Below, in pieces: positions 1 through 64,000 of a DNA stretch of 64,000 bases. The stretch's first letter is position 1; every line of letters begins with the position of its first letter. This stretch comes from Psychrobacter sp. P11F6. GTDB lineage: Bacteria; Pseudomonadota; Gammaproteobacteria; Pseudomonadales; Moraxellaceae. The position numbers and the translations under genes are program-made. The notes under the pieces are model-generated. The model was not told where the DNA came from. It ran no database searches and saw nothing but the letters and a program-made list of their open reading frames with translations. Where the stretch lies: the NCBI RefSeq assembly GCF_001435295.1, contig NZ_CM003594.1, positions 1,364,001 to 1,428,000 of the forward strand, given 5' to 3'.

Positions 1-89
1 ATCTTGGCGTTTGAGTCGATATCGTGAATGGTTGCTGTCACACCACGAGCACAGCCGCCACATTTCATATTTACAATCCATAGTTTCAT
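1..89 (-). CDS. copZ: HMA-domain copper chaperone (CopZ-like), partial
   Basis: Only the first 29 codons are in the window; the gene runs off the left edge. The protein begins MKLWIVNMKCGGCARGV, so it has the MxCxxC metal-binding motif of heavy-metal-associated domains near its N terminus, as in small cytoplasmic Cu(I) chaperones that hand copper to CopA. The ATG at 89 follows a good ribosome site (GGAGAAAGGCT). It is divergent from copA and shares its MerR-type control region, which supports a copper role. The total length cannot be seen, so a longer HMA-containing protein is possible. Confidence 0.75.
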   Translation of the reverse strand, partial: MKLWIVNMKCGGCARGVTATIHDIDSNAK

Positions 90-124
90 AGCCTTTCTCC
101 AAATAAGTTTTTATTTCATCACTA

Positions 125-155
125 AGCTTAAGCCTTGTCATGATGGTAAGGTCAA
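125..155 (-). promoter_or_regulatory. CueR/MerR-type promoter for copZ-like gene
   Basis: Reading the minus strand, a -35 TTGACC (150-155) and a -10 TAAGCT (125-130) are separated by exactly 19 bp. That over-long spacer is the hallmark of promoters activated by MerR-family regulators. The spacer holds an imperfect dyad, CCTTACCATCATGACAAGG, of the size bound by CueR. A cueR-like gene lies nearby, so copper-dependent activation is the natural inference. Confidence 0.72.
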
Positions 156-176
156 ACACATTTTAAAAAAACAGGC

Positions 177-207
177 TTGACCTTACCATCATGTCAACCT
201 CTATGCT
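177..207 (+). promoter_or_regulatory. CueR/MerR-type promoter for copA
   Basis: A -35 TTGACC (177-182) and a -10 TATGCT (202-207) flank a 19-bp spacer, as in MerR-family-controlled promoters. The first 15 bp (TTGACCTTACCATCA) are identical to the divergent promoter for the copZ-like gene, so the two form a long inverted repeat. The predicted transcript start near 214 leaves a leader of about 27 nt before the ATG at 241. Confidence 0.72.
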
Positions 208-240
208 GTTGATAACAGATTGAACATGATAGAGGGTGTT

Positions 241-2709
241 ATGAACTCAGAAAATAGTAAGTCTTATCTTTACAATGAAACATTGCCAATTGAGGGTATG
301 ACCTGTGCTTCCTGTGTGGGACGAGTGGAAAAAGTATTAAAAAAAGTTGAAGGTGTTGAAAATGCTGAGGTGAATCTAGCGACTGAAAACGCCATGATTT
401 CCTCGTCTCAACCTTTAGATCTAATTGCAGTAACCAAAGCCGTAGAACGAGCCGGTTATAAGGTCTTGGCCTCTCAGCCGATTGAGTTGTCGATAGAAGG
501 TATGACTTGTGCTTCCTGTGTTGGACGGGTAGAAAAAGCCTTAAAAAAAGTCGAGGGCGTACAACAAGCAAACGTCAACCTTGCTACTGAACGCGCATGG
601 GTACAAGGCAACGCTCAAGTACAGAGCAGTGATTTGATTCAAGCCGTTAAAAAAGCGGGGTACACGGCTAAGCAGAATGCGCGTGTTCAACAGGATAAAA
701 AAGCCACGGAACAGCAGCAGCTGAAACGAGATTTAGCGATCTCTTTAATTCTAGCCGTGCCTGTTTTTATTCTAGAAATGGGGTCACATATGATTCCAGC
801 TTTTCATATGTGGGTTATGGACAATATCGGCACGCAACAAAGCTGGCTGATTCAATTTGTTTTGACCACGCTGGTACTTATCTTTCCAGGGCGACGTTTT
901 TATCAAAAAGGTATTCCAGCATTATGGCGCTTGGCCCCAGATATGAATTCATTGGTGGCGGTTGGCACACTGGCAGCTTATAGTTTTTCGCTAGTCGCAA
1001 CATTTATTCCACAAGTTCTACCTGAGGGCACTGTGAATGTGTATTACGAAGCGGCGGCTGTGATTGTGAGCTTAATTTTATTAGGGCGTTATTTTGAGGC
1101 AAAAGCCAAAGGGCGTACCTCTCAAGCCATTCAACACCTAGTGGGTATGCAAGCAAAAACAGCACGTGTTCACCACAATGGGCAAGTGATTGAAGTGCCG
1201 ATTGCAGAGGTGACCACAGAAACGATTGTTGAGATTCGTCCCGGTGAGCGTGTTCCAGTCGATGGTGAAGTCGTTGAAGGTCAAAGTTATATTGATGAAT
1301 CCATGATTACAGGTGAACCCGTTCCTGTCAAAAAACAAGTCGGTGATCAAGTGGTAGGAGGCACGGTCAATCAGAATGGAAACTTAAATTTTCGGGCAAC
1401 TGCCATTGGAGAATCGTCGGTATTGGCGCAAATCATTCGCATGGTTGAACAGGCTCAAGGGTCTAAATTACCGATTCAGGCATTGGTTGATAAAGTCACT
1501 ATGTGGTTTGTCCCCATAGTCATGCTCTTGGCAATGCTAACTTTTATAGTCTGGTTTATTTTTGGTCCTGAACCTGCTTTGACGTTTGCTCTCGTCAATG
1601 CCGTTGCCGTCCTAATCATTGCTTGTCCCTGTGCAATGGGCTTGGCAACCCCTACCTCGATTATGGTGGGGACAGGTCGCGGTGCAGAAATGGGCGTCTT
1701 ATTCCGCAAAGGTGAAGCATTACAAGCTTTACAAGACGTTCAAGTCATTGCGGTCGATAAAACTGGAACATTGACTGAAGGCAAACCAACCTTAACAGAT
1801 TTTTATGTCCAACCAGGGTTCGAACGTGAGCAAGTCTTGCGTATTGTGGCATCGGTTGAAGCAAAATCTGAACATCCCATTGCCCTAGCCATTGTTCAGG
1901 CCGCAGAGCAACAAAATATTAGCTTATTACCAATTACTACTTTTGACTCTGTGACGGGATTTGGAATCAAAGCAGAAGTGGCAGGTCAAGCCGTTCATAT
2001 TGGTGCTGATCGTTATATGCAGCAATTAGGACTTGATGTTACTTCCTTTAAAGACGAAGCCGCGCACTTAGGACAAGAAGCTAAAACCCCCATATATGTC
2101 GCGATTGACCAGAAGCTAGCAGCCATTATTGCCGTTGCAGATCCTATTAAAGACACCACTTATGCCGCTATTGCAGGTTTACATCAACTGGGCTTAAAAG
2201 TAGCCATGATTACAGGCGACAATCGGCATACTGCGCAAGCGATTGCAGCAAAATTACATATTGATCAAGTGATCGCAGAAGTGTTGCCTGATGGAAAAGT
2301 AGATGCGATACATCAACTGCAACAACAATATGGACGAGTGGCTTTTGTTGGTGATGGTATTAATGATGCGCCCGCTCTTGCTCAAGCTGATGTCGGTCTG
2401 GCGATTGGGACAGGGACGGATGTGGCAATTGAAGCCGCAGATGTAGTGTTAATGTCAGGTAGTTTACAAGGGGTTCCTAATGCGATTGCTTTAAGTAAGG
2501 CCACCATCAAAAATATTCGACAAAATCTATTTTGGGCATTTTTCTATAACATTGCTTTAATTCCAGTTGCCGCAGGGGTTTTATATCCAGCATTTGGAAT
2601 TTTGTTGTCACCTATTTTTGCAGCAGGCGCAATGGCGCTATCCTCTGTTTTTGTGCTAGGTAATGCCTTACGCTTAAAGTATTTTCAGGTGCCAACGATT
2701 AAAGCATAG
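241..2709 (+). CDS. copA: Cu(I)-exporting P1B-type ATPase CopA
   Basis: This 822-residue inner-membrane ATPase exports Cu(I) from the cytoplasm. It has two N-terminal HMA domains with GMTCASCV motifs (Cys22/25 and Cys90/93), the transmembrane CPC metal site (462-464), the phosphorylated Asp506 in DKTGT, the SEHP motif of P1B pumps and the GDGINDAP hinge motif. The CPC motif with two CxxC HMA domains indicates Cu(I)/Ag(I) rather than Zn/Cd. In-frame TTG (220) and ATG (226) codons lie upstream, but the ATG at 241 has the AGAGGG ribosome site and fits the predicted transcript start. A terminator separates it from cueR. The length is normal for two-HMA CopA proteins. Confidence 0.95.
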
Positions 2710-2722
2710 ATTATATTAAGAT

Positions 2723-2757
2723 AGGGTTAAAGTAGCCGTTTGGCTTTAACCCTTTTT
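2723..2757 (+). terminator. Intrinsic terminator after copA
   Basis: A 10-bp perfect stem (AGGGTTAAAG / CTTTAACCCT) with an 11-nt loop is followed by TTTTT. It lies between copA and cueR and should reduce cueR expression from the copA promoter. Confidence 0.8.
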
Positions 2758-2774
2758 ATATCAGGAGCAAAGTT

Positions 2775-3167
2775 ATGAATATCGGTCAAGCGTCAGAGCA
2801 ATCGGGAATCTCTCCCAAAATGATCCGCTATTATGAACAGATCGGGTTGCTTGATGCCGCAAAACGCTCAAATTCAGGGTATCGAATCTATTCTACACAA
2901 GATATAAAAGACTTATGCTTTTTGAGACAGGCTCGTGATTTAGGTTTTTCGTCCAAACAGATGAAAGAGTTGCTTGATTTGCGGAAAAATACAGATCGGC
3001 AGAGTGCTGATGTTAAACAATTGACACTGAAACACATAGAAACCTTAAATCAAAAAATAGCTCAATTGCAAGATATGGTGAGCTCACTACAGATTTCAGC
3101 TGATCATTGCTCAGGTGATGCAAACGCAGATTGTGCCATATTAAAAGATCTTGAAAAGAGTAAATAA
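2775..3167 (+). CDS. cueR: Cu(I)-responsive MerR-family regulator CueR
   Basis: This 130-residue cytoplasmic regulator has an N-terminal MerR winged helix (GQASEQSGISPKMIRYYEQ), a long dimerisation helix and a C-terminal metal loop. The loop reads CSGDANADC with cysteines at 112 and 120, the same spacing and numbering as the copper-binding cysteines of E. coli CueR. CueR untwists promoters with 19-bp spacers, and two such promoters lie upstream of copA and the copZ-like gene. The start has an AGGAG site (TCAGGAGCAAAGTT). It sits downstream of copA across a terminator, so it may be expressed weakly by read-through or from its own promoter. Confidence 0.92.
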   Translation: MNIGQASEQSGISPKMIRYYEQIGLLDAAKRSNSGYRIYSTQDIKDLCFLRQARDLGFSSKQMKELLDLRKNTDRQSADVKQLTLKHIETLNQKIAQLQDMVSSLQISADHCSGDANADCAILKDLEKSK

Positions 3168-3599
3168 AATAAATTAGATATAATCTTACCTGTTTTTTAT
3201 GCATATCTCAGTCTGAAAAAACATGTGTCTAAAAGAATACTTTCAGAAAAAATTAAGGCTATGGTTCCCTAGTGAGGACTTGAACACTCGGCTGTAGTTT
3301 AAAGATGACAATGGTTTGAGATATTTAGATAATTAAAGTGTACTTCGGTGTGTACATGCATTGGGATTTTCGAGGGTATTTCAAGTTACTTTTAATTTAT
3401 CATAACGTCTGTTAAGCGAAGCTTATTTTCTTGTCAGATCATTGTATCCCATCAATAGCTTATTGCGCTCAGCTGTTAGGCTTTAACACTAATGTGGTGC
3501 GATTGGACAGTAGTTAATTATCAAAAAGCATGTTAGGCGTTGATTATAATAGGTATATTATCAGTCACAAACCTTATAATTCTAAAAAATAGAGTAAAA
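3168..3599. other. Gene-free stretch with tRNA-end-like remnant
   Basis: No convincing gene is seen in these 432 bp. The stretch is AT-rich. It contains a minus-strand fragment resembling the 3' end of a tRNA (3262-3289) and two copies of the heptamer GTTAGGC (3476-3482 and 3532-3538). It separates the copper locus from the ABC-F gene and may be the scar of an integration or recombination event. Confidence 0.5.
3262..3289 (-). pseudogene. Possible tRNA 3'-end remnant (tRNA-Asn-like)
   Basis: On the minus strand the segment reads GAGTGTTCAAGTCC and then TCACTAGGGAACCA. It has a T-loop-like TTCAAGT, a following CCTCA, an acceptor-like strand CTAGGGA, and A-CCA. The 5' side of the T stem does not pair properly, and no anticodon or D arm lies upstream, so it is not a working tRNA. 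Such 3' fragments are what integrases leave at island borders. The tRNA-Asn assignment is from memory of related acceptor stems and is weak. Confidence 0.35.
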
Positions 3600-5183
3600 A
3601 TGCAAAATTTAATCGAAGCAAAACAGTTAAGCTTAAACTTCCCTGATTCGCCTTTGCCATTGTTTTCAGGAATTGATCTATTCTTGACTGATGAATTACA
3701 AGCACTTATTGGCAGAAATGGAGTAGGAAAATCCTATTTAGCAGCAATATTAGCGGATAAATTAAAACCTAGTGAAGGAAGCGTACATCGCTTTTGCAAT
3801 ATAGGTTATGTGGCTCAAGGTGAGACAGTATTAACAGGAACAGCAGGTGATATTTTAGGTACAAGTCAGATACAGCAAATCAGCAACCGAGTCCTAGATG
3901 GTAAAGGCACACTAGAAGACTTTAGCTTTATGGATGATAAATGGAATTGGGAGGTTGAAACAGAAGCGCTTTTAGCAGAAGGGGAGCTAACACTAGATAT
4001 ACTTGATCGTCCGTTTAAGACGCTAAGCGGTGGCGAACAAACACGTCTAAAGCTATTGGCACTTAAAAAACAAGGTTGTGATTTTTTAATACTTGATGAG
4101 CCAAGCAATCATTTAGATCGTGATGGGCGTACGTGGCTTGCGCAGTGGTTAAAAAATTTTAGCGGTGGCGTTTTATTAATAACGCACGATACCATCTTGC
4201 TAGAGCATGTACAGATTGTTTATGAGCTAACTCCCACAGGACTATCTGTTAGTCATGGTGGTTGGCATGATTGGCTACAAAGTCAGGAGCAATTGCTTCT
4301 AGGCGCTCAAAGAGAGGCAGCTCAAACAAAAAAAGAGTTGCAACAAGCCAAACGTGATCAGCAAATTGCTCAAGAGAAAACTGAACAGCGTCAAAGTCGC
4401 GGTAAAAATCAGCGCAAAGATAGCAATCAAAGTAAAATTTTTTTAGACCGTGAATTAGGACGTTCTGAAGCTACACAATCACGCAAAGCTAAGCTTCATG
4501 ATGATCGAACACAAAATGCAGCTGATCAAGCAGCCAGTGCTAAGGCTCAGCTAGAGATCATAGAGCCGCTAGCAATTGTCACCGCACCCCCTGAAGCTGC
4601 TAGCAATCCTCTTTTGCATTTATCTAACATCGTTCTACCGTTTGGTGCGACAGCGCCTATTAGCCTAATTATGAATAAAGGTGAACGTATTGCTATCACT
4701 GGTAAAAACGGCAGCGGAAAATCTACACTATTAAAAGTAATATCAGGTCAGCTTGAGGCAAAGCAAGGTGAAGTAGCAGTGACTGAGTCCTATCGTTTTA
4801 TGGATCAGAATTTTTCTTTTCTTGATAAGGAGTTATCAGCACTAGATAATTTTCATCAGCAATCACCTGGCTGGACAGAAGACTTATATCGGACTCGATT
4901 AGCACAGCTTAGAATCAAAGGTGACGCTGCAATAAAACCAGTTCATACCCTAAGCGGTGGTGAGCAACTCAAAGTCGCTTTGGCGTGCTTATTTTGTGGT
5001 GCTACTGCGCCTGCATTATTACTATTAGATGAGCCAGACAATCACTTGGACATAGAATCAAAAAATTTGCTTCAGCAAGCATTACATGATTACACAGGCG
5101 CGCTCATTTTAGTTTCTCATGACGAAAAATTTATAGAAGCTATTGGTAATATGGATTACATAAAATTAGAGAATACAGTTTAG
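3600..5183 (+). CDS. ABC-F family ATPase (Uup/EttA-like)
   Basis: This is a soluble protein of 527 residues with two ABC ATPase domains and no membrane segment, the layout of ABC-F proteins that act on the ribosome. Domain 1 has Walker A GRNGVGKS (38-45), signature LSGGEQ and Walker B FLILDEPSNHLD; domain 2 has GKNGSGKS, LSGGEQ and LLLLDEPDNHLD. The charged, Gln/Lys-rich linker between them is the usual P-site tRNA interaction region. I chose the ATG at 3600, since the upstream extension from a TTG at 3540 is hydrophobic and unlike the family. It could be a translation factor or an antibiotic-resistance ABC-F; the sequence alone does not decide. It stands alone beside possible recombination scars. 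Confidence 0.85.
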   Translation: MQNLIEAKQLSLNFPDSPLPLFSGIDLFLTDELQALIGRNGVGKSYLAAILADKLKPSEGSVHRFCNIGYVAQGETVLTGTAGDILGTSQIQQISNRVLDGKGTLEDFSFMDDKWNWEVETEALLAEGELTLDILDRPFKTLSGGEQTRLKLLALKKQGCDFLILDEPSNHLDRDGRTWLAQWLKNFSGGVLLITHDTILLEHVQIVYELTPTGLSVSHGGWHDWLQSQEQLLLGAQREAAQTKKELQQAKRDQQIAQEKTEQRQSRGKNQRKDSNQSKIFLDRELGRSEATQSRKAKLHDDRTQNAADQAASAKAQLEIIEPLAIVTAPPEAASNPLLHLSNIVLPFGATAPISLIMNKGERIAITGKNGSGKSTLLKVISGQLEAKQGEVAVTESYRFMDQNFSFLDKELSALDNFHQQSPGWTEDLYRTRLAQLRIKGDAAIKPVHTLSGGEQLKVALACLFCGATAPALLLLDEPDNHLDIESKNLLQQALHDYTGALILVSHDEKFIEAIGNMDYIKLENTV

Positions 5184-5314
5184 AATGGCATACCCCAAGG
5201 GAACCAGCTATTTCAGCCCTCATGCGTATTAGTAGACTACTTAAAATAGACTGCTATAATGGAACCACTTATAACAGACTATAAAAAATTTAACACGACA
5301 ACCTCCTGTCCTAT

Positions 5315-5782
5315 TTAACCAAATACCCGCCATAATATCCAAAATAATCCAGCCATAATGATGGCAATAACCAATAGCCGTTTCAGCCAATAGGGCATCA
5401 GCGGTTTTTTATAGCCTAAATCATTAAGCTGGCTGTCCACACCATTTTGCAGGCTCTTGAATCCTCGACTTTGCTTAGTCGTTTTGACGCGATTTTTGAT
5501 CAGCTGTCCAGTTTCATCCTCAGCACCTTGCTCTCTATCAAAGCTAATAGCATGGTTAGGAATGCCTTGCTTGCTGGCGATAGTGTTGAGTTTTTGCTGC
5601 TGCTTTACCTTTAATTGTGTCTCATAGGCATCAATCCTATTCTTGGCGTCATCCATACTAATGCCTTCATCTGCCGCCAAAGCCTTGATCGCCATCACTA
5701 AATTGTTTTTTTCGATCATCATGATGACGTCTCTTGGCAGCTTTGGGTTGACTGGTTTTGAGCTAGGGTCGGGGTTAAACAT
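5315..5782 (-). CDS. Hypothetical protein, C-terminal membrane anchor
   Basis: I do not recognise a defined function for this 155-residue protein. Residues about 15-52 (PRDVIMMIEKNNLVMAIKAL and onward) resemble the short helical motif of the ribosomal protein L7/L12 C-terminal domain, which recurs in small bacterial proteins. The middle is charged and polar. The last 25 residues hold one transmembrane helix (LLVIAIIMAGLFWILW), so the protein is probably tail-anchored in the inner membrane with its bulk in the cytoplasm. It is a single gene facing away from ppa's promoter side. Confidence 0.75.
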   Translation of the reverse strand: MFNPDPSSKPVNPKLPRDVIMMIEKNNLVMAIKALAADEGISMDDAKNRIDAYETQLKVKQQQKLNTIASKQGIPNHAISFDREQGAEDETGQLIKNRVKTTKQSRGFKSLQNGVDSQLNDLGYKKPLMPYWLKRLLVIAIIMAGLFWILWRVFG

Positions 5783-5943
5783 GACTGTCCTTATGGCGAT
5801 ATGAAAAATAGGTATCGATAGTGTTGATTATTATAACCATTTTACAGCAGTAATATTCAATCAAAAAAATACCGCAATCACGATAATGACTGCGGTATTT
5901 TGATAGCTATCCTTTATTAGTATTTCTGCCAATTTTTGATAGC

Positions 5944-6474
5944 CTATAGGTCTTTCCAGCGTTGGATAGACTCTTTGATGACTTCTTTTGCTTCTGCAAC
6001 ATCGCCCCAAGATTCAACGACCGTAGTGCCTGGTTTTTTCAGATCTTTATAGTGGCTGAAATGGAACTCTAACTGGTTGATTAGCTGCTTTGGTAGATCC
6101 GCTAGGCTGTTATAAGCATTGCCTGTATCACGGTCGTCAGCAGGTACGACGACGATCTTGTCATCGACTTCGCCATCATCAACGAACTTCATCACACCAA
6201 TGACTTTGGCTTTTAAGAAAATACCAGTTGGTAGCGGCTGCTCAGTCAGTAATAACACATCAAGCTCATCACCATCTTCGTCAAGTGTTTGCGGGATAAA
6301 ACCATAGTTACAAGGCTTGGCAAAAATCTGTGGATCAATACGATCAAGCTCAAATACCGCCAGTTCGCGATTCCACTCAATTTTATGGCTGCTACCAGCT
6401 GGGATTTCTACTACTACGTTGATAATGCCGCCGTCTACATCGCCTGCGTCCAAAATTTTGTTAAAATCTGCCAT
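5944..6474 (-). CDS. ppa: Inorganic pyrophosphatase
   Basis: This cytoplasmic family I pyrophosphatase (176 residues, the usual hexameric bacterial length) hydrolyses PPi to two phosphates and so pulls biosynthetic reactions forward. The signature EDGDELDVLLL carries the metal-binding aspartates of the family I motif. HKIEWNRELAVFELDR and the C-terminal EVIKESIQRW are also typical. The ATG at 6474 is preferred to the in-frame TTG at 6486, because GGAG lies just upstream of this ATG and would be inside the longer frame. Confidence 0.95.
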   Translation of the reverse strand: MADFNKILDAGDVDGGIINVVVEIPAGSSHKIEWNRELAVFELDRIDPQIFAKPCNYGFIPQTLDEDGDELDVLLLTEQPLPTGIFLKAKVIGVMKFVDDGEVDDKIVVVPADDRDTGNAYNSLADLPKQLINQLEFHFSHYKDLKKPGTTVVESWGDVAEAKEVIKESIQRWKDL

Positions 6475-6682
6475 AAAGTACTCCAATTTGCTTTTGTTTT
6501 AAGTGCTTGAATAATAAGTGATGATAAAAGAATAACGTCGCGGCACTGCGATATTATCACTGTGCCCAATATGTGCCGCCTGCGATTATAACAAGTTTGA
6601 CTCAAATTTTCTCACAATGCTTAAGTCTAAGCGTGCACGATATTATGCAAAAAAAGATTATGCAAAAACGGACTCAAAGAAC

Positions 6683-7465
6683 TCACTTGGGTGCGAGTGC
6701 GCGTAGCTCAATGAGTCCGGCATGACGCTTAGCAATGTTATCAATAAGTTTTTGGGTCACTTGCTCATAGCTTAAGGCTTCACCAGTTTGTTCATCTGAC
6801 TCTTTTTGCATAGCCACAAAGTCGGATAACCGTAACATTTGCATCCCCGCATAGCCGCACGGATTAATCGCATTAAATGCGGACAAGTCACAATTTAAAT
6901 TAAGCGCAATACCGTGATAGCTAAATCCATGTTTAATTTTGAAGCCTAACGATGCCATTTTTCCAAGCATAATTTTATCATCCGCTACAGATGTATCAGC
7001 ATATAGATAAACACCGGGTGCGTCACGGCGCGCATGGGCGCTGATGGCTGTTGTGTCTGATGAAGCAGGATTTTGCAAACAGTCATTGATGACGTCTTCG
7101 ATTGCTTGCTCGGCATGCGAGACCAAGTTGCGCACACTCCAGCCCAAGCTATTCAAATCGAACAACCAATAAATAACCAGCTGCCCGTGACCATGCCATG
7201 TCACTTGACCGCCGCGATCCGTTTTTATAATAGGCGTATTGGTACGTTGCAAGATGTGCTCTTCTTTACCTGCTTGCCCTAAAGTATAGACATCATTGTG
7301 ATCGACAATCCATAATTCGTCAGGTGTGCGCAGTCCTTGCTGTTTTTTTAAGTCAATACGCGCAAGTGTACGTGCTAGCATCGCATCGAGAGTGGGAACG
7401 TAATCGGCTGTTGTTAGAGATTTGCTGATCAGTGTGTCATTAAGCTGTTGCGTAGTGTTTTGCAT
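6683..7465 (-). CDS. lipB: Octanoyl-[ACP]:protein octanoyltransferase LipB
   Basis: LipB moves octanoyl groups from ACP to lipoyl domains, the first step of lipoate synthesis, in the cytoplasm. The family motifs are present: RGGQVTWHGHGQLV, the lysine-bearing GKMASLGFKIK, SYHGIALN, and the catalytic cysteine in INPCGYAGM. The gene is a little longer than E. coli LipB, with extra N-terminal residues and a short insertion around NPASSDTTAISAH. The start is uncertain: the ATG at 7465 is chosen, but an in-frame GTG at 7510 would add 15 residues and neither has a strong ribosome site. lipA is not adjacent in this window. Confidence 0.93.
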   Translation of the reverse strand: MQNTTQQLNDTLISKSLTTADYVPTLDAMLARTLARIDLKKQQGLRTPDELWIVDHNDVYTLGQAGKEEHILQRTNTPIIKTDRGGQVTWHGHGQLVIYWLFDLNSLGWSVRNLVSHAEQAIEDVINDCLQNPASSDTTAISAHARRDAPGVYLYADTSVADDKIMLGKMASLGFKIKHGFSYHGIALNLNCDLSAFNAINPCGYAGMQMLRLSDFVAMQKESDEQTGEALSYEQVTQKLIDNIAKRHAGLIELRALAPK

Positions 7466-7510
7466 GAGAGTCGCAGTCTTATTGTGGTCTGGTTCGAAGA
7501 GGTGTATCAC

Positions 7511-8067
7511 TGATATTCAGTCGTGATATCGATAGTGAGTGTAGCAGTTTTTGCGATTGGTACCCAAGATTATCTCTGGTCACGCTGTAAAACTCAACAA
7601 TCAAAACACTGATAAACGCCCTAACGGAGTAGCCATAATAAGCAAAAGTTCTCAGTGCTTAATATGAAATTTCTAGCATTGTGATGCGTGTTTATAGACA
7701 CTTATTTCATACAGACGCAGTAGTCAACTTAATGTGCTGTTCATTGATTCGTTGATGCGCTACATTAAAGTGCAATGAATGGAATCGCATTACTTATGTT
7801 CCGGGGTTGCCATCAATGTAACCCGCTGATTAGGGCGTGTCCTCAATTCAATCGATTACTTTCTAAATGGGCTAAAAATAGCTAAATTTTGCCAAACATC
7901 GTCAAATAGCTTATTAATATCTCGATATTATTTGCGCTACTTTTCTTGTTTGACGGCAATTTATCTCATGTTTATCACCATTTTTAAAATGAGGACAAGC
8001 CCTAGAAATACAGAGTCTCTAACCCAATAGAGTATATTGACTCCAACGCAGATGACAAGGAAGATAA
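7511..8067. other. Gene-free stretch carrying a MITE-like element
   Basis: No gene is seen. The stretch separates lipB from the aldehyde dehydrogenase gene, which point away from each other, so it should contain both promoters. Its right third is occupied by a 170-bp inverted-repeat element (7833-8002), described separately. Confidence 0.6.
7833..8002. mobile_element. MITE-like element, 170 bp, TA-flanked
   Basis: The left end reads GGGCGTGTCCTCAATT and the right end, on the other strand, GGGCTTGTCCTCATTT: near-perfect terminal inverted repeats of about 16 bp. The element is flanked on both sides by TA, matching a TA target-site duplication. Inside, TTTTGCCAAACATCGTCAAA and the complement of TTGTTTGACGGCAA also pair loosely, so the whole unit could fold into a long hairpin. 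It has no coding capacity, so mobility would depend on a transposase elsewhere. The parent family cannot be named from here. Confidence 0.7.
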
Positions 8068-9552
8068 ATGACAGATAATAATCAAAACATGAATGAGCAG
8101 ACCTCAATCGACACGGATATGTTGCAGCAACCAGTGCCAAAATCGCCTAGTATTGCTAATACGGTTGATGAGATGCGAGCGCAATTTTCACGCTTACAAA
8201 CACTCAGTCGCACGCAGCCAATCAATGACTGGGCCACTCGTGAAACCCAACTAGACAGTCTGGAAATTATGCTTAGCGATAACCAAGCCAGTTTCGCCAA
8301 AGCGATCAGTGCCGACTTTGGTTATCGTAGCGAATCAGAGACCCAGTTTGCCGAGTTGTTTCCTAGCTTTACTGGTATCAGTCATGCCAAAAAGCACGGT
8401 AAAAAATGGATGAAAGTTCAGCGGGCTTCTATTTCAGCGCTGTATATGCCAGCTCATAATGAAATTCAGCCTCAGCCATTGGGCGTGGTTGGTATCATGG
8501 TGCCTTGGAACTATCCGTTATTTTTAGCAGTAGGACCGATGATTGATGCGCTCACTGCTGGCAACAGAGTTATGATCAAGATGAGTGAAGCGGCACCGCA
8601 GTTCGCCCAAGCATTTGCCAGTGCGATTGCTCGTTATTTTTCACCAGACATGATTTGTGTAGTACTGGGTGAGGTAGACATTGCGGTTGCTTTTAGTGAG
8701 CTGCCTTTTGATCATCTGCTTTATACGGGCTCTACAGCTGTGGGCAAAAAAGTCATGGCGGCGGCGGCTCCTAACTTAACACCCGTCACGCTCGAGCTGG
8801 GCGGTAAATCACCGGTCGTCGTGTTAGAGGGCGCAAACTTAGAAAACGCCGTCAATCGTGTGATGATGGGCAAAACACTAAATGCGGGTCAGACCTGTAT
8901 TGCCCCTGATTATGTGCTGATTCAACGCCAATATCATGAAGAGTTTATCCGTTTAGCAAAAGAGTGGATGGAAAAGCACTATCCAAATATTGAGAGCAAT
9001 ACAGATTACTCACGTATTATCAATGGCGAGCAATTTAAGCGTGTCAAAGGCTATCTAGATGCATTATCGAGCGACGGGATTCATAAGCTCACTGATGCTG
9101 AGTCTAATATCGAAACGCGTCTAATGCCGCCTGTCATCGTGAGTGAGCCTGCCCCTGATAGTGATGTGATGCAGGACGAGATTTTTGCGCCGATTTTGCC
9201 ATTGATGCATTACGATACGCTTGATGATGCCATTCATTTTGTCAACGAGCGACCACGCCCACTGGCGTTATACGTTTTTGGTGATAACTACAACGCCCTA
9301 GAGAAAGTACGTAACAATACGGTCTCTGGTGGCCTATGTATTAATGAAGTGCTGATACATGTTGCCCAGCATGACTTACCGTTTGGCGGGGTTGGCGATT
9401 CAGGAACCGGTGCTTACCATGGTAAAGCGGGATTCGAGCGTCTTAGCCATATGAAACCAGTATTTGTACAATCCAAGTTAAATGGGTTGAATTTGTTGTT
9501 GCCACCTTATGGCGGGTTGTTTAAAAAAGCCATGGCAATGTTTTTAAAATAA
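8068..9552 (+). CDS. Aldehyde dehydrogenase (coniferyl-aldehyde-type)
   Basis: This 494-residue cytoplasmic NAD(P)-dependent enzyme oxidises aldehydes to acids. Family motifs are clear: the nucleotide-binding and oxyanion region VGIMVPWNYPLFLAVGP, the general-base Glu243 in LELGGKSP and the catalytic Cys277 in GQTCIAPDY. The sequence GQTCIAPDYVL and the hydrophobic C-terminal tail are typical of the coniferyl/fatty-aldehyde subgroup, but the real substrate is not visible. The ATG at 8068 follows AAGGAAG. It is a single gene ended by a terminator, and its promoter region lies next to the MITE-like element, which might affect its expression. Confidence 0.9.
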   Translation: MTDNNQNMNEQTSIDTDMLQQPVPKSPSIANTVDEMRAQFSRLQTLSRTQPINDWATRETQLDSLEIMLSDNQASFAKAISADFGYRSESETQFAELFPSFTGISHAKKHGKKWMKVQRASISALYMPAHNEIQPQPLGVVGIMVPWNYPLFLAVGPMIDALTAGNRVMIKMSEAAPQFAQAFASAIARYFSPDMICVVLGEVDIAVAFSELPFDHLLYTGSTAVGKKVMAAAAPNLTPVTLELGGKSPVVVLEGANLENAVNRVMMGKTLNAGQTCIAPDYVLIQRQYHEEFIRLAKEWMEKHYPNIESNTDYSRIINGEQFKRVKGYLDALSSDGIHKLTDAESNIETRLMPPVIVSEPAPDSDVMQDEIFAPILPLMHYDTLDDAIHFVNERPRPLALYVFGDNYNALEKVRNNTVSGGLCINEVLIHVAQHDLPFGGVGDSGTGAYHGKAGFERLSHMKPVFVQSKLNGLNLLLPPYGGLFKKAMAMFLK

Positions 9553-9895
9553 CAAATGCTAAAGCGAGCAAAGTTGACATAACTTTCGTTCAAGTAAACA
9601 AAAATACCTAATCATTGTGAGCAATCATATAAGCAACTTTAAAAAACAGCATCTATCTCAATAGGTGCTATTTTTTTGTATAAAAGTAAGCGATAAAAAA
9701 TTAATGAGCATTTGTCATCTTGTCTATAAATCGCTACACTTTGTAGTAAGCCTAAACGATAGTAGTTTTAGATGAAGGCGTTGCCTAGTCTTCAACGACT
9801 GAATGAGCCATCAGCAGTATACGCTTGATGTAAAGCAATAATATTATTGCCTTGGGCGTTCATTTCCATAATAAAAATTATAAATAGGACATCTT
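9553..9895. other. Gene-free stretch between aldehyde dehydrogenase and betaine importer
   Basis: It contains the aldehyde dehydrogenase terminator (9648-9677). The remaining 218 bp should carry the promoter of the importer genes. No specific operator could be recognised. Confidence 0.5.
9648..9677 (+). terminator. Intrinsic terminator after aldehyde dehydrogenase gene
   Basis: A 9-bp stem (AGCATCTAT / ATAGGTGCT, one T-G pair) with a 4-nt loop is followed by ATTTTTTT. Confidence 0.75.
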
Positions 9896-11827
9896 ATGCG
9901 CCAATGGATTGCGTTAAGTTTACTATGCATGAGCGTGTTGTTACTGCCAGTATCGGCATCAGCAGCCTGCGAATCACCAATCAAATTTGGCGCTCTGACA
10001 TGGGAGAGCGGTCAATTTATCTCTGGGGTGCTTAAGTACATCGCTGAAGATGGCTATGATTGTACAATTGAAGAGGTGCCGGGTGCTGGTCCTGCACTCG
10101 AAACGGCATTGTCACAAAACGACATTCAAGTGATTGGCGAGCAGTGGGTTGGACGCTCGCCAATTATGGAACAAGCCATCGAGCAGAATAAAGTGGCGGT
10201 CATCGGTGATACGCTCAAAGGCGGCGCAACTCAAGGTTGGTATGTACCCAAATATGTATTAGAAGAAAACCCAGGTCTACGCAGCTATCAAGACTTGCCT
10301 AAATATGCTGAGCTGTTTAAAGATCCCGAAGACCCTAGCAAGTCACGCTTTATGAATTGTCCGTCTGGTTGGACGTGTGAGATTTTCAATACTCGCTTGC
10401 TGAAGAATACAGGTTTGGACAGTATCTTTAATAATGCCCACCCCGGCACTGGGGCGGCGCTCGACGCCGAGATTGCCTCTGCTTTTGAGCAACATAAACC
10501 ACTACTGTTTTATTACTGGCAGCCTACGGGCTTGATGGCAAAATATGACTTTGCGCCATTAGAGTTCCCTGCTCATAAAGATGCCTGTTGGCAAGACTTA
10601 TTACGAGCGGATGGCACCGCCGATTGTGTGTCTGGATTCCCTGTCTCACCTTTAGGTATCGCAGTATCTACCCCTTTTATTGAATCCAATCCAGAGCTTG
10701 CTGATGTTTTTAAAAAAGTTCAGTTTAGCTCCGATGAGCTCAATGGCGCTATCTTGGAGATGAGTGAAAATAAACGTAGTGGCGATGAGCAAGCACTAGC
10801 ATTTTTGCGTAAATATCCGAGCGTCTGGCAAGCATGGTTGTCTGATGAAGCAGCCAGTAACCTTGCGGCTAAGCTAGGCATCAGCTTAACGGGCGAGGCT
10901 ATCACTGCAGGTGCAACCGCCTCTAGCACTAATCGATCGACCTCATTATCGAGCTTTCCTTCTTGGTCGCTTGAAACCCCGCTTAATAACACATTGGCAA
11001 GCGTTGTCCAAAATTATGGCGATGTGTTTCGTGCCGTCAGTACCATGGCGTTAACCTATCTATTGCTACCGATTGAGCGTCTATTAACCACTATGCCGCC
11101 TTGGCTTATCATTGCGCTTGTGACCGTATTGGCATGGTTTGGCGTCCGTAAAATCTGGTTTGCACTGGCATGCGGCGCAGGACTGTTTCTCATTGGTGCA
11201 TTTGGACTATGGGGCGCATTGATTGATACCTTGGCACTGCTCATCGTATCAGTGTTGGTGACCGTCGTGATTGGTATTCCTATTGGCATTGCTATGTCGG
11301 GCAGTAAAATTCTTCGCAAGGTTGTGACGCCGATACTGGATGTGATGCAGACCATGCCAAGTTTTGTCTATTTGATACCCGTATTGATGTTGTTTGGGAT
11401 TGGCAAAGTGCCTGCGCTATTTGCCACTATTATTTATGCCTTGCCGCCACTGATTCGGCTGACGACATTGGGGATTACCCAAGTCAATCACGAGATGGTC
11501 GAAGCAGGGCGCTCGTTCGGTAGCACACACTTGCAGCTGCTCATTTGGATTAAATTGCCGCAAGCATTACCTAGTATTATGGCGGGCGTGAATCAAGCGG
11601 TGATGATGTCGCTCTCTATGGTGGTGCTCGCTTCTATGATTGGCGCACCGGGGCTTGGCGAAGATGTGTTGCAATCGATTCAAACGCTTAATATCGGTCA
11701 GGGCTTACAAGCAGGCACGGCGATTGTCATCGTTGCCATTATCATTGACCGCATTACGCAAGCGTTCGGTCAAGGTAAGCGTGCGCGGCAAAAAACCATT
11801 GATGCTAGCAGGCATCCCATTGGTTAA
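9896..11827 (+). CDS. Glycine betaine/choline ABC importer, fused binding protein-permease
   Basis: This single 643-residue chain joins two parts of a quaternary-amine importer. A signal peptide (about 1-23, ending ASA before ACES) is followed by an OpuAC/ProX-type substrate-binding domain (about 24-340; SPIKFGALTWES, GEQWVGRS). The second half is an integral membrane permease of the ProW/OpuAB type, with the coupling segment EAGRSFGSTHLQLLIWIKLP. Substrates would be osmoprotectants such as glycine betaine or choline, though the substrate is not proven by sequence. The start has AGGA seven bases upstream. The ATPase gene follows after 75 bp in the same operon. SBP-permease fusions are known in this family but usually have the domains in the other order. 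Confidence 0.88.
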   Translation: MRQWIALSLLCMSVLLLPVSASAACESPIKFGALTWESGQFISGVLKYIAEDGYDCTIEEVPGAGPALETALSQNDIQVIGEQWVGRSPIMEQAIEQNKVAVIGDTLKGGATQGWYVPKYVLEENPGLRSYQDLPKYAELFKDPEDPSKSRFMNCPSGWTCEIFNTRLLKNTGLDSIFNNAHPGTGAALDAEIASAFEQHKPLLFYYWQPTGLMAKYDFAPLEFPAHKDACWQDLLRADGTADCVSGFPVSPLGIAVSTPFIESNPELADVFKKVQFSSDELNGAILEMSENKRSGDEQALAFLRKYPSVWQAWLSDEAASNLAAKLGISLTGEAITAGATASSTNRSTSLSSFPSWSLETPLNNTLASVVQNYGDVFRAVSTMALTYLLLPIERLLTTMPPWLIIALVTVLAWFGVRKIWFALACGAGLFLIGAFGLWGALIDTLALLIVSVLVTVVIGIPIGIAMSGSKILRKVVTPILDVMQTMPSFVYLIPVLMLFGIGKVPALFATIIYALPPLIRLTTLGITQVNHEMVEAGRSFGSTHLQLLIWIKLPQALPSIMAGVNQAVMMSLSMVVLASMIGAPGLGEDVLQSIQTLNIGQGLQAGTAIVIVAIIIDRITQAFGQGKRARQKTIDASRHPIG

Positions 11828-11902
11828 TTATCAGTGCCATGGTCGAATGTTCAACGCGCCCTAATCATAATGATAACTAGAAAAATAAAAATGAGAGCCA
11901 TC

Positions 11903-12811
11903 ATGAATCATATTCAATTGGAAAATATCAGCAAGATTTATAATGCCAATAGCTCGCAAGCAAAGTCTGCATTGGCATTACTAGCAGAAGGTATGGATAG
12001 TATTCAAGTGAAGGAACAAACAGGCTATTCGGTCGGGCTTTATGACATCAATTTGAGCGTTAAAGCAGGTGAGCTGCATTGTATTATGGGCTTGTCAGGT
12101 TCAGGAAAATCAACCTTGATACGCCATATTAATCGTTTGATTGACCCAACCAGCGGTAAAATATGGGTTGATACTTCTATTAATGCTAAGCCGTCTACTA
12201 TTACTAAGCCCTCCACTAATGCCAAATCCTCTGCTGATTTATTAGAAAATGGAAAGTCATCGCCTGCTATTAATATTTTAGAGCTAAATGATAAAGCGCT
12301 ACAGCATTATCGCCAGCAGACACTCAGTATGGTTTTTCAGCATTTTGGTTTGGTGCCACATATGACGGTGCTGCAAAACGTCGCTTATGGCTTGCGAGTG
12401 CGAAAAATGAGTATCAAAGAACGCCACGAGGTTGCTCGGCATTGGCTTAATGAAGTTGGGCTAGCAAATTTGGAGAAAAGTTACCCTGATGAGCTGTCAG
12501 GAGGGATGCAGCAGCGTGTCGGGCTGGCGCGTGCCTTAGCAACCGATAATCCGATATTGCTGATGGACGAGGCTTTCTCTGCCCTTGATCCGCTCATTCG
12601 TGCCCAATTACAAGACCAACTACTTGAGCTACAAGCACGGCTAAACAAAACCATCGTCTTTATCACTCATGATATCGATGAAGCGATTAAGGTCGGTCAG
12701 CGGATTAGTATTTTAAATGGTGGGCGTTTGGTACAAACGGATACACCCAGTGAATTGCGCCACAACCCAGCTGATGATTATGTGGCTCAATTTATGGGTG
12801 CTAAAATTTAA
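11903..12811 (+). CDS. Glycine betaine/choline ABC importer ATPase
   Basis: This 302-residue ATPase powers the preceding importer. It has Walker A GLSGSGKST, the Q-loop in MVFQHFGLVPHMTV, signature LSGGMQQRVGLARAL, Walker B ILLMDEAFSALDP and the H-loop ITHD, all of the ProV/OpuAA type, but lacks the usual C-terminal CBS pair. An odd 40-residue insertion after Walker A carries a short degenerate repeat (INAKPST, ITKPST, TNAKSS). The ATG at 11903 gives MNHIQLENISKIY; an ATG at 11891 and a GTG at 11834 are in frame but look less natural. Lack of CBS domains suggests regulation differs from E. coli ProV. Confidence 0.88.
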   Translation: MNHIQLENISKIYNANSSQAKSALALLAEGMDSIQVKEQTGYSVGLYDINLSVKAGELHCIMGLSGSGKSTLIRHINRLIDPTSGKIWVDTSINAKPSTITKPSTNAKSSADLLENGKSSPAINILELNDKALQHYRQQTLSMVFQHFGLVPHMTVLQNVAYGLRVRKMSIKERHEVARHWLNEVGLANLEKSYPDELSGGMQQRVGLARALATDNPILLMDEAFSALDPLIRAQLQDQLLELQARLNKTIVFITHDIDEAIKVGQRISILNGGRLVQTDTPSELRHNPADDYVAQFMGAKI

Positions 12812-13100
12812 TTTAAAAATAACACGACGTTTTTTTAAATGCTGTTTTATAAATTACACCTGCAAAATGATAGATTTGTGTCTATATCATGATTCTTACA
12901 CTGTTGTTAAAAAAGTGTAGCAACCCATTAGTTACTATTAAAGTAAACTCCATCATCGATGTATACTATTAAGATACTCTAATAATATATTAGCTTTGCT
13001 AAAATTTCGATTTATCCACTTTCATTGACCACGTAAGAAGACCATGAGCGAGCATAAAAACTCAGTTTATGATCGTAAGACTTCGTAAAAAGGACCTCGC

Positions 13101-14915
13101 ATGCCGCATAAGAAAATTCGCCATAATGATCGTAGTCATACTAATAAGTTAGCGACAGACTCACCACATGATTCATCACGTTGGCTAAAGAATGTCAGTG
13201 CCGTTGGTGTCACGACAGTACTGAGTGCTGGCATATTGGTCGCTTGTGGACAAATGAGTAGTGCGGAGAGCAATGCAAGTAGCACGACCAAATCAGCCAA
13301 GCAAAACAGTGGAGTGACTAGCTCACGTGATATGTTGCCCTCCGATATGCTTGGGCAAATGCAAGTACTGCCGCAATTGACAAAAGGCTTAGGTGACACG
13401 GGCACAGCAGTCATTGATCCTAATAAACCAACCTTGATTAAATTTTGGGCAAGCTGGTGCCCATTATGCTTGGGCACGTTGGCAGAAACCGAAGAATGGC
13501 GTACCGATCCCACGTTCGCTGATTTAAATGTCGTGACTGTTGTCAGTCCCGGTCATCTAAACGAAAAAGTCGATGGCGACTTTAGCACTTGGTATGCAGG
13601 CGTCCAAGCAGACTATCCAAAGCTACCAGTATTGTCTGACGCTTCAGGCGAGCTGATTAATAAGCTTGGCGTGCAAGTTTATCCAAGCTGGGCGATACTC
13701 GATAAAAGCGGCAACTTGGTGCATTTGGTGAAAGGCAATATATCGGCAGAGCAAGCCTATGCTCTCGCTGAAAATGCCAATAATGATTTTGCTGAGCTTA
13801 AAGCAGGGAGTGCTAAACCAGCAAACGCGCAAACCTTAGACAACAACAGCAAGATTGAAACCATCAAACAAAAAGAGGGCGTTTATTATAATGATAAAGG
13901 CAAAGCGATTAATACGCGCTCAATCTACTTGGCGGGCGGCTGCTTTTGGGGCGTAGAAGCTTACATGGAGCGCGTCGAGGGTGTGATCGATGCTGTATCA
14001 GGCTATGCCAACGGCGATACCGCCAATCCAAGCTACGAGCAAGTGATTCGTGGCTCAGGTCATGCCGAAGCCGTCAAAGTCACTTACGATGCGGATAAAA
14101 CAGACCTTGATACTATCTTAAAATACTACTTTCGCGTAATTGATCCAACCAGCCTCAACAAACAAGGCAATGATCGCGGTGTACAGTACCGCTCAGGCGT
14201 TTATTACACCGATAAAGAAGATAAATCAGTGATTGATGCCGCACTCCAGCGCGTGCAAAGCCAGTATAAGCAAAAAGTTGTGGTAGAAAATGAGCCGCTA
14301 GACAATTTCTACTTAGCTGAAATGTATCATCAAGATTATCTGGCAAAAAACCCAAATGGCTATTGTCATGTTGATTTAAGCCTTGCCGATGATAAGCCAG
14401 AAGGCACTGCGCGTACCAAGCTTGCACCTGTAAGTACCGTTGCTGAGACCTTAGATCCTAAGCGTTATGCAGGATTTGATAAAGGCGCGCTCAAAAACAC
14501 CTTGACCAAAGCACAATACAATATCACGCAAGATGCCGGTACTGAGCGCGCCTTTAGCCATGAATATGATAATTTATTTGCGCCGGGTATCTATGTCGAT
14601 GTGGTGAGCGGTGAGCCTTTATTTTTATCAACCGATAAGTACCAGTCTGGCTGTGGTTGGCCAAGCTTTACCAAGCCGATTGATATGCAAGTCATTACTC
14701 AGCATGAAGACACCGCTTTTAATATGGTACGCACTGAAGTTCGCTCGCGAGTAGCAGACTCACATCTGGGTCATGTATTCCCTGATGGGCCAAAAGATCG
14801 TGGCGGGCTGCGCTATTGTATCAATGGCGGGGCGCTACAGTTTATTCCAGTCGATGTGATGCCGCAGTCAGGCTATGCGCCATTAGTGAAGTTGGTTAAG
14901 CCTGCAAAATCTTGA
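13101..14915 (+). CDS. msrAB: Thioredoxin-MsrA-MsrB fusion lipoprotein (PilB-like)
   Basis: This 604-residue envelope protein repairs oxidised methionine in exported proteins. A lipobox (LVAC, Cys49) implies a lipid anchor. It is followed by a TlpA-like thioredoxin domain with CPLC (120-123), an MsrA domain (GCFWG, Cys281, reducing S-sulfoxides) and an MsrB domain ([15 protein letters not shown], Cys573, reducing R-sulfoxides). The order and motifs match the neisserial PilB/MsrAB protein. The thioredoxin part should take electrons from a DsbD-type membrane reductase, which is not in this window. The lipobox lies unusually far in (a 48-residue leader with a charged, His-rich start), so a start further downstream should be considered, although AAAAGGA lies just before the ATG at 13101. 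Confidence 0.95.
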
Positions 14916-14943
14916 CTATTAATACTGATAATCGACTTTATAA

Positions 14944-14976
14944 AAAGACGTTAAGATAATTCTTAGCGTCTTTTTT
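14944..14976 (+). terminator. Intrinsic terminator after msrAB
   Basis: A 10-bp stem (AGACGTTAAG / CTTAGCGTCT, one wobble pair) is followed by TTTTTT. Confidence 0.8.
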
Positions 14977-15197
14977 GTGATTGATGCCTTGAGCATAATT
15001 ACTATCACAGCATGATGGTTCGTTTTATTATCGTTGTATTTTTGCTGTTATAGCCGTTGAGTTATGAAAAACCAACCAAACTTCGTTATACTCAAAAGCT
15101 GAGCGTTTTCTATTATTACTACTTTTATAGTTATGTATACCTATTTCGTCGCTGGATTTGTTTGGCGGCTTTTCATTTTTGTATTTAAGGCTGTAAC

Positions 15198-16439
15198 ATG
15201 ACCGTTACTCATACCTCTAAACCTTTTGAACCTATTATTACCTCTTTACTCGATAATGATTTATATAAATTTACGATGCTGCAAGCCATGCTGCATCAGT
15301 TTCCACAGACACATGGTGTTTATCGCTTTCGCTGCCGTAATAATAAAGACACGCTGTATCCATTGGCTGATATTAAAGATGATCTAGAGCAGCAATTAGA
15401 CAATTTATGTGAATTACGATTTTTGGAGGATGAACTAGAGTACTTACGTGGTTTGCGCTTTATGCGCTCAGACTTCGTTGACTATCTAGAATTGTTTAAG
15501 TTGAAACGTCGTTTTATTACCGTCAGTACGGATGATAAAGGTCGCTTATTTATCGATATCGAAGGGCCGATGATTCAAGCGATGTTCTTTGAAGTGTTTG
15601 TACTCGCCATCGTTAATGAGCTGTATTTTGATGCGCTATCGACTGCCAGTGTGATTGAAGAAGGTCAGCACAGATTAGATGAAAAAGTCACATTATTGCA
15701 TCAATATGCGACAGAGCAGGAAAAATGTGATGCTAATACGCCGCCATTAATCATCGCTGATTTTGGTACTCGTAGACGTTTTAGCAAAGCTTGGCAAGCC
15801 CATGTGGTTGAGACTTTGCATAAAGCGGAACCAAAAATAGTGAGCGGTACTTCCAACGTGTATTTAGCAAAAAAACTCGGAATGACACCGATAGGTACGA
15901 TGGCACATGAGTTTATGCAGGCATTTCAGGCTTTGGATGTGCGTTTACGTGATTCACAAAAAGCGGCGCTTGAAGCATGGGTACATGAGTATCGCGGCGA
16001 TTTGGGTATTGCGCTGACCGATGTCGTTGGCATGGATGCGTTTTTACGCGATTTTGACTTGTATTTCGCTAAGCTTTTCGATGGTTTACGTCACGATAGC
16101 GGCGACCCGTATATCTGGGGTGATAAGGCGATTGCTCATTATAAAAACCTTAAAATAGACCCAAGAACCAAGATTTTAACCTTTAGTGATGGCTTAGATT
16201 TGGATAAAGCTTGGGATTTACATCAGTATTTTAAAGGTCAAATAAAGACCAGCTTTGGTATTGGTACCAACCTCACCAATGATATGGGTATCACCCCGAT
16301 AAATATCGTCTTAAAATTGGTTGAATGCAATGGGCAGCCAGTCGCTAAACTGTCAGACAGTCCAGGCAAGACTATGATTAATAACGACACGTATCTTGCC
16401 TATTTGCGCCAAGTATTTGAAGTCGACGAGCCTGAATAG
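15198..16439 (+). CDS. pncB: Nicotinate phosphoribosyltransferase
   Basis: PncB (413 residues, normal length) makes nicotinate mononucleotide from nicotinate and PRPP in the NAD salvage pathway, in the cytoplasm. Recognisable motifs are the N-terminal [24 protein letters not shown], the catalytic-site GLRHDSGDP, and GIGTNLTND near the C terminus. The ATG at 15198 follows AAGG. It is a single-gene unit after a terminator and convergent with xseB, whose stop lies 7 bp beyond the pncB stop. No known NAD-repressor site was recognised upstream. Confidence 0.96.
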
Positions 16440-16446
16440 AGTTGAC

Positions 16447-16692
16447 TTAACTGTCGCTATTCTCTGATTTATCTTCTTCAGCAAAAGCGGCATCTAGTGC
16501 TTGCTGTACCGCATTGATACGGGTTTCGCAAACGCGATAAGCAGCAATTGACTCTTCCACTGTGGTCATCAGATTATCAATATCTGGCTCATCTTGTTGC
16601 TGTAATTCAGCGGCATTGGTTTTTAGAATATCATAAGCCGCCTTAAAGGTTCTTGGGGCGGCTTTTTTGCGTCGGCGAGTAGGGGTTGTCAT
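16447..16692 (-). CDS. xseB: Exodeoxyribonuclease VII small subunit
   Basis: This 81-residue cytoplasmic protein is the small subunit of exonuclease VII, which trims single-stranded DNA in repair. The helical core (FKAAYDILKTNAAELQQ, then NLMTTVEESIAAYRVCETRI) matches the XseB family. A basic N-terminal tail and an acidic C terminus are extra. AGGAAACC precedes the ATG. It lies 62 bp downstream of xseA on the same strand, consistent with an operon. Confidence 0.9.
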   Translation of the reverse strand: MTTPTRRRKKAAPRTFKAAYDILKTNAAELQQQDEPDIDNLMTTVEESIAAYRVCETRINAVQQALDAAFAEEDKSENSDS

Positions 16693-16754
16693 AAGGTTTC
16701 CTAATTTTAAAACAAAGTCTTTGATTAAGTTGAATCAACGGTAGGTTGTACTTC

Positions 16755-18269
16755 TTATTTATTAATATTTACGTCAATAATCTGTGCTTTTGCTTTACCG
16801 TCCTTTAAGAGGATGTGCACCGTTTGTTTTGGATGGAGCTGCGTACCGCTGGTTAGTATTTGCTTATCTTTTGCATCAGTAAGCATGGTATAGCCTTGCT
16901 TGAGCACCCGAGAAGGGCGATGCAGGAGCACAATATCACGCAGATGTTCGCTATCACGCTGTGCTTGTATTAACTGCTGCTGTGCCGAATGCATAATCGT
17001 TTTTTTGTTATTTTGACTGGCGCTAGCAGCCACTGTTAACTGCTGATAGGCCGCTGCTTGAGTCTGTGTGCGTAGCTCGCTGGTGAGTCTGGCGGCTTGC
17101 TTGACCTGTCGCTGAGCGCTTTGCTGAATACTACGCCACGCATAATCGCTGTCTTTTTGCAGAGCGGTTAATTGACCAATCGTCTGCGATTGTATTTGGC
17201 TCAACTGGCGTGTCGTTTGTTGTTCAGCGGTGTTTAATTGACGCTGAGCAGCTTGTTTGATTTGCGCTTGGTATTGCAGTGTGTGAGTGACGAGCTGGGC
17301 TAAATGCGTCATGATAGCGGCAATCACCTTTGATGGGGTATCAAAGCTAGTATGCGCCACTTCATCTAAGATAACTTTATCACGCTCGTGACCAATGCCA
17401 ACCCAGACAGGGATGGGCTGCTCGGCAACCAATGCTGCCAATTCATAATCATTTAGATAGGCTAAATCACCGACCGCACCGCCGCCACGAATAATGACTA
17501 ATAAGTCTGGCAGGTGCTCATAAGTATCAAAAAACTGCTGCTTGGCGTTAACGATTGCTTGGCGGATTTCGCTTGGCGCATGATTACCCTGAAAGGTCGC
17601 GTTATGATAATGGAAATGACAGGCACCTGTGCGCGCTAAGCGATCAGCGTCGGCTTGAAAATCACCTAATCCAGCGGCTTTTTCAGGGGCAATGACCAGC
17701 ACATGCTCAATATCAAACGGAACAGGCAGCTGTTGATTCAGGTTTAATAAGCCTTCTCCCGTCAAGCGATCGACCATCTCTGCATATTGCCGTGCTAAGT
17801 CGCCTAACGTGTAGCTAGGGTCAATATCTTCAATAGTGAGAGAGAAACCATATTGCGCATGGAAGCCTGCGGATACTTTGAGCAATACCGTCAAATCACG
17901 GTCAAGGGGCATGCCAGTTGCGCGCTCAAATTTTGCTAATACCCGCGCGGCTTTAAAGCGCCAAAGATTGCCGCGGCAGCTAGCAATGACCTTACCGTCG
18001 TCATCTTTTTCTGCCAGCTCAAAGTAATAATGCCCGCCTTTGCTAGATAGATTGCGAATCTCTGCTTTCACCCATACACGGTGGTTAAAGGTCTGTTTGA
18101 TAACCATATCAACGGCTGATAAATAGTCACTCAACCGCAGAACGGTATCTTCTAAATTGACTTCAATATTGTTTTCTTGCTCAGCTAACTCGGCTTCCAA
18201 GGTCGCTAAATCTTTAGCAGGCGCTAATACCTTAGCTGGTTTCATATTTGACAGGTTGGGTTTGCGCAT
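16755..18269 (-). CDS. xseA: Exodeoxyribonuclease VII large subunit
   Basis: The catalytic subunit of exonuclease VII degrades single-stranded DNA in both directions and works with several small subunits (XseB follows). The protein has an N-terminal OB fold (VWVKAEIRNLSSKGGHYYFEL), the conserved catalytic-domain segments LLVIIRGGGAVGDL and WVGIGHERDKVILDEVAHTSFDTPSK, a long Gln/Ala-rich coiled coil for small-subunit binding, and a C-terminal segment with RVLKQGYTMLTD. At 504 residues it is slightly longer than E. coli XseA because of an N-terminal extension of about 30 residues. The ribosome site before the ATG at 18269 is weak. Confidence 0.95.
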   Translation of the reverse strand: MRKPNLSNMKPAKVLAPAKDLATLEAELAEQENNIEVNLEDTVLRLSDYLSAVDMVIKQTFNHRVWVKAEIRNLSSKGGHYYFELAEKDDDGKVIASCRGNLWRFKAARVLAKFERATGMPLDRDLTVLLKVSAGFHAQYGFSLTIEDIDPSYTLGDLARQYAEMVDRLTGEGLLNLNQQLPVPFDIEHVLVIAPEKAAGLGDFQADADRLARTGACHFHYHNATFQGNHAPSEIRQAIVNAKQQFFDTYEHLPDLLVIIRGGGAVGDLAYLNDYELAALVAEQPIPVWVGIGHERDKVILDEVAHTSFDTPSKVIAAIMTHLAQLVTHTLQYQAQIKQAAQRQLNTAEQQTTRQLSQIQSQTIGQLTALQKDSDYAWRSIQQSAQRQVKQAARLTSELRTQTQAAAYQQLTVAASASQNNKKTIMHSAQQQLIQAQRDSEHLRDIVLLHRPSRVLKQGYTMLTDAKDKQILTSGTQLHPKQTVHILLKDGKAKAQIIDVNINK

Positions 18270-18364
18270 AATAATAGACCAAAAGTGAGGGAGCTTAAAA
18301 ACGGGCTGTTTATAGAGTAAGAGTCATAAAAAATCAGAAAGGGTAGTTTACCCCAAAAGCGAGC

Positions 18365-18425
18365 ACACAAAAAGAGAAGCCAACCAGTCAGCGACTAATA
18401 TATTCTTATCGCTGATCGGTTGGCT
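18365..18425 (-). terminator. Terminator after the lipoprotein gene
   Basis: A 17-bp imperfect stem (AGCCAACC..GTCAGCGA / TCGCTGA..GGTTGGCT) is followed on the minus strand by TTCTCTTTTTGTG. It ends transcripts of the small lipoprotein gene before xseA. Confidence 0.7.
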
Positions 18426-18482
18426 AAATACTTTATTAAATAACGAGCCACCAAATAAGTGCTTTATAAAATAATAATTATT

Positions 18483-18851
18483 TTATTGGCAGCGAAAGTT
18501 GATTTTATACTCGTAATCGTCGTCACGTGATAAGTTCGGCGAGCCCGTACCAAGGATCGTACCGAGGACGGCACTGGCTTGCCCAATCATCCGACCTGTA
18601 TTTTCATCTAAAATACCGTTATAAGTGACTTTGTCATCGACGATAATAACTTGCTTACCTCTGCAAGTCTTTTGTGCGCTGTCTATCGCATTTTGCTGTG
18701 CTTTTACTTTGCTATCGGCGATGCCAGTCGTCTCATAAATAGAGTTGGCACGCTGGATAACTGGTGATGAAGGCGTAGTTTGGCAAGCACTTAGGGCGAG
18801 TGCTGCCGCCAAAGTAGCAGTCAGTGCAGCGGTTTTATTAATAGTATTCAT
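18483..18851 (-). CDS. Small lipoprotein, unknown function
   Basis: This 122-residue protein has a classical lipoprotein signal: a hydrophobic stretch ending LALSAC with the lipidated cysteine at 23. The mature part has a YecR-like or heat-shock-protein-like look (TTGIADSKVKAQQNAIDSAQ, a CRGKQ and a terminal NFRC), with two further cysteines that could form a disulfide in the envelope. A Gly-rich segment (IGQASAVLGTILGTG) precedes the C-terminal strand. It is a single gene with its own terminator. I cannot assign a function. Confidence 0.82.
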   Translation of the reverse strand: MNTINKTAALTATLAAALALSACQTTPSSPVIQRANSIYETTGIADSKVKAQQNAIDSAQKTCRGKQVIIVDDKVTYNGILDENTGRMIGQASAVLGTILGTGSPNLSRDDDYEYKINFRCQ

Positions 18852-19165
18852 AAACGATTCCTAATGTCTGTCAGTCATACATAAAGTTGAATATCACAGC
18901 AAAGTTGAGGATACGCCATGCACGTATCCGTCCATAGGTGGCTCAACAACTATGATGAATCTACCCTATTCGGCTCTGGGGTGTCTAGTCGGTTATTGTG
19001 TGCGGTATTGCAGAGACCACACATATTCATCATATATTCATAGGCGACGTTTACTTATGATGAGCGAAAATGAAAATAAGCGGTACTATGACACAGCAAA
19101 TCACTTGAAATATAAACCATATCTAGGATAATTGACCTATTCATTTTTAATCAATAAGTAATTTT
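18852..19165. other. Divergent intergenic region, lipoprotein / hydrolase
   Basis: These 314 bp lie between divergent genes and hold both promoters. A 7-bp perfect hairpin (GGATACG / CGTATCC, 18909-18929) nested inside GTTGAG / CTCAAC is in the leader side of the lipoprotein gene. Nothing else was recognised. Confidence 0.45.
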
Positions 19166-19825
19166 ATGCCATTAATTCCTGCTCCTGCTGGCGTGCTCGA
19201 AGTTGACGCGCTTTGGCAACAAGACAATCCTAACAATCCAAATACCGATACAGTGGCGTTACTGTGTCATCCCAATCCGTTATTCGACGGCACGATGAAT
19301 AATAAAGTGGTGACAACGATGTATCGCTTTGCTCGTGATAATGGTATGCACGTGGTACGCTTTAACTTTCGCGGTGTCGGGCAGTCGACTGGCGAGCACG
19401 ATTATGCGGATGGTGAAGTCGTAGATGCAATGACCGTGCTACAATGGATTGCAGAGCAAACCAATGCGCGCAAGTTATGGTTGGGTGGTTTCTCTTTTGG
19501 CGGTTATGTGACAGCACGGGTGGCTGAGCAGGTGCTTGAAGCCCCTCATATTTGGGGGCTAGGCGATTTTGAGATTACTAAAATCGCTCTTATTGCTCCA
19601 TCCGTTGAAAAAAATGACAGCAGTGATATAAGCTTGCCAGCCGATAAAACGTTTGAGATTTATGGCAATGCTGATGAAGTGATTGACCCTAATAATATGC
19701 AAGCATTTGCGGAGCGATTGGGGATTGCTGTCAGCGTTGTAGATGGCGCAGGGCACTTTTTTCATGGACGTCTGTCAGAGTTGAAAGGCTTATTAGAAAA
19801 GCATACCTTTGGTAGCGACTCTTAG
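19166..19825 (+). CDS. Alpha/beta hydrolase
   Basis: This 219-residue cytoplasmic protein has the alpha/beta-hydrolase fold: an oxyanion-side segment CHPNPLFDGTMNNKVV, the strand FNFRGVGQSTG, the nucleophile elbow GFSFGG, an acid region (YGNADEVIDPNN) and the late histidine in GAGHFFHG. It belongs to a widespread group of small bacterial hydrolases that are probably serine esterases or thioesterases, but no substrate is known. Codons run from the ATG at 19166 with a weak ribosome site. The next gene (zapE) lies downstream on the same strand. Confidence 0.87.
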   Translation: MPLIPAPAGVLEVDALWQQDNPNNPNTDTVALLCHPNPLFDGTMNNKVVTTMYRFARDNGMHVVRFNFRGVGQSTGEHDYADGEVVDAMTVLQWIAEQTNARKLWLGGFSFGGYVTARVAEQVLEAPHIWGLGDFEITKIALIAPSVEKNDSSDISLPADKTFEIYGNADEVIDPNNMQAFAERLGIAVSVVDGAGHFFHGRLSELKGLLEKHTFGSDS

Positions 19826-19953
19826 TTGTTACCTAGTAATATTAGGATATAAGCCTGCTATTAAGTCATGAGCTCTGATCGCTTCACTTTGACGAGTTCA
19901 TGCAGAATCAACCATTACCCTACTATTTATTTTGTCTAATGATGAGTCGTATT

Positions 19954-21054
19954 ATGAGTTTATCTCCATTGCAACGTTACGAGCAAGCCGTCAGTACAGA
20001 TGAGTTTACTCGAGATGAGCAGCAATTTAAGGCCATGAGCTATCTTGATGAGATACATCATCAGCTCATCAATAGTGCGCCACAGAAGAAAGGCTTTTTT
20101 AGCTTTTTAAAGCCCAAGCCGACAGCACCAACGGGTTTGTATATGTGGGGCGGGGTAGGTCGTGGTAAAACATGGATGATGGACATGTTTTATGATTCAT
20201 TGACCATTGATCGCAAGATGCGTCTGCATTTTCATCATTTCATGCAGCGCGTTCATCAAGAACTAAACAAGCTGCAAGGTGAAAGTGACCCATTAGAAAA
20301 AGTCGCCGACATCATTTATGCAGAAGCGGTTATTATCTGTTTCGATGAGTTTTTTGTTTCTAACGTTTCTGATGCCATGATTTTAGGTGATTTATTTACC
20401 ATGCTGTTCAATCGTGGTATTACATTGGTCGCCACCTCAAATATTGAGCCATCAGGATTGTATAAAGACGGTTTACATCGTGACCGTTTCATGCCCGCTA
20501 TCGCTGAAGTGGAGCGTCATACTACGGTGATGAATATCGATTCTGGTATCGACTATCGTTTGCGCGTATTGCAGCAGGCAGAGCTATATGAATCGCCTAT
20601 GACGAAAGCGAATCATCATTGGTTAGCCAACCGTTTTGCCAGTTTATCCAATAACCAAAAAATCAGTAATGAGCCAATTACGATTAATGGTCGCGAAATT
20701 AGAATTAATGCTCGCACTGAGGATATTTTATTCTGTGATTTCCGTCATTTATGTATGGAGCCACGATCAGCGTCTGATTTCATCGAAATCGCTAAGCAGT
20801 TCAGCACAGTATTGGTCAATGCCGTGCCTGCCTTAGACGATGACTTACGTGATCCGACCCGTCGGTTTATTTATCTGGTTGATGAGTTTTATGATCGCCG
20901 TGTTAAGTTGCTGGTTAGAGCGCAGCAGTCGATTTTGGATCTATATCAAGGAGAGAAATTGGCGTTTGAGATTGAACGGACACGCTCGCGCTTGCTTGAG
21001 ATGCAGTCAGAGGATTATCTGCGCATGGAGCATCGGGTCGATGATGTGGCATAA
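19954..21054 (+). CDS. zapE: Cell division ATPase ZapE (AFG1-like)
   Basis: ZapE is an AFG1/LACE1-type P-loop ATPase that binds FtsZ and is needed for division under stress in E. coli. Walker A GGVGRGKTWMMD, Walker B VIICFDEFF and the following VSNVSDAMILG are diagnostic, as is FIYLVDEFYDRRVKL near the C terminus. The start is uncertain: the ATG at 19954 gives MSLSPLQRYEQAV, which fits family N termini, but ATGs at 19900 and 19939 are in frame; the former has GACGAG upstream. From 19954 the protein is 366 residues, the usual size. It is cytoplasmic and associates with the division site. Confidence 0.92.
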   Translation: MSLSPLQRYEQAVSTDEFTRDEQQFKAMSYLDEIHHQLINSAPQKKGFFSFLKPKPTAPTGLYMWGGVGRGKTWMMDMFYDSLTIDRKMRLHFHHFMQRVHQELNKLQGESDPLEKVADIIYAEAVIICFDEFFVSNVSDAMILGDLFTMLFNRGITLVATSNIEPSGLYKDGLHRDRFMPAIAEVERHTTVMNIDSGIDYRLRVLQQAELYESPMTKANHHWLANRFASLSNNQKISNEPITINGREIRINARTEDILFCDFRHLCMEPRSASDFIEIAKQFSTVLVNAVPALDDDLRDPTRRFIYLVDEFYDRRVKLLVRAQQSILDLYQGEKLAFEIERTRSRLLEMQSEDYLRMEHRVDDVA

Positions 21055-21243
21055 TCAAAGCCTCTTCATAGCCGATGATAATCTACAAGTTGTCGATTAA
21101 AACACTCATGGTTTTTCATTCAAATCACTCACACTCAATATTGATATATATTCGTTTGACATAACGTGTTTTTTGACAGTATTGAGAGCAAACCAAAGCA
21201 TTGGTTTTTTGCATAAAAAGATAATAATAAATAAGGAGCAGTA

Positions 21244-21888
21244 ATGACTACATCCGACGAAAATGATAAAAAACTGTCGACCAAAGATATTAGCACAGAC
21301 AGTATGCCGATTAGCAGTGAAGAAATGATTGGCTGGATCAATTCAAGGCGCAGTATGGGTAATTTGGATTTGCCCGCACCCACACAGACCCAAATCGAAA
21401 CAGCGATTGAGTGTGCGGCGACAGCGCCAGATCATAAAAAACTGCGTCCATGGCGTTTTATAGTGACACAGGGGGATGCCCGTCATGAATTGGGCAATGC
21501 CTTGGTCGCAGCGGCTCAAGCCAAAGCGGTGCAAGAGGGCGAAACGCTGTCCGAAAAGGACATCGCAAAAACTCAAGCCATGCCACTAAGAGCGCCCGTC
21601 ATCATCACGGTTGTCACAAAAATACAAGCGCACAAAAAAGTTCCTCCTTTTGAACAAATGCTAAGTGCGGGAGCGGCTGTACAAAACCTGATTTTGGCGC
21701 TAAAAGCCCAAGGTTTTAGTACAGTGTGGCGTACGGGACTGCTATGTAATGAAGCTGCTGTTAAATCACATTTTGACGTTGGTCCAGATGATTATGTGAC
21801 GGCGTTTGTTTATACTGGCAACAGCCCCAAAAATGAACCCGCCCGTAAACCGATTGATATCGAGTCTTTAGTGCGATTTGAGTCATAA
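21244..21888 (+). CDS. Nitroreductase family protein (YdjA-like)
   Basis: This 214-residue FMN-dependent oxidoreductase has the N-terminal INSRRSMGNL motif that contacts FMN phosphate, followed by AATAPDHKKLRPWRF, which resembles E. coli YdjA. YdjA-type enzymes reduce nitroaromatics or quinones with NAD(P)H, but their physiological substrates are unclear. A later AVQNLILALKAQGFSTVW segment is typical of the dimer interface. AAGGAGCAGTA before the ATG at 21244 is a strong ribosome site. It is probably a cytoplasmic homodimer. Confidence 0.88.
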   Translation: MTTSDENDKKLSTKDISTDSMPISSEEMIGWINSRRSMGNLDLPAPTQTQIETAIECAATAPDHKKLRPWRFIVTQGDARHELGNALVAAAQAKAVQEGETLSEKDIAKTQAMPLRAPVIITVVTKIQAHKKVPPFEQMLSAGAAVQNLILALKAQGFSTVWRTGLLCNEAAVKSHFDVGPDDYVTAFVYTGNSPKNEPARKPIDIESLVRFES

Positions 21889-22065
21889 TATATCTAAGCG
21901 CTGTTTAGTGGTCCTTTTCTCTTGACGAATACCGCTCTCTAAAAAGACAGTCGGTCGTGTAGCAAAAAGATAGATAGCCTCAATACTCTAAAGCGTCATA
22001 ATTCATGATAAATAAACCATGATAAATTCTATTAATAATAAATCAGCCAATACGGATAACAGCAA

Positions 22066-23361
22066 ATGACCAGCCCTAATGATAGCAACAAAGACATCAG
22101 TAGCGATAATACTGAGGTGAATACGAATGCCCCTGAAAAGCAAAATAGTCTGCTGGCAGGTATCATCGAACGTGCTACCAAATCGGGTATTGGTCGTAAA
22201 AAACTCAATCCTAGCGCGGTAGAATCAGCAGTGGCAAAAAACATGGCGGATATTCACAGTAATCCTACCAAGCTACGTTTGGCGTTTTTAGGCGGTGGTA
22301 GTTTTGGTACAGCAATGGCAAACTTGGCTGCACGCAATGGCTGTGATACCACGCTGTGGGTACGTAACAAGCGTACGGTAAAGGCGATGGTAAAAACGCA
22401 GACCAATAAAAAATATTTACCAGGTTATAAGCTTGATGACAGCCTTAAGTACAGCCATGACTTGGCAGCAGCCGTCAAAGATAAAGATATCGTTTTTATT
22501 GCGGTGCCTGGGTTGGCTTTTCGTGAGACCCTAAAAAATATTGCACCATTTATCAGTGGTCAGTCTATTGTGTCATTGACCAAAGGTATGGAAAAAGATA
22601 CCTTTGCCATGATGAGCGATATTATTAAAGATGAGCTACCTGAAGTGAATTTTGGTGTCATGTCGGGGCCAAACCTTGCGATAGAGATCATGAAAAACAT
22701 GCCATCGGCGACCGTTATCGCCAGTGAGTCTGAGCCATTGCGCCATGCCGTACAAGCCGCGCTACATAGTGCGTTTTTTCGAGTGTTTGCCAGTGATGAT
22801 GTCAAAGGTGTAGAGCTTGGCGGCGCGCTAAAGAATATCTATGCGATTGCCATGGGAATGGCAGCGGCCTATGATGTCGGTGAAAATACCAAAGCGATGA
22901 TATTGACTCGTGCTTTGGCAGAGATGAGCCGCTTTGGGGTTGAGGCGGGTGCGAATCCGCTTACCTTCTTAGGATTGTCTGGTGTGGGTGATTTATACGC
23001 CACTTGTAGCTCAGAGCTCAGTCGTAACTATCGTATCGGTAACATGCTCGGTCGCGGTATGAGTATTGAGGCTGCGGTGAAAAAACTCGGTCAAACGGCT
23101 GAAGGGGTTAATACTATTCAGCAAGTGCATGAGAAAGCCACCAAGCAAGGCATATACATGCCTATTACCCATGCATTGTATGCGGTCATTTATGAAGATA
23201 AAGCAGCATTAGGTGTGGCGTTACATCTCATGGAAGCTGGCTTCCGTAGTGATGTTGAATTTGTAATGGCACATGATCATAGTAATGCGGCGCTAACTGC
23301 GCAGATGAAGTCGTCAAGCGATAGCGCTGATGATGAAAGTGGCGATACTGACAGTAAGTAA
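22066..23361 (+). CDS. gpsA: Glycerol-3-phosphate dehydrogenase [NAD(P)+]
   Basis: GpsA reduces dihydroxyacetone phosphate to sn-glycerol-3-phosphate for phospholipid synthesis, in the cytoplasm. The Rossmann motif LGGGSFGTAMA begins near residue 75, and the catalytic region ELGGALKNIYAIAMGMA and LSGVGDLYATCSSELSRN follow. At 431 residues it is about 90 longer than E. coli GpsA: a polar N-terminal extension of some 70 residues precedes the Rossmann fold, and a Ser/Asp-rich C-terminal tail ends the protein. No second ATG close to the fold makes a better start, so the extension seems real. The sixA gene follows after an unusual hairpin. Confidence 0.95.
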   Translation: MTSPNDSNKDISSDNTEVNTNAPEKQNSLLAGIIERATKSGIGRKKLNPSAVESAVAKNMADIHSNPTKLRLAFLGGGSFGTAMANLAARNGCDTTLWVRNKRTVKAMVKTQTNKKYLPGYKLDDSLKYSHDLAAAVKDKDIVFIAVPGLAFRETLKNIAPFISGQSIVSLTKGMEKDTFAMMSDIIKDELPEVNFGVMSGPNLAIEIMKNMPSATVIASESEPLRHAVQAALHSAFFRVFASDDVKGVELGGALKNIYAIAMGMAAAYDVGENTKAMILTRALAEMSRFGVEAGANPLTFLGLSGVGDLYATCSSELSRNYRIGNMLGRGMSIEAAVKKLGQTAEGVNTIQQVHEKATKQGIYMPITHALYAVIYEDKAALGVALHLMEAGFRSDVEFVMAHDHSNAALTAQMKSSSDSADDESGDTDSK

Positions 23362-23376
23362 AAACCCCAATGTTAA

Positions 23377-23424
23377 ATGATGACGTTGTTATAAGAATGA
23401 TTATTCTGCAAACAACGTCATCAT
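23377..23424. promoter_or_regulatory. Intercistronic hairpin between gpsA and sixA
   Basis: A perfect 14-bp inverted repeat (ATGATGACGTTGTT / AACAACGTCATCAT) encloses a second small hairpin (AGAAT / ATTCT). No T-tract follows, so it is not a standard terminator. It ends 21 nt before the sixA ATG and 11 nt before its AAAGGAAGG site. It may stabilise or process the gpsA transcript, or affect sixA translation. Confidence 0.6.
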
Positions 23425-23445
23425 GACGCTGCATAAAGGAAGGTT

Positions 23446-23904
23446 ATGAGAATTATACTAGTACGTCATGGTCAAGCAGAAGATGAATCGCGCCCAGACA
23501 GCGCGCGCCAGTTAACTGACTTTGGTCAACAGCAAGCAATGCAGACGGCAGAGTATGTGATGACTCACTATCATCCTGATTATTTTGTCGTCAGTCCCTA
23601 TGATAGAGCACAGCAGACGCTAGCAGCATTTCAGACGCGCGCGCCCAAGGTTCCAGTAATCGTACAGGAAAATATCACGCCTTCCGATGATGCGCGTCAA
23701 GCTTTAATAGATATTGCGAATATTGACGCTGAGTGTCTGGTAGTGGTGTGTCATATGTCTATCGTTGCTTATATCGCTGGTCTATTAACTGGCGATTATC
23801 CTGAATCATTTTCTCTTGCAGAAGCAAGGATGTTTGAGATGGACTTTGTAATGGCAGGTATGGCAAAAGAGATTGATCGTTTTGTGCCTGAGCAGCCGTA
23901 TTGA
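23446..23904 (+). CDS. sixA: Phosphohistidine phosphatase SixA
   Basis: This 152-residue cytoplasmic phosphatase of the histidine-phosphatase superfamily has the catalytic RHG motif at residues 7-9 (His8) and a second histidine in VVVCHMSIVAYIAG. SixA removes phosphate from phosphohistidines such as those of HPt domains or nitrogen-PTS proteins. The length matches E. coli SixA. AAAGGAAGG gives a strong ribosome site. It lies 84 bp after gpsA and could be co-transcribed across the hairpin. Confidence 0.9.
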   Translation: MRIILVRHGQAEDESRPDSARQLTDFGQQQAMQTAEYVMTHYHPDYFVVSPYDRAQQTLAAFQTRAPKVPVIVQENITPSDDARQALIDIANIDAECLVVVCHMSIVAYIAGLLTGDYPESFSLAEARMFEMDFVMAGMAKEIDRFVPEQPY

Positions 23905-24044
23905 GATTAGGTCGAATCGTCAGTGATACTGTTGACACTTAGTCTATTGATGCTTAGTGGTGTTAAACTGGTTAAAGAATGAAATTGTCTGAATCCTACC
24001 TTATCCTATCTTTAAAACAGCTTTAATAATTAAGGACACGCTTA

Positions 24045-25301
24045 GTGTTACATGTTTGGTTACGAGCGCAGCATAGCCCGCTAGCTGTCTGGCATGAAGA
24101 TATTCAGCAATGGCAAACGGTTGATGGTTGGCAACAGCTGCAAACGATCTATGGTAATTATAAAACCAATGCGCAGAAGACTTTGTGTCTATATTTTCCA
24201 TCAAGCCATATATTGCAGGTAGATACTGAGCTGAATGCGACTCAGCTTAAACAGCTGGGCAATAGCGGCAAGCAATACTTGTTTGAAGAGACATCCTTGA
24301 CCCCTGTTGAGCAATTGGCGATTCGGCAAATCAGTGAAGCCGATAATCACCAACTGTATGCACTGGCGCAAAGCGATATCGAGTCATGGCAGCAGAGTGC
24401 TAAGCTCGCTGGCATGAGCATAACGGCGTTACTGCCTGATTTTTTATTGCTACCAACGCCAGATGAAGGGGCTGGTCAGCAAGTAACACTGTATCAAGAT
24501 GAGCAAACCATGCTACTGCGTCAGTCATTGCGACAAGGTATGGCTGTCAGTTATTTGCCCTTAATTTTTGAACGTTTCCTGCATTTAAGTGAAGTGAATA
24601 TATTGCCGCCCATAACGGCTTTAGATGATCTTTCAAAGCCAACAAATTCGGCAATGCCCACGAGCTTTATGACAGAAACGGCCGCGCTTGTTGCAGATCA
24701 CCAGTTATTATTAACCACATTGACCACGACGCCCAAGCCTGTTGACAGCCCTGAGCGTCACGCGCTTAACTTCTTTATTAAATCAACGGACTCAAAGCTC
24801 TCACCGTATTTGCGTGTGGCAGCGATGGTCGCGTTATCGGCACTGGTATTACAGATGGCGACCGATGGCCTGCAGTGGTATCAGTATAATAAGGCGACGG
24901 TAGCGACCAAAGCTGAGATTGCGGCGCAGTATCAAGCTTGGTTTCCAAACGAGCCATTAAGCTCGCGCACTAAACTGCAAGTGCAATTGCAACCAAAGCT
25001 GCGCAGTGACAGCCAAGCACCAGCCTCTCATATGGCAGCATTGACTCGCATATCCCCGTTAATCAAACAGTCTTCACTGCGGGCACAAGCGTTAGTGATG
25101 GAGCCATCAGCACTCAGCTTTACCTTGATTGCCCCTGATCGTAATAGTCTTGATAAGTTTACGAGCACACTTGTTGCGCAGGGTTTAAATGCCAAGCTTG
25201 CACAGGTAAACAGTAATGAGCAAGGGCAGTTTAGTGGCCAGGTTACGGTGAATGTCGTAGAAAATAATGACACGACGCAAACCAGTGTAGCGGCATCATA
25301 A
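24045..25301 (+). CDS. gspL: Type II secretion system protein GspL
   Basis: GspL is the inner-membrane platform protein that couples the cytoplasmic GspE ATPase to the periplasmic parts of the type II secretion system. The protein has an actin-like cytoplasmic half (LCLYFPSSHILQ, QYLFEETSL, LYALAQSDIESWQ), one membrane segment around residue 265 (LRVAAMVALSALVLQMA) and a periplasmic ferredoxin-like domain ending in QVTVNVVE. Translation starts at a GTG (24045) eight bases after AAGGA. It forms a pair with gspM, away from other gsp genes, so the secretion genes are scattered in this genome. Confidence 0.88.
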   Translation: MLHVWLRAQHSPLAVWHEDIQQWQTVDGWQQLQTIYGNYKTNAQKTLCLYFPSSHILQVDTELNATQLKQLGNSGKQYLFEETSLTPVEQLAIRQISEADNHQLYALAQSDIESWQQSAKLAGMSITALLPDFLLLPTPDEGAGQQVTLYQDEQTMLLRQSLRQGMAVSYLPLIFERFLHLSEVNILPPITALDDLSKPTNSAMPTSFMTETAALVADHQLLLTTLTTTPKPVDSPERHALNFFIKSTDSKLSPYLRVAAMVALSALVLQMATDGLQWYQYNKATVATKAEIAAQYQAWFPNEPLSSRTKLQVQLQPKLRSDSQAPASHMAALTRISPLIKQSSLRAQALVMEPSALSFTLIAPDRNSLDKFTSTLVAQGLNAKLAQVNSNEQGQFSGQVTVNVVENNDTTQTSVAAS

Positions 25302-25366
25302 TTTATTTGCCAACTAGGCAGCGGTAATAAATAGGCAGTGGTAATAAAAGTCAAAAAGGTTGGAAA

Positions 25367-25933
25367 ATGAAACGATTACAGCGCCGCACCAAACGTAATA
25401 ACATCACGCCAGAGACCAGTAACAGTATTGGAACCAATGTGCTGTCAACGCGTGTAAATAATTTTCAACAGATGCTATCGTTACGTTGGCAGGCACTTTC
25501 GCCGCGTGATCAGTTGGCATTGACCGTATTGTCTATGTTCTTATTATTGTTCATTGGTGGCTATGGTGGTTATAGTATTCATCAAGCGGCAAACGATAGT
25601 AAGCGCGACTATCAAGAGCAAGTGGCTGATTACTTTTGGTTGCGTGCTCAAGCGGGCAATATCGATAGTAATGCGATGAATACGGCGGATGGTGAAACCG
25701 CCATGCCACCTGCCAATGCTATCAGTGTATTGTTAAACAATTCAGGTATTGCCAACGCCCAAGTCGTTGCGACCGGTGATGCCGTGCAACTGAGCTTCAA
25801 TCATGCCAGTCAAGCAGTGGTCAGCACCGCACTTGGCAAACTCGAACAGCAAGGTTGGCAATTCAGTCAGCTATCGATACAGCAAGACTTGGTTACCAAA
25901 GCCATTCAAGTACAAGCGACTGTCACCTCATAA
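25367..25933 (+). CDS. gspM: Type II secretion system protein GspM
   Basis: GspM (188 residues) partners GspL in the inner-membrane platform. A basic cytoplasmic N terminus and the motif RWQALSPRDQLALTVLSMF lead into a single transmembrane helix, followed by a periplasmic ferredoxin-like domain (ISVLLNNSGIANAQVV, LGKLEQQGWQFSQLSIQ). The motif W-x-x-L-S-P-R-x-x-x is common at the GspM membrane entry. It lies 65 bp after gspL on the same strand. Confidence 0.87.
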   Translation: MKRLQRRTKRNNITPETSNSIGTNVLSTRVNNFQQMLSLRWQALSPRDQLALTVLSMFLLLFIGGYGGYSIHQAANDSKRDYQEQVADYFWLRAQAGNIDSNAMNTADGETAMPPANAISVLLNNSGIANAQVVATGDAVQLSFNHASQAVVSTALGKLEQQGWQFSQLSIQQDLVTKAIQVQATVTS

Positions 25934-26098
25934 ATCGATATGCTGTGGAAACTGGAAGTATTTTAATTCTTGTCTATTGTCGCCCCAAATTAACTGATCA
26001 TCAATTTCTAAAATAACCATTTGTCATTAGTGTCATTGAAAAATTGCACGTTTGACACAATTAATTAACTATCACACAGCCAGAGATGGATATTTAAG

Positions 26099-26644
26099 AT
26101 GAATCAATCTTCTGATCGCAAACCTGACACGCGTAGCCATCAGCAGACCAGAACTGCTGAATACCAGAGTAATTCGTCAGTTGAAGCTGCATTTGATCAT
26201 GAAATGACTCAGCAAAGGCAGAGCTATGGGGCGAGTGACAATATGAGCAACGGTAAGCGCCGTTCTTTAATCACTTATAATCACATTACTTATTTTTTAT
26301 ACGTAATCAGCTATTTTACCGCTGGATTACTGTGGGTTGTACCAATTGTGATGAACTATGCGAAGCGCCATGACGCAGAGGGTTCGTGGTTGTCCACGCA
26401 TTTCGATTGGCAGATTAAGACCTTTTGGTATAGCATCGTATTTTTCTTCTTAGGTATTATTATCATTACCTTTGCATTAGGGGGTTTTGGCATTAGTATG
26501 CTGGCTGATAGCAATAATATTGCCATTGGTTCGGTATTATTAGCGGTATTTGGCCTGCTAATCATGATTTTCACCTTCATATGGCATCTTTATCGTATCG
26601 TCCGTGGTTGGATAGCCCTGACGGATGGTCGTCCTGTACCTTAG
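26099..26644 (+). CDS. DUF4870-like membrane protein
   Basis: This 181-residue protein has a polar, Gln/Ser-rich N-terminal stretch of about 55 residues and then three predicted membrane helices. The segment YVISYFTAGLLWVVPIVMNY followed by an AKRHDAEGSWLSTHFDWQIKTFW motif resembles DUF4870/Tic20-like inner-membrane proteins of unknown role. It lies between gspM and pyrD on the same strand, 165 bp from the former, with no obvious functional link to either. Confidence 0.8.
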   Translation: MNQSSDRKPDTRSHQQTRTAEYQSNSSVEAAFDHEMTQQRQSYGASDNMSNGKRRSLITYNHITYFLYVISYFTAGLLWVVPIVMNYAKRHDAEGSWLSTHFDWQIKTFWYSIVFFFLGIIIITFALGGFGISMLADSNNIAIGSVLLAVFGLLIMIFTFIWHLYRIVRGWIALTDGRPVP

Positions 26645-26826
26645 GGACTGTAGAATACATCTGTCAGTTCCTTAGCCAATATGTAGGTATAGCTATTAGC
26701 ACTCTAATACAGAAATTTAGCGCATGAAACTTTGCTCTTATTTCTGTTAAGCTGATATAATCGCAGCGCTTGATTTTATTCGCACTATTCACTCACTATT
26801 TCTTTCGAGCAGGGTCTGCCATTACT

Positions 26827-27861
26827 ATGTCTTATGCCTTACTTCGCCCTTTTTTGTTTAAGATGGATCCAGAGCACGCCCACGAGATGACCTTATCTTT
26901 ATTAGATAAAGCACATAAAGCACGTGTTTTAGGTTTGGTATACGGTCAGTCAATGCAGCCAACAGACTGCATGGGCTTGCAATTCACCAATCCGGTCGGC
27001 CTAGCGGCAGGACTGGATAAAAATGGTGATTATATCGATGCGTTGGCTGAGCTGGGCTTTGGTTTTATAGAAGTGGGCACGGTCACGCCAAGACCGCAAA
27101 TAGGCAATGATAAGCCAAGGTTGTTTAGAATCAAGCAAGCTGACGCTATCATCAATCGAATGGGTTTCAATAACCAAGGTATCGATTATCTGATTGAAAA
27201 CGTCAAGCGCTGTCAATACAAAGGCAATATTGGGATTAATATTGGTAAAAATGCCGACACGCCAGTAGAGCAAGCTGCCGATGATTATGTCTATTGTTTA
27301 GAGCGTGCTTATCCGCATGCCTCCTATATCACCGTTAATATCTCCTCACCAAATACTAAGAATCTGCGTGATTTACAAAGTGGCGAGGCATTGACTCAGC
27401 TTTTGGATACGATTAAAAATCGTCACAGCCAATTAGCCACTGAATATGGTTTTTATGTGCCACTGGTATTGAAAGTTGCGCCTGATCTAGAGCCGCTACA
27501 AGTGGATTATATCTCGCAGCAATTGCTCGATTTTGAGATAGATGGGTTGATTGCGACCAATACAACATTGAGCCGTGTTGGTGTTGAAGATTTACCTGAT
27601 GGTGAGCAAGCAGGTGGTCTATCAGGTCGCCCAGTCAGCCACATTAGTACCCAAATTTTACAACAGTTCTCCGATCAGCTAGATGGTAAAGTCGCTTTAA
27701 TAGGCGTCGGTGGTATTGACAGTGGTGCAAAAGCCGTCAAAAAAATCGAAGCGGGTGCAGATATGGTGCAGCTCTATACGGGGCTCATTTATCGTGGTCC
27801 TGGGCTGGTACAGTCTTGTATTCAAGCAATCGGTGGCTATTACGACGCGATGGAGCTATAG
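26827..27861 (+). CDS. pyrD: Dihydroorotate dehydrogenase (quinone), class 2
   Basis: PyrD oxidises dihydroorotate to orotate in pyrimidine synthesis and passes electrons to quinone; it is a peripheral inner-membrane flavoprotein. The N-terminal amphipathic helix ([20 protein letters not shown]) marks class 2. FMN-binding segments [12 protein letters not shown] and [12 protein letters not shown], the catalytic serine in [11 protein letters not shown] and the C-terminal GVGGIDSG and [13 protein letters not shown] are all present. The ATG at 26827 is preferred; an in-frame TTG at 26770 would add a hydrophobic leader not found in the family. The length from here is 344 residues, as expected. Confidence 0.95.
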
Positions 27862-27997
27862 CGGATTAATGTCCCTAGCTCATTACCTATCAGATACACA
27901 AGACGACTGTATTTTGAGCTGAGTCATCATAGATTAATGTGTCACAAAAACGAAAGTAAGCATCCGATAAAAATCAATAAGGTATGAGGCGTAGAAC

Positions 27998-28495
27998 ATG
28001 AGTGGTCTGGATATCGTGATTGCTATTGTTGTTTTGATCGGCTTATGGCGCGGCTTTCAAGTCGGATTGATCAAAACAGCCGTTGGTCTAGTCGGTTGGT
28101 TTATTGCCCTGATCGCTGCCACGCGTTTGGCAGGAGTAGTTTCGCCGCAACTATCAGGCATGGTACAAAACCCTGTTTTACAAATGGCAATGGCATTTTT
28201 ATTGGTGGTGATAATCATATTGGCCATCATGCACTTAGTGGCATTTGTATTTTCAGGCGTGCTTAAAACCTTACGCTTGGGTGTCGTTGACAAAATGGCA
28301 GGTGGTGTACTGGGTGCTGCTAAAAATGTACTGATGGTCTTAGTTGTGCTTAGCGTCAGTGCGCCGTTACTGGTGCAAATGCCACAATGGCAAACGTCAG
28401 TGCTCGCACCTGAGCTATTGCCTTATGCCCCGATGGGTAAAGCGTTGGTCTCAGATGTATTAGGTATGGCTTGGGATCAAGTCAATCAGTCGTAA
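27998..28495 (+). CDS. cvpA: CvpA family membrane protein
   Basis: CvpA is a 165-residue inner-membrane protein with four predicted helices (start MSGLDIVIAIVVLIGLWRGF). It is needed for colicin V production in E. coli and has a wider, poorly defined role in envelope stress. The sequence GFQVGLIKTAVGLVGWFIAL is typical. It lies upstream of purF, the same order as in E. coli and many gammaproteobacteria, though here 317 bp separate them. Confidence 0.9.
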   Translation: MSGLDIVIAIVVLIGLWRGFQVGLIKTAVGLVGWFIALIAATRLAGVVSPQLSGMVQNPVLQMAMAFLLVVIIILAIMHLVAFVFSGVLKTLRLGVVDKMAGGVLGAAKNVLMVLVVLSVSAPLLVQMPQWQTSVLAPELLPYAPMGKALVSDVLGMAWDQVNQS

Positions 28496-28812
28496 GTATT
28501 TTTACGGTTAACCTTTAATGTTTCAATGCTTCGATGCTGATAGCTTGGGTTTGTGGTGCTAGAGGTTATCGCTTCTATCATATCCTCTTTGTAGGTTATC
28601 CTTGATAAAAAATTATTTAATCGCATTTAGAGACCACAAATGCCAATAAATAGTGCATTTTGTTAATAGTCAAAAGATAAATATTCGTTAAATTCTGAAC
28701 AACAATCATCAGGTCGTCGGTGAGTAACAGTACGCATTTTTGATAATCTACTGTTAGCAGTCTTGCCACTATTGTAGTACTAATTAATGAGTCAAAATAG
28801 GATATAGCTATT
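28496..28812. other. Gene-free stretch upstream of purF
   Basis: These 317 bp between cvpA and purF should hold the purF promoter. No PurR-like operator, terminator or known RNA element was recognised. Confidence 0.45.
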
Positions 28813-30348
28813 ATGTGTGGAGTCATTGGAGTTGCAGCTCACGAACCAGTCAATCAGATTCTTTATGACGGTTTGACGATGCTACAGCATCGTGGGCAAG
28901 ATGCAGCGGGTATTGTCACTTTGCAAGATGGACGACTCTATCTACGTAAAGAAAATGGCATGGTACGTGACGTATTTATGAATCGTCATATGATGAAACT
29001 GGTTGGTAAGTTCGGTATCGGTCACGTTCGTTATCCAACAGCAGGCACGTCAAGCAGTGCCGAAGCTCAACCATTTTATGTCAACTCACCTTATGGTATT
29101 ACCCTTGCACACAATGGTAACTTGACGAATGCTGAGAGCTTAGCCAAGTCTTTATACATCGAAGATCGCCGCCATCTTAATACCGATTCAGATTCAGAAG
29201 TATTGCTAAACGTACTTGCCCATGAAATGCAAAACTTGGGTAAAACCAAAGCAACGCCTGCTGATATCTTTGAAGCAGTCACGGCTGTATATGGTCGTGT
29301 CGAAGGCGCTTATGGCGTGGTCGCTTTGATTACTGGTCATGGTTTGCTCGCATTTCGTGATCCAAACGGTATTCGTCCGCTTATTTTCGGTAAGCGCATG
29401 GCACCGAATGGCGGCACCGAGTACATGGTTGCCTCAGAGTCAGTTGCACTGACAGGATCAGGATTTAGCATTATCCGTGATGTCAAACCTGGCGAAGCCA
29501 TATTCATTGATTTAGATCATAAATTACACACTCATCAGTGTGTTGAGCAGCAAGAATACACGCCTTGTATCTTTGAATATGTGTATTTTGCCCGTCCAGA
29601 TTCTATCATGGACAACATCTCAGTTTACAAAGCACGCTTACGTATGGGTGAAAAGCTGGCTGATAAAATCCTTGCTGAATGGGGTGAAGATCATGATATC
29701 GATGTGGTGATTCCTATTCCAGATACCTCGCGTACGTCAGCGATGGAGCTGGCACTAAAAATGAATATTAAGTACCGTGAAGGGTTTATGAAAAACCGCT
29801 ATATCGGTCGTACCTTTATCATGCCAGGTCAACAACAACGTAAAAAATCAGTTCGTCAAAAACTCAGCGCCGTACCACTTGAGTTCAAAGGTAAAAACGT
29901 ATTGTTGGTTGATGATTCTATCGTTCGTGGTACCACTTGCCATGAAATCATCCAAATGGCACGCGATGCTGGTGCGAATAAAGTATTTTTTGCTAGCGCC
30001 GCGCCACCGGTTAAATATCCAAACGTCTATGGTATCGATATGCCAGTACGCAGTGAGCTTATTGCCTCAGGTCATACGGTAGAAGAAGTACGCGATATCA
30101 TCGGTGCTGATAGATTGATTTTCCAAGATTTGGACGACTTGATTGATGCGGTAAAAGATACCAAGTACAGCAAAGTTGAAGGTTTTGATTGTGCCGTATT
30201 TAATGGTTGCTACATCACTGGGCAGATCAATGAAGCGTATCTCGAGCATCTACAAGAGCAGCGCAATGACACTGCTAAGACAGGCAAAAAAGGCGTACAG
30301 ATAGTGGCTGATACCCCAGTTGATATGATGGGCGTCGAAGAGCTTTAA
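28813..30348 (+). CDS. purF: Amidophosphoribosyltransferase
   Basis: PurF makes phosphoribosylamine from PRPP and glutamine, the first committed step of purine synthesis, in the cytoplasm. The mature enzyme would begin at Cys2 (MCGVIGV), the glutaminase nucleophile after Met removal. The N-terminal Ntn-hydrolase domain ([12 protein letters not shown]) and the C-terminal phosphoribosyltransferase domain with the PRPP loop [13 protein letters not shown] are both complete. The 511-residue length is normal. A strong terminator follows, so it ends its operon. Confidence 0.97.
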
Positions 30349-30397
30349 GTTATCAATTTCTTAAAAGTATCAGTTTTTTTCAGCACTTTTAGAAAGT

Positions 30398-30434
30398 AAA
30401 AGGCTGGATTCTCATAAGAATCCAGCCTTTTTTT
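30398..30434 (+). terminator. Intrinsic terminator after purF
   Basis: A perfect 14-bp stem (AAAGGCTGGATTCT / AGAATCCAGCCTTT) with loop CATA is followed by a run of T. It may also work on the minus strand for azlD. Confidence 0.9.
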
Positions 30435-30517
30435 ATTTTAAATATAGTTCAATTACAGGGTTTAAAATTCTTCATATGAACTATAAGCTGTTATCCATTC
30501 ACGTATTTATCAATTTT

Positions 30518-30883
30518 CTAGTATCCACTTAAAAAATTAGTAAATACCCATAGCAAGCCATTAATGGCGGCGATGCCAACGACCATACTGACCAATAATT
30601 GACGGCTGATATGATAAACGAACAACACCAAAATAAGGGCACCAATTTGCGCCATCAATAAATGGAGTTCAGCATTATTTAGCCCAGTCGTTGCCGATAA
30701 ATTTTGATAAGAAAGGCTGGTCAAAATAAGCAATACCATGACTGATAGTGGCAAGCTCTCATTGAGCCGATGCAGCCAAGGTGTGTCTAACAGCTTTCTG
30801 GGTATTAAGGCAGGTAGCGCGCGGGTAATAAAGGTCACGGCGGCCATCGCAAAGGTTGCGAAAATAAGGTAACTACTGGTCAT
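30518..30883 (-). CDS. azlD: Branched-chain amino acid export subunit AzlD
   Basis: This 121-residue four-helix membrane protein is the small subunit of an AzlCD-type exporter of branched-chain amino acids or their analogues. The segment TFITRALPALIPRK and the overall hydrophobic pattern match the AzlD family. Its ATG overlaps the last codons of azlC by 11 bp, and its ribosome site (GGAGCC) lies inside azlC, so the two are translationally coupled. The exported substrate is not shown by sequence. Confidence 0.88.
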   Translation of the reverse strand: MTSSYLIFATFAMAAVTFITRALPALIPRKLLDTPWLHRLNESLPLSVMVLLILTSLSYQNLSATTGLNNAELHLLMAQIGALILVLFVYHISRQLLVSMVVGIAAINGLLWVFTNFLSGY

Positions 30884-31604
30884 TGTTGGCTCCTGTCATA
30901 TTACGCTGCGTCCAAAACCCACGAGCTAAAATCAATAGCATACAGATGGTGATTGCCACCAATAACAACCAATTGCTAGTAAATAAGGAGGCCACTGCTA
31001 AAGAAATGACAGCAATAGCAATGGGGAAATAACGTTTGATACTTTGGAACTGCTCATAAGCTAAGGTTGCAAACAGACAGACTAAGGCAAAATCCAAATG
31101 TGGTACTAAATCGCTCAGAGTACTGCCGATTATGACACCAATAGTGCTAGCTAGTACCCACCAGCTTTGATTAAATAAGCTCAATGGTAGTATCAACGCT
31201 TGTCTTGACTCATTAGGTAAACTGGTCATAACAGAGAAAGTTTCATCAGTCAGGGCAAATAGGCAATAGGTTTTGGCAAGCTTATGTTCTGGTAGGTATT
31301 GCAATAATGGCATACCATAAAATACATGACGTAAATTGATAGCGGCAATATTGGTTGCGATGCTACCAATCGGTAAACCAGCGCTCAGCATCGGCAAACA
31401 AGCATATTGAGCGGCACCCGCATACAGTACAACACTCAACATAATCGTTGCCCACACAGGGATACCGGCAACTTGTGCTAGCACACCAAAGGCGATACCT
31501 GCAGGTAAATAGCCCATCGCCACAGGTAGACTTTTTTTGAACCCCGCCGCCCAGTCGTAGCTGGTCTCATGCTGTTGATGTAATTCTTTTGAATGAGTAG
31601 TCAC
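30873..31604 (-). CDS. azlC: Branched-chain amino acid exporter AzlC
   Basis: AzlC (243 residues) is the large subunit of the AzlCD exporter in the inner membrane. The motif LPVAMGYLPAGIAFGVLA and the later AGAAQYACLPML and INLRHVFYGMPL are characteristic. It starts at a GTG (31604) with AGGA seven bases upstream; no in-frame ATG competes. azlD overlaps its end, making a two-gene operon. Confidence 0.9.
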   Translation of the reverse strand: MTTHSKELHQQHETSYDWAAGFKKSLPVAMGYLPAGIAFGVLAQVAGIPVWATIMLSVVLYAGAAQYACLPMLSAGLPIGSIATNIAAINLRHVFYGMPLLQYLPEHKLAKTYCLFALTDETFSVMTSLPNESRQALILPLSLFNQSWWVLASTIGVIIGSTLSDLVPHLDFALVCLFATLAYEQFQSIKRYFPIAIAVISLAVASLFTSNWLLLVAITICMLLILARGFWTQRNMTGANNDQ

Positions 31605-31746
31605 ATGACATCCTAATTTTTGCTGTTTTTTGATTATTATTAATATTTTGCTGAAAGATTAATGTTAGAAAACTGGTTTTAAAATGAAGCATAGCCCGAG
31701 TAATGGCAAAAACACCCTAGAAAAAATGCACTTCATATAAAGAACA

Positions 31747-33162
31747 TTACACAGTCGGCTGGAGTTTTTCATAGCTGGCTGTTTGATGAGCTCGGTACAA
31801 GAAGCCACCCAAAATAACCAGCCGAAGTAATAACAAACACCACACGCTTAGCCAAATACCAGTCATATCCCACTGTTGGTAGAGCACCCAGCTAAGTGGA
31901 AAAAAGATAGCGGCGAGTATCAAAGCTGCGTTACGAATCACATTGCCGGCAGTTAAGCCAAAAAATATACCATCTAGCCAATAGGCACCAACGCCAACGA
32001 GAGGTAGTAATACCGCATAAAGATGGTACTCATATGCCAGCGTAAAAACGGACTCGATATTGGTCATAAATTGCAAATATGTTGGCATTGCAAGCCACCA
32101 TATCGCACTTAACGTTATCGCTAAACCGTAACTGACGATACCGGTGCGCTTGACGATAATACGAAAACGTGGCCAATCCCGTCGTCCTGCTGCTTGACCG
32201 CTTAACGTTTCAGCCGATACCGCCACGCCATCAAGAGCAAAGGCTGAGATACTTAATACTTGAAGCAAAATAGCGTTGGCGGCTAGGATGACGTCACCAC
32301 TTTGAGCCGACAAGCGAGTAATCCAAGCGAAACTCAACGTCAAGATCAGAGTACGGATAAAAATATCTTTATTTAATGAAAATAGCCTAAGCATTTTTTC
32401 TTTAGAAAAGTGTTGCTTGTCGGCAGTGAATAAGGCTTGCCAAGATATTTGCAAATGCTGACGGCTGAGCCACAACGCTAGTATCATGCCTAGCCAAAAG
32501 GCAATAGTGGTTCCTAACGCCACCCCAACCAATCCCATCTGCATCCCGTAGACAAAAAACAAAGTCAGAATGATATTCAGCATAGCGATAAAGCCTTGCT
32601 GGTAAAGCATGTAGCGAGTCTTACCTTGACCAGCAAACCAACCAATAAAGGCAAAGTTCATTAGCTCAGCGATGACGCCCCAAAAGCGTACATCTAAATA
32701 AATCTTTGCCGCTTGCCCACTTTCGGGGTTGGCCGATAGGGCTTGTAAGCCAAAATCTATCAACCAAGGCTTTGCCAATAACAGAATGCTACCGATAGCA
32801 AACGCTAATAACAAGGCACGTTGCAAGATTGATAGTAGGGGTGATGGGGTTGACGATTTTGTGGTATGAGTAGAATTATCAACATGATTGACCGATTGTC
32901 CTAGCGCTTGAGCCGATAGCCCAGATGAGGCATATTGCAAAAAGTTAAAACTCACGAGTAATAAAGACAATAACTGTATCGCTAAGCCCATCCCAGCAAG
33001 TTTAGCCGTGTCATTCATGTTACCCACGATCGCGGTATCGATGACGCTTTGTAGTGGCATAGCTAGGTTGGCCAATAATACGGGCAACGCAATAGCAGTG
33101 ATGCGCGCATAGCGAGTATCAATCGGTGGCATAGCACTAGGTGGCGAGGTGGTCATTGGCAT
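31747..33162 (-). CDS. MATE family efflux transporter (DinF-like)
   Basis: This 471-residue protein has about twelve membrane helices and the MATE fold: an N-terminal IALPVLLANLAMPLQSVIDT leading to VGNM, and a matching second half starting near FIRTLILTLSFAWIT. The DinF branch exports drugs or oxidised compounds using proton or sodium gradients; the substrate is unknown. A short polar insertion (VNHVDNSTHTTKSSTPS) in an N-half loop is unusual. It is a single gene, with a dispersed repeat in the region upstream. Confidence 0.88.
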   Translation of the reverse strand: MPMTTSPPSAMPPIDTRYARITAIALPVLLANLAMPLQSVIDTAIVGNMNDTAKLAGMGLAIQLLSLLLVSFNFLQYASSGLSAQALGQSVNHVDNSTHTTKSSTPSPLLSILQRALLLAFAIGSILLLAKPWLIDFGLQALSANPESGQAAKIYLDVRFWGVIAELMNFAFIGWFAGQGKTRYMLYQQGFIAMLNIILTLFFVYGMQMGLVGVALGTTIAFWLGMILALWLSRQHLQISWQALFTADKQHFSKEKMLRLFSLNKDIFIRTLILTLSFAWITRLSAQSGDVILAANAILLQVLSISAFALDGVAVSAETLSGQAAGRRDWPRFRIIVKRTGIVSYGLAITLSAIWWLAMPTYLQFMTNIESVFTLAYEYHLYAVLLPLVGVGAYWLDGIFFGLTAGNVIRNAALILAAIFFPLSWVLYQQWDMTGIWLSVWCLLLLRLVILGGFLYRAHQTASYEKLQPTV

Positions 33163-33230
33163 TTTTGGCTCGTTTATCGCTGAAAAACAAGAAGGGCAGA
33201 GTTAGTGTTATGAACACTATGACATTACCG

Positions 33231-33337
33231 TATAGTCAATTCACTATAAAGGCGTTACGGGGTTAACCTTACTTGAAGTATGACTTATATATTTGTACTT
33301 TGTTGCCTTGACTCTGTTTTAAATGGAGTTAGCTCTA
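33231..33337. repeat. 107-bp dispersed repeat, copy 1
   Basis: This unit aligns without gaps to 57060-57166 (my count: 83 of 107 bases identical). Its left end TATAGTCAATTCACTATAAA resembles, inverted, the right end of copy 2, so the family has terminal inverted repeats like a MITE. It has no coding capacity. Confidence 0.75.
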
Positions 33338-33369
33338 GTAGGTGTGATATTCAAGGCAAAAATAGCTAC

Positions 33370-33418
33370 AAAGACAAAAGCACCTAGACTCATTATTCAC
33401 GAGTCAGGTGCTTTTTTT
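33370..33418 (-). terminator. Terminator after secF (bidirectional hairpin)
   Basis: An imperfect stem (AAAGCACCTAGACTC / GAGTCAGGTGCTTT) lies about 60 bp after the secF stop. The minus strand ends in TTTTGTCTTTG and the plus strand in TTTTTTT, so it may act in both directions. Confidence 0.7.
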
Positions 33419-33475
33419 GATGCTTGCTTAAATACTATCTTAGCTAGCGATTAGCTTGAGAAAGTATAAAATTTA

Positions 33476-34747
33476 TTAAACATTGTCTTGTTCAAACATT
33501 TTTGGATCATTGAAAGTGACAATTTCTTCTTCAAACTCAGGCTTTACTTTCACAATAAAGTCATCGCGTGACAGACCCATACGTAATGGAATCGAGCTTG
33601 CAATATACGTTGATGAGTAAGTACCAGCAAGCAAACCAATGAAGAGTGCTACTGAGAACCAGTATAGTCCATCACCGCCTAAGAATAGCATGGCAAGTAC
33701 GACCAGTAAAACAGTGGAGATGGTCATAATGGTACGGCGCAGCGTCTCTGTCAAAGACAAATCAATTGTCTGGCGAGGTGTGATACCACGGACACGGCGG
33801 AAGTTTTCACGGATACGGTCATAAACAACAATCGTATCGTTCAGTGAGTAACCAATCAATGCCAAAATAGCAGCCAATACGGTTAAGTCAAACGGGAAAC
33901 CAAATAATGCAAAGACCCCGATGGTGACAATCGCGTCATGGAACAGCGATAGTACCGCGCCCAGTGCCAGCTTGAATTGGAAACGTAAGGCAACATAACC
34001 AAGCATACAGAGCAATGCTAATACCAGCGACATGACTGAGTTTAAGTAGACTTCGTTACCAACTTGGCTACCAATAATATTAACGTTACTGATTTCAACA
34101 TTATTATTAGGCAGGGTTAATGCTTTAGTGAGGCTACTGTTAAGGCCATCTACGTTATCAGACTGTGGTGGCAGGCGTACGAGGAGTTCTTCTCGTGTAC
34201 CAAGATACTGTACCACGGCATCATCAAAGCCATTATCGGCCAATGCTTGTACGACTTCAACTTGTTCGACAGGTTGCTCGTAACGCACATCTGCGGACAC
34301 ACCACCCGTAAAATCAAGTCCTAAGTTTAGACCGTTTACTGCAATCGCAATGATACTACCAATAACCATCAATAGAGATAAAAGTGCCATTGGCTTTTCT
34401 ATCTTCATAAACGGAATAATACGCTGGTTGCCAACGGCTTTGATACCGCCTTCAGCGATTGCAGCAGCATCATCAGCGGCATCACCTGATTCTACATCAG
34501 GATTGGCTGCTTGGGTGGCCAGTGCTTGACTGTCTTTACCCGCATTCTTACTACCGCTCAGAGCTTTGTCTTTTTTTGATTTAGCGGTAGTCGGGTTGTT
34601 GGCTTTGGTATTACTACCTTTACCATCACGGCGTGGTTTTTTACGGCGGCGTGTGCTGTCGTTATTTACCTCGCTGTTTGAGCCACCTGAACCATTTCGA
34701 TCTGGATTGTTCTGCTGTTCTAAAGGGTTATTCTTATCGATCGCCAT
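33476..34747 (-). CDS. secF: Protein translocase subunit SecF
   Basis: SecF, with SecD and YajC, uses the proton gradient to help preproteins leave the SecYEG channel. The protein has the SecF periplasmic P1-type domain (LDFTGGVSADVRYEQP, LLVRLPPQ) and six helices with LALIGYSLNDTIVVYDRIREN. At 423 residues it is about 100 longer than E. coli SecF. The extra is an N-terminal cytoplasmic tail rich in Asn, Lys, Arg and Ala (RRRKKPRRDGKGSNTKANN) before the first helix near residue 120. It starts 9 bp after the secD stop. Confidence 0.95.
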   Translation of the reverse strand: MAIDKNNPLEQQNNPDRNGSGGSNSEVNNDSTRRRKKPRRDGKGSNTKANNPTTAKSKKDKALSGSKNAGKDSQALATQAANPDVESGDAADDAAAIAEGGIKAVGNQRIIPFMKIEKPMALLSLLMVIGSIIAIAVNGLNLGLDFTGGVSADVRYEQPVEQVEVVQALADNGFDDAVVQYLGTREELLVRLPPQSDNVDGLNSSLTKALTLPNNNVEISNVNIIGSQVGNEVYLNSVMSLVLALLCMLGYVALRFQFKLALGAVLSLFHDAIVTIGVFALFGFPFDLTVLAAILALIGYSLNDTIVVYDRIRENFRRVRGITPRQTIDLSLTETLRRTIMTISTVLLVVLAMLFLGGDGLYWFSVALFIGLLAGTYSSTYIASSIPLRMGLSRDDFIVKVKPEFEEEIVTFNDPKMFEQDNV

Positions 34748-34756
34748 AATGTTCTC

Positions 34757-36634
34757 CTAACCGATGCTCAAACGTTTGATAGATTTACGCTTACCATAAG
34801 CAATTTGTACCAACGCACGTGTGACCAAAATCGCGGTAAACAGTGAGCTGACAATACCAATAGCGAGCGTAATCGCAAAGCCTTTAATCGGACCAGTACC
34901 AATCGCAAATAAGATAAATGCGACCAATAAGGTTGTAATGTTGGCATCGAAAATACTACTAAAGGCGCGATCAAAACCTGCCACGATGGCGGATTTTGGC
35001 CGTACCCCGTTTGCTAGCTCTTCACGTATTCGCTCAAAGATTAGTACGTTGGCATCGACGGCCATACCGATAGTCAAAACGATACCAGCAATACCAGGTA
35101 AGGTAAGCGAAGAGCCTAAGATTGACATAATAGCAATGATGATAATAACGTTCACGGCCAGCGCCACGTTGGCGATCACACCAAACAGACGATAGAAGAT
35201 AATCATAAATGCAAAGACTAATAGATAACCGACCTGCGTAGAGAATAGACCTTTATCAATATTTTCTTGACCTAATGATGGGCCAATAGTGCGTTCTTCT
35301 ACAAAGTACATCGGTGCGGCAAGTGCGCCTGAGCGTAGCAGTAGTGCAAGCTCGGCAGCTTCCGCGCTACTATCTAGCCCAGTAATACGGAAAGAGGAGC
35401 CAAGGACCGCTTGAATATTGGCACGGTTAATGACTTTAGTCTCAGCATAAGGCGTTCTAACTTCGACAGTTTCGCCAGTCTCTGGATCTTCTTCGTAAGT
35501 GATTCTTTGCTTGTTTTCGATGAACAACACGGCCATCTGTTTGCCAACGGCGGTACGAGTGGCATTTTGCATGAGCTTACCACCAGCACTATCTAAAGTA
35601 ATGCTCACTTCAGGAGAGCCGCTTTCATCCACACCAGTTTGTGCATTGGTGACTTTATCACCAGTGACAATCGCTTGACGTTCAAGCAGTACCGGCGGAC
35701 CATCAAGTGTCTCAAACGGGAAAGCTTCGGTACCCGCTGGAGGGATGCCGCCCGTATAGTTTTCGCTGTCTTCAGCAACCATACGGAACTCAAGGTTTGC
35801 GGTGCGCCCTAAGACACGTTTTGCCTCAGCAGTATCTTGTACGCCAGGAAGCTCGACGACGATACGGCTAGCACCTTGAGACTGTACTAAAGCTTCAGTC
35901 ACACCAAGCTCAGCAATACGATTGCGAAGGGTGGTCAAGTTCTGATTAACCGCATAGCTGTTGATTTCATCAAGCGTTGCATCATTGTACGCTAAAATCA
36001 GTGCAGGACCTTGCTCATCAATAGAGGATTGCAAGCTAAACGTATTGCCCATTGAGCCTTGCAGAACATTCTGTGCACGGTTACGAGTATCTGTATCAGC
36101 GAAATGTAATACCACACTTCGATCTTCGGTCTTAATGCCTTTGATCGCAATTCGCTCAGCACGTAGCTCGCGACGCATGTCACGACTGGCACTGGTCAAA
36201 CGCTGTTCAAGCGCCTTGTCCATATCGACTTCTAGTACAAAACGCACACCACCACGTAAATCAAGGCCAAGCTTCATCGGTTTTGCCCCGATATCGCGTA
36301 GCCACTGCGGCGTCGTTTGCGCCAAGTTAAGCGCGACGACATAGTCTTCGCCTAAGTTTTGACGCAGTACTTCCTGAGCTTTGAGCTGATCGACTGGATT
36401 GTCAAGACGTACCAGTGCACTGTTGCCCTCAAAGGTGCCATCGTGGTTATTGATGCCAGCCTCTTCAAGTAAGCTTTGAGACTCAGTCAAGATACCTTCA
36501 GACAGCTGTGTACCTGCAGCGGCGCTTGTAATCTGCACGGCAGGTTCATCAGGATAGAGGTTAGGAGCAGCATATAGACCGGCAATGATTAGCACGACGG
36601 CAATAAGTAAGTATTTCCAAGCGGGATATTGCAT
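34757..36634 (-). CDS. secD: Protein translocase subunit SecD
   Basis: SecD (625 residues) is the large inner-membrane partner of SecF in the proton-driven export complex. N-terminal helix (AWKYLLIAVVLIIAGLYAAP), the LGLDLRGGVRFVLEVD motif, a large periplasmic domain and the C-terminal helices with GMAVDANVLIFERIREEL are all present. The ATG at 36634 gives MQYPAWKYLL; the in-frame TTG at 36679 adds residues unlike the family. Order yajC-secD-secF on one strand is the usual operon, here with a terminator-like hairpin between yajC and secD. Confidence 0.95.
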   Translation of the reverse strand: MQYPAWKYLLIAVVLIIAGLYAAPNLYPDEPAVQITSAAAGTQLSEGILTESQSLLEEAGINNHDGTFEGNSALVRLDNPVDQLKAQEVLRQNLGEDYVVALNLAQTTPQWLRDIGAKPMKLGLDLRGGVRFVLEVDMDKALEQRLTSASRDMRRELRAERIAIKGIKTEDRSVVLHFADTDTRNRAQNVLQGSMGNTFSLQSSIDEQGPALILAYNDATLDEINSYAVNQNLTTLRNRIAELGVTEALVQSQGASRIVVELPGVQDTAEAKRVLGRTANLEFRMVAEDSENYTGGIPPAGTEAFPFETLDGPPVLLERQAIVTGDKVTNAQTGVDESGSPEVSITLDSAGGKLMQNATRTAVGKQMAVLFIENKQRITYEEDPETGETVEVRTPYAETKVINRANIQAVLGSSFRITGLDSSAEAAELALLLRSGALAAPMYFVEERTIGPSLGQENIDKGLFSTQVGYLLVFAFMIIFYRLFGVIANVALAVNVIIIIAIMSILGSSLTLPGIAGIVLTIGMAVDANVLIFERIREELANGVRPKSAIVAGFDRAFSSIFDANITTLLVAFILFAIGTGPIKGFAITLAIGIVSSLFTAILVTRALVQIAYGKRKSIKRLSIG

Positions 36635-37029
36635 AATCACTTCTTTAGGTTGATAAACGACTGGCGACGTAGGCCACAAGTTAGCAGATGGGAAGTTAGC
36701 GATAGCAATGGTTGAGTGCTGTATCTAGCAGTCGTCATCATGCACCATTGCGATCATCCGCGATGATAGTAAAACAGTAGAGCAAATAATACAGACGTAT
36801 CTTTATATAGTCAGCAAAATATCACTGATAAAATCAATAAAGACAGCATGGTCAAAAACATAAACATAAATTGTCTATACTCTATGAGACTGTTTTTACA
36901 TCATTGCTCTATAGCGAAAAATGACCGTAAATAAGGTACGGTCATTCTTAGGCACTGTATTAATCACTATATTTATTAATAACAGATTAGTAATCATCAA
37001 TAAAACGCGACTAATATTTCAATCAATCA
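36635..37029. other. Gene-free stretch between yajC and secD
   Basis: These 395 bp contain a terminator-like hairpin (36914-36946) shortly after yajC; the rest should hold a separate secD promoter. Long spacing inside the yajC-secDF cluster is uncommon. Confidence 0.5.
36914..36946 (-). terminator. Intrinsic terminator after yajC
   Basis: A perfect 10-bp stem (AATGACCGTA / TACGGTCATT) followed on the minus strand by TTTTCGC. It suggests that secD is not simply read from the yajC promoter. Confidence 0.7.
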
Positions 37030-37359
37030 TTAAACGCTTTCGATTGTGCCAGCAGGTAACACTGAAATAACAGAAGCACGTTGTACTTTGACATCAGTAT
37101 TATTGTTTAAGCTGACCACCGCATAGTCACCTTCAATGGCTTTGATACGACCCATCAAACCACCAGCAAAAATGATTTCGCTACCGACAGTCAATGCATT
37201 GACCATGGCACGATGTTCTTTGGTACGCTTAGACTGTGGACGAATGACTAAGAAGTAAAAAATCGCAAAAAAAGCAACAGGCAATAGTATTTGACTAAAT
37301 AGTGACATCGCACCAGCAGCTTCTGGTGCAGCATGGGCAGCTTGAATAAATAACAACAT
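37030..37359 (-). CDS. yajC: Sec translocon accessory protein YajC
   Basis: This 109-residue inner-membrane protein has one helix (LFSQILLPVAFFAIFYFLVIRP) followed by the family motif RPQSKRTKEHRAMVNALTVG and a small beta domain ending in VISVLPAGTIES. YajC associates with SecDF. The length is as in E. coli. It lies upstream of secD in the common order, but tgt and queA, often the next genes, are not here. Confidence 0.93.
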   Translation of the reverse strand: MLLFIQAAHAAPEAAGAMSLFSQILLPVAFFAIFYFLVIRPQSKRTKEHRAMVNALTVGSEIIFAGGLMGRIKAIEGDYAVVSLNNNTDVKVQRASVISVLPAGTIESV

Positions 37360-37895
37360 AATTTCTCTCAGTAAGTCATAGATAATAATAAAATTAAACG
37401 CATAGTAACAAAAAATCCCAGACTTGGTAACTGTTAATCATAGGCTGAGTATGTTTTTCTTAAGGTAATGGCATGCTAGCGGTCATTACTTTTTGCAGCA
37501 ATATTTTTGCCACATCATATAAGTGACGCCAAAGCGCTGAGAGTATAACAAAATTCAAGCAGCGAATGGATGCTAGGTAGCAGTAGCGTAGCAAAAGGTA
37601 TGGTCAAGGATACCAAAAAACAAAGACTTAACAATAGCGTCTTATTGTGAAATGGCATCATCAATGCTACTATCAAATGGCAATAATTCCCTGCATTTAG
37701 CACACGGTTTATTAGTATATAATAGATCCTATTATCTGCTGCTAAATCAGTTTTGAGCAGCGAGTTACCATCGTTTTAGCAGATAACTAATAGCTAATTA
37801 ATCATGTTTGTTTCGTTGTTTGCTGTTAATGATTTAGTATCGTTTGCTCATTATATTATTATCCCTTTTACTTTTTTCTGTTTAGGTTACCTAAC
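37360..37895. other. Divergent intergenic region with inverted repeats
   Basis: These 536 bp separate yajC from the divergent CNNM-type gene. A perfect 9-bp inverted repeat TTATCTGCT / AGCAGATAA (37732-37786) overlaps a second pairing GCTGCT / AGCAGC, so two alternative hairpins are possible in the leader of the CNNM-type gene. Short open frames here look spurious. Confidence 0.45.
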
Positions 37896-39194
37896 TTGTT
37901 TACCACTTTTATGTTTGTACCTCGTTTGTGTCGTCCGCGCGCTTGTAAAGAAGCGTCTGCTAAACCTCCTCCGACATCACGCTATTCAAAGCGTCTTCGT
38001 CGTACCAATTCAATTGCTGGGTTATCAGCGCTGACGGCGATGCTGCTATTGCCTTATCCAGCTTTTGCCGCTGATGCTTTAGCAGAGCCGACCGCGATCA
38101 GTGTCTTATTACTCATACTTTTTGTGGTTGTCGCCATCGGTATCTCGTTTGTCTGTTCATTGGCTGAGTCTGCATTACTGAGCATGACGCCGTCTTATAT
38201 CGCTGATGTTCAAGAAAGCAATCCGAAAAAAGCAAATATGCTAAGACGCTTAAAGGTTGATAACATCGATCAGTCATTAGCGGCTATTTTGACTTTGAAT
38301 ACAGTGGCTCATACATTAGGTTCTATCGGTGCTGGTGCCCAAGCCACGATTGTGTTTGGTAGTGCATGGTTTGGACTGTTTTCTGCCATTATGACCTTGG
38401 CGATTTTGTTTTTATCTGAAATTATTCCAAAAACGCTTGGGACACTATACTGGCGTCAACTAAGCGGTATGGTCGCTTATTTCGTTCGAGGTATTATTCT
38501 GCTGTTGTATCCACTTATTTGGATATCAGAAAAGTTAACTAAATTGCTAGTACGTGGCAAAGAACCCCAAGCATTCAGTCGTCGTGAATTTGCGGCACTT
38601 GCCAGTATCGGTGAAGAGTCAGGACAGATTGACCCATTAGAATCGCGCATTATTCGCAATTTGCTGGCATTTGGTGCGATTAAAGTCGAAGATATCATGA
38701 CCCCGCGTTCGGTGATGTTGGCGTTTGAGGAAAACAAAACAGTCGCTGAATTGTTGGTTGATCGCCCAAAACTGACATTTTCACGACTGCCAATTTATGA
38801 TGGTGACTTAGATAACATCACAGGTTTTGTATTAAAAACAGACATGTTATTAGCAAAAGTAAACCATGCGATGCACAAGCCATTGACTCAGTTTAAACGT
38901 GACATTACTTTTGTTTTTTCAAAAATGAAACTGTTTGATTTGTTAGAGCTGATGCTAAAAAACCGTATTCATATTGCGATTACAGTCGGTGAGTATGGTG
39001 AAGTCAAAGGTTTGGTTACTTTAGAAGATGTCTTTGAGACTTTATTGGGACTTGAGATTGTGGATGAAATAGACCGCGTCGAAGACATGCAAGCACTGGC
39101 TCGACAAATGATGGACAGACGAGTAGAGCGACTGGGTATGAAGCTTAGTGATGATGAACAACAATACGAAGATAATAGTACGGACGCTAAGTAA
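37896..39194 (+). CDS. CNNM/CorC-type membrane protein (DUF21 + CBS)
   Basis: This 432-residue inner-membrane protein has a DUF21/CNNM transmembrane domain (FVCSLAESALLSMTPSYIADV, LTLNTVAHTLGSIGAGAQ, LFLSEIIPKTLG) followed by a CBS pair (VEDIMTPRSVMLAFEE and GEYGEVKGLVTLEDVFETLLG). Relatives act in magnesium or cobalt transport or in haemolysin-like export, and CBS domains sense adenine nucleotides. The start is unsure: a TTG at 37896 has AGG upstream, while the ATG at 37911 lacks a ribosome site. The first 50 residues are basic and unusual, and then comes a helix ending AFAADA that looks like a signal sequence. Confidence 0.87.
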   Translation: MFTTFMFVPRLCRPRACKEASAKPPPTSRYSKRLRRTNSIAGLSALTAMLLLPYPAFAADALAEPTAISVLLLILFVVVAIGISFVCSLAESALLSMTPSYIADVQESNPKKANMLRRLKVDNIDQSLAAILTLNTVAHTLGSIGAGAQATIVFGSAWFGLFSAIMTLAILFLSEIIPKTLGTLYWRQLSGMVAYFVRGIILLLYPLIWISEKLTKLLVRGKEPQAFSRREFAALASIGEESGQIDPLESRIIRNLLAFGAIKVEDIMTPRSVMLAFEENKTVAELLVDRPKLTFSRLPIYDGDLDNITGFVLKTDMLLAKVNHAMHKPLTQFKRDITFVFSKMKLFDLLELMLKNRIHIAITVGEYGEVKGLVTLEDVFETLLGLEIVDEIDRVEDMQALARQMMDRRVERLGMKLSDDEQQYEDNSTDAK

Positions 39195-39639
39195 GCTTCC
39201 GTTTGGCTTATTAAATTGAGATTAGATTGACAGAAAGCGACCTAAAATTAGGGCGAAAACCGAGTCGTGTACTGCGTAAGCGGCTCAGTTAGTATATTTT
39301 GTATTTATGATAACGATGGGCAGTGACTCATATTTTCAGAAATAAATGTGCCATATGGTTGGTATTTTAGTATTCGCAATAATTACACAGGGTGTCACAT
39401 AGCTGTGAGAATTGAATGATAGTCTCACTCTATGGTAAAAGTACGCTGTCATCATTAATAAGTAGGTGATGATTAAACAGATATTTTTCACAAGTAGAAT
39501 GAAGAGGGCATACGCTAGCCAGTGCTCGCTTCATTTATCATGATGTTAATGAGTAATAAACGACTACTATATTTAATCAATAAAAAACGTTAGTCATCAA
39601 AAGATGGCAACAACGATAACAGCATTGCTAAGGATTATG
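39195..39639. other. Gene-free stretch before small exported protein gene
   Basis: No gene, repeat or known RNA was recognised in these 445 bp; it should hold the promoter of the downstream gene. Confidence 0.4.
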
Positions 39640-40134
39640 ATGAAACGATTATGGGGAAAAGGGCTTTTGGCATTATTGCTAAAAAGTGCCAGCGTGGCGG
39701 CGGTAGTGACCGTTGTAAGTACTGTGAGTATCAGTGCACAAGCGGCAGCCATGACCGAAGCTTTGGTGCAGAACTATATAGCAGCAATGAAGTCATCAGC
39801 GAATAGCCAAAATGTCAATCAGGTCGCGCGTCTTGTCTCTGACGATGCACTGATTTCATTATCTAGAAAAGGTAAATCTACCAGTTTAGATAAAGATGCT
39901 TATTTGAAGTTGTTGCAAAATAGTTGGAATAACACCTCTAATTACCGTTATGATATTTCTGTGGATAATATCGTTATTACGGGCGATCAGGCCAAAGCCA
40001 ATGTAACGACCAATGAGAGCTGGGTAAAAGATGGTAAAAATGTCTCATTTGTCACCACTTCAAGAGTGACGCTGACGTTATCGACTGGTAATGCGGTGCT
40101 GCTACGTGCCGTATCACAAGTAACGATTAATTAA
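39640..40134 (+). CDS. Exported NTF2-like small protein, unknown function
   Basis: The protein has a long signal peptide (MKRLWGKGLLALLLKSASVA and onward, with probable cleavage after AQA) and a mature part of about 130 residues. The pattern of one helix (TEALVQNYIAAMKSSANSQN) followed by strands (NYRYDISVDNIVITGDQA, SRVTLTLSTG) resembles the SnoaL/NTF2 fold. The ATG at 39640 follows AGGA; an ATG at 39637 is adjacent, and one at 39604 would lengthen the leader. I cannot assign a role. It precedes the MltD-like gene by 354 bp. Confidence 0.75.
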   Translation: MKRLWGKGLLALLLKSASVAAVVTVVSTVSISAQAAAMTEALVQNYIAAMKSSANSQNVNQVARLVSDDALISLSRKGKSTSLDKDAYLKLLQNSWNNTSNYRYDISVDNIVITGDQAKANVTTNESWVKDGKNVSFVTTSRVTLTLSTGNAVLLRAVSQVTIN

Positions 40135-40488
40135 TTCATCGTTACTCGACTAATAACTCAGTACTAGCTAGGCAGCAATTAGGCATTATCAACAATTAGG
40201 TATTAATGGATAAGCATTGATTAAGAAACGTCTTGATCAGTGGATAATCAAAGAAAATAGTGCATTAATCAGGCTCTTCGAAAGCTAAGCATTCCATCAT
40301 AAATAACCATACAGATTCACAATGTTAAATAATTAAATGATTGATTGCATTTCGTGAATGGTCTGAAAATTGACTCAACTTATGATGATTGTCTTTTTAT
40401 ATTAGACTAGTCTTTGCTTCACATTGCATACTATACTAGCAAGCAACTTTATCTTATCACTTTCTGTCGTTAGGAAACTTCCAATATC
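40135..40488. other. Gene-free stretch upstream of the MltD-like gene
   Basis: No gene or recognised RNA in these 354 bp; AT-rich, probably containing the promoter of the transglycosylase gene. Confidence 0.4.
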
Positions 40489-43488
40489 ATGTCTACTGTG
40501 CTATCGAAATCTCGCTCATTTATTGCGTTGCCATTGACGCTTGCGGTATCCACTCTACTTATCAGTGCTTGTAGCAATACGTCAGCGGTAAAAAAGGGTG
40601 CGACCAATAGCTCATCTGTTATTACTAAACGCCCAGCTACTAAAGCGCCTGCAGCAAGCAGCAGTACGGACTATTCAACGGCATATTTAGATGCAGATAG
40701 TTTGGATGAGTTAGCCGATTTACTCGAAGCCACTGACATGACTATGGTGGAAGGCAACAAACTTGCTATTCAGCAATATGGTGATTTATGGAGTCGCTTA
40801 CGTGCTGGCTATCGTATGAATGGCGGTCAGCCGACTTATAATCAGCGTATCGAAGGGCAAAAAAGCTGGTTTACCAGTCGACAAGACTATTTAAATCGTT
40901 TAACTGCACGTGCCAGTCGCTATATCTATCACACCGTACGAGAAGCTGAGCGTCGTAATATCCCGACAGAGCTGGCTTTGTTACCTGTCATTGAGAGCTC
41001 TTACGATCCAAGCGGTACCAGTAGTGCGGCAGCAGCAGGCTTATGGCAGTTCATTCCAAGTACGGGTCGTATTTATGGTTTGAATCAAAGCAGTACCTAT
41101 GATGGTCGCCGTGATGTCATCGAATCAACTCGCGCCGCTTATGACTTCTTGACCGCACTACATAACCAGTTTGGCAGTTGGGAGTTAGCATTAGCTGCTT
41201 ATAATGCGGGTCCTGGTCGCGTGCAAAAGGCCATTGATGCTAATAGAGCTCAGGGTTTACCGACAGATTATTGGTCTCTGAGATTGCCTACTGAAACGAT
41301 GAACTACGTGCCGCGTTTCTTGGCGGTAGCGGAAATTGTTGCCAAGCCTGAGCAATATGGTGTCTACTTGCCAGCCATCGCCAACCGTCAGCATTTCCGT
41401 AGTGTGCCAGTGAATTATGGCGTGAGCTTGGCTGAAGTTGCGCAAATGACAGGCGTGAGCTACGACGAATTAGAAAGGTTAAATACGGCCTTAACGTCAG
41501 GGCGTGTTGATTCTTCTGGTCCCCAGCGTATTATTATTCCTAATGATGTGAGTCTTAATACCGACGTTAAATTGAGCTCATTGAGAGGCAATGGTACGGG
41601 CAATATACTGGCATCGAGTAATACAAGCACACCAAGTAGCACGACCACGACGCCAAGCTATAATAACAAGCCCTATACTGGCTCCTCATTACCATCGACA
41701 GGTAGCGCCTTGGCTGATTATGCTGCAAGCGCTAGTGTGCCGCAGCAAACGACCAGTTATATATCACCGTCAGCCACACCTACTAGCAGCTCTGTCTACA
41801 GTAATAATGCCTCGGTGCGTACTGAGCCACCATTGAGTACGGCAGAAACCAACAAGATCAATGCTGAGCTAAAAAGCAGCAACAGTCTACCGACCACCTC
41901 TGCTCAAATTACACAGAATAATACGATTGTCCAAGAACCACCACTGAGCAAAGAAGAGCGTGATTTTATTGCCAATCAAATTCGCAGTAACACGCCTGAA
42001 ACCAATGTAATCAATGCTGATGGTAATATTAATTTATCCGCAGTACAGACGCAGCAGTCTATTCTAGAAGCCAGTGGCGAAGAGAAAAAGCTTAGCTTTG
42101 CAAAAACATCAGTAAGCAAGCCAAAACCCCAAGGTGCACGTACCACTTATACCGTCAAGCGTGGTGATACCTTGTCTAATATCGCCAGTCGTGCGGGTGT
42201 CAGTTGGCGCGATATCGCTGAATGGAATCAAATAGATGCCAGCTCTAAGCTGCTATCAGGCAGTACCTTATACTTATACAATGCAAAAACCATCGAACCG
42301 TTGAGCACAGCTAACAATGCCGCGGCAAGCCAACCAGAGAGCTATGTAGTACAAAGCGGCGATACGCTAATTGGTACTGCTAACCGCTTTGGTCTATCGG
42401 TGACTCAGTTGGCAACCTACAATAATTTGAGTAGTAGAGCGGATTTACTACGTGGTCAGAAGCTATGGCTGATACCAGGTAAGGTGACTGCGCCAGTGAC
42501 CACGCCTGCTGCTCCCTCGACCAAGCCAAGTAAATCAAGCACCGCTACTAAGAACTATAAAGTAAAAGCGGGCGATGGCTTGATTGCTCTCGCACGTCAG
42601 TTCAATGTTTCAACTGATACACTTGCCAGCCTCAATAATATGAGCACTACAAGCTCACTATATGTTGGTCAAACTCTAAAAGTACCTGCAAGTGTCGATT
42701 TCGATGCAGCAAACACCTCAAGCTCTAGTAGCCGTAACAGCAGCTCAAGTTCGGTGGCAACCACCAACTATAAAGTAAAATCTGGCGATACTTTGATCGG
42801 CATTGCCAATAGCGTGGGTATCAGTCCAGCTGAGCTTGCGGCGGTGAATAGCAACTTTGATGCAAAAGCACGCTTACAACGTGGTCAAACCATCAAAGTA
42901 CCCGTGTCTAAAGGATTGGTTGATCGTCAGCTAAATGATAAAACTGTCAGTTATAAAGTAAAATCAGGCGATACGTTAACAGGCGTGGCGCAACGTTATA
43001 ATATCGGTCTTAGTGACTTGGCAACAGCGAACAACCTGAAAACCAACTCTAATTTGATACTCGGTCGTACGATTACGATTCCTGCCAGTGGCAGCGTTGT
43101 AGCTACCTCTAGTAGCAATAACCAAAGCAGTAGTTCGGCTAGTAGCACTGCCGCAACTAGCACAGCGAGCAGTGGCAAAAAATTGGGCAACACCGAGAGC
43201 TATAAAGTTAAATCAGGTGATGGTTTGATTGCTTTGGCACGTCAATTTGGTGTTTCGATAGACGATTTGGCTGCCACCAACGATCTCGCGACTAATGCCC
43301 AGTTGCAGCGTGGACAAACGCTTAAAGTACCAAAGCTCACAGTGAGCTACACCGTTGGGTCAGGAGACAGTTTGATTGGCTTAGCACGTAAATATGGCGT
43401 CTCTACGCAAGAATTGGCTGAAATGAATAATATCGCGGCGGATACGATGCTACAGCGCGGTCAGCGCTTGACCGTACCTAATCGTTAA
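40489..43488 (+). CDS. mltD: MltD-like lytic transglycosylase with seven LysM repeats
   Basis: This 999-residue outer-membrane lipoprotein (lipobox LISAC, Cys28) should cut peptidoglycan glycan strands with formation of 1,6-anhydroMurNAc. The SLT domain carries the catalytic glutamate in LLPVIESSYDP, plus AAGLWQFIPSTGR and LALAAYNAGPGRVQ. A Ser/Thr-rich linker follows, then seven LysM modules (YTVKRGDTL, YVVQSGDTL, YKVKAGDGL, YKVKSGDTL twice, YKVKSGDGL, YTVGSGDSL), separated by Ser/Thr-rich spacers. A degenerate eighth module lies just after the SLT domain. E. coli MltD has only two or three LysM modules and 452 residues, so this protein is more than twice as long. A strong terminator follows. 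Confidence 0.93.
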   Translation: MSTVLSKSRSFIALPLTLAVSTLLISACSNTSAVKKGATNSSSVITKRPATKAPAASSSTDYSTAYLDADSLDELADLLEATDMTMVEGNKLAIQQYGDLWSRLRAGYRMNGGQPTYNQRIEGQKSWFTSRQDYLNRLTARASRYIYHTVREAERRNIPTELALLPVIESSYDPSGTSSAAAAGLWQFIPSTGRIYGLNQSSTYDGRRDVIESTRAAYDFLTALHNQFGSWELALAAYNAGPGRVQKAIDANRAQGLPTDYWSLRLPTETMNYVPRFLAVAEIVAKPEQYGVYLPAIANRQHFRSVPVNYGVSLAEVAQMTGVSYDELERLNTALTSGRVDSSGPQRIIIPNDVSLNTDVKLSSLRGNGTGNILASSNTSTPSSTTTTPSYNNKPYTGSSLPSTGSALADYAASASVPQQTTSYISPSATPTSSSVYSNNASVRTEPPLSTAETNKINAELKSSNSLPTTSAQITQNNTIVQEPPLSKEERDFIANQIRSNTPETNVINADGNINLSAVQTQQSILEASGEEKKLSFAKTSVSKPKPQGARTTYTVKRGDTLSNIASRAGVSWRDIAEWNQIDASSKLLSGSTLYLYNAKTIEPLSTANNAAASQPESYVVQSGDTLIGTANRFGLSVTQLATYNNLSSRADLLRGQKLWLIPGKVTAPVTTPAAPSTKPSKSSTATKNYKVKAGDGLIALARQFNVSTDTLASLNNMSTTSSLYVGQTLKVPASVDFDAANTSSSSSRNSSSSSVATTNYKVKSGDTLIGIANSVGISPAELAAVNSNFDAKARLQRGQTIKVPVSKGLVDRQLNDKTVSYKVKSGDTLTGVAQRYNIGLSDLATANNLKTNSNLILGRTITIPASGSVVATSSSNNQSSSSASSTAATSTASSGKKLGNTESYKVKSGDGLIALARQFGVSIDDLAATNDLATNAQLQRGQTLKVPKLTVSYTVGSGDSLIGLARKYGVSTQELAEMNNIAADTMLQRGQRLTVPNR

Positions 43489-43550
43489 GAGTAAGTTGCT
43501 TAGTGAAATAATAGCTAAGTAAATACGATTAAGACAGATCATTCTGCACA

Positions 43551-43583
43551 AAAAAGCTGCTCTTTATAAGAGCAGCTTTTTTT
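43551..43583 (+). terminator. Intrinsic terminator between convergent transglycosylase genes
   Basis: A 13-bp stem (AAAAAGCTGCTCT / AGAGCAGCTTTTT) around a short loop is followed by T. The A-run on the left side means it should work in both directions. Confidence 0.88.
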
Positions 43584-43627
43584 ATCTGTGACATTCAATT
43601 CTCAAAATATTTAATAATATTTATCAA

Positions 43628-44836
43628 CTAAACGGTTTGAGTTTTGATAGTTTCAAGATAACTTCTAATATTGCTAACATAATGCATCGCTTGACCATAA
43701 CGACTATTGGCAGCTTTATTATCAGCTAAGTACGCATAAACGTTCGCCCAGTTTTTATCATCAATACCTTGATCTCGCAGTTTACGCTGAATACTCTTTA
43801 CTGCATTTGGTCCCATGTTGTAGCCGGCAAGCGCAAACCAAATACGATCTGTCTTTGGCACATCAGCAAAGTCATCTTTCATTTGCTCTAAATAACGCGC
43901 GCCGCCGCCGATACTTTGGTAGGGATCGACGCGATCTGAGACGCCCATTGCTTTGGCTGTATTATTGGTCAACATCATGAGACCACGCACACCCGTTGGC
44001 GATACAGCATTGGCATCAAGGTGTGATTCTTGATAACCCATGGCCACCAATAATTCCCAATCATGATTATAATTGCGTGCTTGCTCTTCAAAAGACGATT
44101 GATAATCAGGCAGTTTTTCGGTCAACGTTTTTTGGAAATGATCTTGGCTATAGGCGTCTTTCAGCAAGTTTTGATTGTAAAAGGCAGCAAGTTTTTGTGT
44201 GTTTTTCAGCTTAATGCTGTCACATAAAAAGTAACTGGCTTTTTGTGATAATGGGTCATTGGATGAATTGAACGTCCAACTGACTTTTGGATGTAAACCA
44301 TTCTTTGTTAAGCTGGCGTCATAGCCGCAACTGATGTTGATAGACGATAAGTTAAACTTGCTCTTTAATTGCGTACTGGCCGTTGTTAATGCCATGTCTA
44401 CCTCGCCCGATCTCAACGCCTTTAGGGCAGTTTCTTCATTGGCATACGCTTTTAGATCGATATCAACGCCAAGCTCGTCAGCATAAGTACGTACCAAATC
44501 AAAACCAAAGCCATGTTGAAAACCGTCAGTCGCAAAATAAGTGCTGTCACCGGGGACGGCAGCGATGGTTAACGTGCTTTCTAGCATGACGTTATCATAG
44601 GCTGGCACTGGCGCACGCATCGTCGTCAGACTCTCAGCAGGTAAAGAGAGAAGGGCAATACTAGAAACTTGCGCCAGCTTTTTGGTTCTAGAAAAACGAC
44701 TCGATGTCGTCGGGGTAACGGATGAAACGATGTTACTTTTAGTGTTCGGTAGGCGTTTAGATGGACGCAGTAAATAAGAAATACGGCGTCTAGCCCCTTG
44801 CGCAGATACTTTCACACGATAAGTAATACGCTGCAT
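43628..44836 (-). CDS. MltF-like lytic transglycosylase
   Basis: This 402-residue envelope protein joins a periplasmic amino-acid-binding-type domain (about 85-245; GFGFDLVRTYADELGVDI, SGEVDMALTTAS) to a C-terminal SLT domain with the catalytic Glu in MGYQESHLDANAVSPTGVRG. This is the MltF layout; in MltF the first domain senses muropeptides and controls the second. The first 50 residues are basic and unusual, and a signal-like helix appears only at about 53-68 (KLAQVSSIALLSLPA), so the targeting is unclear. AGGAG precedes the ATG. It is convergent with the MltD-like gene. Confidence 0.9.
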   Translation of the reverse strand: MQRITYRVKVSAQGARRRISYLLRPSKRLPNTKSNIVSSVTPTTSSRFSRTKKLAQVSSIALLSLPAESLTTMRAPVPAYDNVMLESTLTIAAVPGDSTYFATDGFQHGFGFDLVRTYADELGVDIDLKAYANEETALKALRSGEVDMALTTASTQLKSKFNLSSINISCGYDASLTKNGLHPKVSWTFNSSNDPLSQKASYFLCDSIKLKNTQKLAAFYNQNLLKDAYSQDHFQKTLTEKLPDYQSSFEEQARNYNHDWELLVAMGYQESHLDANAVSPTGVRGLMMLTNNTAKAMGVSDRVDPYQSIGGGARYLEQMKDDFADVPKTDRIWFALAGYNMGPNAVKSIQRKLRDQGIDDKNWANVYAYLADNKAANSRYGQAMHYVSNIRSYLETIKTQTV

Positions 44837-45533
44837 GGATGTCTCCTGATTTTAGCCATCCTGCTTACCGTAAAACGCTTATGAGTGTATGCTTATAAAG
44901 TAGCCATACATCGATGTTGCATTTTAGACAACCACGCACTTCTTAATAAGATAAGTGCGTCGTCATCTTGTTTAATAATAGTGCCGCTAATGAATTTTTA
45001 TCAGATGTAGCGGTGCAGTTTTTAATTAGCTGGTTATCTACTGGCGTATTCGGCGTATCAGGTAAGAGGGCTAAAAAATCTCTCAAAATATCAATATAAA
45101 ACATCGATATAAAGTATCAATACAAAATGATGAACGCACAACACCGCGAAGGATATAAATCGGATGATTCCTTCATCGATGCATAGATAGGGCTAAGAAT
45201 AAAACAACTATATATTAAACATAGGTAAGGTCATGAACTAAGTTATTGAGACAAAACATAGAATGTTCGGGGTGCTTATGCACTCAGCTTTTCTATGCTG
45301 ATATTAATGACCATAGCCTCTTTAAATCATTTGTAATAGAGTCAACAGTGATTAATTTTTTGTCCAGCAATAAGGGTAAGCAAGTCGCTATTTTCATTAC
45401 TAATAAAGAAATGATAGAAAATTTACTCAAACATTCTATCAATCAAGCGGTTGCTAACCCAGTATCGCGACACTTAAATCAAGATAGACCATGCTGCTGA
45501 AAATATATCACGCACAGTGTGTCTATTAGTAAA

Positions 45534-45597
45534 CCGTCCAAAATCTCGCTATCTATATGACCTCAATAGCTATACAACATAGCGAGATTTTAGGCGG
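45534..45597. repeat. Long imperfect palindrome
   Basis: Two 19-base arms (CCGTCCAAAATCTCGCTAT and ATAGCGAGATTTTAGGCGG) pair at nearly all positions around a 26-nt loop. No T-tract follows. It could be a recombination site, a dispersed repeat or the stem of an unknown RNA. Confidence 0.6.
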
Positions 45598-45868
45598 TTA
45601 TACTCATTTAAGTACCATAACCGGAAGCTGTAATAAATGGGAAGCCTCATGACAAGACATTCTTTCTTCGGATATTAATATGCGGATATTCCTTGGATTA
45701 TTCAAGTGTGGTTAAGAAATTAGCGATAAAACTTAACAATTGGGCTATAGACGGTTAAAAATGCCCTTGTTATTGGTACACTATTGAAAATTGCAGCAGC
45801 AAAAATTATGCATACTGGACAATAATACTGATTATTATTAGCCTTGTTTTCCGAAAATTATTCTAAAT

Positions 45869-45901
45869 TTAGATAGCTATTAGATAGCTATTAGATAGCT
45901 A
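45869..45901. repeat. Three tandem copies of an 11-bp unit
   Basis: TTAGATAGCTA occurs three times without gaps or mismatches, 22 bp downstream of the NIF3-family gene's stop. It is probably a variable-number repeat. Confidence 0.85.
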
Positions 45902-45923
45902 TGAGTAGAGTTGAGGACACAGT

Positions 45924-46757
45924 CTAAGCAGGATTATCAATATCTACAAAGGTCACGGGTATGCCAAATGCTTGAGAAACTATGTGACCGAGTGCTTGAA
46001 TACCGCCGCGTTCTGTCGCGTGATGTCCACAAGCGAAATAATCAATGCCCAGCTCACGGGCAATATGGGTGGTACGTTCTGATATTTCGCCAGAGATAAA
46101 GGCGTCACAGCCCATCAATGCAGCTTGTTCGATCATATCTTGTGCGCCGCCCGTACAAATGCCCACGTGTTCGATAATTCTGTTATTATCGATATGAGCG
46201 CTTGTACTATTCGGTGCGCTATAATTGGCAGAGATATGCAATGGCAATCGTCCTAGCGTCTGAGTAATGTGAGTAATGAGGCTTTGAGCATTTTGCGGTG
46301 TACAAGTAGCGATATTACCTACTGGATGCGACTCACTAGGGTATAAAGCGCCGATAACGGTCATGTTTAATGCGTCAGCCAGCTTGGCATTATTACCAAT
46401 GACAGGATGGGCATCGAGCGGTAGATGATAAGCAATCAAAGAGATACCATGCTGCATAAGTTTACGGATACGCTGACCTTTCATACCAGTGATGGGGGCA
46501 GGTTCGCCTTTCCAAAAATAACCATGATGTACCATAATGGCGTCTGCATTGTCAGCAATCGCCGCATCAATCAACGCCTCACAAGCCGTTACACCAGTGA
46601 TGATGCGCTTGATAGGTCGACCCCCATCTACTTGTAAACCATTAGGGGCATAATCTTTAAAAGCATCTGCTGATAAATAGTCATCACAGAATGTGGTCAG
46701 CGCTTGAACGGTAATGGCGGTATTTGAGGGCTTGGTTGAGATATTGTGTGTGGTCAT
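45924..46757 (-). CDS. NIF3/YbgI-family dinuclear metal protein
   Basis: This 277-residue cytoplasmic protein belongs to the NIF3 family (also annotated as GTP cyclohydrolase 1 type 2). The metal-binding residues are visible in DAIMVHHGYFW and, near the C terminus, FACGHHATERGG, and the start NGLQVDGGRPIKRIITGVTA is typical. It probably forms a hexameric ring with two metals per subunit; its function is uncertain. AAGGGAAT precedes the ATG. In E. coli-like genomes it is not usually next to a DegS-type protease, but that order is common in pseudomonads and relatives. Confidence 0.92.
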   Translation of the reverse strand: MTTHNISTKPSNTAITVQALTTFCDDYLSADAFKDYAPNGLQVDGGRPIKRIITGVTACEALIDAAIADNADAIMVHHGYFWKGEPAPITGMKGQRIRKLMQHGISLIAYHLPLDAHPVIGNNAKLADALNMTVIGALYPSESHPVGNIATCTPQNAQSLITHITQTLGRLPLHISANYSAPNSTSAHIDNNRIIEHVGICTGGAQDMIEQAALMGCDAFISGEISERTTHIARELGIDYFACGHHATERGGIQALGHIVSQAFGIPVTFVDIDNPA

Positions 46758-47072
46758 GGTATTCCCTTATAATTGATTCAGTGGGGCAAGCATTTATAGC
46801 TAAGATGTGGCTTTTGATAATGAGTATTTTAACATGTGGCTACAGTAGGATAGACAACCCTACTCACTGAAATGGTACACGATACGTTACAACTGGGTAG
46901 TATTGGCGGTTATAATTTATACATGTAAGCTTGTCGTATAGATAGTGCAAAAAAACAACCATCTAGTGGGCTGTGAACGTTTGATAAATGCTGCTCAATG
47001 CGTCCTAATATACACCATGCTTCTCACCTTATTCATCTTCGTCTGTTTGTATCAAATTTATAGAGGTTTTAT
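46758..47072. other. Divergent intergenic region, NIF3 / DegS-like
   Basis: These 315 bp separate divergent genes and should hold both promoters. No specific element was recognised. Confidence 0.4.
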
Positions 47073-48401
47073 ATGTCGTCATCTCGGAACACCAGCAGCA
47101 AGGCGTCTGTATTAAAATGGTTACCTTGGGTTTTATTGCTAGTCGTGATTGCCGCATTTATTTGGTTGTTTGCGAGTATGAAGACGGCATCGGAGCAGGC
47201 ATGGGAGCCGCCCAGAACCACACCTGCTGAGCAGCAAGCGTCAGCACCTGTTTCTGATACACCCGCAGCGATTTCTTCTTATCATAATGCGGTTGCTCGC
47301 GCCTCACGATCAGTCGTGAATATCTACACCACGCAAACGATGGCAGAGCATCCTTATATGAATGATCCTGTGTTGCGCCGCTTTTTTGAGTTCCATGGTG
47401 CACCGTCAGAAGAGCAGGGCAATACCAATTTAGGCTCTGGGGTGATTGTCTCAGAAGATGGCTATATCGTGACCAACGCCCATGTGATTGAAAAAGCCGA
47501 TGAAATTACGGTCGCCTTTAATGATGGTCGTAAGAGCCGCGCTAGAATCGTTGGTACAGATCCAGACAGTGATTTGGCAGTGATTAAAGTAGATATGACC
47601 GGTTTGGCACCACTTGGTTTCCGTAAAGAACCTATCCGAGTTGGCGATGTTGCATTAGCGATTGGTAATCCGTTCGGTGTCGGTCAAACGGTAACGCAAG
47701 GAATTATCTCAGCGACAGGACGTACTGGGCTTGGAGTCAACAAGTTTGAAGACTTTATCCAGACCGATGCAGCGATTAACCCAGGTAATTCGGGCGGCGC
47801 ACTCGTTGACGCTTTTGGTGAATTAATTGGTATTAATACGGCCATTTACTCACGCTCTGGCGGCTCTATGGGTATCGGTTTTGCTATTCCTACCGCCATC
47901 GTTGAGCAAGTGATGAATGCCATTATCAAAGATGGTAAGGTGAGCCGTGGTTGGTTGGGGATTGAGATACAGTCACAGTTACGTGACCCAACGCAGCTTG
48001 AAACCTCGACTGGGGTAGAAGTGCTTAATGTCGTTCCTAAGAGTCCTGCTGCTAAGAGTGGTCTGCGTATCGGCGACATTATTTTGACGATTGACGGTGT
48101 TGAGATGACGGATGCCAATACCTTGATTCAGTATGTCGCTCGTAAAGCACCGAATACCACACTGAATGCGCAAATATTACGCCGTGGTAAAAATGCCCAA
48201 GTCAAAATATTGTTAGAAGAGCGTCCAGCACAAGAGCCGATGGAACGTCCAGTTGTGATTCTTGATGAAAATGTTGGTGGTATGGAAGATCCAAACCTAC
48301 AAGGTGAGAGACAAGACGTACCGATGATGTCAGAAGCCGAGCGTGACCGTATGCGTGAGGAGCTGTTGCAGTTATTTGAAAGAGACGGTGCACCCTTATA
48401 A
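47073..48401 (+). CDS. DegS/DegQ-like serine protease with one PDZ domain
   Basis: This 442-residue periplasmic protease is anchored by one N-terminal helix (WLPWVLLLVVIAAFIWLFASM). The S1C catalytic triad is His137 (NAHVIEK), Asp167 (DPDSDLAVIK) and Ser240 (NPGNSGGALVD). One PDZ domain follows (TGVEVLNVVPKSPAAKSGLRIGDII in two parts). The single PDZ and the membrane anchor fit DegS or AlgW, which cut anti-sigma factor RseA/MucA under envelope stress. It is longer than DegS by about 80 residues, with an acidic Glu/Arg-rich tail (about 380-442) after the PDZ. The ribosome site is AGAGG. Confidence 0.92.
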   Translation: MSSSRNTSSKASVLKWLPWVLLLVVIAAFIWLFASMKTASEQAWEPPRTTPAEQQASAPVSDTPAAISSYHNAVARASRSVVNIYTTQTMAEHPYMNDPVLRRFFEFHGAPSEEQGNTNLGSGVIVSEDGYIVTNAHVIEKADEITVAFNDGRKSRARIVGTDPDSDLAVIKVDMTGLAPLGFRKEPIRVGDVALAIGNPFGVGQTVTQGIISATGRTGLGVNKFEDFIQTDAAINPGNSGGALVDAFGELIGINTAIYSRSGGSMGIGFAIPTAIVEQVMNAIIKDGKVSRGWLGIEIQSQLRDPTQLETSTGVEVLNVVPKSPAAKSGLRIGDIILTIDGVEMTDANTLIQYVARKAPNTTLNAQILRRGKNAQVKILLEERPAQEPMERPVVILDENVGGMEDPNLQGERQDVPMMSEAERDRMREELLQLFERDGAPL

Positions 48402-48458
48402 GGTCATTCTTCATCACATAAAGCTTAATCAAAATGGCTTGGACGGTTTATAGACAGT

Positions 48459-48494
48459 AAAAAAGCGCGCTATCTTGAAGATAACGCGCTTTTT
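48459..48494 (+). terminator. Intrinsic terminator after the DegS-like gene
   Basis: A 16-bp stem with one mismatch (AAAAAGCGCG.TATCT / AGATA.CGCGCTTTTT) ends in TTTTTG. It probably also stops transcripts from the ferredoxin gene on the other strand. Confidence 0.82.
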
Positions 48495-48527
48495 GTTTCG
48501 GCTTTTTTAGCACTATTTTTGTTAGTA

Positions 48528-48794
48528 TTACTCTATAGTATGCTCGTGATTGATATAAATCACACCCTGTACACGACAACAGCAGGGCAGGATCTCGTCT
48601 TCATCAATCATGGCAAGGGGTGCAAACGGATAGTCAATGACGTGTGAGCTGGCGATACGCTTAATGCGGCAGCTGCCACAATAGCCTTCCTTACATTGAT
48701 AATTGATATCATGTCCGGTGCGTAGCAATCCATCAAGCAAGCTTTCGTCATCATGCAAGTAAAATTGCTTTTTACTCGTCATTACCCAAGTCAT
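48528..48794 (-). CDS. 2Fe-2S ferredoxin (YfaE-like)
   Basis: This 88-residue cytoplasmic ferredoxin has the plant-type 2Fe-2S ligands CKEGYCGSC plus a fourth cysteine in LPCCC. Like YfaE in E. coli, it is encoded downstream of nrdB and should help maintain the diiron-tyrosyl cofactor of the small ribonucleotide reductase subunit. AGGATAAGACT precedes the ATG at 48794; the ATG four codons later has no better site. Three adjacent cysteines near the end are a minor oddity. Confidence 0.9.
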   Translation of the reverse strand: MTWVMTSKKQFYLHDDESLLDGLLRTGHDINYQCKEGYCGSCRIKRIASSHVIDYPFAPLAMIDEDEILPCCCRVQGVIYINHEHTIE

Positions 48795-48986
48795 AGTCTT
48801 ATCCTGTTTGTTTCCCTATCATTCTGTACTTCCTAAACTATAGTCAATCCTATATAAATCAGATACGGTGTCAGGCTCGCTTAGTCTACTATTTGTAGTA
48901 CTTTCGCTAGCCTTCCTTGTATCCAAATTATATTGAAAAGACTATATACTCTTTCAAAAACTATTTTTTAAATGAACACATAAGCT

Positions 48987-50120
48987 CTAAAGTTCAAAAT
49001 CATCAAAATCGCTGTCTGATAAATCTGAATCAATTTGACCCACCAAGTATGAGCTGATTTCTGTCTCTTGTGGGGCAACTTGCACGTTGTCAGAAGACAA
49101 CCACGTGTTAATCCACGGGATTGGGTTTGATTTAGAATTCGGGAATGCCACTGGTAAGCCAACCGCTTCCATACGTAAATTGGTGATATATTCGATATAT
49201 TGGCACAGAATGTCTTTATTGAGACCAATCATTGAGCCGTCTTTAAACAGATAGCCTGCCCATTCTTTTTCTTGCTCAGCCGCTTTACGGAATATCTCGA
49301 TGCTTTCTTCATAGCACTCTTTGGCAATGTCGACCATCTCAGGATCATCACGACCGATGCGCATGAGATTCAAAATATGCTGAGTACCCGTTAAATGTAG
49401 CGCCTCATCACGAGCAATCAATTTAATAATCTTGGCATTACCTTCCATTAACTTACGCTCGGCAAAGGCAAAAGAGCAAGCAAATGACACATAAAAGCGA
49501 ATGGCTTCTAAGACGTTGACGGCCATCAAGCACAAGTAAAGCTGCTTTTTCAGCGATTTTAAATCAACGGTAATTTGCTTACCATTGATCGTATGCGTGC
49601 CTGCACCGTATAGGTTGTATAGCGATGAGTTATAATACAAGTCATCGTAGTACTTGGCGATGTCGGCGGCGCGCTCTAAGATATGATCGTTTTGCATGAT
49701 GTCATCAAAGACGATAGCAGGGTCATTGATAATATTGCGAATGATATGGGTATAGCTGCGCGAGTGAATGGTCTCAGAAAATGTCCACGTCTCAATCCAT
49801 GTCTCAAGCTCAGGAATCGATACCAGTGGCAATAGCACCACGTTTGGGCTACGACCTTGGATAGAGTCGAGCAGCGTTTGATATTTCAGATTACTGATAA
49901 AGATATGCTGCTCATGTGAGGATAAATTGCCATAATCCATACGATCACGTGAGACATCGACTTCTTCTGGACGCCAAAAGAACGATAGCTGCTTTTCAAT
50001 CAATTGCTCAAAGATAGGGTGCTTTTGTTGGTCGTAACGCGCCACGTTGACCGGATTACCAAAAAACATCGGCTCTGTTAGCGCATTGTTTGGCGTTTGG
50101 GAAAAAATCGAATAAGTCAT
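48987..50120 (-). CDS. nrdB: Ribonucleotide reductase class Ia, beta subunit
   Basis: NrdB (377 residues) carries the diiron-tyrosyl radical cofactor that starts nucleotide reduction in NrdA. Family segments seen are [26 protein letters not shown] and the metal-ligand helix [17 protein letters not shown]; the acidic C-terminal tail [10 protein letters not shown] is the NrdA-binding peptide. It is on the same strand as nrdA, but 2.8 kb of other genes lie between them. The ferredoxin gene follows 192 bp downstream. Confidence 0.96.
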
Positions 50121-50192
50121 GGGACTGCCTTTATCATTGATATGGTTATTAAGTTATAGGGTTTTGACTAGATTTGGTTTGACTGAATTATA

Positions 50193-50576
50193 TTACAAGT
50201 TCTCTAAAGATATCTGTTCTGACGTCTGTCCATCATTCATATACGCTTTAAATATCTCACTCAGCTCACTATCGTCCAAACCCTCCAATTCATCGATCGC
50301 ACTCTTACGCAGCGCACTCAAGCCATCATCATCTGATAGTTGCTGCATTTCTTTCTGTGCGTCTTTTTTAGTCGTTCTCTTTACTGTTTTTTTCAATACT
50401 TTTGTGGCGACTTTCTTTGATGCTTCTGGTTTTGCTGCTGTGCCTTCGCCTAATTGCTCACGGACGTCTGCGATGTCGACTTCCACTTGTACGATATGCG
50501 AGCCACCATCGTTTAGGTCTGAAAATACGTTTGGGATAAACAAACCACCGTCTTTGATGATTGCGGTATATTGCAC
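50193..50576 (-). CDS. Unknown 127-aa protein upstream of nrdB
   Basis: I do not recognise this protein. It starts at a GTG (50576) with a strong GGAGG site. The N terminus (QYTAIIKDGGLFIPNVFSDL) looks like a small strand-rich fold of the kind found in antitoxin-like or DUF proteins. The centre is Lys/Ala-rich (KPEASKKVATKVLKKTVKRT), and the C terminus is acidic and helical (ALRKSAIDELEGLDDSELSE). It is 72 bp before nrdB, downstream of the RelE-like gene and on the same strand, so it could be expressed with either. Confidence 0.7.
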   Translation of the reverse strand: MQYTAIIKDGGLFIPNVFSDLNDGGSHIVQVEVDIADVREQLGEGTAAKPEASKKVATKVLKKTVKRTTKKDAQKEMQQLSDDDGLSALRKSAIDELEGLDDSELSEIFKAYMNDGQTSEQISLENL

Positions 50577-50670
50577 ATGACCTCCGTCGTTTTTATTGTT
50601 TGTGTGTTTCTATATTTCTATGATAGCGCTGGACGCTTCCTACAATGACTGTCTCAATATCTTAGCTTCA

Positions 50671-50958
50671 TCATGGCTGGCGCGTCGCAAGATTGTCATA
50701 TACTTTGTTGTTTTCTCTTTTGCCAACTGCCAATACATAAACTACCACCACATCATCTTTTACGGTGTATACCAGACGATACCCTACAGTGCGTAACTTA
50801 ATTTTATAAGTATCCGTATGTCCCGATAGTTTTGACGCAGGCACATGAGGGTTTGACAATCGCTGCTGTAATTTTTTCTTAAACTGCTGCTGAATATTTG
50901 GTGCTATCTTTTTCCACTCTTTTAATGCCAAAGGATGAAACTCAAGATTATAAGTCAT
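50671..50958 (-). CDS. relE: RelE/StbE-family toxin
   Basis: This 95-residue protein has the RelE fold signature: YNLEFHPLALKEWKKIA at the N terminus, the basic KLSGHTDTYKIKLRTVGYRLVY core and a final strand VVVVYVLAVGKREN. RelE-type toxins cleave mRNA on the ribosome. Its start overlaps the antitoxin's end by 11 bp, the usual tight coupling. The gene is on the nrd strand inside the nrdA-nrdB gap. The gene symbol is by family; it resembles the RelE of the StbDE group. Confidence 0.9.
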   Translation of the reverse strand: MTYNLEFHPLALKEWKKIAPNIQQQFKKKLQQRLSNPHVPASKLSGHTDTYKIKLRTVGYRLVYTVKDDVVVVYVLAVGKRENNKVYDNLATRQP

Positions 50959-51199
50959 CCAAACATACCTTTATCGGTATCTGCCCGTCATTTAATCGTG
51001 CGCTAACGGTTTGGCTTAATGCCATGTCGTCCATCGCTTCCATCATACGTTCGAATACGTCTGTCGAAACTAGGTAAGCCACGGGTTTGTTATGGTTTAA
51101 AATAGCAATGGACTCACCATCTGACTGTTTAATCAGTGCCGATGGGTTGGCTTTTAGTTCTGAAATACTGGCTGTCTGTGTGGCAAATATTGGTTGCAT
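50948..51199 (-). CDS. relB: Phd/YefM-type antitoxin (StbD/RelB-like)
   Basis: This 83-residue antitoxin has the Phd/YefM N-terminal DNA-binding region (ASISELKANPSALIKQSDGESIAIL, given here as one stretch across residues 12-36) and NHNKPVAYLVSTDVFERMME, followed by a toxin-wrapping C terminus. GGAG lies nine bases before the ATG. It would bind and neutralise the RelE-like toxin and repress its own promoter. It should be read as a StbD-type protein; the symbol relB is by analogy. Confidence 0.88.
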   Translation of the reverse strand: MQPIFATQTASISELKANPSALIKQSDGESIAILNHNKPVAYLVSTDVFERMMEAMDDMALSQTVSARLNDGQIPIKVCLDDL

Positions 51200-51540
51200 A
51201 ACTCATTCTCCGCTAATATTACGCTCTAAATATAGGGCTGATTTTAGCACGAAAATTAGGTCTTAATTGTTATTGTATTAAATTAAATATTTGGAGTTAG
51301 TAATTTGTAGGGTGCGCCTCGCGCACCTTTAAACTTGAACCAAAGCCCAGTATTTTGACATAGTAGGCTTAGGATATGCCTCGCGCATCTTTAAATGCAA
51401 GTTCTATATCATCGGTGCGTGGAACACACCCTGCAAAAACCGTTACGATCTAAAGGTAGATTGGTGTCGAGGCACGAGACTCAGCATATTATTCAATTAA
51501 AATCGTTGGGTGTCGCAAGCTCCACCCAACCTACGCTTGA
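51200..51540. other. Gene-free stretch with palindrome cluster
   Basis: These 341 bp lie between the antitoxin gene and the DUF6680-like gene. Most of it is a cluster of four related palindromes (51310-51534). The antitoxin promoter must lie in the first 100 bp. Confidence 0.55.
51310..51534. repeat. Cluster of four related palindromes
   Basis: Three 17-bp palindromes share a design: GGTGCGCCTCGCGCACC (51311-51327), GATATGCCTCGCGCATC (51373-51389) and GGTGCGTGGAACACACC (51414-51430). The first two also share the flank TTTAAA. A fourth, GTTGGGTG / CACCCAAC (51505-51530), ends in CTACG. The arms read like the GTAGGTTGGGTG family of intergenic repeats common in Moraxellaceae. Confidence 0.7.
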
Positions 51541-52107
51541 TTAATAAGATAGTTTATCACTCTGATTCTTAGTTTTATTTTGCGATAAACTTTCAATAGT
51601 TATTGGAATAGCTTTTTCACCGTCTAACATTTCCACCAACCCTTGAAGTAACTTGAGTTTGCTGTTCTCAATATGTTCATGGCTAATAGGTCTATACCAG
51701 TCCTTTTTAATTTGGACGTCATCGAACTCATATCCAAGATCCTGACCCATGGCGGATAACAAAGATATAAATAGATCAGTCGCTTGTTTATCCCAATTAT
51801 CTATATATTGTGACTCTGTATTTAAGTAATCTTTATATAGCTTCCATGCAATCGTAACTTTTTTCTCACTATTAGATTGTTTATGTTTTCCAAAACGGGT
51901 TTTTCCATAGAATTCTATATCTATCATATTCAATGCAGATACGTGCTCTGCGGATAATTTTATTCCACGAGTTGACATTAATACATGGAAGATACTAAGC
52001 TTTTTGTTTCTATGTTCCTTACTATATTCAAGAAGTTTTTGAATTTGCACTGCGAAGATAGGGCCAAGAAAAACAGCTAAAATCGTAACTATGTCTGTAG
52101 CATCCAT
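51541..52107 (-). CDS. DUF6680-like membrane-anchored protein
   Basis: This 188-residue protein has one N-terminal helix (MDATDIVTILAVFLGPIFAV) and a mainly alpha-helical cytoplasmic part. The segment IFHVLMSTRGIKLSAEHVSAL followed by NMIDIEFYG resembles DUF6680-type proteins of unknown function (this name is from memory). It lies between palindromic repeats in the nrdA-nrdB gap. AGGTAG precedes the ATG. Cargo-like placement suggests a role in defence or stress rather than nucleotide reduction, but this is an inference. Confidence 0.75.
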   Translation of the reverse strand: MDATDIVTILAVFLGPIFAVQIQKLLEYSKEHRNKKLSIFHVLMSTRGIKLSAEHVSALNMIDIEFYGKTRFGKHKQSNSEKKVTIAWKLYKDYLNTESQYIDNWDKQATDLFISLLSAMGQDLGYEFDDVQIKKDWYRPISHEHIENSKLKLLQGLVEMLDGEKAIPITIESLSQNKTKNQSDKLSY

Positions 52108-52144
52108 AAATCTACCTAAATAACTAAAAATTATTTTAATTATG

Positions 52145-52178
52145 GTAGGTTGGTGTCAACAAACAACGTCCAACCTAC
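52145..52178. repeat. Palindromic repeat GTAGGTTGG
   Basis: GTAGGTTGG and CCAACCTAC pair around a 16-nt loop. It matches the arm design of the repeat at 51505-51534 and lies on the other side of the DUF6680-like gene. Confidence 0.65.
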
Positions 52179-52199
52179 ACTTGCTACAACTTTAACTAT

Positions 52200-52427
52200 C
52201 TACGCTAGTCTTTTGACGTAGTTGCCTTTGACTTTTCTGCTAATATAACTATTTAAGCCATCTCCAGATTGCGCGAGTCTTTTCATCTCTTCGATATCAG
52301 TGACCCCAGTTGATGCATAGTTATACAGGTACTCTGCACCTGTTTTGAAACGCACAGTGATTGAGTCATTACTGATTTCATAAGCACTTACACCTGAATC
52401 ATTATTTAAATCACGATATGTTTCCAT
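52200..52427 (-). CDS. KTSC-domain-like small protein
   Basis: This 75-residue protein resembles the KTSC domain: VSAYEISNDSITVRFKTG followed by EYLYNYASTGVTDIE and a GLNSYISRKVKGNY tail. KTSC domains occur as short stand-alone proteins or fused to tRNA-related enzymes; their function is not settled. AGAGG precedes the ATG at 52427. It lies in the nrdA-nrdB gap on the nrd strand. Confidence 0.8.
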   Translation of the reverse strand: METYRDLNNDSGVSAYEISNDSITVRFKTGAEYLYNYASTGVTDIEEMKRLAQSGDGLNSYISRKVKGNYVKRLA

Positions 52428-52490
52428 ATACTTTTACCTCTCGTCTAAGTTTGTTTTAAAGGATGACTATTACTTCATCAATTTTCTTGG

Positions 52491-52556
52491 ACAAGTGGTA
52501 TGGTTTAAATTAGAATGACGTCTCTCTAGAGGTTATTCTATTGCCAAACCACTTGT
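52491..52556. repeat. Nested hairpin, 66 nt
   Basis: ACAAGTGGT (52491-52499) pairs with ACCACTTGT (52548-52556). Inside, TAGAAT (52511-52516) pairs with ATTCTA (52535-52540), and CTCT with AGAG. It lies between the KTSC-like and 58-aa genes. No T-run is present, so its role is unclear: a transcript end, an RNA or an integration site. Confidence 0.5.
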
Positions 52557-52644
52557 GGATGTCGATAGTCTCAACTTCCTGATATTGAATATTGGCGTAT
52601 TCAGTATCTCCGATGGCATTGGTGATTTATCATCAATGCCATTT

Positions 52645-52821
52645 TTATCTTCTACTATCTACCTCCTGTGCGACTCCTTTATAACTACCTTTCATACCAC
52701 TCATAAATTGACCTGTATTAGCATCTCTCTTAATTGAGTGTTCAGGATTACTAGGATGCTTAATCTGAGTTCGACCTGTCACTGAACCCTTTCGACTTCC
52801 ATTTCCAGTATTTTTAGCCAT
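52645..52821 (-). CDS. 58-aa conserved small protein
   Basis: This short gene is easily missed. The start ATG (52821) follows GAGG and the protein begins MAKNTGNGSRKGSVTGRTQI, continues KHPSNPEHSIKRDANTGQF and ends in AQEVDSRR. A basic, Gly/Asn-rich N terminus with the MAKNTGNG and GRTQ pattern is shared by a widespread family of small bacterial proteins of unknown function. It lies 132 bp after nrdA. Confidence 0.72.
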   Translation of the reverse strand: MAKNTGNGSRKGSVTGRTQIKHPSNPEHSIKRDANTGQFMSGMKGSYKGVAQEVDSRR

Positions 52822-52953
52822 GAGCTATTAACCTCTTTGTTTGATTAATTTGAGAAAAACCTACTTTTGTTATTGCCTTTTTACCTCCTTTGTCTGCATA
52901 AAAGTAATTATCACGCCCTCTGTATTTCAACAGAGAACGTGATACCTAGAACT

Positions 52954-55230
52954 CTAAATCTTACAAGCCCCGCCAGCACAATCATCTTCCATATCCGCTT
53001 GGGCATCGTTCGCACCATCACGCGTATTATGGTAATACAAAGTTTTCACGCCAAGCTTATACGCATTTAGCAAATCTTTTAGCAATATCTTCATCGGTAC
53101 ACGGCCGCCTTCATAACGAACGGGATCGTAGTTGGTATTGGCAGAGATACTTTGATCGACGAATTTCTGCATGACAGCGACCAGCCTTAGGTAACCGTCA
53201 TTGTTTGGCATTTGCCATAGTAGCTCGTACTGACCTTTTAGCTTATCAATCTCAGGCACGACTTGCTTTAAGATGCCGTCTTTTGACGCTTTGATAGAGA
53301 CCAGACCGCGTGGTGGCTCGATACCGTTGGTCGCATTGGCAATCTGACTAGAGGTCTCAGATGGCATCAAGGCGGTTAGGGTAGAGTTGCGCAGACCGTG
53401 AGTGGTGATTTCAGTACGCAGCCTTTCCCAATCGAGATGTAGCGGCTCTTGGCAGATTTTGTCCAAATCTTTTTTGTACGTATCAATCGGCAAGATACCT
53501 TGTGAATATGTAGTCTCATTGAAGGCAGGGCAAGCGCCTTGCTCTTTTGCCAATTTGTTTGACGCTTTCAAGAGATAAAATTGCAACGCTTCAAACGTTT
53601 GATGCGTGAGACCTAGTGCTGAGTCGTCCGAATAGCGCACGCCATTTTTCGCAAGGTAATACGCATAGTTAATCACGCCAACACCGAGCGTACGACGACG
53701 CATGCTGCCATTTTGAGCTGCTTTGACTGGATAGTCTTGATAATCGAGCAGGGCATCAAGCGCACGGACGATGAGCTCGGCTGGCTCTTCGATATCGCTG
53801 ACGTTGTCGACTTTACCTAAGTTGACCGCTGATAGCGTACAAAGGGCGATTTCGCCTTCTTCGTCATTGATGTTATCAAGTGGCTTAGTCGGTAGGGCGA
53901 TTTCCATACATAGGTTTGACTGGCGAATCGGTGCAACCGTCGCGTCAAATGGGCTATGCGTGTTGCAATGATCGACGTTTTGGATATAGATACGACCCGT
54001 ACTGGCGCGCTCTTGCATCATTAGGCTAAACAAATCAGCTGCTGGGATTTGACGGCTACGAATGCTTGGGTCATTTTCGTACTTGGTGTATAACTCTTCG
54101 AATTTGTCTTGATCTTCAAAGAACGCATCATACAAGCCAGGGGTATCACCTGGTGAAAATAGCGAGATGTCTTGACCTTTGATCAAGCGGGTGTACATCG
54201 TTTTGTTTAACTGTACGCCGTAATCCATATGACGGACACGGTTATCTTCCACGCCGCGGTTGTTTTTAAGTACCAATAATGACTCAACTTCTAAATGCCA
54301 TAGTGGGTAAAACAACGTCGCTGCACCACCACGGACGCCGCCTTGTGAGCAGCATTTCACAGCAGTTTGGAACAGTTTATAGAATGGGATACAACCCGTG
54401 TGCTGTGCTTCGCCGCCACGGATAGGGCTACCAAGGGCGCGGATGCGACCTGCATTGATACCGATACCAGCACGCTGTGACACATAGCGTACGATGGCGC
54501 TGGTGGTCGCGTTGATCGAGTCTAGGCTATCACCGCATTCAATCAATACGCATGAGCTAAACTGACGCGATGGCGTACGCACGCCTGCCATGATTGGTGT
54601 TGGTAGTGAGATTTTGAATTGCGACGTCGCATCGTAAAAACGCTTTACGTAGTCCAAACGATCTGACTTGTCATAACGGCTAAACAAACACATACCAACC
54701 AGCATGTACAAGAACTGCGGGCTTTCAAAGACGGTCTTGTTAACACGGTCTTGGACGAGGTATTTACCTGCCATTTGCTCAACAGCAGCATAAGCTAGGT
54801 TCATATCACGCCAGTGATCAAGATATGCTTCTAATTCATCAAACTCGGCACGGCTATAATCAGCTAGGATATGCTGATCGTATTTACCAGCGTCGGTCAG
54901 TTTTTTGACATGATCATAAAGGTGCGGCGGGGTGAATTTATTGTAAGCAATTTTACGCAGATGGAAAATCGCCAAACGCGCAGCCAAATACTGATAATCA
55001 GGCGTATCTTCAGAGATAAGATCTGCTGCTGACTTGATGATGGTCTCGTGAATATCGCGAGTCTTGATACCTTCATAAAACTGAATGTGCGACTTTAGCT
55101 CAACTTGCGACACAGACACATTATCCAAATTGTGAGCTGCCCACTCGATTACCTTATGAATTTTATCCAAATCAATAAGCTCTAATCGTCCGTCACGTTT
55201 GGTCACTTTGATTTTGTCGATGTGTGTCAT
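52954..55230 (-). CDS. nrdA: Ribonucleotide reductase class Ia, alpha subunit
   Basis: NrdA (758 residues) reduces ribonucleoside diphosphates to deoxy forms. It has an N-terminal ATP cone (KVTKRDGRLELIDLDKIHKV) for allosteric control, the FSSCVLIECGDS active-site cysteine region, NLCMEIALPTKP with the radical-site cysteine, and the redox cysteines of the C-terminal tail (CAGGACKI). Length and ends match E. coli NrdA. It should pair with NrdB 2.8 kb downstream. Possible NrdR boxes lie upstream. Confidence 0.97.
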   Translation of the reverse strand: MTHIDKIKVTKRDGRLELIDLDKIHKVIEWAAHNLDNVSVSQVELKSHIQFYEGIKTRDIHETIIKSAADLISEDTPDYQYLAARLAIFHLRKIAYNKFTPPHLYDHVKKLTDAGKYDQHILADYSRAEFDELEAYLDHWRDMNLAYAAVEQMAGKYLVQDRVNKTVFESPQFLYMLVGMCLFSRYDKSDRLDYVKRFYDATSQFKISLPTPIMAGVRTPSRQFSSCVLIECGDSLDSINATTSAIVRYVSQRAGIGINAGRIRALGSPIRGGEAQHTGCIPFYKLFQTAVKCCSQGGVRGGAATLFYPLWHLEVESLLVLKNNRGVEDNRVRHMDYGVQLNKTMYTRLIKGQDISLFSPGDTPGLYDAFFEDQDKFEELYTKYENDPSIRSRQIPAADLFSLMMQERASTGRIYIQNVDHCNTHSPFDATVAPIRQSNLCMEIALPTKPLDNINDEEGEIALCTLSAVNLGKVDNVSDIEEPAELIVRALDALLDYQDYPVKAAQNGSMRRRTLGVGVINYAYYLAKNGVRYSDDSALGLTHQTFEALQFYLLKASNKLAKEQGACPAFNETTYSQGILPIDTYKKDLDKICQEPLHLDWERLRTEITTHGLRNSTLTALMPSETSSQIANATNGIEPPRGLVSIKASKDGILKQVVPEIDKLKGQYELLWQMPNNDGYLRLVAVMQKFVDQSISANTNYDPVRYEGGRVPMKILLKDLLNAYKLGVKTLYYHNTRDGANDAQADMEDDCAGGACKI

Positions 55231-55755
55231 GTTGCCCTCTTAAGTTGATAACTTGGTAATTATTTATAATGTTGCTTATAGTGATGCTGCACAGTCAGTA
55301 AACGGCAGGCATTCTTTATAATGCTACGATGCTTGCGCCGCGATAGGTGTTTTTTTAGGCAAAAATCTACCGCTACTCATAGTGACAATTAAATTCACTG
55401 AGTACTACATATAGCGTGTTTGTTAGTAGGTAGGCACAATATAGCGGGAAAATTTTGAAAATACTATATTGATTTTAGCATCAAACTATGTTGCTGTGAG
55501 GTTGTGCTGTGTCCGAATTTTAGCAAAGGACGATGGGGTAAGGGTTAGACGCGATTGACTCAAATAATAAGTTTTTTGTAAAAACGGGCTGACAGTTTGC
55601 TTTTTATTCGCGAGTAAATGACCCACCAATAAGGGGACACAGAACAATAATAATGAGGGCGCAGATTGTACAGCAAACCACAAAAAATCGCCACCCGTAT
55701 GAATGACGATTTCGACGGAAAAGCGGCTGGCTTTTTTTAAACGACAATTATCTAT
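55231..55755. other. Gene-free stretch upstream of nrdA
   Basis: These 525 bp should hold the nrdA promoter. Two NrdR-box-like sites are suggested at 55404-55447. A 65-codon frame on the minus strand lacks a ribosome site and family likeness and is not called. Confidence 0.5.
55404..55447 (-). promoter_or_regulatory. Possible tandem NrdR boxes upstream of nrdA
   Basis: Two segments share ATATAGCG and resemble the NrdR consensus ACACWATATATWGT: ACTACATATAGCGT (55404-55417, 9 of 14 by my count) and GCACAATATAGCGG (55434-55447, 10 of 14). They are 30 bp apart, close to three helical turns, as in known NrdR pairs. They lie 174-217 bp upstream of nrdA, so the match is only suggestive. Confidence 0.35.
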
Positions 55756-56148
55756 TTATACGACCAAACGAACTGTTTTGGCAGCGTCGAGTGAGGCATA
55801 CAGCACATTGACCTGATCGGCTGCTGTAAGATATAGATTGACCCGTGCTGAATGGAAGCGACCCGTTTTAGACGGTTTCACTTCTATCGAGGCCAAATCA
55901 AAATCAGGGAACTGACTGCCCAAGATAAGCTTCACTTCGTTGAGTAAGTTCTCACGCTCGCCTTCATGACCGATGATGCTAAGTGGATAGTTCATTGGAA
56001 AGTCCCAAAGCTCAGGATTTTGAATATCCGTCCTTTTGCCTGTGATCACACCTTGATTGGGCGTTAGGTTGGTCATTTTTACTGATTTTTCATTTGTTGG
56101 TGCTTGGTTGTTGTTTTGATTGGTGCTGTCTTTTGGATCGTCAGTCAT
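55756..56148 (-). CDS. DUF493 protein (YbeD-like)
   Basis: This 130-residue cytoplasmic protein has the DUF493/YbeD core: LWDFPMNYPLSIIGHEG, DLASIEVKPSKTGRFHSAR, ending in YASLDAAKTVRLVV. YbeD has an ACT-like ferredoxin fold and a regulatory role that is not well known. The first 40 residues are a polar, Asn-rich extension absent from E. coli YbeD. In E. coli ybeD precedes lipB, but here lipB is some 48 kb away. Confidence 0.88.
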   Translation of the reverse strand: MTDDPKDSTNQNNNQAPTNEKSVKMTNLTPNQGVITGKRTDIQNPELWDFPMNYPLSIIGHEGERENLLNEVKLILGSQFPDFDLASIEVKPSKTGRFHSARVNLYLTAADQVNVLYASLDAAKTVRLVV

Positions 56149-56332
56149 GATGTGTGCCTCGCTTTATTAAATGTTAGCTATTAGCATAAGAGCTTTATCC
56201 ACCATTTATAGTGGCACTAAACTTATAATTCAAGTGCTAACATGGCAATGACAGTATGCTATGGATCACTGTGATCTGTCATAAATTTTGCTCAGTCATC
56301 CATGCTAATCACACGCAAATACACCTATCAGC

Positions 56333-57031
56333 TCATTTTTTATAAGCACAAACAGCGACATAATCCCCACGGTCGTAGCCTTCGACGACTTCTTGCACCT
56401 TGTCATTGGCATACATAGGATGGGTCAGTAAGGTTTGTGCATACTCAAAATCGACGAAACCATAGGCTTGCATCAGCGCGATTTTTTCATCAGAGGTGCG
56501 CCAATTTGCTGATTTAACCAGCTCAATAGGATAGGGGTCAGCAGGAGAGATATGCGCAAGTAGCGGATGCTCCCAAGTATTTAATGAGCTTGCCAAATTA
56601 TATAAGCTCGCAAAACCGCTTTCTTTTGGCACATCGATAACAATCAATTTGCCGCCCGTTTTTAAGGCATCAAATGCTTTTTTAATACAGATATCCAAAT
56701 CGTTGATGTAGCTGACACTGCCGTTAAACATGATGATATCAAACTTATTTGGCTCAATATCGCAAGTCTCGGCAGGACTAATATCCACTTGCAGACCGCG
56801 TTTTTCGGCAATGGCGGCCATGTCTTTAGAAGGCTCAATGCCGTGCCTGATATGGATATCATAATCCTGCGCCAATAGTGACTCAAGCAGTCCACTACCG
56901 CAGCCGATAGACAATATCTCACTGTCCTTATCTAAAAAATGAGCGACCAGTTTTAGCTCACTGGTCAGTAAGTTTTGGTTGTCAAAAAACCAGCTGTCAT
57001 ACGCGCTTGCGTGTTCATCGAATGCTGCCAT
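56333..57031 (-). CDS. SAM-dependent methyltransferase
   Basis: This 232-residue class I methyltransferase has motif I EILSIGCGSGLLESLLA, an acidic residue following (GIEPSKD), motif IV MFNGSVSYIND and a post-motif segment GGKLIVIDVPKES. The substrate is not identifiable. AAGGAGAAACATC is a strong ribosome site before the ATG. It lies downstream of tenA on the same strand, about 190 bp away across a dispersed repeat, so a role in thiamine metabolism is not implied. Confidence 0.85.
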   Translation of the reverse strand: MAAFDEHASAYDSWFFDNQNLLTSELKLVAHFLDKDSEILSIGCGSGLLESLLAQDYDIHIRHGIEPSKDMAAIAEKRGLQVDISPAETCDIEPNKFDIIMFNGSVSYINDLDICIKKAFDALKTGGKLIVIDVPKESGFASLYNLASSLNTWEHPLLAHISPADPYPIELVKSANWRTSDEKIALMQAYGFVDFEYAQTLLTHPMYANDKVQEVVEGYDRGDYVAVCAYKK

Positions 57032-57059
57032 GATGTTTCTCCTTGAGTATTTTTTGTTG

Positions 57060-57166
57060 TATCGTTAATCCACTATAAAAGAGTGACAGCGTTAACCTCG
57101 CTTAAAGTATTACTCATACATCTGCACTTGGTTGCCTTGTCACTGTTTTAAATTGAATCAACTATA
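57060..57166. repeat. 107-bp dispersed repeat, copy 2
   Basis: This unit aligns gap-free to 33231-33337. The right end, read inverted (TATAGTTGATTCAATTTAAA), resembles the left end of copy 1. It lies between tenA and the methyltransferase gene. Confidence 0.75.
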
Positions 57167-57219
57167 TTGAATAGTACGTGACGTTAAATTTGCCATAAAG
57201 CTAGCACCTTGCATAGGGG

Positions 57220-57867
57220 CTAGGACAGATCAAGCGCCTGCTGCCAAAAATTCACTTCCATACGTGAAGCAGTATTAAATAACTGTTTGAATTTGTCTGC
57301 CTGAGTGGGGTTGGCCTGCGCTAGTAGCGTATTAATCTGCGCTTCATTCTGCGCGGTAATCGCTTGAAATTCGTCACTGGCAAAGACATCAATCCATGGC
57401 TGGTAAGGATTGTCCGCGACAAAACCTTGTTCTTTAATGCGTTTGCCAATTTCGCCATAACCCATCAAACAAGGAGCAATCGCCGCATAAAGCTCAGCCA
57501 ATGAGCCTGACATCGCAGCGTCCAATAGGTAGCGGCTATAGGCAATAGTCACGGCAGATTCAGGGGCGCTTTCTACTTCTTTAAGTGGGATGTTCCACTC
57601 ATGACATAAATCGAGATACATGCCAATTTCCATATCGAGCATGGCGTTGATGCCCGCTTGACCGACTCGCATTTGTGCCAGCGTATCACTCTTATACACG
57701 CTCAACGCCATCACACGGGTATAGTGAATAAGATATAAATAGTCTTGCACAAGATAGTGACGAAAGCTGTCAGGGGCGAGCGTACCTGCCGTTAGCTGTT
57801 TGACAAAATCATGCTGAATATAGCCATCCCAAGTTGGGCAATTGTGGCGTAATGTTTGGTAGTTCAT
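57220..57867 (-). CDS. tenA: Thiaminase II / aminopyrimidine aminohydrolase TenA
   Basis: TenA hydrolyses aminopyrimidine breakdown products of thiamine so the pyrimidine can be salvaged. The protein (215 residues) has the all-helical TenA signature FRHYLVQDYLYLIHYTRVMAL, EIGMYLDLCHEW and the nucleophile cysteine in APCLMGYGEIG. The ATG at 57867 is chosen; a GTG at 57876 is in frame. A TPP riboswitch and a terminator lie upstream, which strongly supports a thiamine role. No other thi genes are nearby. Confidence 0.93.
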   Translation of the reverse strand: MNYQTLRHNCPTWDGYIQHDFVKQLTAGTLAPDSFRHYLVQDYLYLIHYTRVMALSVYKSDTLAQMRVGQAGINAMLDMEIGMYLDLCHEWNIPLKEVESAPESAVTIAYSRYLLDAAMSGSLAELYAAIAPCLMGYGEIGKRIKEQGFVADNPYQPWIDVFASDEFQAITAQNEAQINTLLAQANPTQADKFKQLFNTASRMEVNFWQQALDLS

Positions 57868-57931
57868 AGTGTTCACTTACTGTTATAAAATGCGAGTAAG
57901 CAAAGAGTAGGAGGTGATCAGTAAGCAAGCA

Positions 57932-57975
57932 CAAAAAAACCTTACCAGATTATGTGAATAAACTGGCAAGGCTTG
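57932..57975 (-). terminator. Riboswitch-linked terminator before tenA
   Basis: On the minus strand CCTTGCCAG / CTGGTAAGG (one wobble pair) is followed by TTTTTTT. It sits between the TPP riboswitch and tenA, and so is the likely expression platform: TPP binding should favour it and stop tenA transcription. Confidence 0.8.
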
Positions 57976-58020
57976 CTTAGCAATAGATGCTTAAGAGGTG
58001 TGCTATAAAATGTCACGCTT

Positions 58021-58119
58021 GTTTCCTACGTCAGTGCTAACTGCATCAGGTTCGCGGGTAACTCTCAGCCATGATTTTGAATTGTAGTTAAAGCATCAAA
58101 ATCAAAGCACCCCGACAAG
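58021..58119 (-). ncRNA. TPP riboswitch (THI element)
   Basis: The minus strand shows the conserved THI-element pieces in order: TCGGGGTGC, then a variable stem, GGCTGAGA, then ACCCGCGAACCTGATGC, and AGTTAGCACTGACGTAGGAA in the last arm. All key TPP-binding segments are present. It lies 150 bp upstream of tenA with a terminator between. Regulation would be by transcription termination at high TPP. Confidence 0.95.
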
Positions 58120-58497
58120 GTTTATTTTTCAGAAATAGATATAAAGTTTACATAAGTTTAAACTGCTCGTGCTTAAGCAATCGGCTCTATGGTAGACGAA
58201 TTCAGCCATCATTAGCAAGTAATGCGCAAAAAACCATGAATAAAGGTTGTCTTACAAGCGTAAATAGACAGGATTTTACCTTTTATTAAGCTGGTCAAGT
58301 AACACGAGAATGGCGAGAGAAATCACTATTTTCAAATGTATTTTTTATTCATAAAGGCTCTACTATTGCCTATAGTATTTAGCTGCTTGAAGTTAGGATA
58401 TATAAAAAATATCTCATAAATTAAGGCAATACGTTTATGGGATATTATCTCATTTAGCATTGATTACTTTAAGCTTTATAGGCGTTCAGCTAAGAGG
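58120..58497. other. Gene-free stretch upstream of the tenA riboswitch
   Basis: These 378 bp lie between the TPP riboswitch and the bestrophin-like gene stop. The tenA promoter must be here. Nothing else was recognised. Confidence 0.4.
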
Positions 58498-59424
58498 CTA
58501 TGGTAAATAGCCATTGATAGGAGTGATCTCAGGCGGAATATCTGCCTCTTCTAGTGCTTCTCGCAGATTGATCTCGATAGTACGCGACAATGCAGTCAGG
58601 GGTAGTTTGTTGGCGGCTAAGCCGAAAGGCTCTTCTAGCTCTTCACTGAGGGCATCTAAACCAAAAAAGGTATAAGCGATCACGGCACAAATCAGTGGGG
58701 TCACCCAACCGAGCGAGGCCACCAAGCCAAAAGGCAACATGATGCAATACAGATAGGTCGTGCGATGGACCAGCAGCATATAAGCAAACGGCAGCGGTGT
58801 ATTATGAATGCGCTCGCAGGCCGCCAATACAATGGTCATAGACGTCAGGCGCTCGTCCATGTTCTGTATGACTTGCTCTGACACCAGTCCTTGACGCCGA
58901 ATGTCGCCGAGCTGCTTACCCATGAGGCGCATGATGTAATCAGGTAGGTTGCGCGCTTGGCGCATACTATCATGGTGTTTCGATGCGACAAAAGGCTCGA
59001 CATCATGCCAAGGTGACGAGCCGCGCAGGCGATGGCGCACAGCATGCGCAAAAGCAATGGTCAGGTAAACCATCGTTCGCCCAGTCTCGTGCCCATTCTC
59101 GGTATCAGCATCTATAAAAGAAAGCACTTGACGGGTTAAGCTACGCGCATCATATACCAACTGACCCCAAAGCCCTCGAGCTTCCCACCAGCGTTGATAA
59201 CTGGCATTGTTACGAAAACCAAGAAATAGCGACAACGCGATTCCTAGCAAGGTAAAAGGAGCCATACCATAATAAGGAAAAGAGTCAGGAAGCCAGTGCT
59301 GAATAATTGTTATAAGTGTGCTGAGAAGCGCGATCAGCAAAATTTGCGGATAAATTTTTGGAATGACAGAGCCGTGCAGGGTAAAAAGTATCTTGAGAGC
59401 GTTTGGGGTTTGCCGGACAATCAT
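58498..59424 (-). CDS. Bestrophin-like channel (YneE/UPF0187)
   Basis: This 308-residue membrane protein has the bestrophin-family signature FLGFRNNASYQRWWEARGLWG, followed by further helices and SLGWVTPLICAVIAYTFFGLDALSEELEEPFG in two adjacent segments. Bacterial relatives form pentameric ion channels; anion or cation preference cannot be told from sequence. AGGAAAC precedes the ATG. It is a single gene downstream of map, 178 bp away on the same strand. Confidence 0.9.
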   Translation of the reverse strand: MIVRQTPNALKILFTLHGSVIPKIYPQILLIALLSTLITIIQHWLPDSFPYYGMAPFTLLGIALSLFLGFRNNASYQRWWEARGLWGQLVYDARSLTRQVLSFIDADTENGHETGRTMVYLTIAFAHAVRHRLRGSSPWHDVEPFVASKHHDSMRQARNLPDYIMRLMGKQLGDIRRQGLVSEQVIQNMDERLTSMTIVLAACERIHNTPLPFAYMLLVHRTTYLYCIMLPFGLVASLGWVTPLICAVIAYTFFGLDALSEELEEPFGLAANKLPLTALSRTIEINLREALEEADIPPEITPINGYLP

Positions 59425-59602
59425 GTCAGTTTCCTATCGATGGCATGTATAAAAAAGCGATGGCAGAGGTATCAATCAGCGTATACTCAAATCATCGCGA
59501 CCTATCATATCAGTAGTTACCAATATGGCAATAATAAGATGACACTTAAATACTTAAATCACTTTTGTATTGCGCAGCAGCAAGGAAAACTGTAAGCACG
59601 CT

Positions 59603-60376
59603 CTAAAGGGTCTCTTCTTCACGCAGCGTCAGCACTTCATAACCATCGGCAGTCACCGCGATGGTATGCTCCCATTGGGCAGAAAGCTTTTTGTCTGCAG
59701 TCACCACCGTCCAGCCGTCTTTTTTCATTTTTACTTTGGCTTTGCCTTGATTAATCATTGGCTCAATAGTAAAGGTCATACCTTGTTCTAGAACCAAGCC
59801 TGCACCTGCGCGACCATAATGTAAAACTTCAGGCTGTTCGTGCATTTCGCGACCGATACCATGCCCGCAGTATTCTCTAACGACAGAGTAACCGTGCTGT
59901 TGGGCATGGCTTTGAATGGCATGCCCGACATCACCGAGCGTTGTGCCCGGCTTGACCACACGGATACCTGCCCACATGGCCTCATAAGTGTTATCGACGA
60001 GGCGTTTTGTTAAGGGCATCACATCGCCAATCATATACATTTTGCTAGAGTCGGCAATAAAACCGCCTTTTTCTAAAGTAATGTCTACATTGATGATATC
60101 GCCTGATTTTAGGAATTGGTTGTTTGAGGGTACACCATGACAAACCACTTGATTGACAGAAGTATTGAGCACGTATTGGTAGCCGTATTGACCTTTGCTG
60201 GCAGGTCGCGCCTGCAAAACATTCACAATATAGCGCTCGACTAAATCATTGACAGTCATTGTGGAGATGCCAGCGACCATGTGCGTATCTAGGTAAGCAA
60301 AAACCGATGCCAATAAGCGTCCAGACTCACGCATGATGGCCAAGTCTTCAGGTGTTTTTAGCGCGATTTTAGCCAT
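59603..60376 (-). CDS. map: Methionine aminopeptidase type I
   Basis: MAP removes the initiator methionine from nascent proteins in the cytoplasm. The protein is 257 residues. All metal-ligand residues can be seen: the aspartates in INVDITLE and FIADSSKMY, the histidine in CGHGIGREMH, and glutamates in FTIEPMIN and QWEHTIAV. CHGVPSNN is the substrate-side histidine. The gene starts inside the last codons of the ParD-like gene (8-bp overlap). As rpsB is not adjacent, this may be a second map; a single map would have to be excluded by checking the rest of the genome. Confidence 0.94.
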   Translation of the reverse strand: MAKIALKTPEDLAIMRESGRLLASVFAYLDTHMVAGISTMTVNDLVERYIVNVLQARPASKGQYGYQYVLNTSVNQVVCHGVPSNNQFLKSGDIINVDITLEKGGFIADSSKMYMIGDVMPLTKRLVDNTYEAMWAGIRVVKPGTTLGDVGHAIQSHAQQHGYSVVREYCGHGIGREMHEQPEVLHYGRAGAGLVLEQGMTFTIEPMINQGKAKVKMKKDGWTVVTADKKLSAQWEHTIAVTADGYEVLTLREEETL

Positions 60377-60575
60377 CGATAAGATTTCCTATATTAACAT
60401 CTGCTCGTTTTAACTGCTCGCTGATGATATCGGTATAAGATGCGTGAGGATTGGCCTCGGCCAACATACCTATTTTTATCCAATACTCTGCCTGCGCGTT
60501 AATCGAACGTACCATTACCGCACTGGCTTTACGAAGCTCTTCGTGTAGTGTGTCATCAATTTTAACAATACCCAT
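60369..60575 (-). CDS. ParD-like protein coupled to map
   Basis: This 68-residue protein has the ParD_like family pattern: MGIVKIDDTLHEELRKASAVM, here residues 1-20 and onward, then RSINAQAEYWIKIGMLAEANP. The N-terminal strand-helix-helix shape fits a ribbon-helix-helix DNA-binding fold, as in antitoxins. The ATG at 60575 has AGG upstream (CTAGGTAAAACA); longer starts give a frame unlike the family. Its stop overlaps the map start, so the two are translationally coupled. It may repress the operon; no ParE toxin is present. Confidence 0.85.
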   Translation of the reverse strand: MGIVKIDDTLHEELRKASAVMVRSINAQAEYWIKIGMLAEANPHASYTDIISEQLKRADVNIGNLIDG

Positions 60576-60704
60576 TGTTTTACCTAGTATATGAAATGTA
60601 TACGAATCATATATATTGTATAGTGCCATTGCAAGCTCGTTCTTGTATTCCTTGATGAAGACATGTAGTTATAGCATTAGCATTCGAGCCATCAAATCGA
60701 TGAC

Positions 60705-60736
60705 ACAAAAAAGCCGAGATAAACTCGGCTTTTTTA
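60705..60736 (-). terminator. Intrinsic terminator after rpoD
   Basis: A perfect 10-bp stem (AAAAGCCGAG / CTCGGCTTTT) with a 5-nt loop is flanked by A and T runs, so it can act in both directions. It lies 24 bp after the rpoD stop. Confidence 0.88.
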
Positions 60737-60759
60737 TTGGTGCTTAATTTGCTTTATTA

Positions 60760-62676
60760 TTAATCATTCTCTAAGAATGAACGCAGATGCTCAGAACGTG
60801 ACGGATGACGCAATTTACGCAGTGCTTTTGCCTCAATCTGACGAATACGCTCACGTGTTACGTCAAACTGCTTACCTACTTCTTCCAAGGTATGATCCGT
60901 TGGCATGTCGATACCAAAGCGCATTTTTAGCACGCGTGCTTCACGCTCAGTCAGATTGCCCAATACATCACGAGTCGCTTCACGCAGACCAGCTGCGGTC
61001 GCATCATCAACAGGGCTTGAGATAGTACCATCTTCGATGAAATCACCTAGATGCGAGTCTTCATCATCACCGATTGGTGTCTCCATCGAAATAGGTTCTT
61101 TGGCGATCTTCAGTACTTTACGGACTTTAACTTCGTCCATCTCTAAGCGTTCACCTAATTCCTCAGGCGTTGGCTCGCGTCCCATTTCTTGTAGCAACTG
61201 ACGAGAAACACGGTTTATTTTGTTAATGGTCTCGATCATATGTACAGGAATACGAATGGTACGCGCTTGGTCAGCGATAGAGCGGGTAATCGCCTGACGA
61301 ATCCACCATGTGGCATAGGTCGAGAACTTATAACCACGGCGGTATTCAAATTTATCGACTGCTTTCATCAGACCGATGTTACCTTCTTGGATTAGATCCA
61401 AGAACTGTAGACCACGGTTGGTATATTTCTTCGCGATAGAAATAACCAGACGCAGGTTAGCTTCGACCATTTCTTTTTTGGCGCGGCGAGCTTTTGCTTC
61501 ACCGACTGCCATACGGCGCGCGACATCTTTCATGTCGTGGATTTTCATGTCGAGCTGTTGCTCGTAGTCACGAATGCGACGTTGCAATAAAATAACATCA
61601 TCAGTGACTTTTTCTAGCGTACCAGCAAATGCAGGCTTACCTTTGATGCGCTCAATCAGCCAATCGACGTTGGTTTCGTTGCTAGGGAAAGTCTTACGGA
61701 ACTCTTCACGTGGCATACGTCCACGGCGAATCACCAAACGCATGATTTGACGTTCTTGCTTACGCACGTCGTCATAGACATCATGCATGATGGCCATCAC
61801 TTGGTCTGACAAGCGATTGTTCAACTTTAGCATCATAAAGCGTTCGGCAAGTAGGGCATAAGCAGTATCTGCTTCTGTGCTACCACGACCATAATCTAGC
61901 AAGGCTTGCTTGGCTTTAATAAATAAGTGTTCGATTTCTTCTAGACGCAGACGTACTTCTTCAGGATCGATACCGCTGGTTTCTTCTTCAGCTTCCTCTT
62001 CAACGTCGTCTTCATCCTCGTCCTCATCATCAAGCGCCGCTGCTTTGGCTTTTGCTTTGATCACAGGCGGATTTTCTTTTTCTTCTTTGATGCGTTCACG
62101 TTCTTCTTTTGCTGCCTCTTTTGCTTCTTGGGCAGCGATTTTGTCTGCTTCGGTCTCAGGATCTAAAAAGCCAGTAATGACGTCAGAAAGCTTTTTTTCA
62201 CCATCTTGTACTTTTTGATACTCATCAAGGACGAACTGTACGGTACCCGGCCAGTAAGACATCGCATGCTGTACGTCACGAATGCCTTCTTCGATACGCT
62301 TGGCAATGGCGATCTCACCTTCACGGGTCAATAGATCAACCGTACCCATTTCACGCATATACATACGCACAGGGTCAGTGGTGCGACCCGGCTCAGTCTC
62401 AACAGAGGCCAATACCGCCGCTGCCTCATCCGCTGCCATGTCATCATCACTTGAATCGTCGTTCATCAAGATGTCATCGGCATCAGGCGCAGATTCAAAG
62501 ATTTTGATACCAACGTCGGTCAGCATTTGCACAATATCTTCGATCTGATCGCTTTCGGTAATAGAGTCGGGCAGTTGGTCATTCACCTCAGCATAGGTGA
62601 GATAGCCTTGCTCTTTACCCATTTGGATTAAGGTGGCCAGTTGAGATGTGGACTTAGAAACTGACTTATCGTTCAT
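60760..62676 (-). CDS. rpoD: RNA polymerase sigma-70 factor RpoD
   Basis: RpoD is the housekeeping sigma factor. Region 1.1 ([18 protein letters not shown]), region 1.2 ([20 protein letters not shown]), the non-conserved region with a very acidic stretch ([17 protein letters not shown]), regions 2-3 ([20 protein letters not shown]) and region 4 HTH ([20 protein letters not shown]) are complete; the total is 638 residues. The ATG at 62676 gives [10 protein letters not shown], fitting Moraxellaceae RpoD; an ATG at 62703 would add nine residues. It follows dnaG on the same strand, the usual macromolecular-synthesis order. Confidence 0.97.
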
Positions 62677-63207
62677 AAATACTCGCTTACTTGCATCGGA
62701 CATTTTTATATTGTGACGCGCTATCGCTCGCTCAGTGCGTTGATATAATCAATCGATTCATCAAAATATGGCGTAGAGGTTGTCAATAATATCAAAAATG
62801 AGTTGATATGAATAAAGGCTCAAAATACTACAATTACAATGCTAAAAAACTGCTAGAAATTAGTAACGCTAAAAACTCTTCAAGATAACATTATCTAAAA
62901 AATAATATATAAAAATAACGGTCCCTAAAAACGGATACTTCAAAATAATATCTAAAATTTGTGCTTAATGAGGCGGATTATCGCCATCTATTAAATTGGG
63001 CTATAAATAGTTAGCGACACAGTTTAACACACACCAGCGTAATCAAGCACGAGGTAGTGATATCTACCGACCGTTTTTTACTGATTATTTGCTATCAGTT
63101 GAATGATTAAATGGCAATACATGCTATTGGGCATAATCATTAGTAGTGGGGGCAGCCGCTATACTTTTAAAGGGTTGGAGATTTTTTAGCAAAAATAATG
63201 GCAAACG
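62677..63207. other. Gene-free stretch between dnaG and rpoD
   Basis: These 531 bp are AT-rich. No terminator was seen after dnaG, and a perfect inverted repeat AGATAA / TTATCT lies at 62883-62896. The length suggests a separate rpoD promoter. No gene is seen. Confidence 0.45.
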
Positions 63208-64000
63208 TTAAGATTTGACGGTAACCATCTGCGCTGACTGCTCAGCTTGCTGCGCGCGTAGCCAATCATTTAATAATTGCGACTGCTTACGGACAATCGC
63301 CAGCTTGATATGATCAGGATTTTTGATGAGCTCTTGCATCTTTTTTTGCAGATGTAACTTGAGCAACTGCATCACCAAGTTTTCGATCAACTCATCCAAG
63401 CTCAAAATATTTCTGCCAATTAATGTCTTATAAAATCCGCCCCAGCTACGGCTAAGTGTCTCTTGGGTGATTGGCTTGACATTAGACAATATAAAGTGTG
63501 CGGCGGCGTTGGCATCTTTGGGTAAATGATTCAGGCAGCGTTTGATGGTGCTAACGATATCCAGCAAGGCGATATCTTGCAAATCTTCCCAAGCAAGCGG
63601 ACGCAAGATGTCAGGCGCGGCTTTTTGCTTGATGTGTGCTGGCAGCTGTAAATCATTAATACCTGCCTGCTGCCAAATGGCTTCGATAGGGTCTTCAATT
63701 AAGGCGCGTGGCTGAAACAAAAAACAAAGTTGCAATTGCTGACTGATGGTCATGTCACCATCAAAATCTACCAGCGCATCTCTTGCATCTTTATTTTGGC
63801 TACGTTTACCACCCAGCTTCTGATAGACGTCATTGTTCAGCAAATAGCGAAAGCTACTGCCTTTAGGTAATGCAGTGGTCAAGGCACGTACTTGTGACAT
63901 GAGCTTGGCTTTGCCTTCTGCCAAGGTTAAATCGTAACGCTCGCTTAAATAGGCAAAAATATACTGTGACAATGGCATGGCATTCGCGATTTGCTCACGC
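63208..64000 (-). CDS. dnaG: DNA primase DnaG, C-terminal part (partial)
   Basis: The frame is open to the right edge, so the 5' part of the gene lies outside. The visible 264 codons cover the end of the polymerase core (AMPLSQYIFAYLSERYDL, EGKAKLMSQVRALTTALPKG) and the C-terminal helicase-binding region (LDIVSTIKRCLNHLP, LSRSWGGFYKTLIGRN) that binds DnaB. An internal ATG at 63978 should not be taken as the start. The order dnaG-rpoD matches the macromolecular-synthesis operon (rpsU-dnaG-rpoD). Confidence 0.88.
   Translation of the reverse strand, partial: REQIANAMPLSQYIFAYLSERYDLTLAEGKAKLMSQVRALTTALPKGSSFRYLLNNDVYQKLGGKRSQNKDARDALVDFDGDMTISQQLQLCFLFQPRALIEDPIEAIWQQAGINDLQLPAHIKQKAAPDILRPLAWEDLQDIALLDIVSTIKRCLNHLPKDANAAAHFILSNVKPITQETLSRSWGGFYKTLIGRNILSLDELIENLVMQLLKLHLQKKMQELIKNPDHIKLAIVRKQSQLLNDWLRAQQAEQSAQMVTVKS

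Follow-up and report, generated by a model that had tools for sequence, protein, structure and literature searches.

The nrdA-nrdB interval of Psychrobacter as a probable compact hotspot for exchangeable and often defense-type genes

Our findings point to the interval between nrdA and nrdB, which encode the large and small subunits of class Ia ribonucleotide reductase, as very probably a compact hotspot in Psychrobacter that is flanked by core genes and filled with swappable, often defense-type genes, which would be exchanged through the flanks without a recombinase of their own. This reading is built from genome comparison. The slot is occupied throughout the genus by diverse cargo, with sharp edges, low GC content, a strong strand bias and recurring defense-type domains, and the same core genes flank it in nearly all genomes examined. 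A literature search found no publication on the Psychrobacter nrdA-nrdB interval.

We describe the arrangement in a window of 64,000 nt from Psychrobacter sp. P11F6, the whole stretch of DNA analyzed, in which the ORF list places 2833 bp between nrdA (52954-55230, minus strand, left border of the slot) and nrdB (48987-50120, minus strand, right border), with yfaE (48528-48794; YfaE in NCBIfam at 5.1e-22) beyond nrdB. Six ORFs lie in this space, every one on the minus strand, which is the nrd strand; these coordinates confirm the sequence-only reading that six small nrd-strand genes split the pair. Immediately past the nrdA stop is a terminator-like hairpin of 15 pairs with the tail ATTACTTTTA (52909-52944, minus strand), followed by a first cargo gene of 58 aa (52645-52821), which matches the PADLOC phage-defense candidate PDC-S38 at 2.5e-15, and by a 14-pair palindrome that may serve as a two-way terminator (52612-52643, strand not applicable). 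The second cargo gene encodes 75 aa and is weakly KTSC-like (52200-52427), and the third encodes a 188-aa DUF6680 protein (51541-52107; Pfam 1.1e-53). A sigma-70-like promoter match, TTGACA-18-AATAAT (52130-52159, minus strand, 11/12 matches), sits just upstream of the DUF6680 gene and is suggestive only, since promoter-like sites in the region are at chance level overall (20 vs 19.6). The variable cargo ends at a spacer (51300-51540, strand not applicable) that holds copies of a palindromic repeat at 51308-51333 and 51370-51395, and beyond it stand three tail genes: an 83-aa Phd/YefM-type antitoxin (50948-51199; Pfam 7.3e-14), a 95-aa RelE-type toxin whose gene overlaps that of the antitoxin (50671-50958; Pfam ParE_toxin 5e-15), and a 127-aa Psychrobacter-only protein with an orphan-antitoxin-like C-terminus (50193-50576). 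Palindromes had been read around several of the genes, and this holds in part, for the two stems and the repeated element at 51308-51395. Among the identities proposed from the letters, DUF6680 and the RelE-type toxin stand, RelB is rejected because the antitoxin falls in Phd/YefM, and the KTSC likeness is weak: Pfam KTSC (PF13619) is matched by one of eight relatives of the 75-aa protein at E=0.027, and the protein of the window gives no match to it at E up to 1.

Across 105 Psychrobacter genomes, nrdA and nrdB were each matched in 103, and the 94 genomes in which the two share a contig and strand were counted; ten were set aside with the two genes on different contigs or one of them missing (G012, G023, G027, G035, G041, G042, G062, G074, G081 and G083), and G087, with no NrdB match, was not entered. 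The gap between nrdA and nrdB spans 204-9452 bp with a median of 2416, and exceeds 1 kb in 92/94 intervals compared with 0/91 between nrdB and yfaE and 1/91 between the DUF493 gene and nrdA, so the split of the two genes is not a matter of chance. Outside the genus the gap is 15-315 bp at 42 of the 44 loci with nrdA in reach. The left edge is abrupt, as homology between P11F6 and its close relatives stops at the nrdA stop codon in all 15 of 15 (at nt 601-607 when the count begins 603 nt ahead of the gene's end), and it resumes at window positions ~51278-51334 in relatives with the toxin-antitoxin pair, or at ~50593-50613.

Cargo is present in 92/94 intervals and turns over quickly. The interval had been proposed as a hotspot with varying cargo, and comparison across the 94 genomes bears this out with 58 distinct cargo sets, and with 11 among 13 close relatives whose NrdB, YfaE and DUF493 proteins are 98-100% identical. 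This divergence between close relatives rules out an old fixed arrangement, and the six genes of P11F6 are far from uniform in the genus: the DUF6680 gene occurs in 4/94 intervals, the 58-aa gene in 8/94 (tblastn) and the 75-aa gene in 14/94, where the gene after it is DUF6680 or a different larger one. The idea that cargo in the middle of an essential operon is protected from loss fails in the same comparison; the slot persists and its cargo is replaced. Turnover is nevertheless incomplete, because G021 and G091 share part of the P11F6 cargo, the KTSC-like region, at 70%. Of the 69 families found among cargo proteins of 116 aa or more, 39 were seen in a single genome. At 34.0%, the GC content of the cargo lies below the 47.2% of the nrdA tail, and it is the lower of the two in 93/93 intervals, a comparison drawn with nrdA and the tail genes rather than with the whole chromosome; within the tail, the 127-aa gene has 43.5% and the toxin-antitoxin pair 41.9%. 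ORFs of at least 150 aa number 121 on the nrd strand and 19 on the opposite strand, the latter comprising nine antisense frames over the 127-aa gene, nine ORFs in G055 and G073, and one in G015. Judged by reading, the opposite-strand set of G055 and G073 is transporter-like.

Defense-type genes occur in at least 29/94 intervals, 21 by domain and 8 by PDC-S38; this is a raw share, and a call required direct per-protein evidence or cluster membership, with the choice of domains our own judgement. Single-protein Pfam matches, CBASS-related and others, include SMODS/AGS_C, ThiF, JAB, Cap15, S_4TM, reverse transcriptase and KAP NTPase, as well as DUF4435+AAA, AIPR, kinase, caspase/CHAT, HNH and FRG, and a four-gene CBASS-like set recurs in G004, G047 and G076. 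Pooled scans, whose matches are not tied to individual members, add Drt8, AriAB, NucC, PD-T4-6, PD-T7-4, ThsB/TIR and AbiH. In about two thirds of intervals the cargo consists of DUF or unknown genes alone, so a defense role there is an inference. Families that lack an explanation include one of 368-405 aa in seven genomes (broken in one), one of ~300 aa after the KTSC-like gene, and DUF2971, DUF4238, DUF4145 and P63C proteins. The occupant in P11F6 itself is a PDC-S38, weakly KTSC-like and DUF6680 cassette, most likely a small abortive-infection-type defense, with DUF6680 as its putative effector, a guess from context. Relatives of the DUF6680 protein at ~41% identity are found on four Vibrio plasmids and one Klebsiella plasmid, with a distant relative in a Yersinia phage; a search of IMG/VR contigs gave four pattern matches, none of which was confirmed. 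By eye, the 188-aa protein has a hydrophobic N-terminus. An origin of the whole island from a plasmid was rejected, as window positions 50121-55300 gave no megablast match in PLSDB, and the 127-aa protein gave no tblastn match in the same collection.

The slot resembles the core defense hotspots cDHS1 and cDHS2 of Pseudomonas aeruginosa (PMC10250203) in its fixed core-gene flanks, variable content, lower GC, many unknown genes and absence of a single mobile-element type. It differs from them in that the flanks are two subunits of one enzyme, the cargo lies nearly all on one strand with an antitoxin-type tail at one end, and the slot is a feature of a whole genus, not of a single species. It is also small, with a median of 2.4 kb where cDHS1 has 26 kb, and whereas transposases are the commonest mobile genes in the cDHS (PMC10250203), the Psychrobacter cargo representatives scanned (67/83) contain no mobile genes. 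Hotspots bounded by core genes allow new defense systems to be found from position alone, and the short nrdA-nrdB slot, with many families still in want of an explanation, should lend itself to PCR from primers placed in its two flanking genes. Evidently, two genes whose products form one essential enzyme can stay apart throughout a genus, split by fast-changing cargo, which raises the question of how nrdB gets transcribed.

In the mechanism that we favor, the interval would hold one to a few cargo genes running from the nrdA stop to a steadier tail beside nrdB. Cassettes would come in from other strains and from mobile pools, carrying no recombinase of their own, and recombination within the conserved flanks, nrdA on the left and the tail and nrdB on the right, would swap one for another. 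With nrdB downstream, insertions on the other strand would presumably not be tolerated. The cargo representatives scanned (67 of 83) yielded no Pfam family of integrases or transposases; for an integron cassette array, too, the IntI integrase expected beside attC sites was therefore missing from these representatives. To look for flank exchange, nrdA 3'-end identity was examined for an excess in pairs that share cargo: the matched pairs gave 90.6 against 90.4 in the last bin, with the higher value in 47/99 and a label permutation of 39/1000; ten genomes whose nrdA tails are frame-broken or of other length were left out of this comparison.

An alternative that we regard as unlikely is that the cargo is cotranscribed with nrdAB as an operon-coupled defense whose expression goes up once dNTPs are depleted by phage replication or damage. 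Nearly all cargo except that of G055 and G073 shares the nrd strand, which would fit this explanation, and the strand bias makes some transcriptional coupling of cargo with nrd possible; no terminator-like site lies in the 120 nt before nrdB (0/94), a count that is uninformative alone with 0.1 expected. The sequence past nrdA speaks against it. Terminator-like sites fall in the first 120 nt past nrdA in 19/93 intervals compared with 2.6 expected from shuffles; one also follows nrdA in P11F6, and in G038, whose site is almost devoid of cargo, a strong hairpin can be seen there by eye. Such hairpins would argue against simple read-through and suggest that cargo need not share the nrd transcript, and the link to dNTP supply advanced in the sequence-only reading is left unsupported. 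Over positions 48400-55900 of the window there are 10 terminator-like sites against 5.2 +/- 2.0 in shuffles. With up to three mismatches to a consensus, no NrdR-box-like match was found near nrdA or nrdB, the sole match in the window being at 63484.

Elements of the icd/e14 type insert into a conserved gene at its 3' end and leave the gene whole again. By analogy, an integrative element could target the 3' end of nrdA site-specifically and restore nrdA at every insertion, with earlier nrdA ends left in place and the cargo being the remains of successive elements, an explanation that we consider distinctly unlikely. The likeness lies in the left edge at the nrdA stop and in duplicated nrdA ends: between two of its cargo genes, G010 carries a 145-nt copy of the nrdA 3' end along with the hairpin of the 3' UTR, and a plasmid-like contig of G056 (C5) reads nrdA, other genes and then an 87-nt nrdA end. 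Unlike in such elements, however, the cargo representatives scanned yielded no integrase, and the remnants are of unequal length and rare, with a separate nrdA copy detected by blastn in 1/94 intervals, that of G010. A nrdA match in G075 was rejected as a second copy: the nrdA of that genome is frame-broken, and the match is its tail.

A very unlikely alternative gives the tail an anchoring role, in which the Phd-RelE pair, together with the orphan antitoxin-like gene, would hold slot and cargo in place through addiction. Consistent with an anchor are the constant position beside nrdB and the presence in 80/94 intervals of the 127-aa gene with its antitoxin-like tail. The pair itself occurs in only 37/94, however, the toxin matches (counted irrespective of whether copies are intact) and the >70% identical antitoxin falling in the same 37 intervals; cargo changes with or without it, and 12 of the 14 genomes that lack the 127-aa gene keep their cargo. 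Least probable of all is a permissive intergenic region in which foreign, AT-rich DNA builds up and defense is not selected for, which would suit the low GC and the many genes of unknown function but is hard to reconcile with long intact ORFs, strong strand bias, the recurrent CBASS-like set of G004, G047 and G076, the many defense models and neighboring junctions that remain short.

The tail genes carry features of their own. The toxin is closest by sequence to E. coli RelE (phmmer 2.4e-26, 95 bits), with which residues 1-91 of 95 align, and the KIKLR, GYRLVY and GKRE stretches and a late Tyr, which we take to have a catalytic role, line up. As in RelBE and Phd/YefM pairs, the Phd/YefM antitoxin lies upstream of the RelE toxin and overlaps it, known here from sequence; unlike in those pairs, there is a second gene, that of 127 aa, which shares only the C-terminal tail of the antitoxin and is toxin-free in many genomes. 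The last 31-32 aa of its product resemble the Phd C-terminus (blastp 1e-6; hhalign probability 91, E 1.2e-6), and its N-terminus may be AF2212/DUF104-like. The protein has no family match above cut-off in Pfam or NCBIfam, and two solved-structure matches of its profile, at E 1.8 and 2, were taken as chance. In a 71-genome family sample its gene was present in 12/13 Psychrobacter and 0/58 others, with one match per genome. It is conceivable, if improbable, that the one-strand, genus-wide slot ties the expression or release of defense to nucleotide stress at the time of phage attack, with the 127-aa protein as its fixed regulator or a RelE-neutralizing guard. A palindromic repeat related to the 51308-51395 element is found in 58/94 intervals. 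Its position could be assigned in 53 of them, and in 45 of these 53 it precedes the tail genes by at most 433 nt; elsewhere in the P11F6 genome it has two partial copies.

The interval between nrdA and nrdB is very probably a genus-wide hotspot in Psychrobacter, and one that often holds defence-type genes. In the window, nrdA (52954-55230) and nrdB (48987-50120) are ORFs of the minus strand, and the six ORFs that separate them lie on this same strand. These encode proteins of 58 aa (PDC-S38, a PADLOC phage-defence candidate, 2.5e-15), 75 aa (weakly KTSC-like), 188 aa (DUF6680, 1.1e-53), 83 aa (Phd/YefM antitoxin family), 95 aa (a RelE-type toxin by family) and 127 aa, for the last of which family profile searches found no known family. 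Yersinia phage vB_YenM_31.17 (OM140653.1:10528-11064) codes for a protein distantly resembling DUF6680 (25% identity, 2e-11), which would fit an accessory or defence gene carried by phage.

When 105 Psychrobacter genomes were searched with NrdB and NrdA as queries, both genes were found on a single contig and strand in 94. The gap between them ranges from 204 to 9452 bp (median 2416) and exceeds 1 kb in 92 of the 94; in the same genomes, the control junctions nrdB-yfaE and DUF493-nrdA have medians of 128 and 528 and exceed 1 kb in 0 and 1 of 91, respectively. At non-Psychrobacter loci, nrdA was in reach in 44 of 49, and the gap is 15-315 bp in 42 of these 44, the two exceptions being Neisseria sp. 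HMSC077D05 (955 bp) and N. bergeri (754 bp); two other Neisseria have a gap of 315 bp. The genes are 260 bp apart in a Moraxella MAG. Within a family sample of 71 genomes, two genera (g7 and g10) carry the same NrdAB subtype as Psychrobacter, and their nrdA is separated from nrdB by 22 kb or more or lies on another contig, a split seen in 6/6 genomes of g7 and in all 10 of g10 that have both genes, and the sole genome of genus g14 has a gap of ~0.26 kb. Nearly all remaining genera use a different subtype (23-32% identity), and in the 19 such genomes whose gap was read it measures ~0.13-1.56 kb and contains small ORFs, an arrangement that may parallel the Psychrobacter hotspot in weaker form. 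Some of these small ORFs recur within a genus.

Variation in cargo, which the sequence-only reading had raised as something to check for this interval, is borne out across the genus. After the intervals were fetched and their ORFs called and clustered, 58 distinct cargo sets were counted across the 94 genomes, and 11 among 13 close relatives whose NrdB, YfaE and DUF493 are 98-100% identical. On the nrd strand, cargo of 116 aa or longer falls into 69 families, 39 confined to a single genome; among the 94 intervals, none of this size was present in G038 or G078. GC content is 34.0% in the cargo versus 47.2% in the tail of nrdA, and is lower in the cargo in 93/93 comparisons; values for the 127-aa gene (43.5%) and the toxin-antitoxin pair (41.9%) lie near that of the beginning of nrdB (43.9%). 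Of the ORFs with a length of at least 150 aa, 121 have the orientation of nrd and 19 the opposite one, the latter comprising nine antisense frames over the 127-aa gene, nine in G055 and G073 and one in G015. By sequence reading, the interval of the divergent Psychrobacter G055 and G073 holds an apparent set of TRAP transporter genes, oriented against nrd and, in G073, in pieces. A cargo gene of ~300 aa (cluster c4) located 3' of the KTSC-like gene (locus L061:1073-2005 and relatives) keeps DNA similarity in its first ~250 nt and, among the matches listed, diverges beyond this in many pairs, as if its C-terminal part had been swapped.

A Pfam scan covered 67 of 83 cargo representatives. Single-protein matches include CBASS parts (SMODS, AGS_C, ThiF, JAB, Cap15, S_4TM), KAP NTPases, reverse transcriptase, DUF4435 with AAA, AIPR, kinase, caspase, CHAT, HNH, FRG, P63C, DUF4238, DUF2971, DUF4145 and DUF4062; about one third of 40 individually scanned proteins had no match at E 0.01, and no integrase or transposase families were found among the 67 representatives. 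Pooled scans matched, at pool level, TIR, AbiH, SLATT and PIN, and in PADLOC Drt8, AriAB, NucC, PD-T4-6, PD-T7-4, ThsB, PDC-S12, PDC-S15 and PDC-S20. Defence-type genes are assigned to 29/94 intervals, 21 because they carry a gene from a cluster with a defence-type domain in its representative, and eight more through PDC-S38, a raw share that depends on our judgement of which domains count. We write "often" rather than "mostly" because direct evidence reaches these 29 intervals. The slot belongs with the core-gene-flanked hotspots, as do cDHS1/2 of Pseudomonas aeruginosa; unlike these (PMC10250203), it is flanked by two subunits of one enzyme, is small with one-strand cargo, and has an antitoxin-type tail next to nrdB.

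In this tail, the Phd-RelE pair was matched in 37/94 intervals and the 127-aa gene in 80/94; among the 71 family genomes the latter occurs, in single copy, in 12/13 Psychrobacter and 0/58 others. The final 31-32 residues of the 127-aa protein (window 50193-50288) resemble those of the adjacent Phd antitoxin; on the weak evidence of this short common tail, the gene probably encodes either an orphan antitoxin or a regulator derived from an antitoxin. Antitoxin-like C-terminal tails also lie between the 127-aa gene and nrdB in four genomes (G019, G028, G076, G101).

Directly 3' of nrdA in the window stands a terminator-like stem of 15 pairs. Such sites occur within 120 nt after nrdA in 19/93 intervals versus 2.6 expected, and before nrdB in 0/94 versus 0.1 expected; the nearly empty G038 site, read by eye, has a strong hairpin 3' of nrdA. 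Together, the sites after nrdA and the G038 hairpin suggest that in some species nrdA transcripts probably stop ahead of the cargo, in which case nrdB would need another promoter or read-through; the analysis located no such promoter. A link between the slot and dNTP supply is speculation.

The edges of the variable part were mapped by blastn of this genome against 15 close relatives. On the left, homology ends at nt 601-607 in 15/15, nt 603 being the last base of the nrdA stop codon; on the right, it returns at ~51278-51334 of the window in relatives with the toxin-antitoxin pair and at ~50593-50613 in those without it. A 70% piece in the KTSC-like region is also common to this genome, G021 and G091. 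The right edge is marked by a palindromic spacer with related copies in 58/94 intervals; 45 of the 53 placeable cases lie no more than 433 nt ahead of the tail genes, and two partial copies are present elsewhere in this genome. Just past nrdA, 46/94 intervals of differing cargo have a 3' UTR element in common (five of the 46 being seeds), and intervals of genome pairs with common cargo are mosaic among the matches listed. In G010, a 145-nt nrdA end followed by part of the 3' UTR element lies between two cargo genes, as if a newer cassette had been placed ahead of an older one, bringing a fresh nrdA end. An additional, divergent copy of each gene, nrdA (85%) and nrdB (84%), is present in G056 on separate contigs (C5:42400-56000 and C14:60500-70000), both with plasmid-like genes by reading, and an nrdA-end remnant lies a few genes past this second nrdA; the chromosomal nrdB match of G056 (C30) is in two pieces, with the intervening part of the protein missing.
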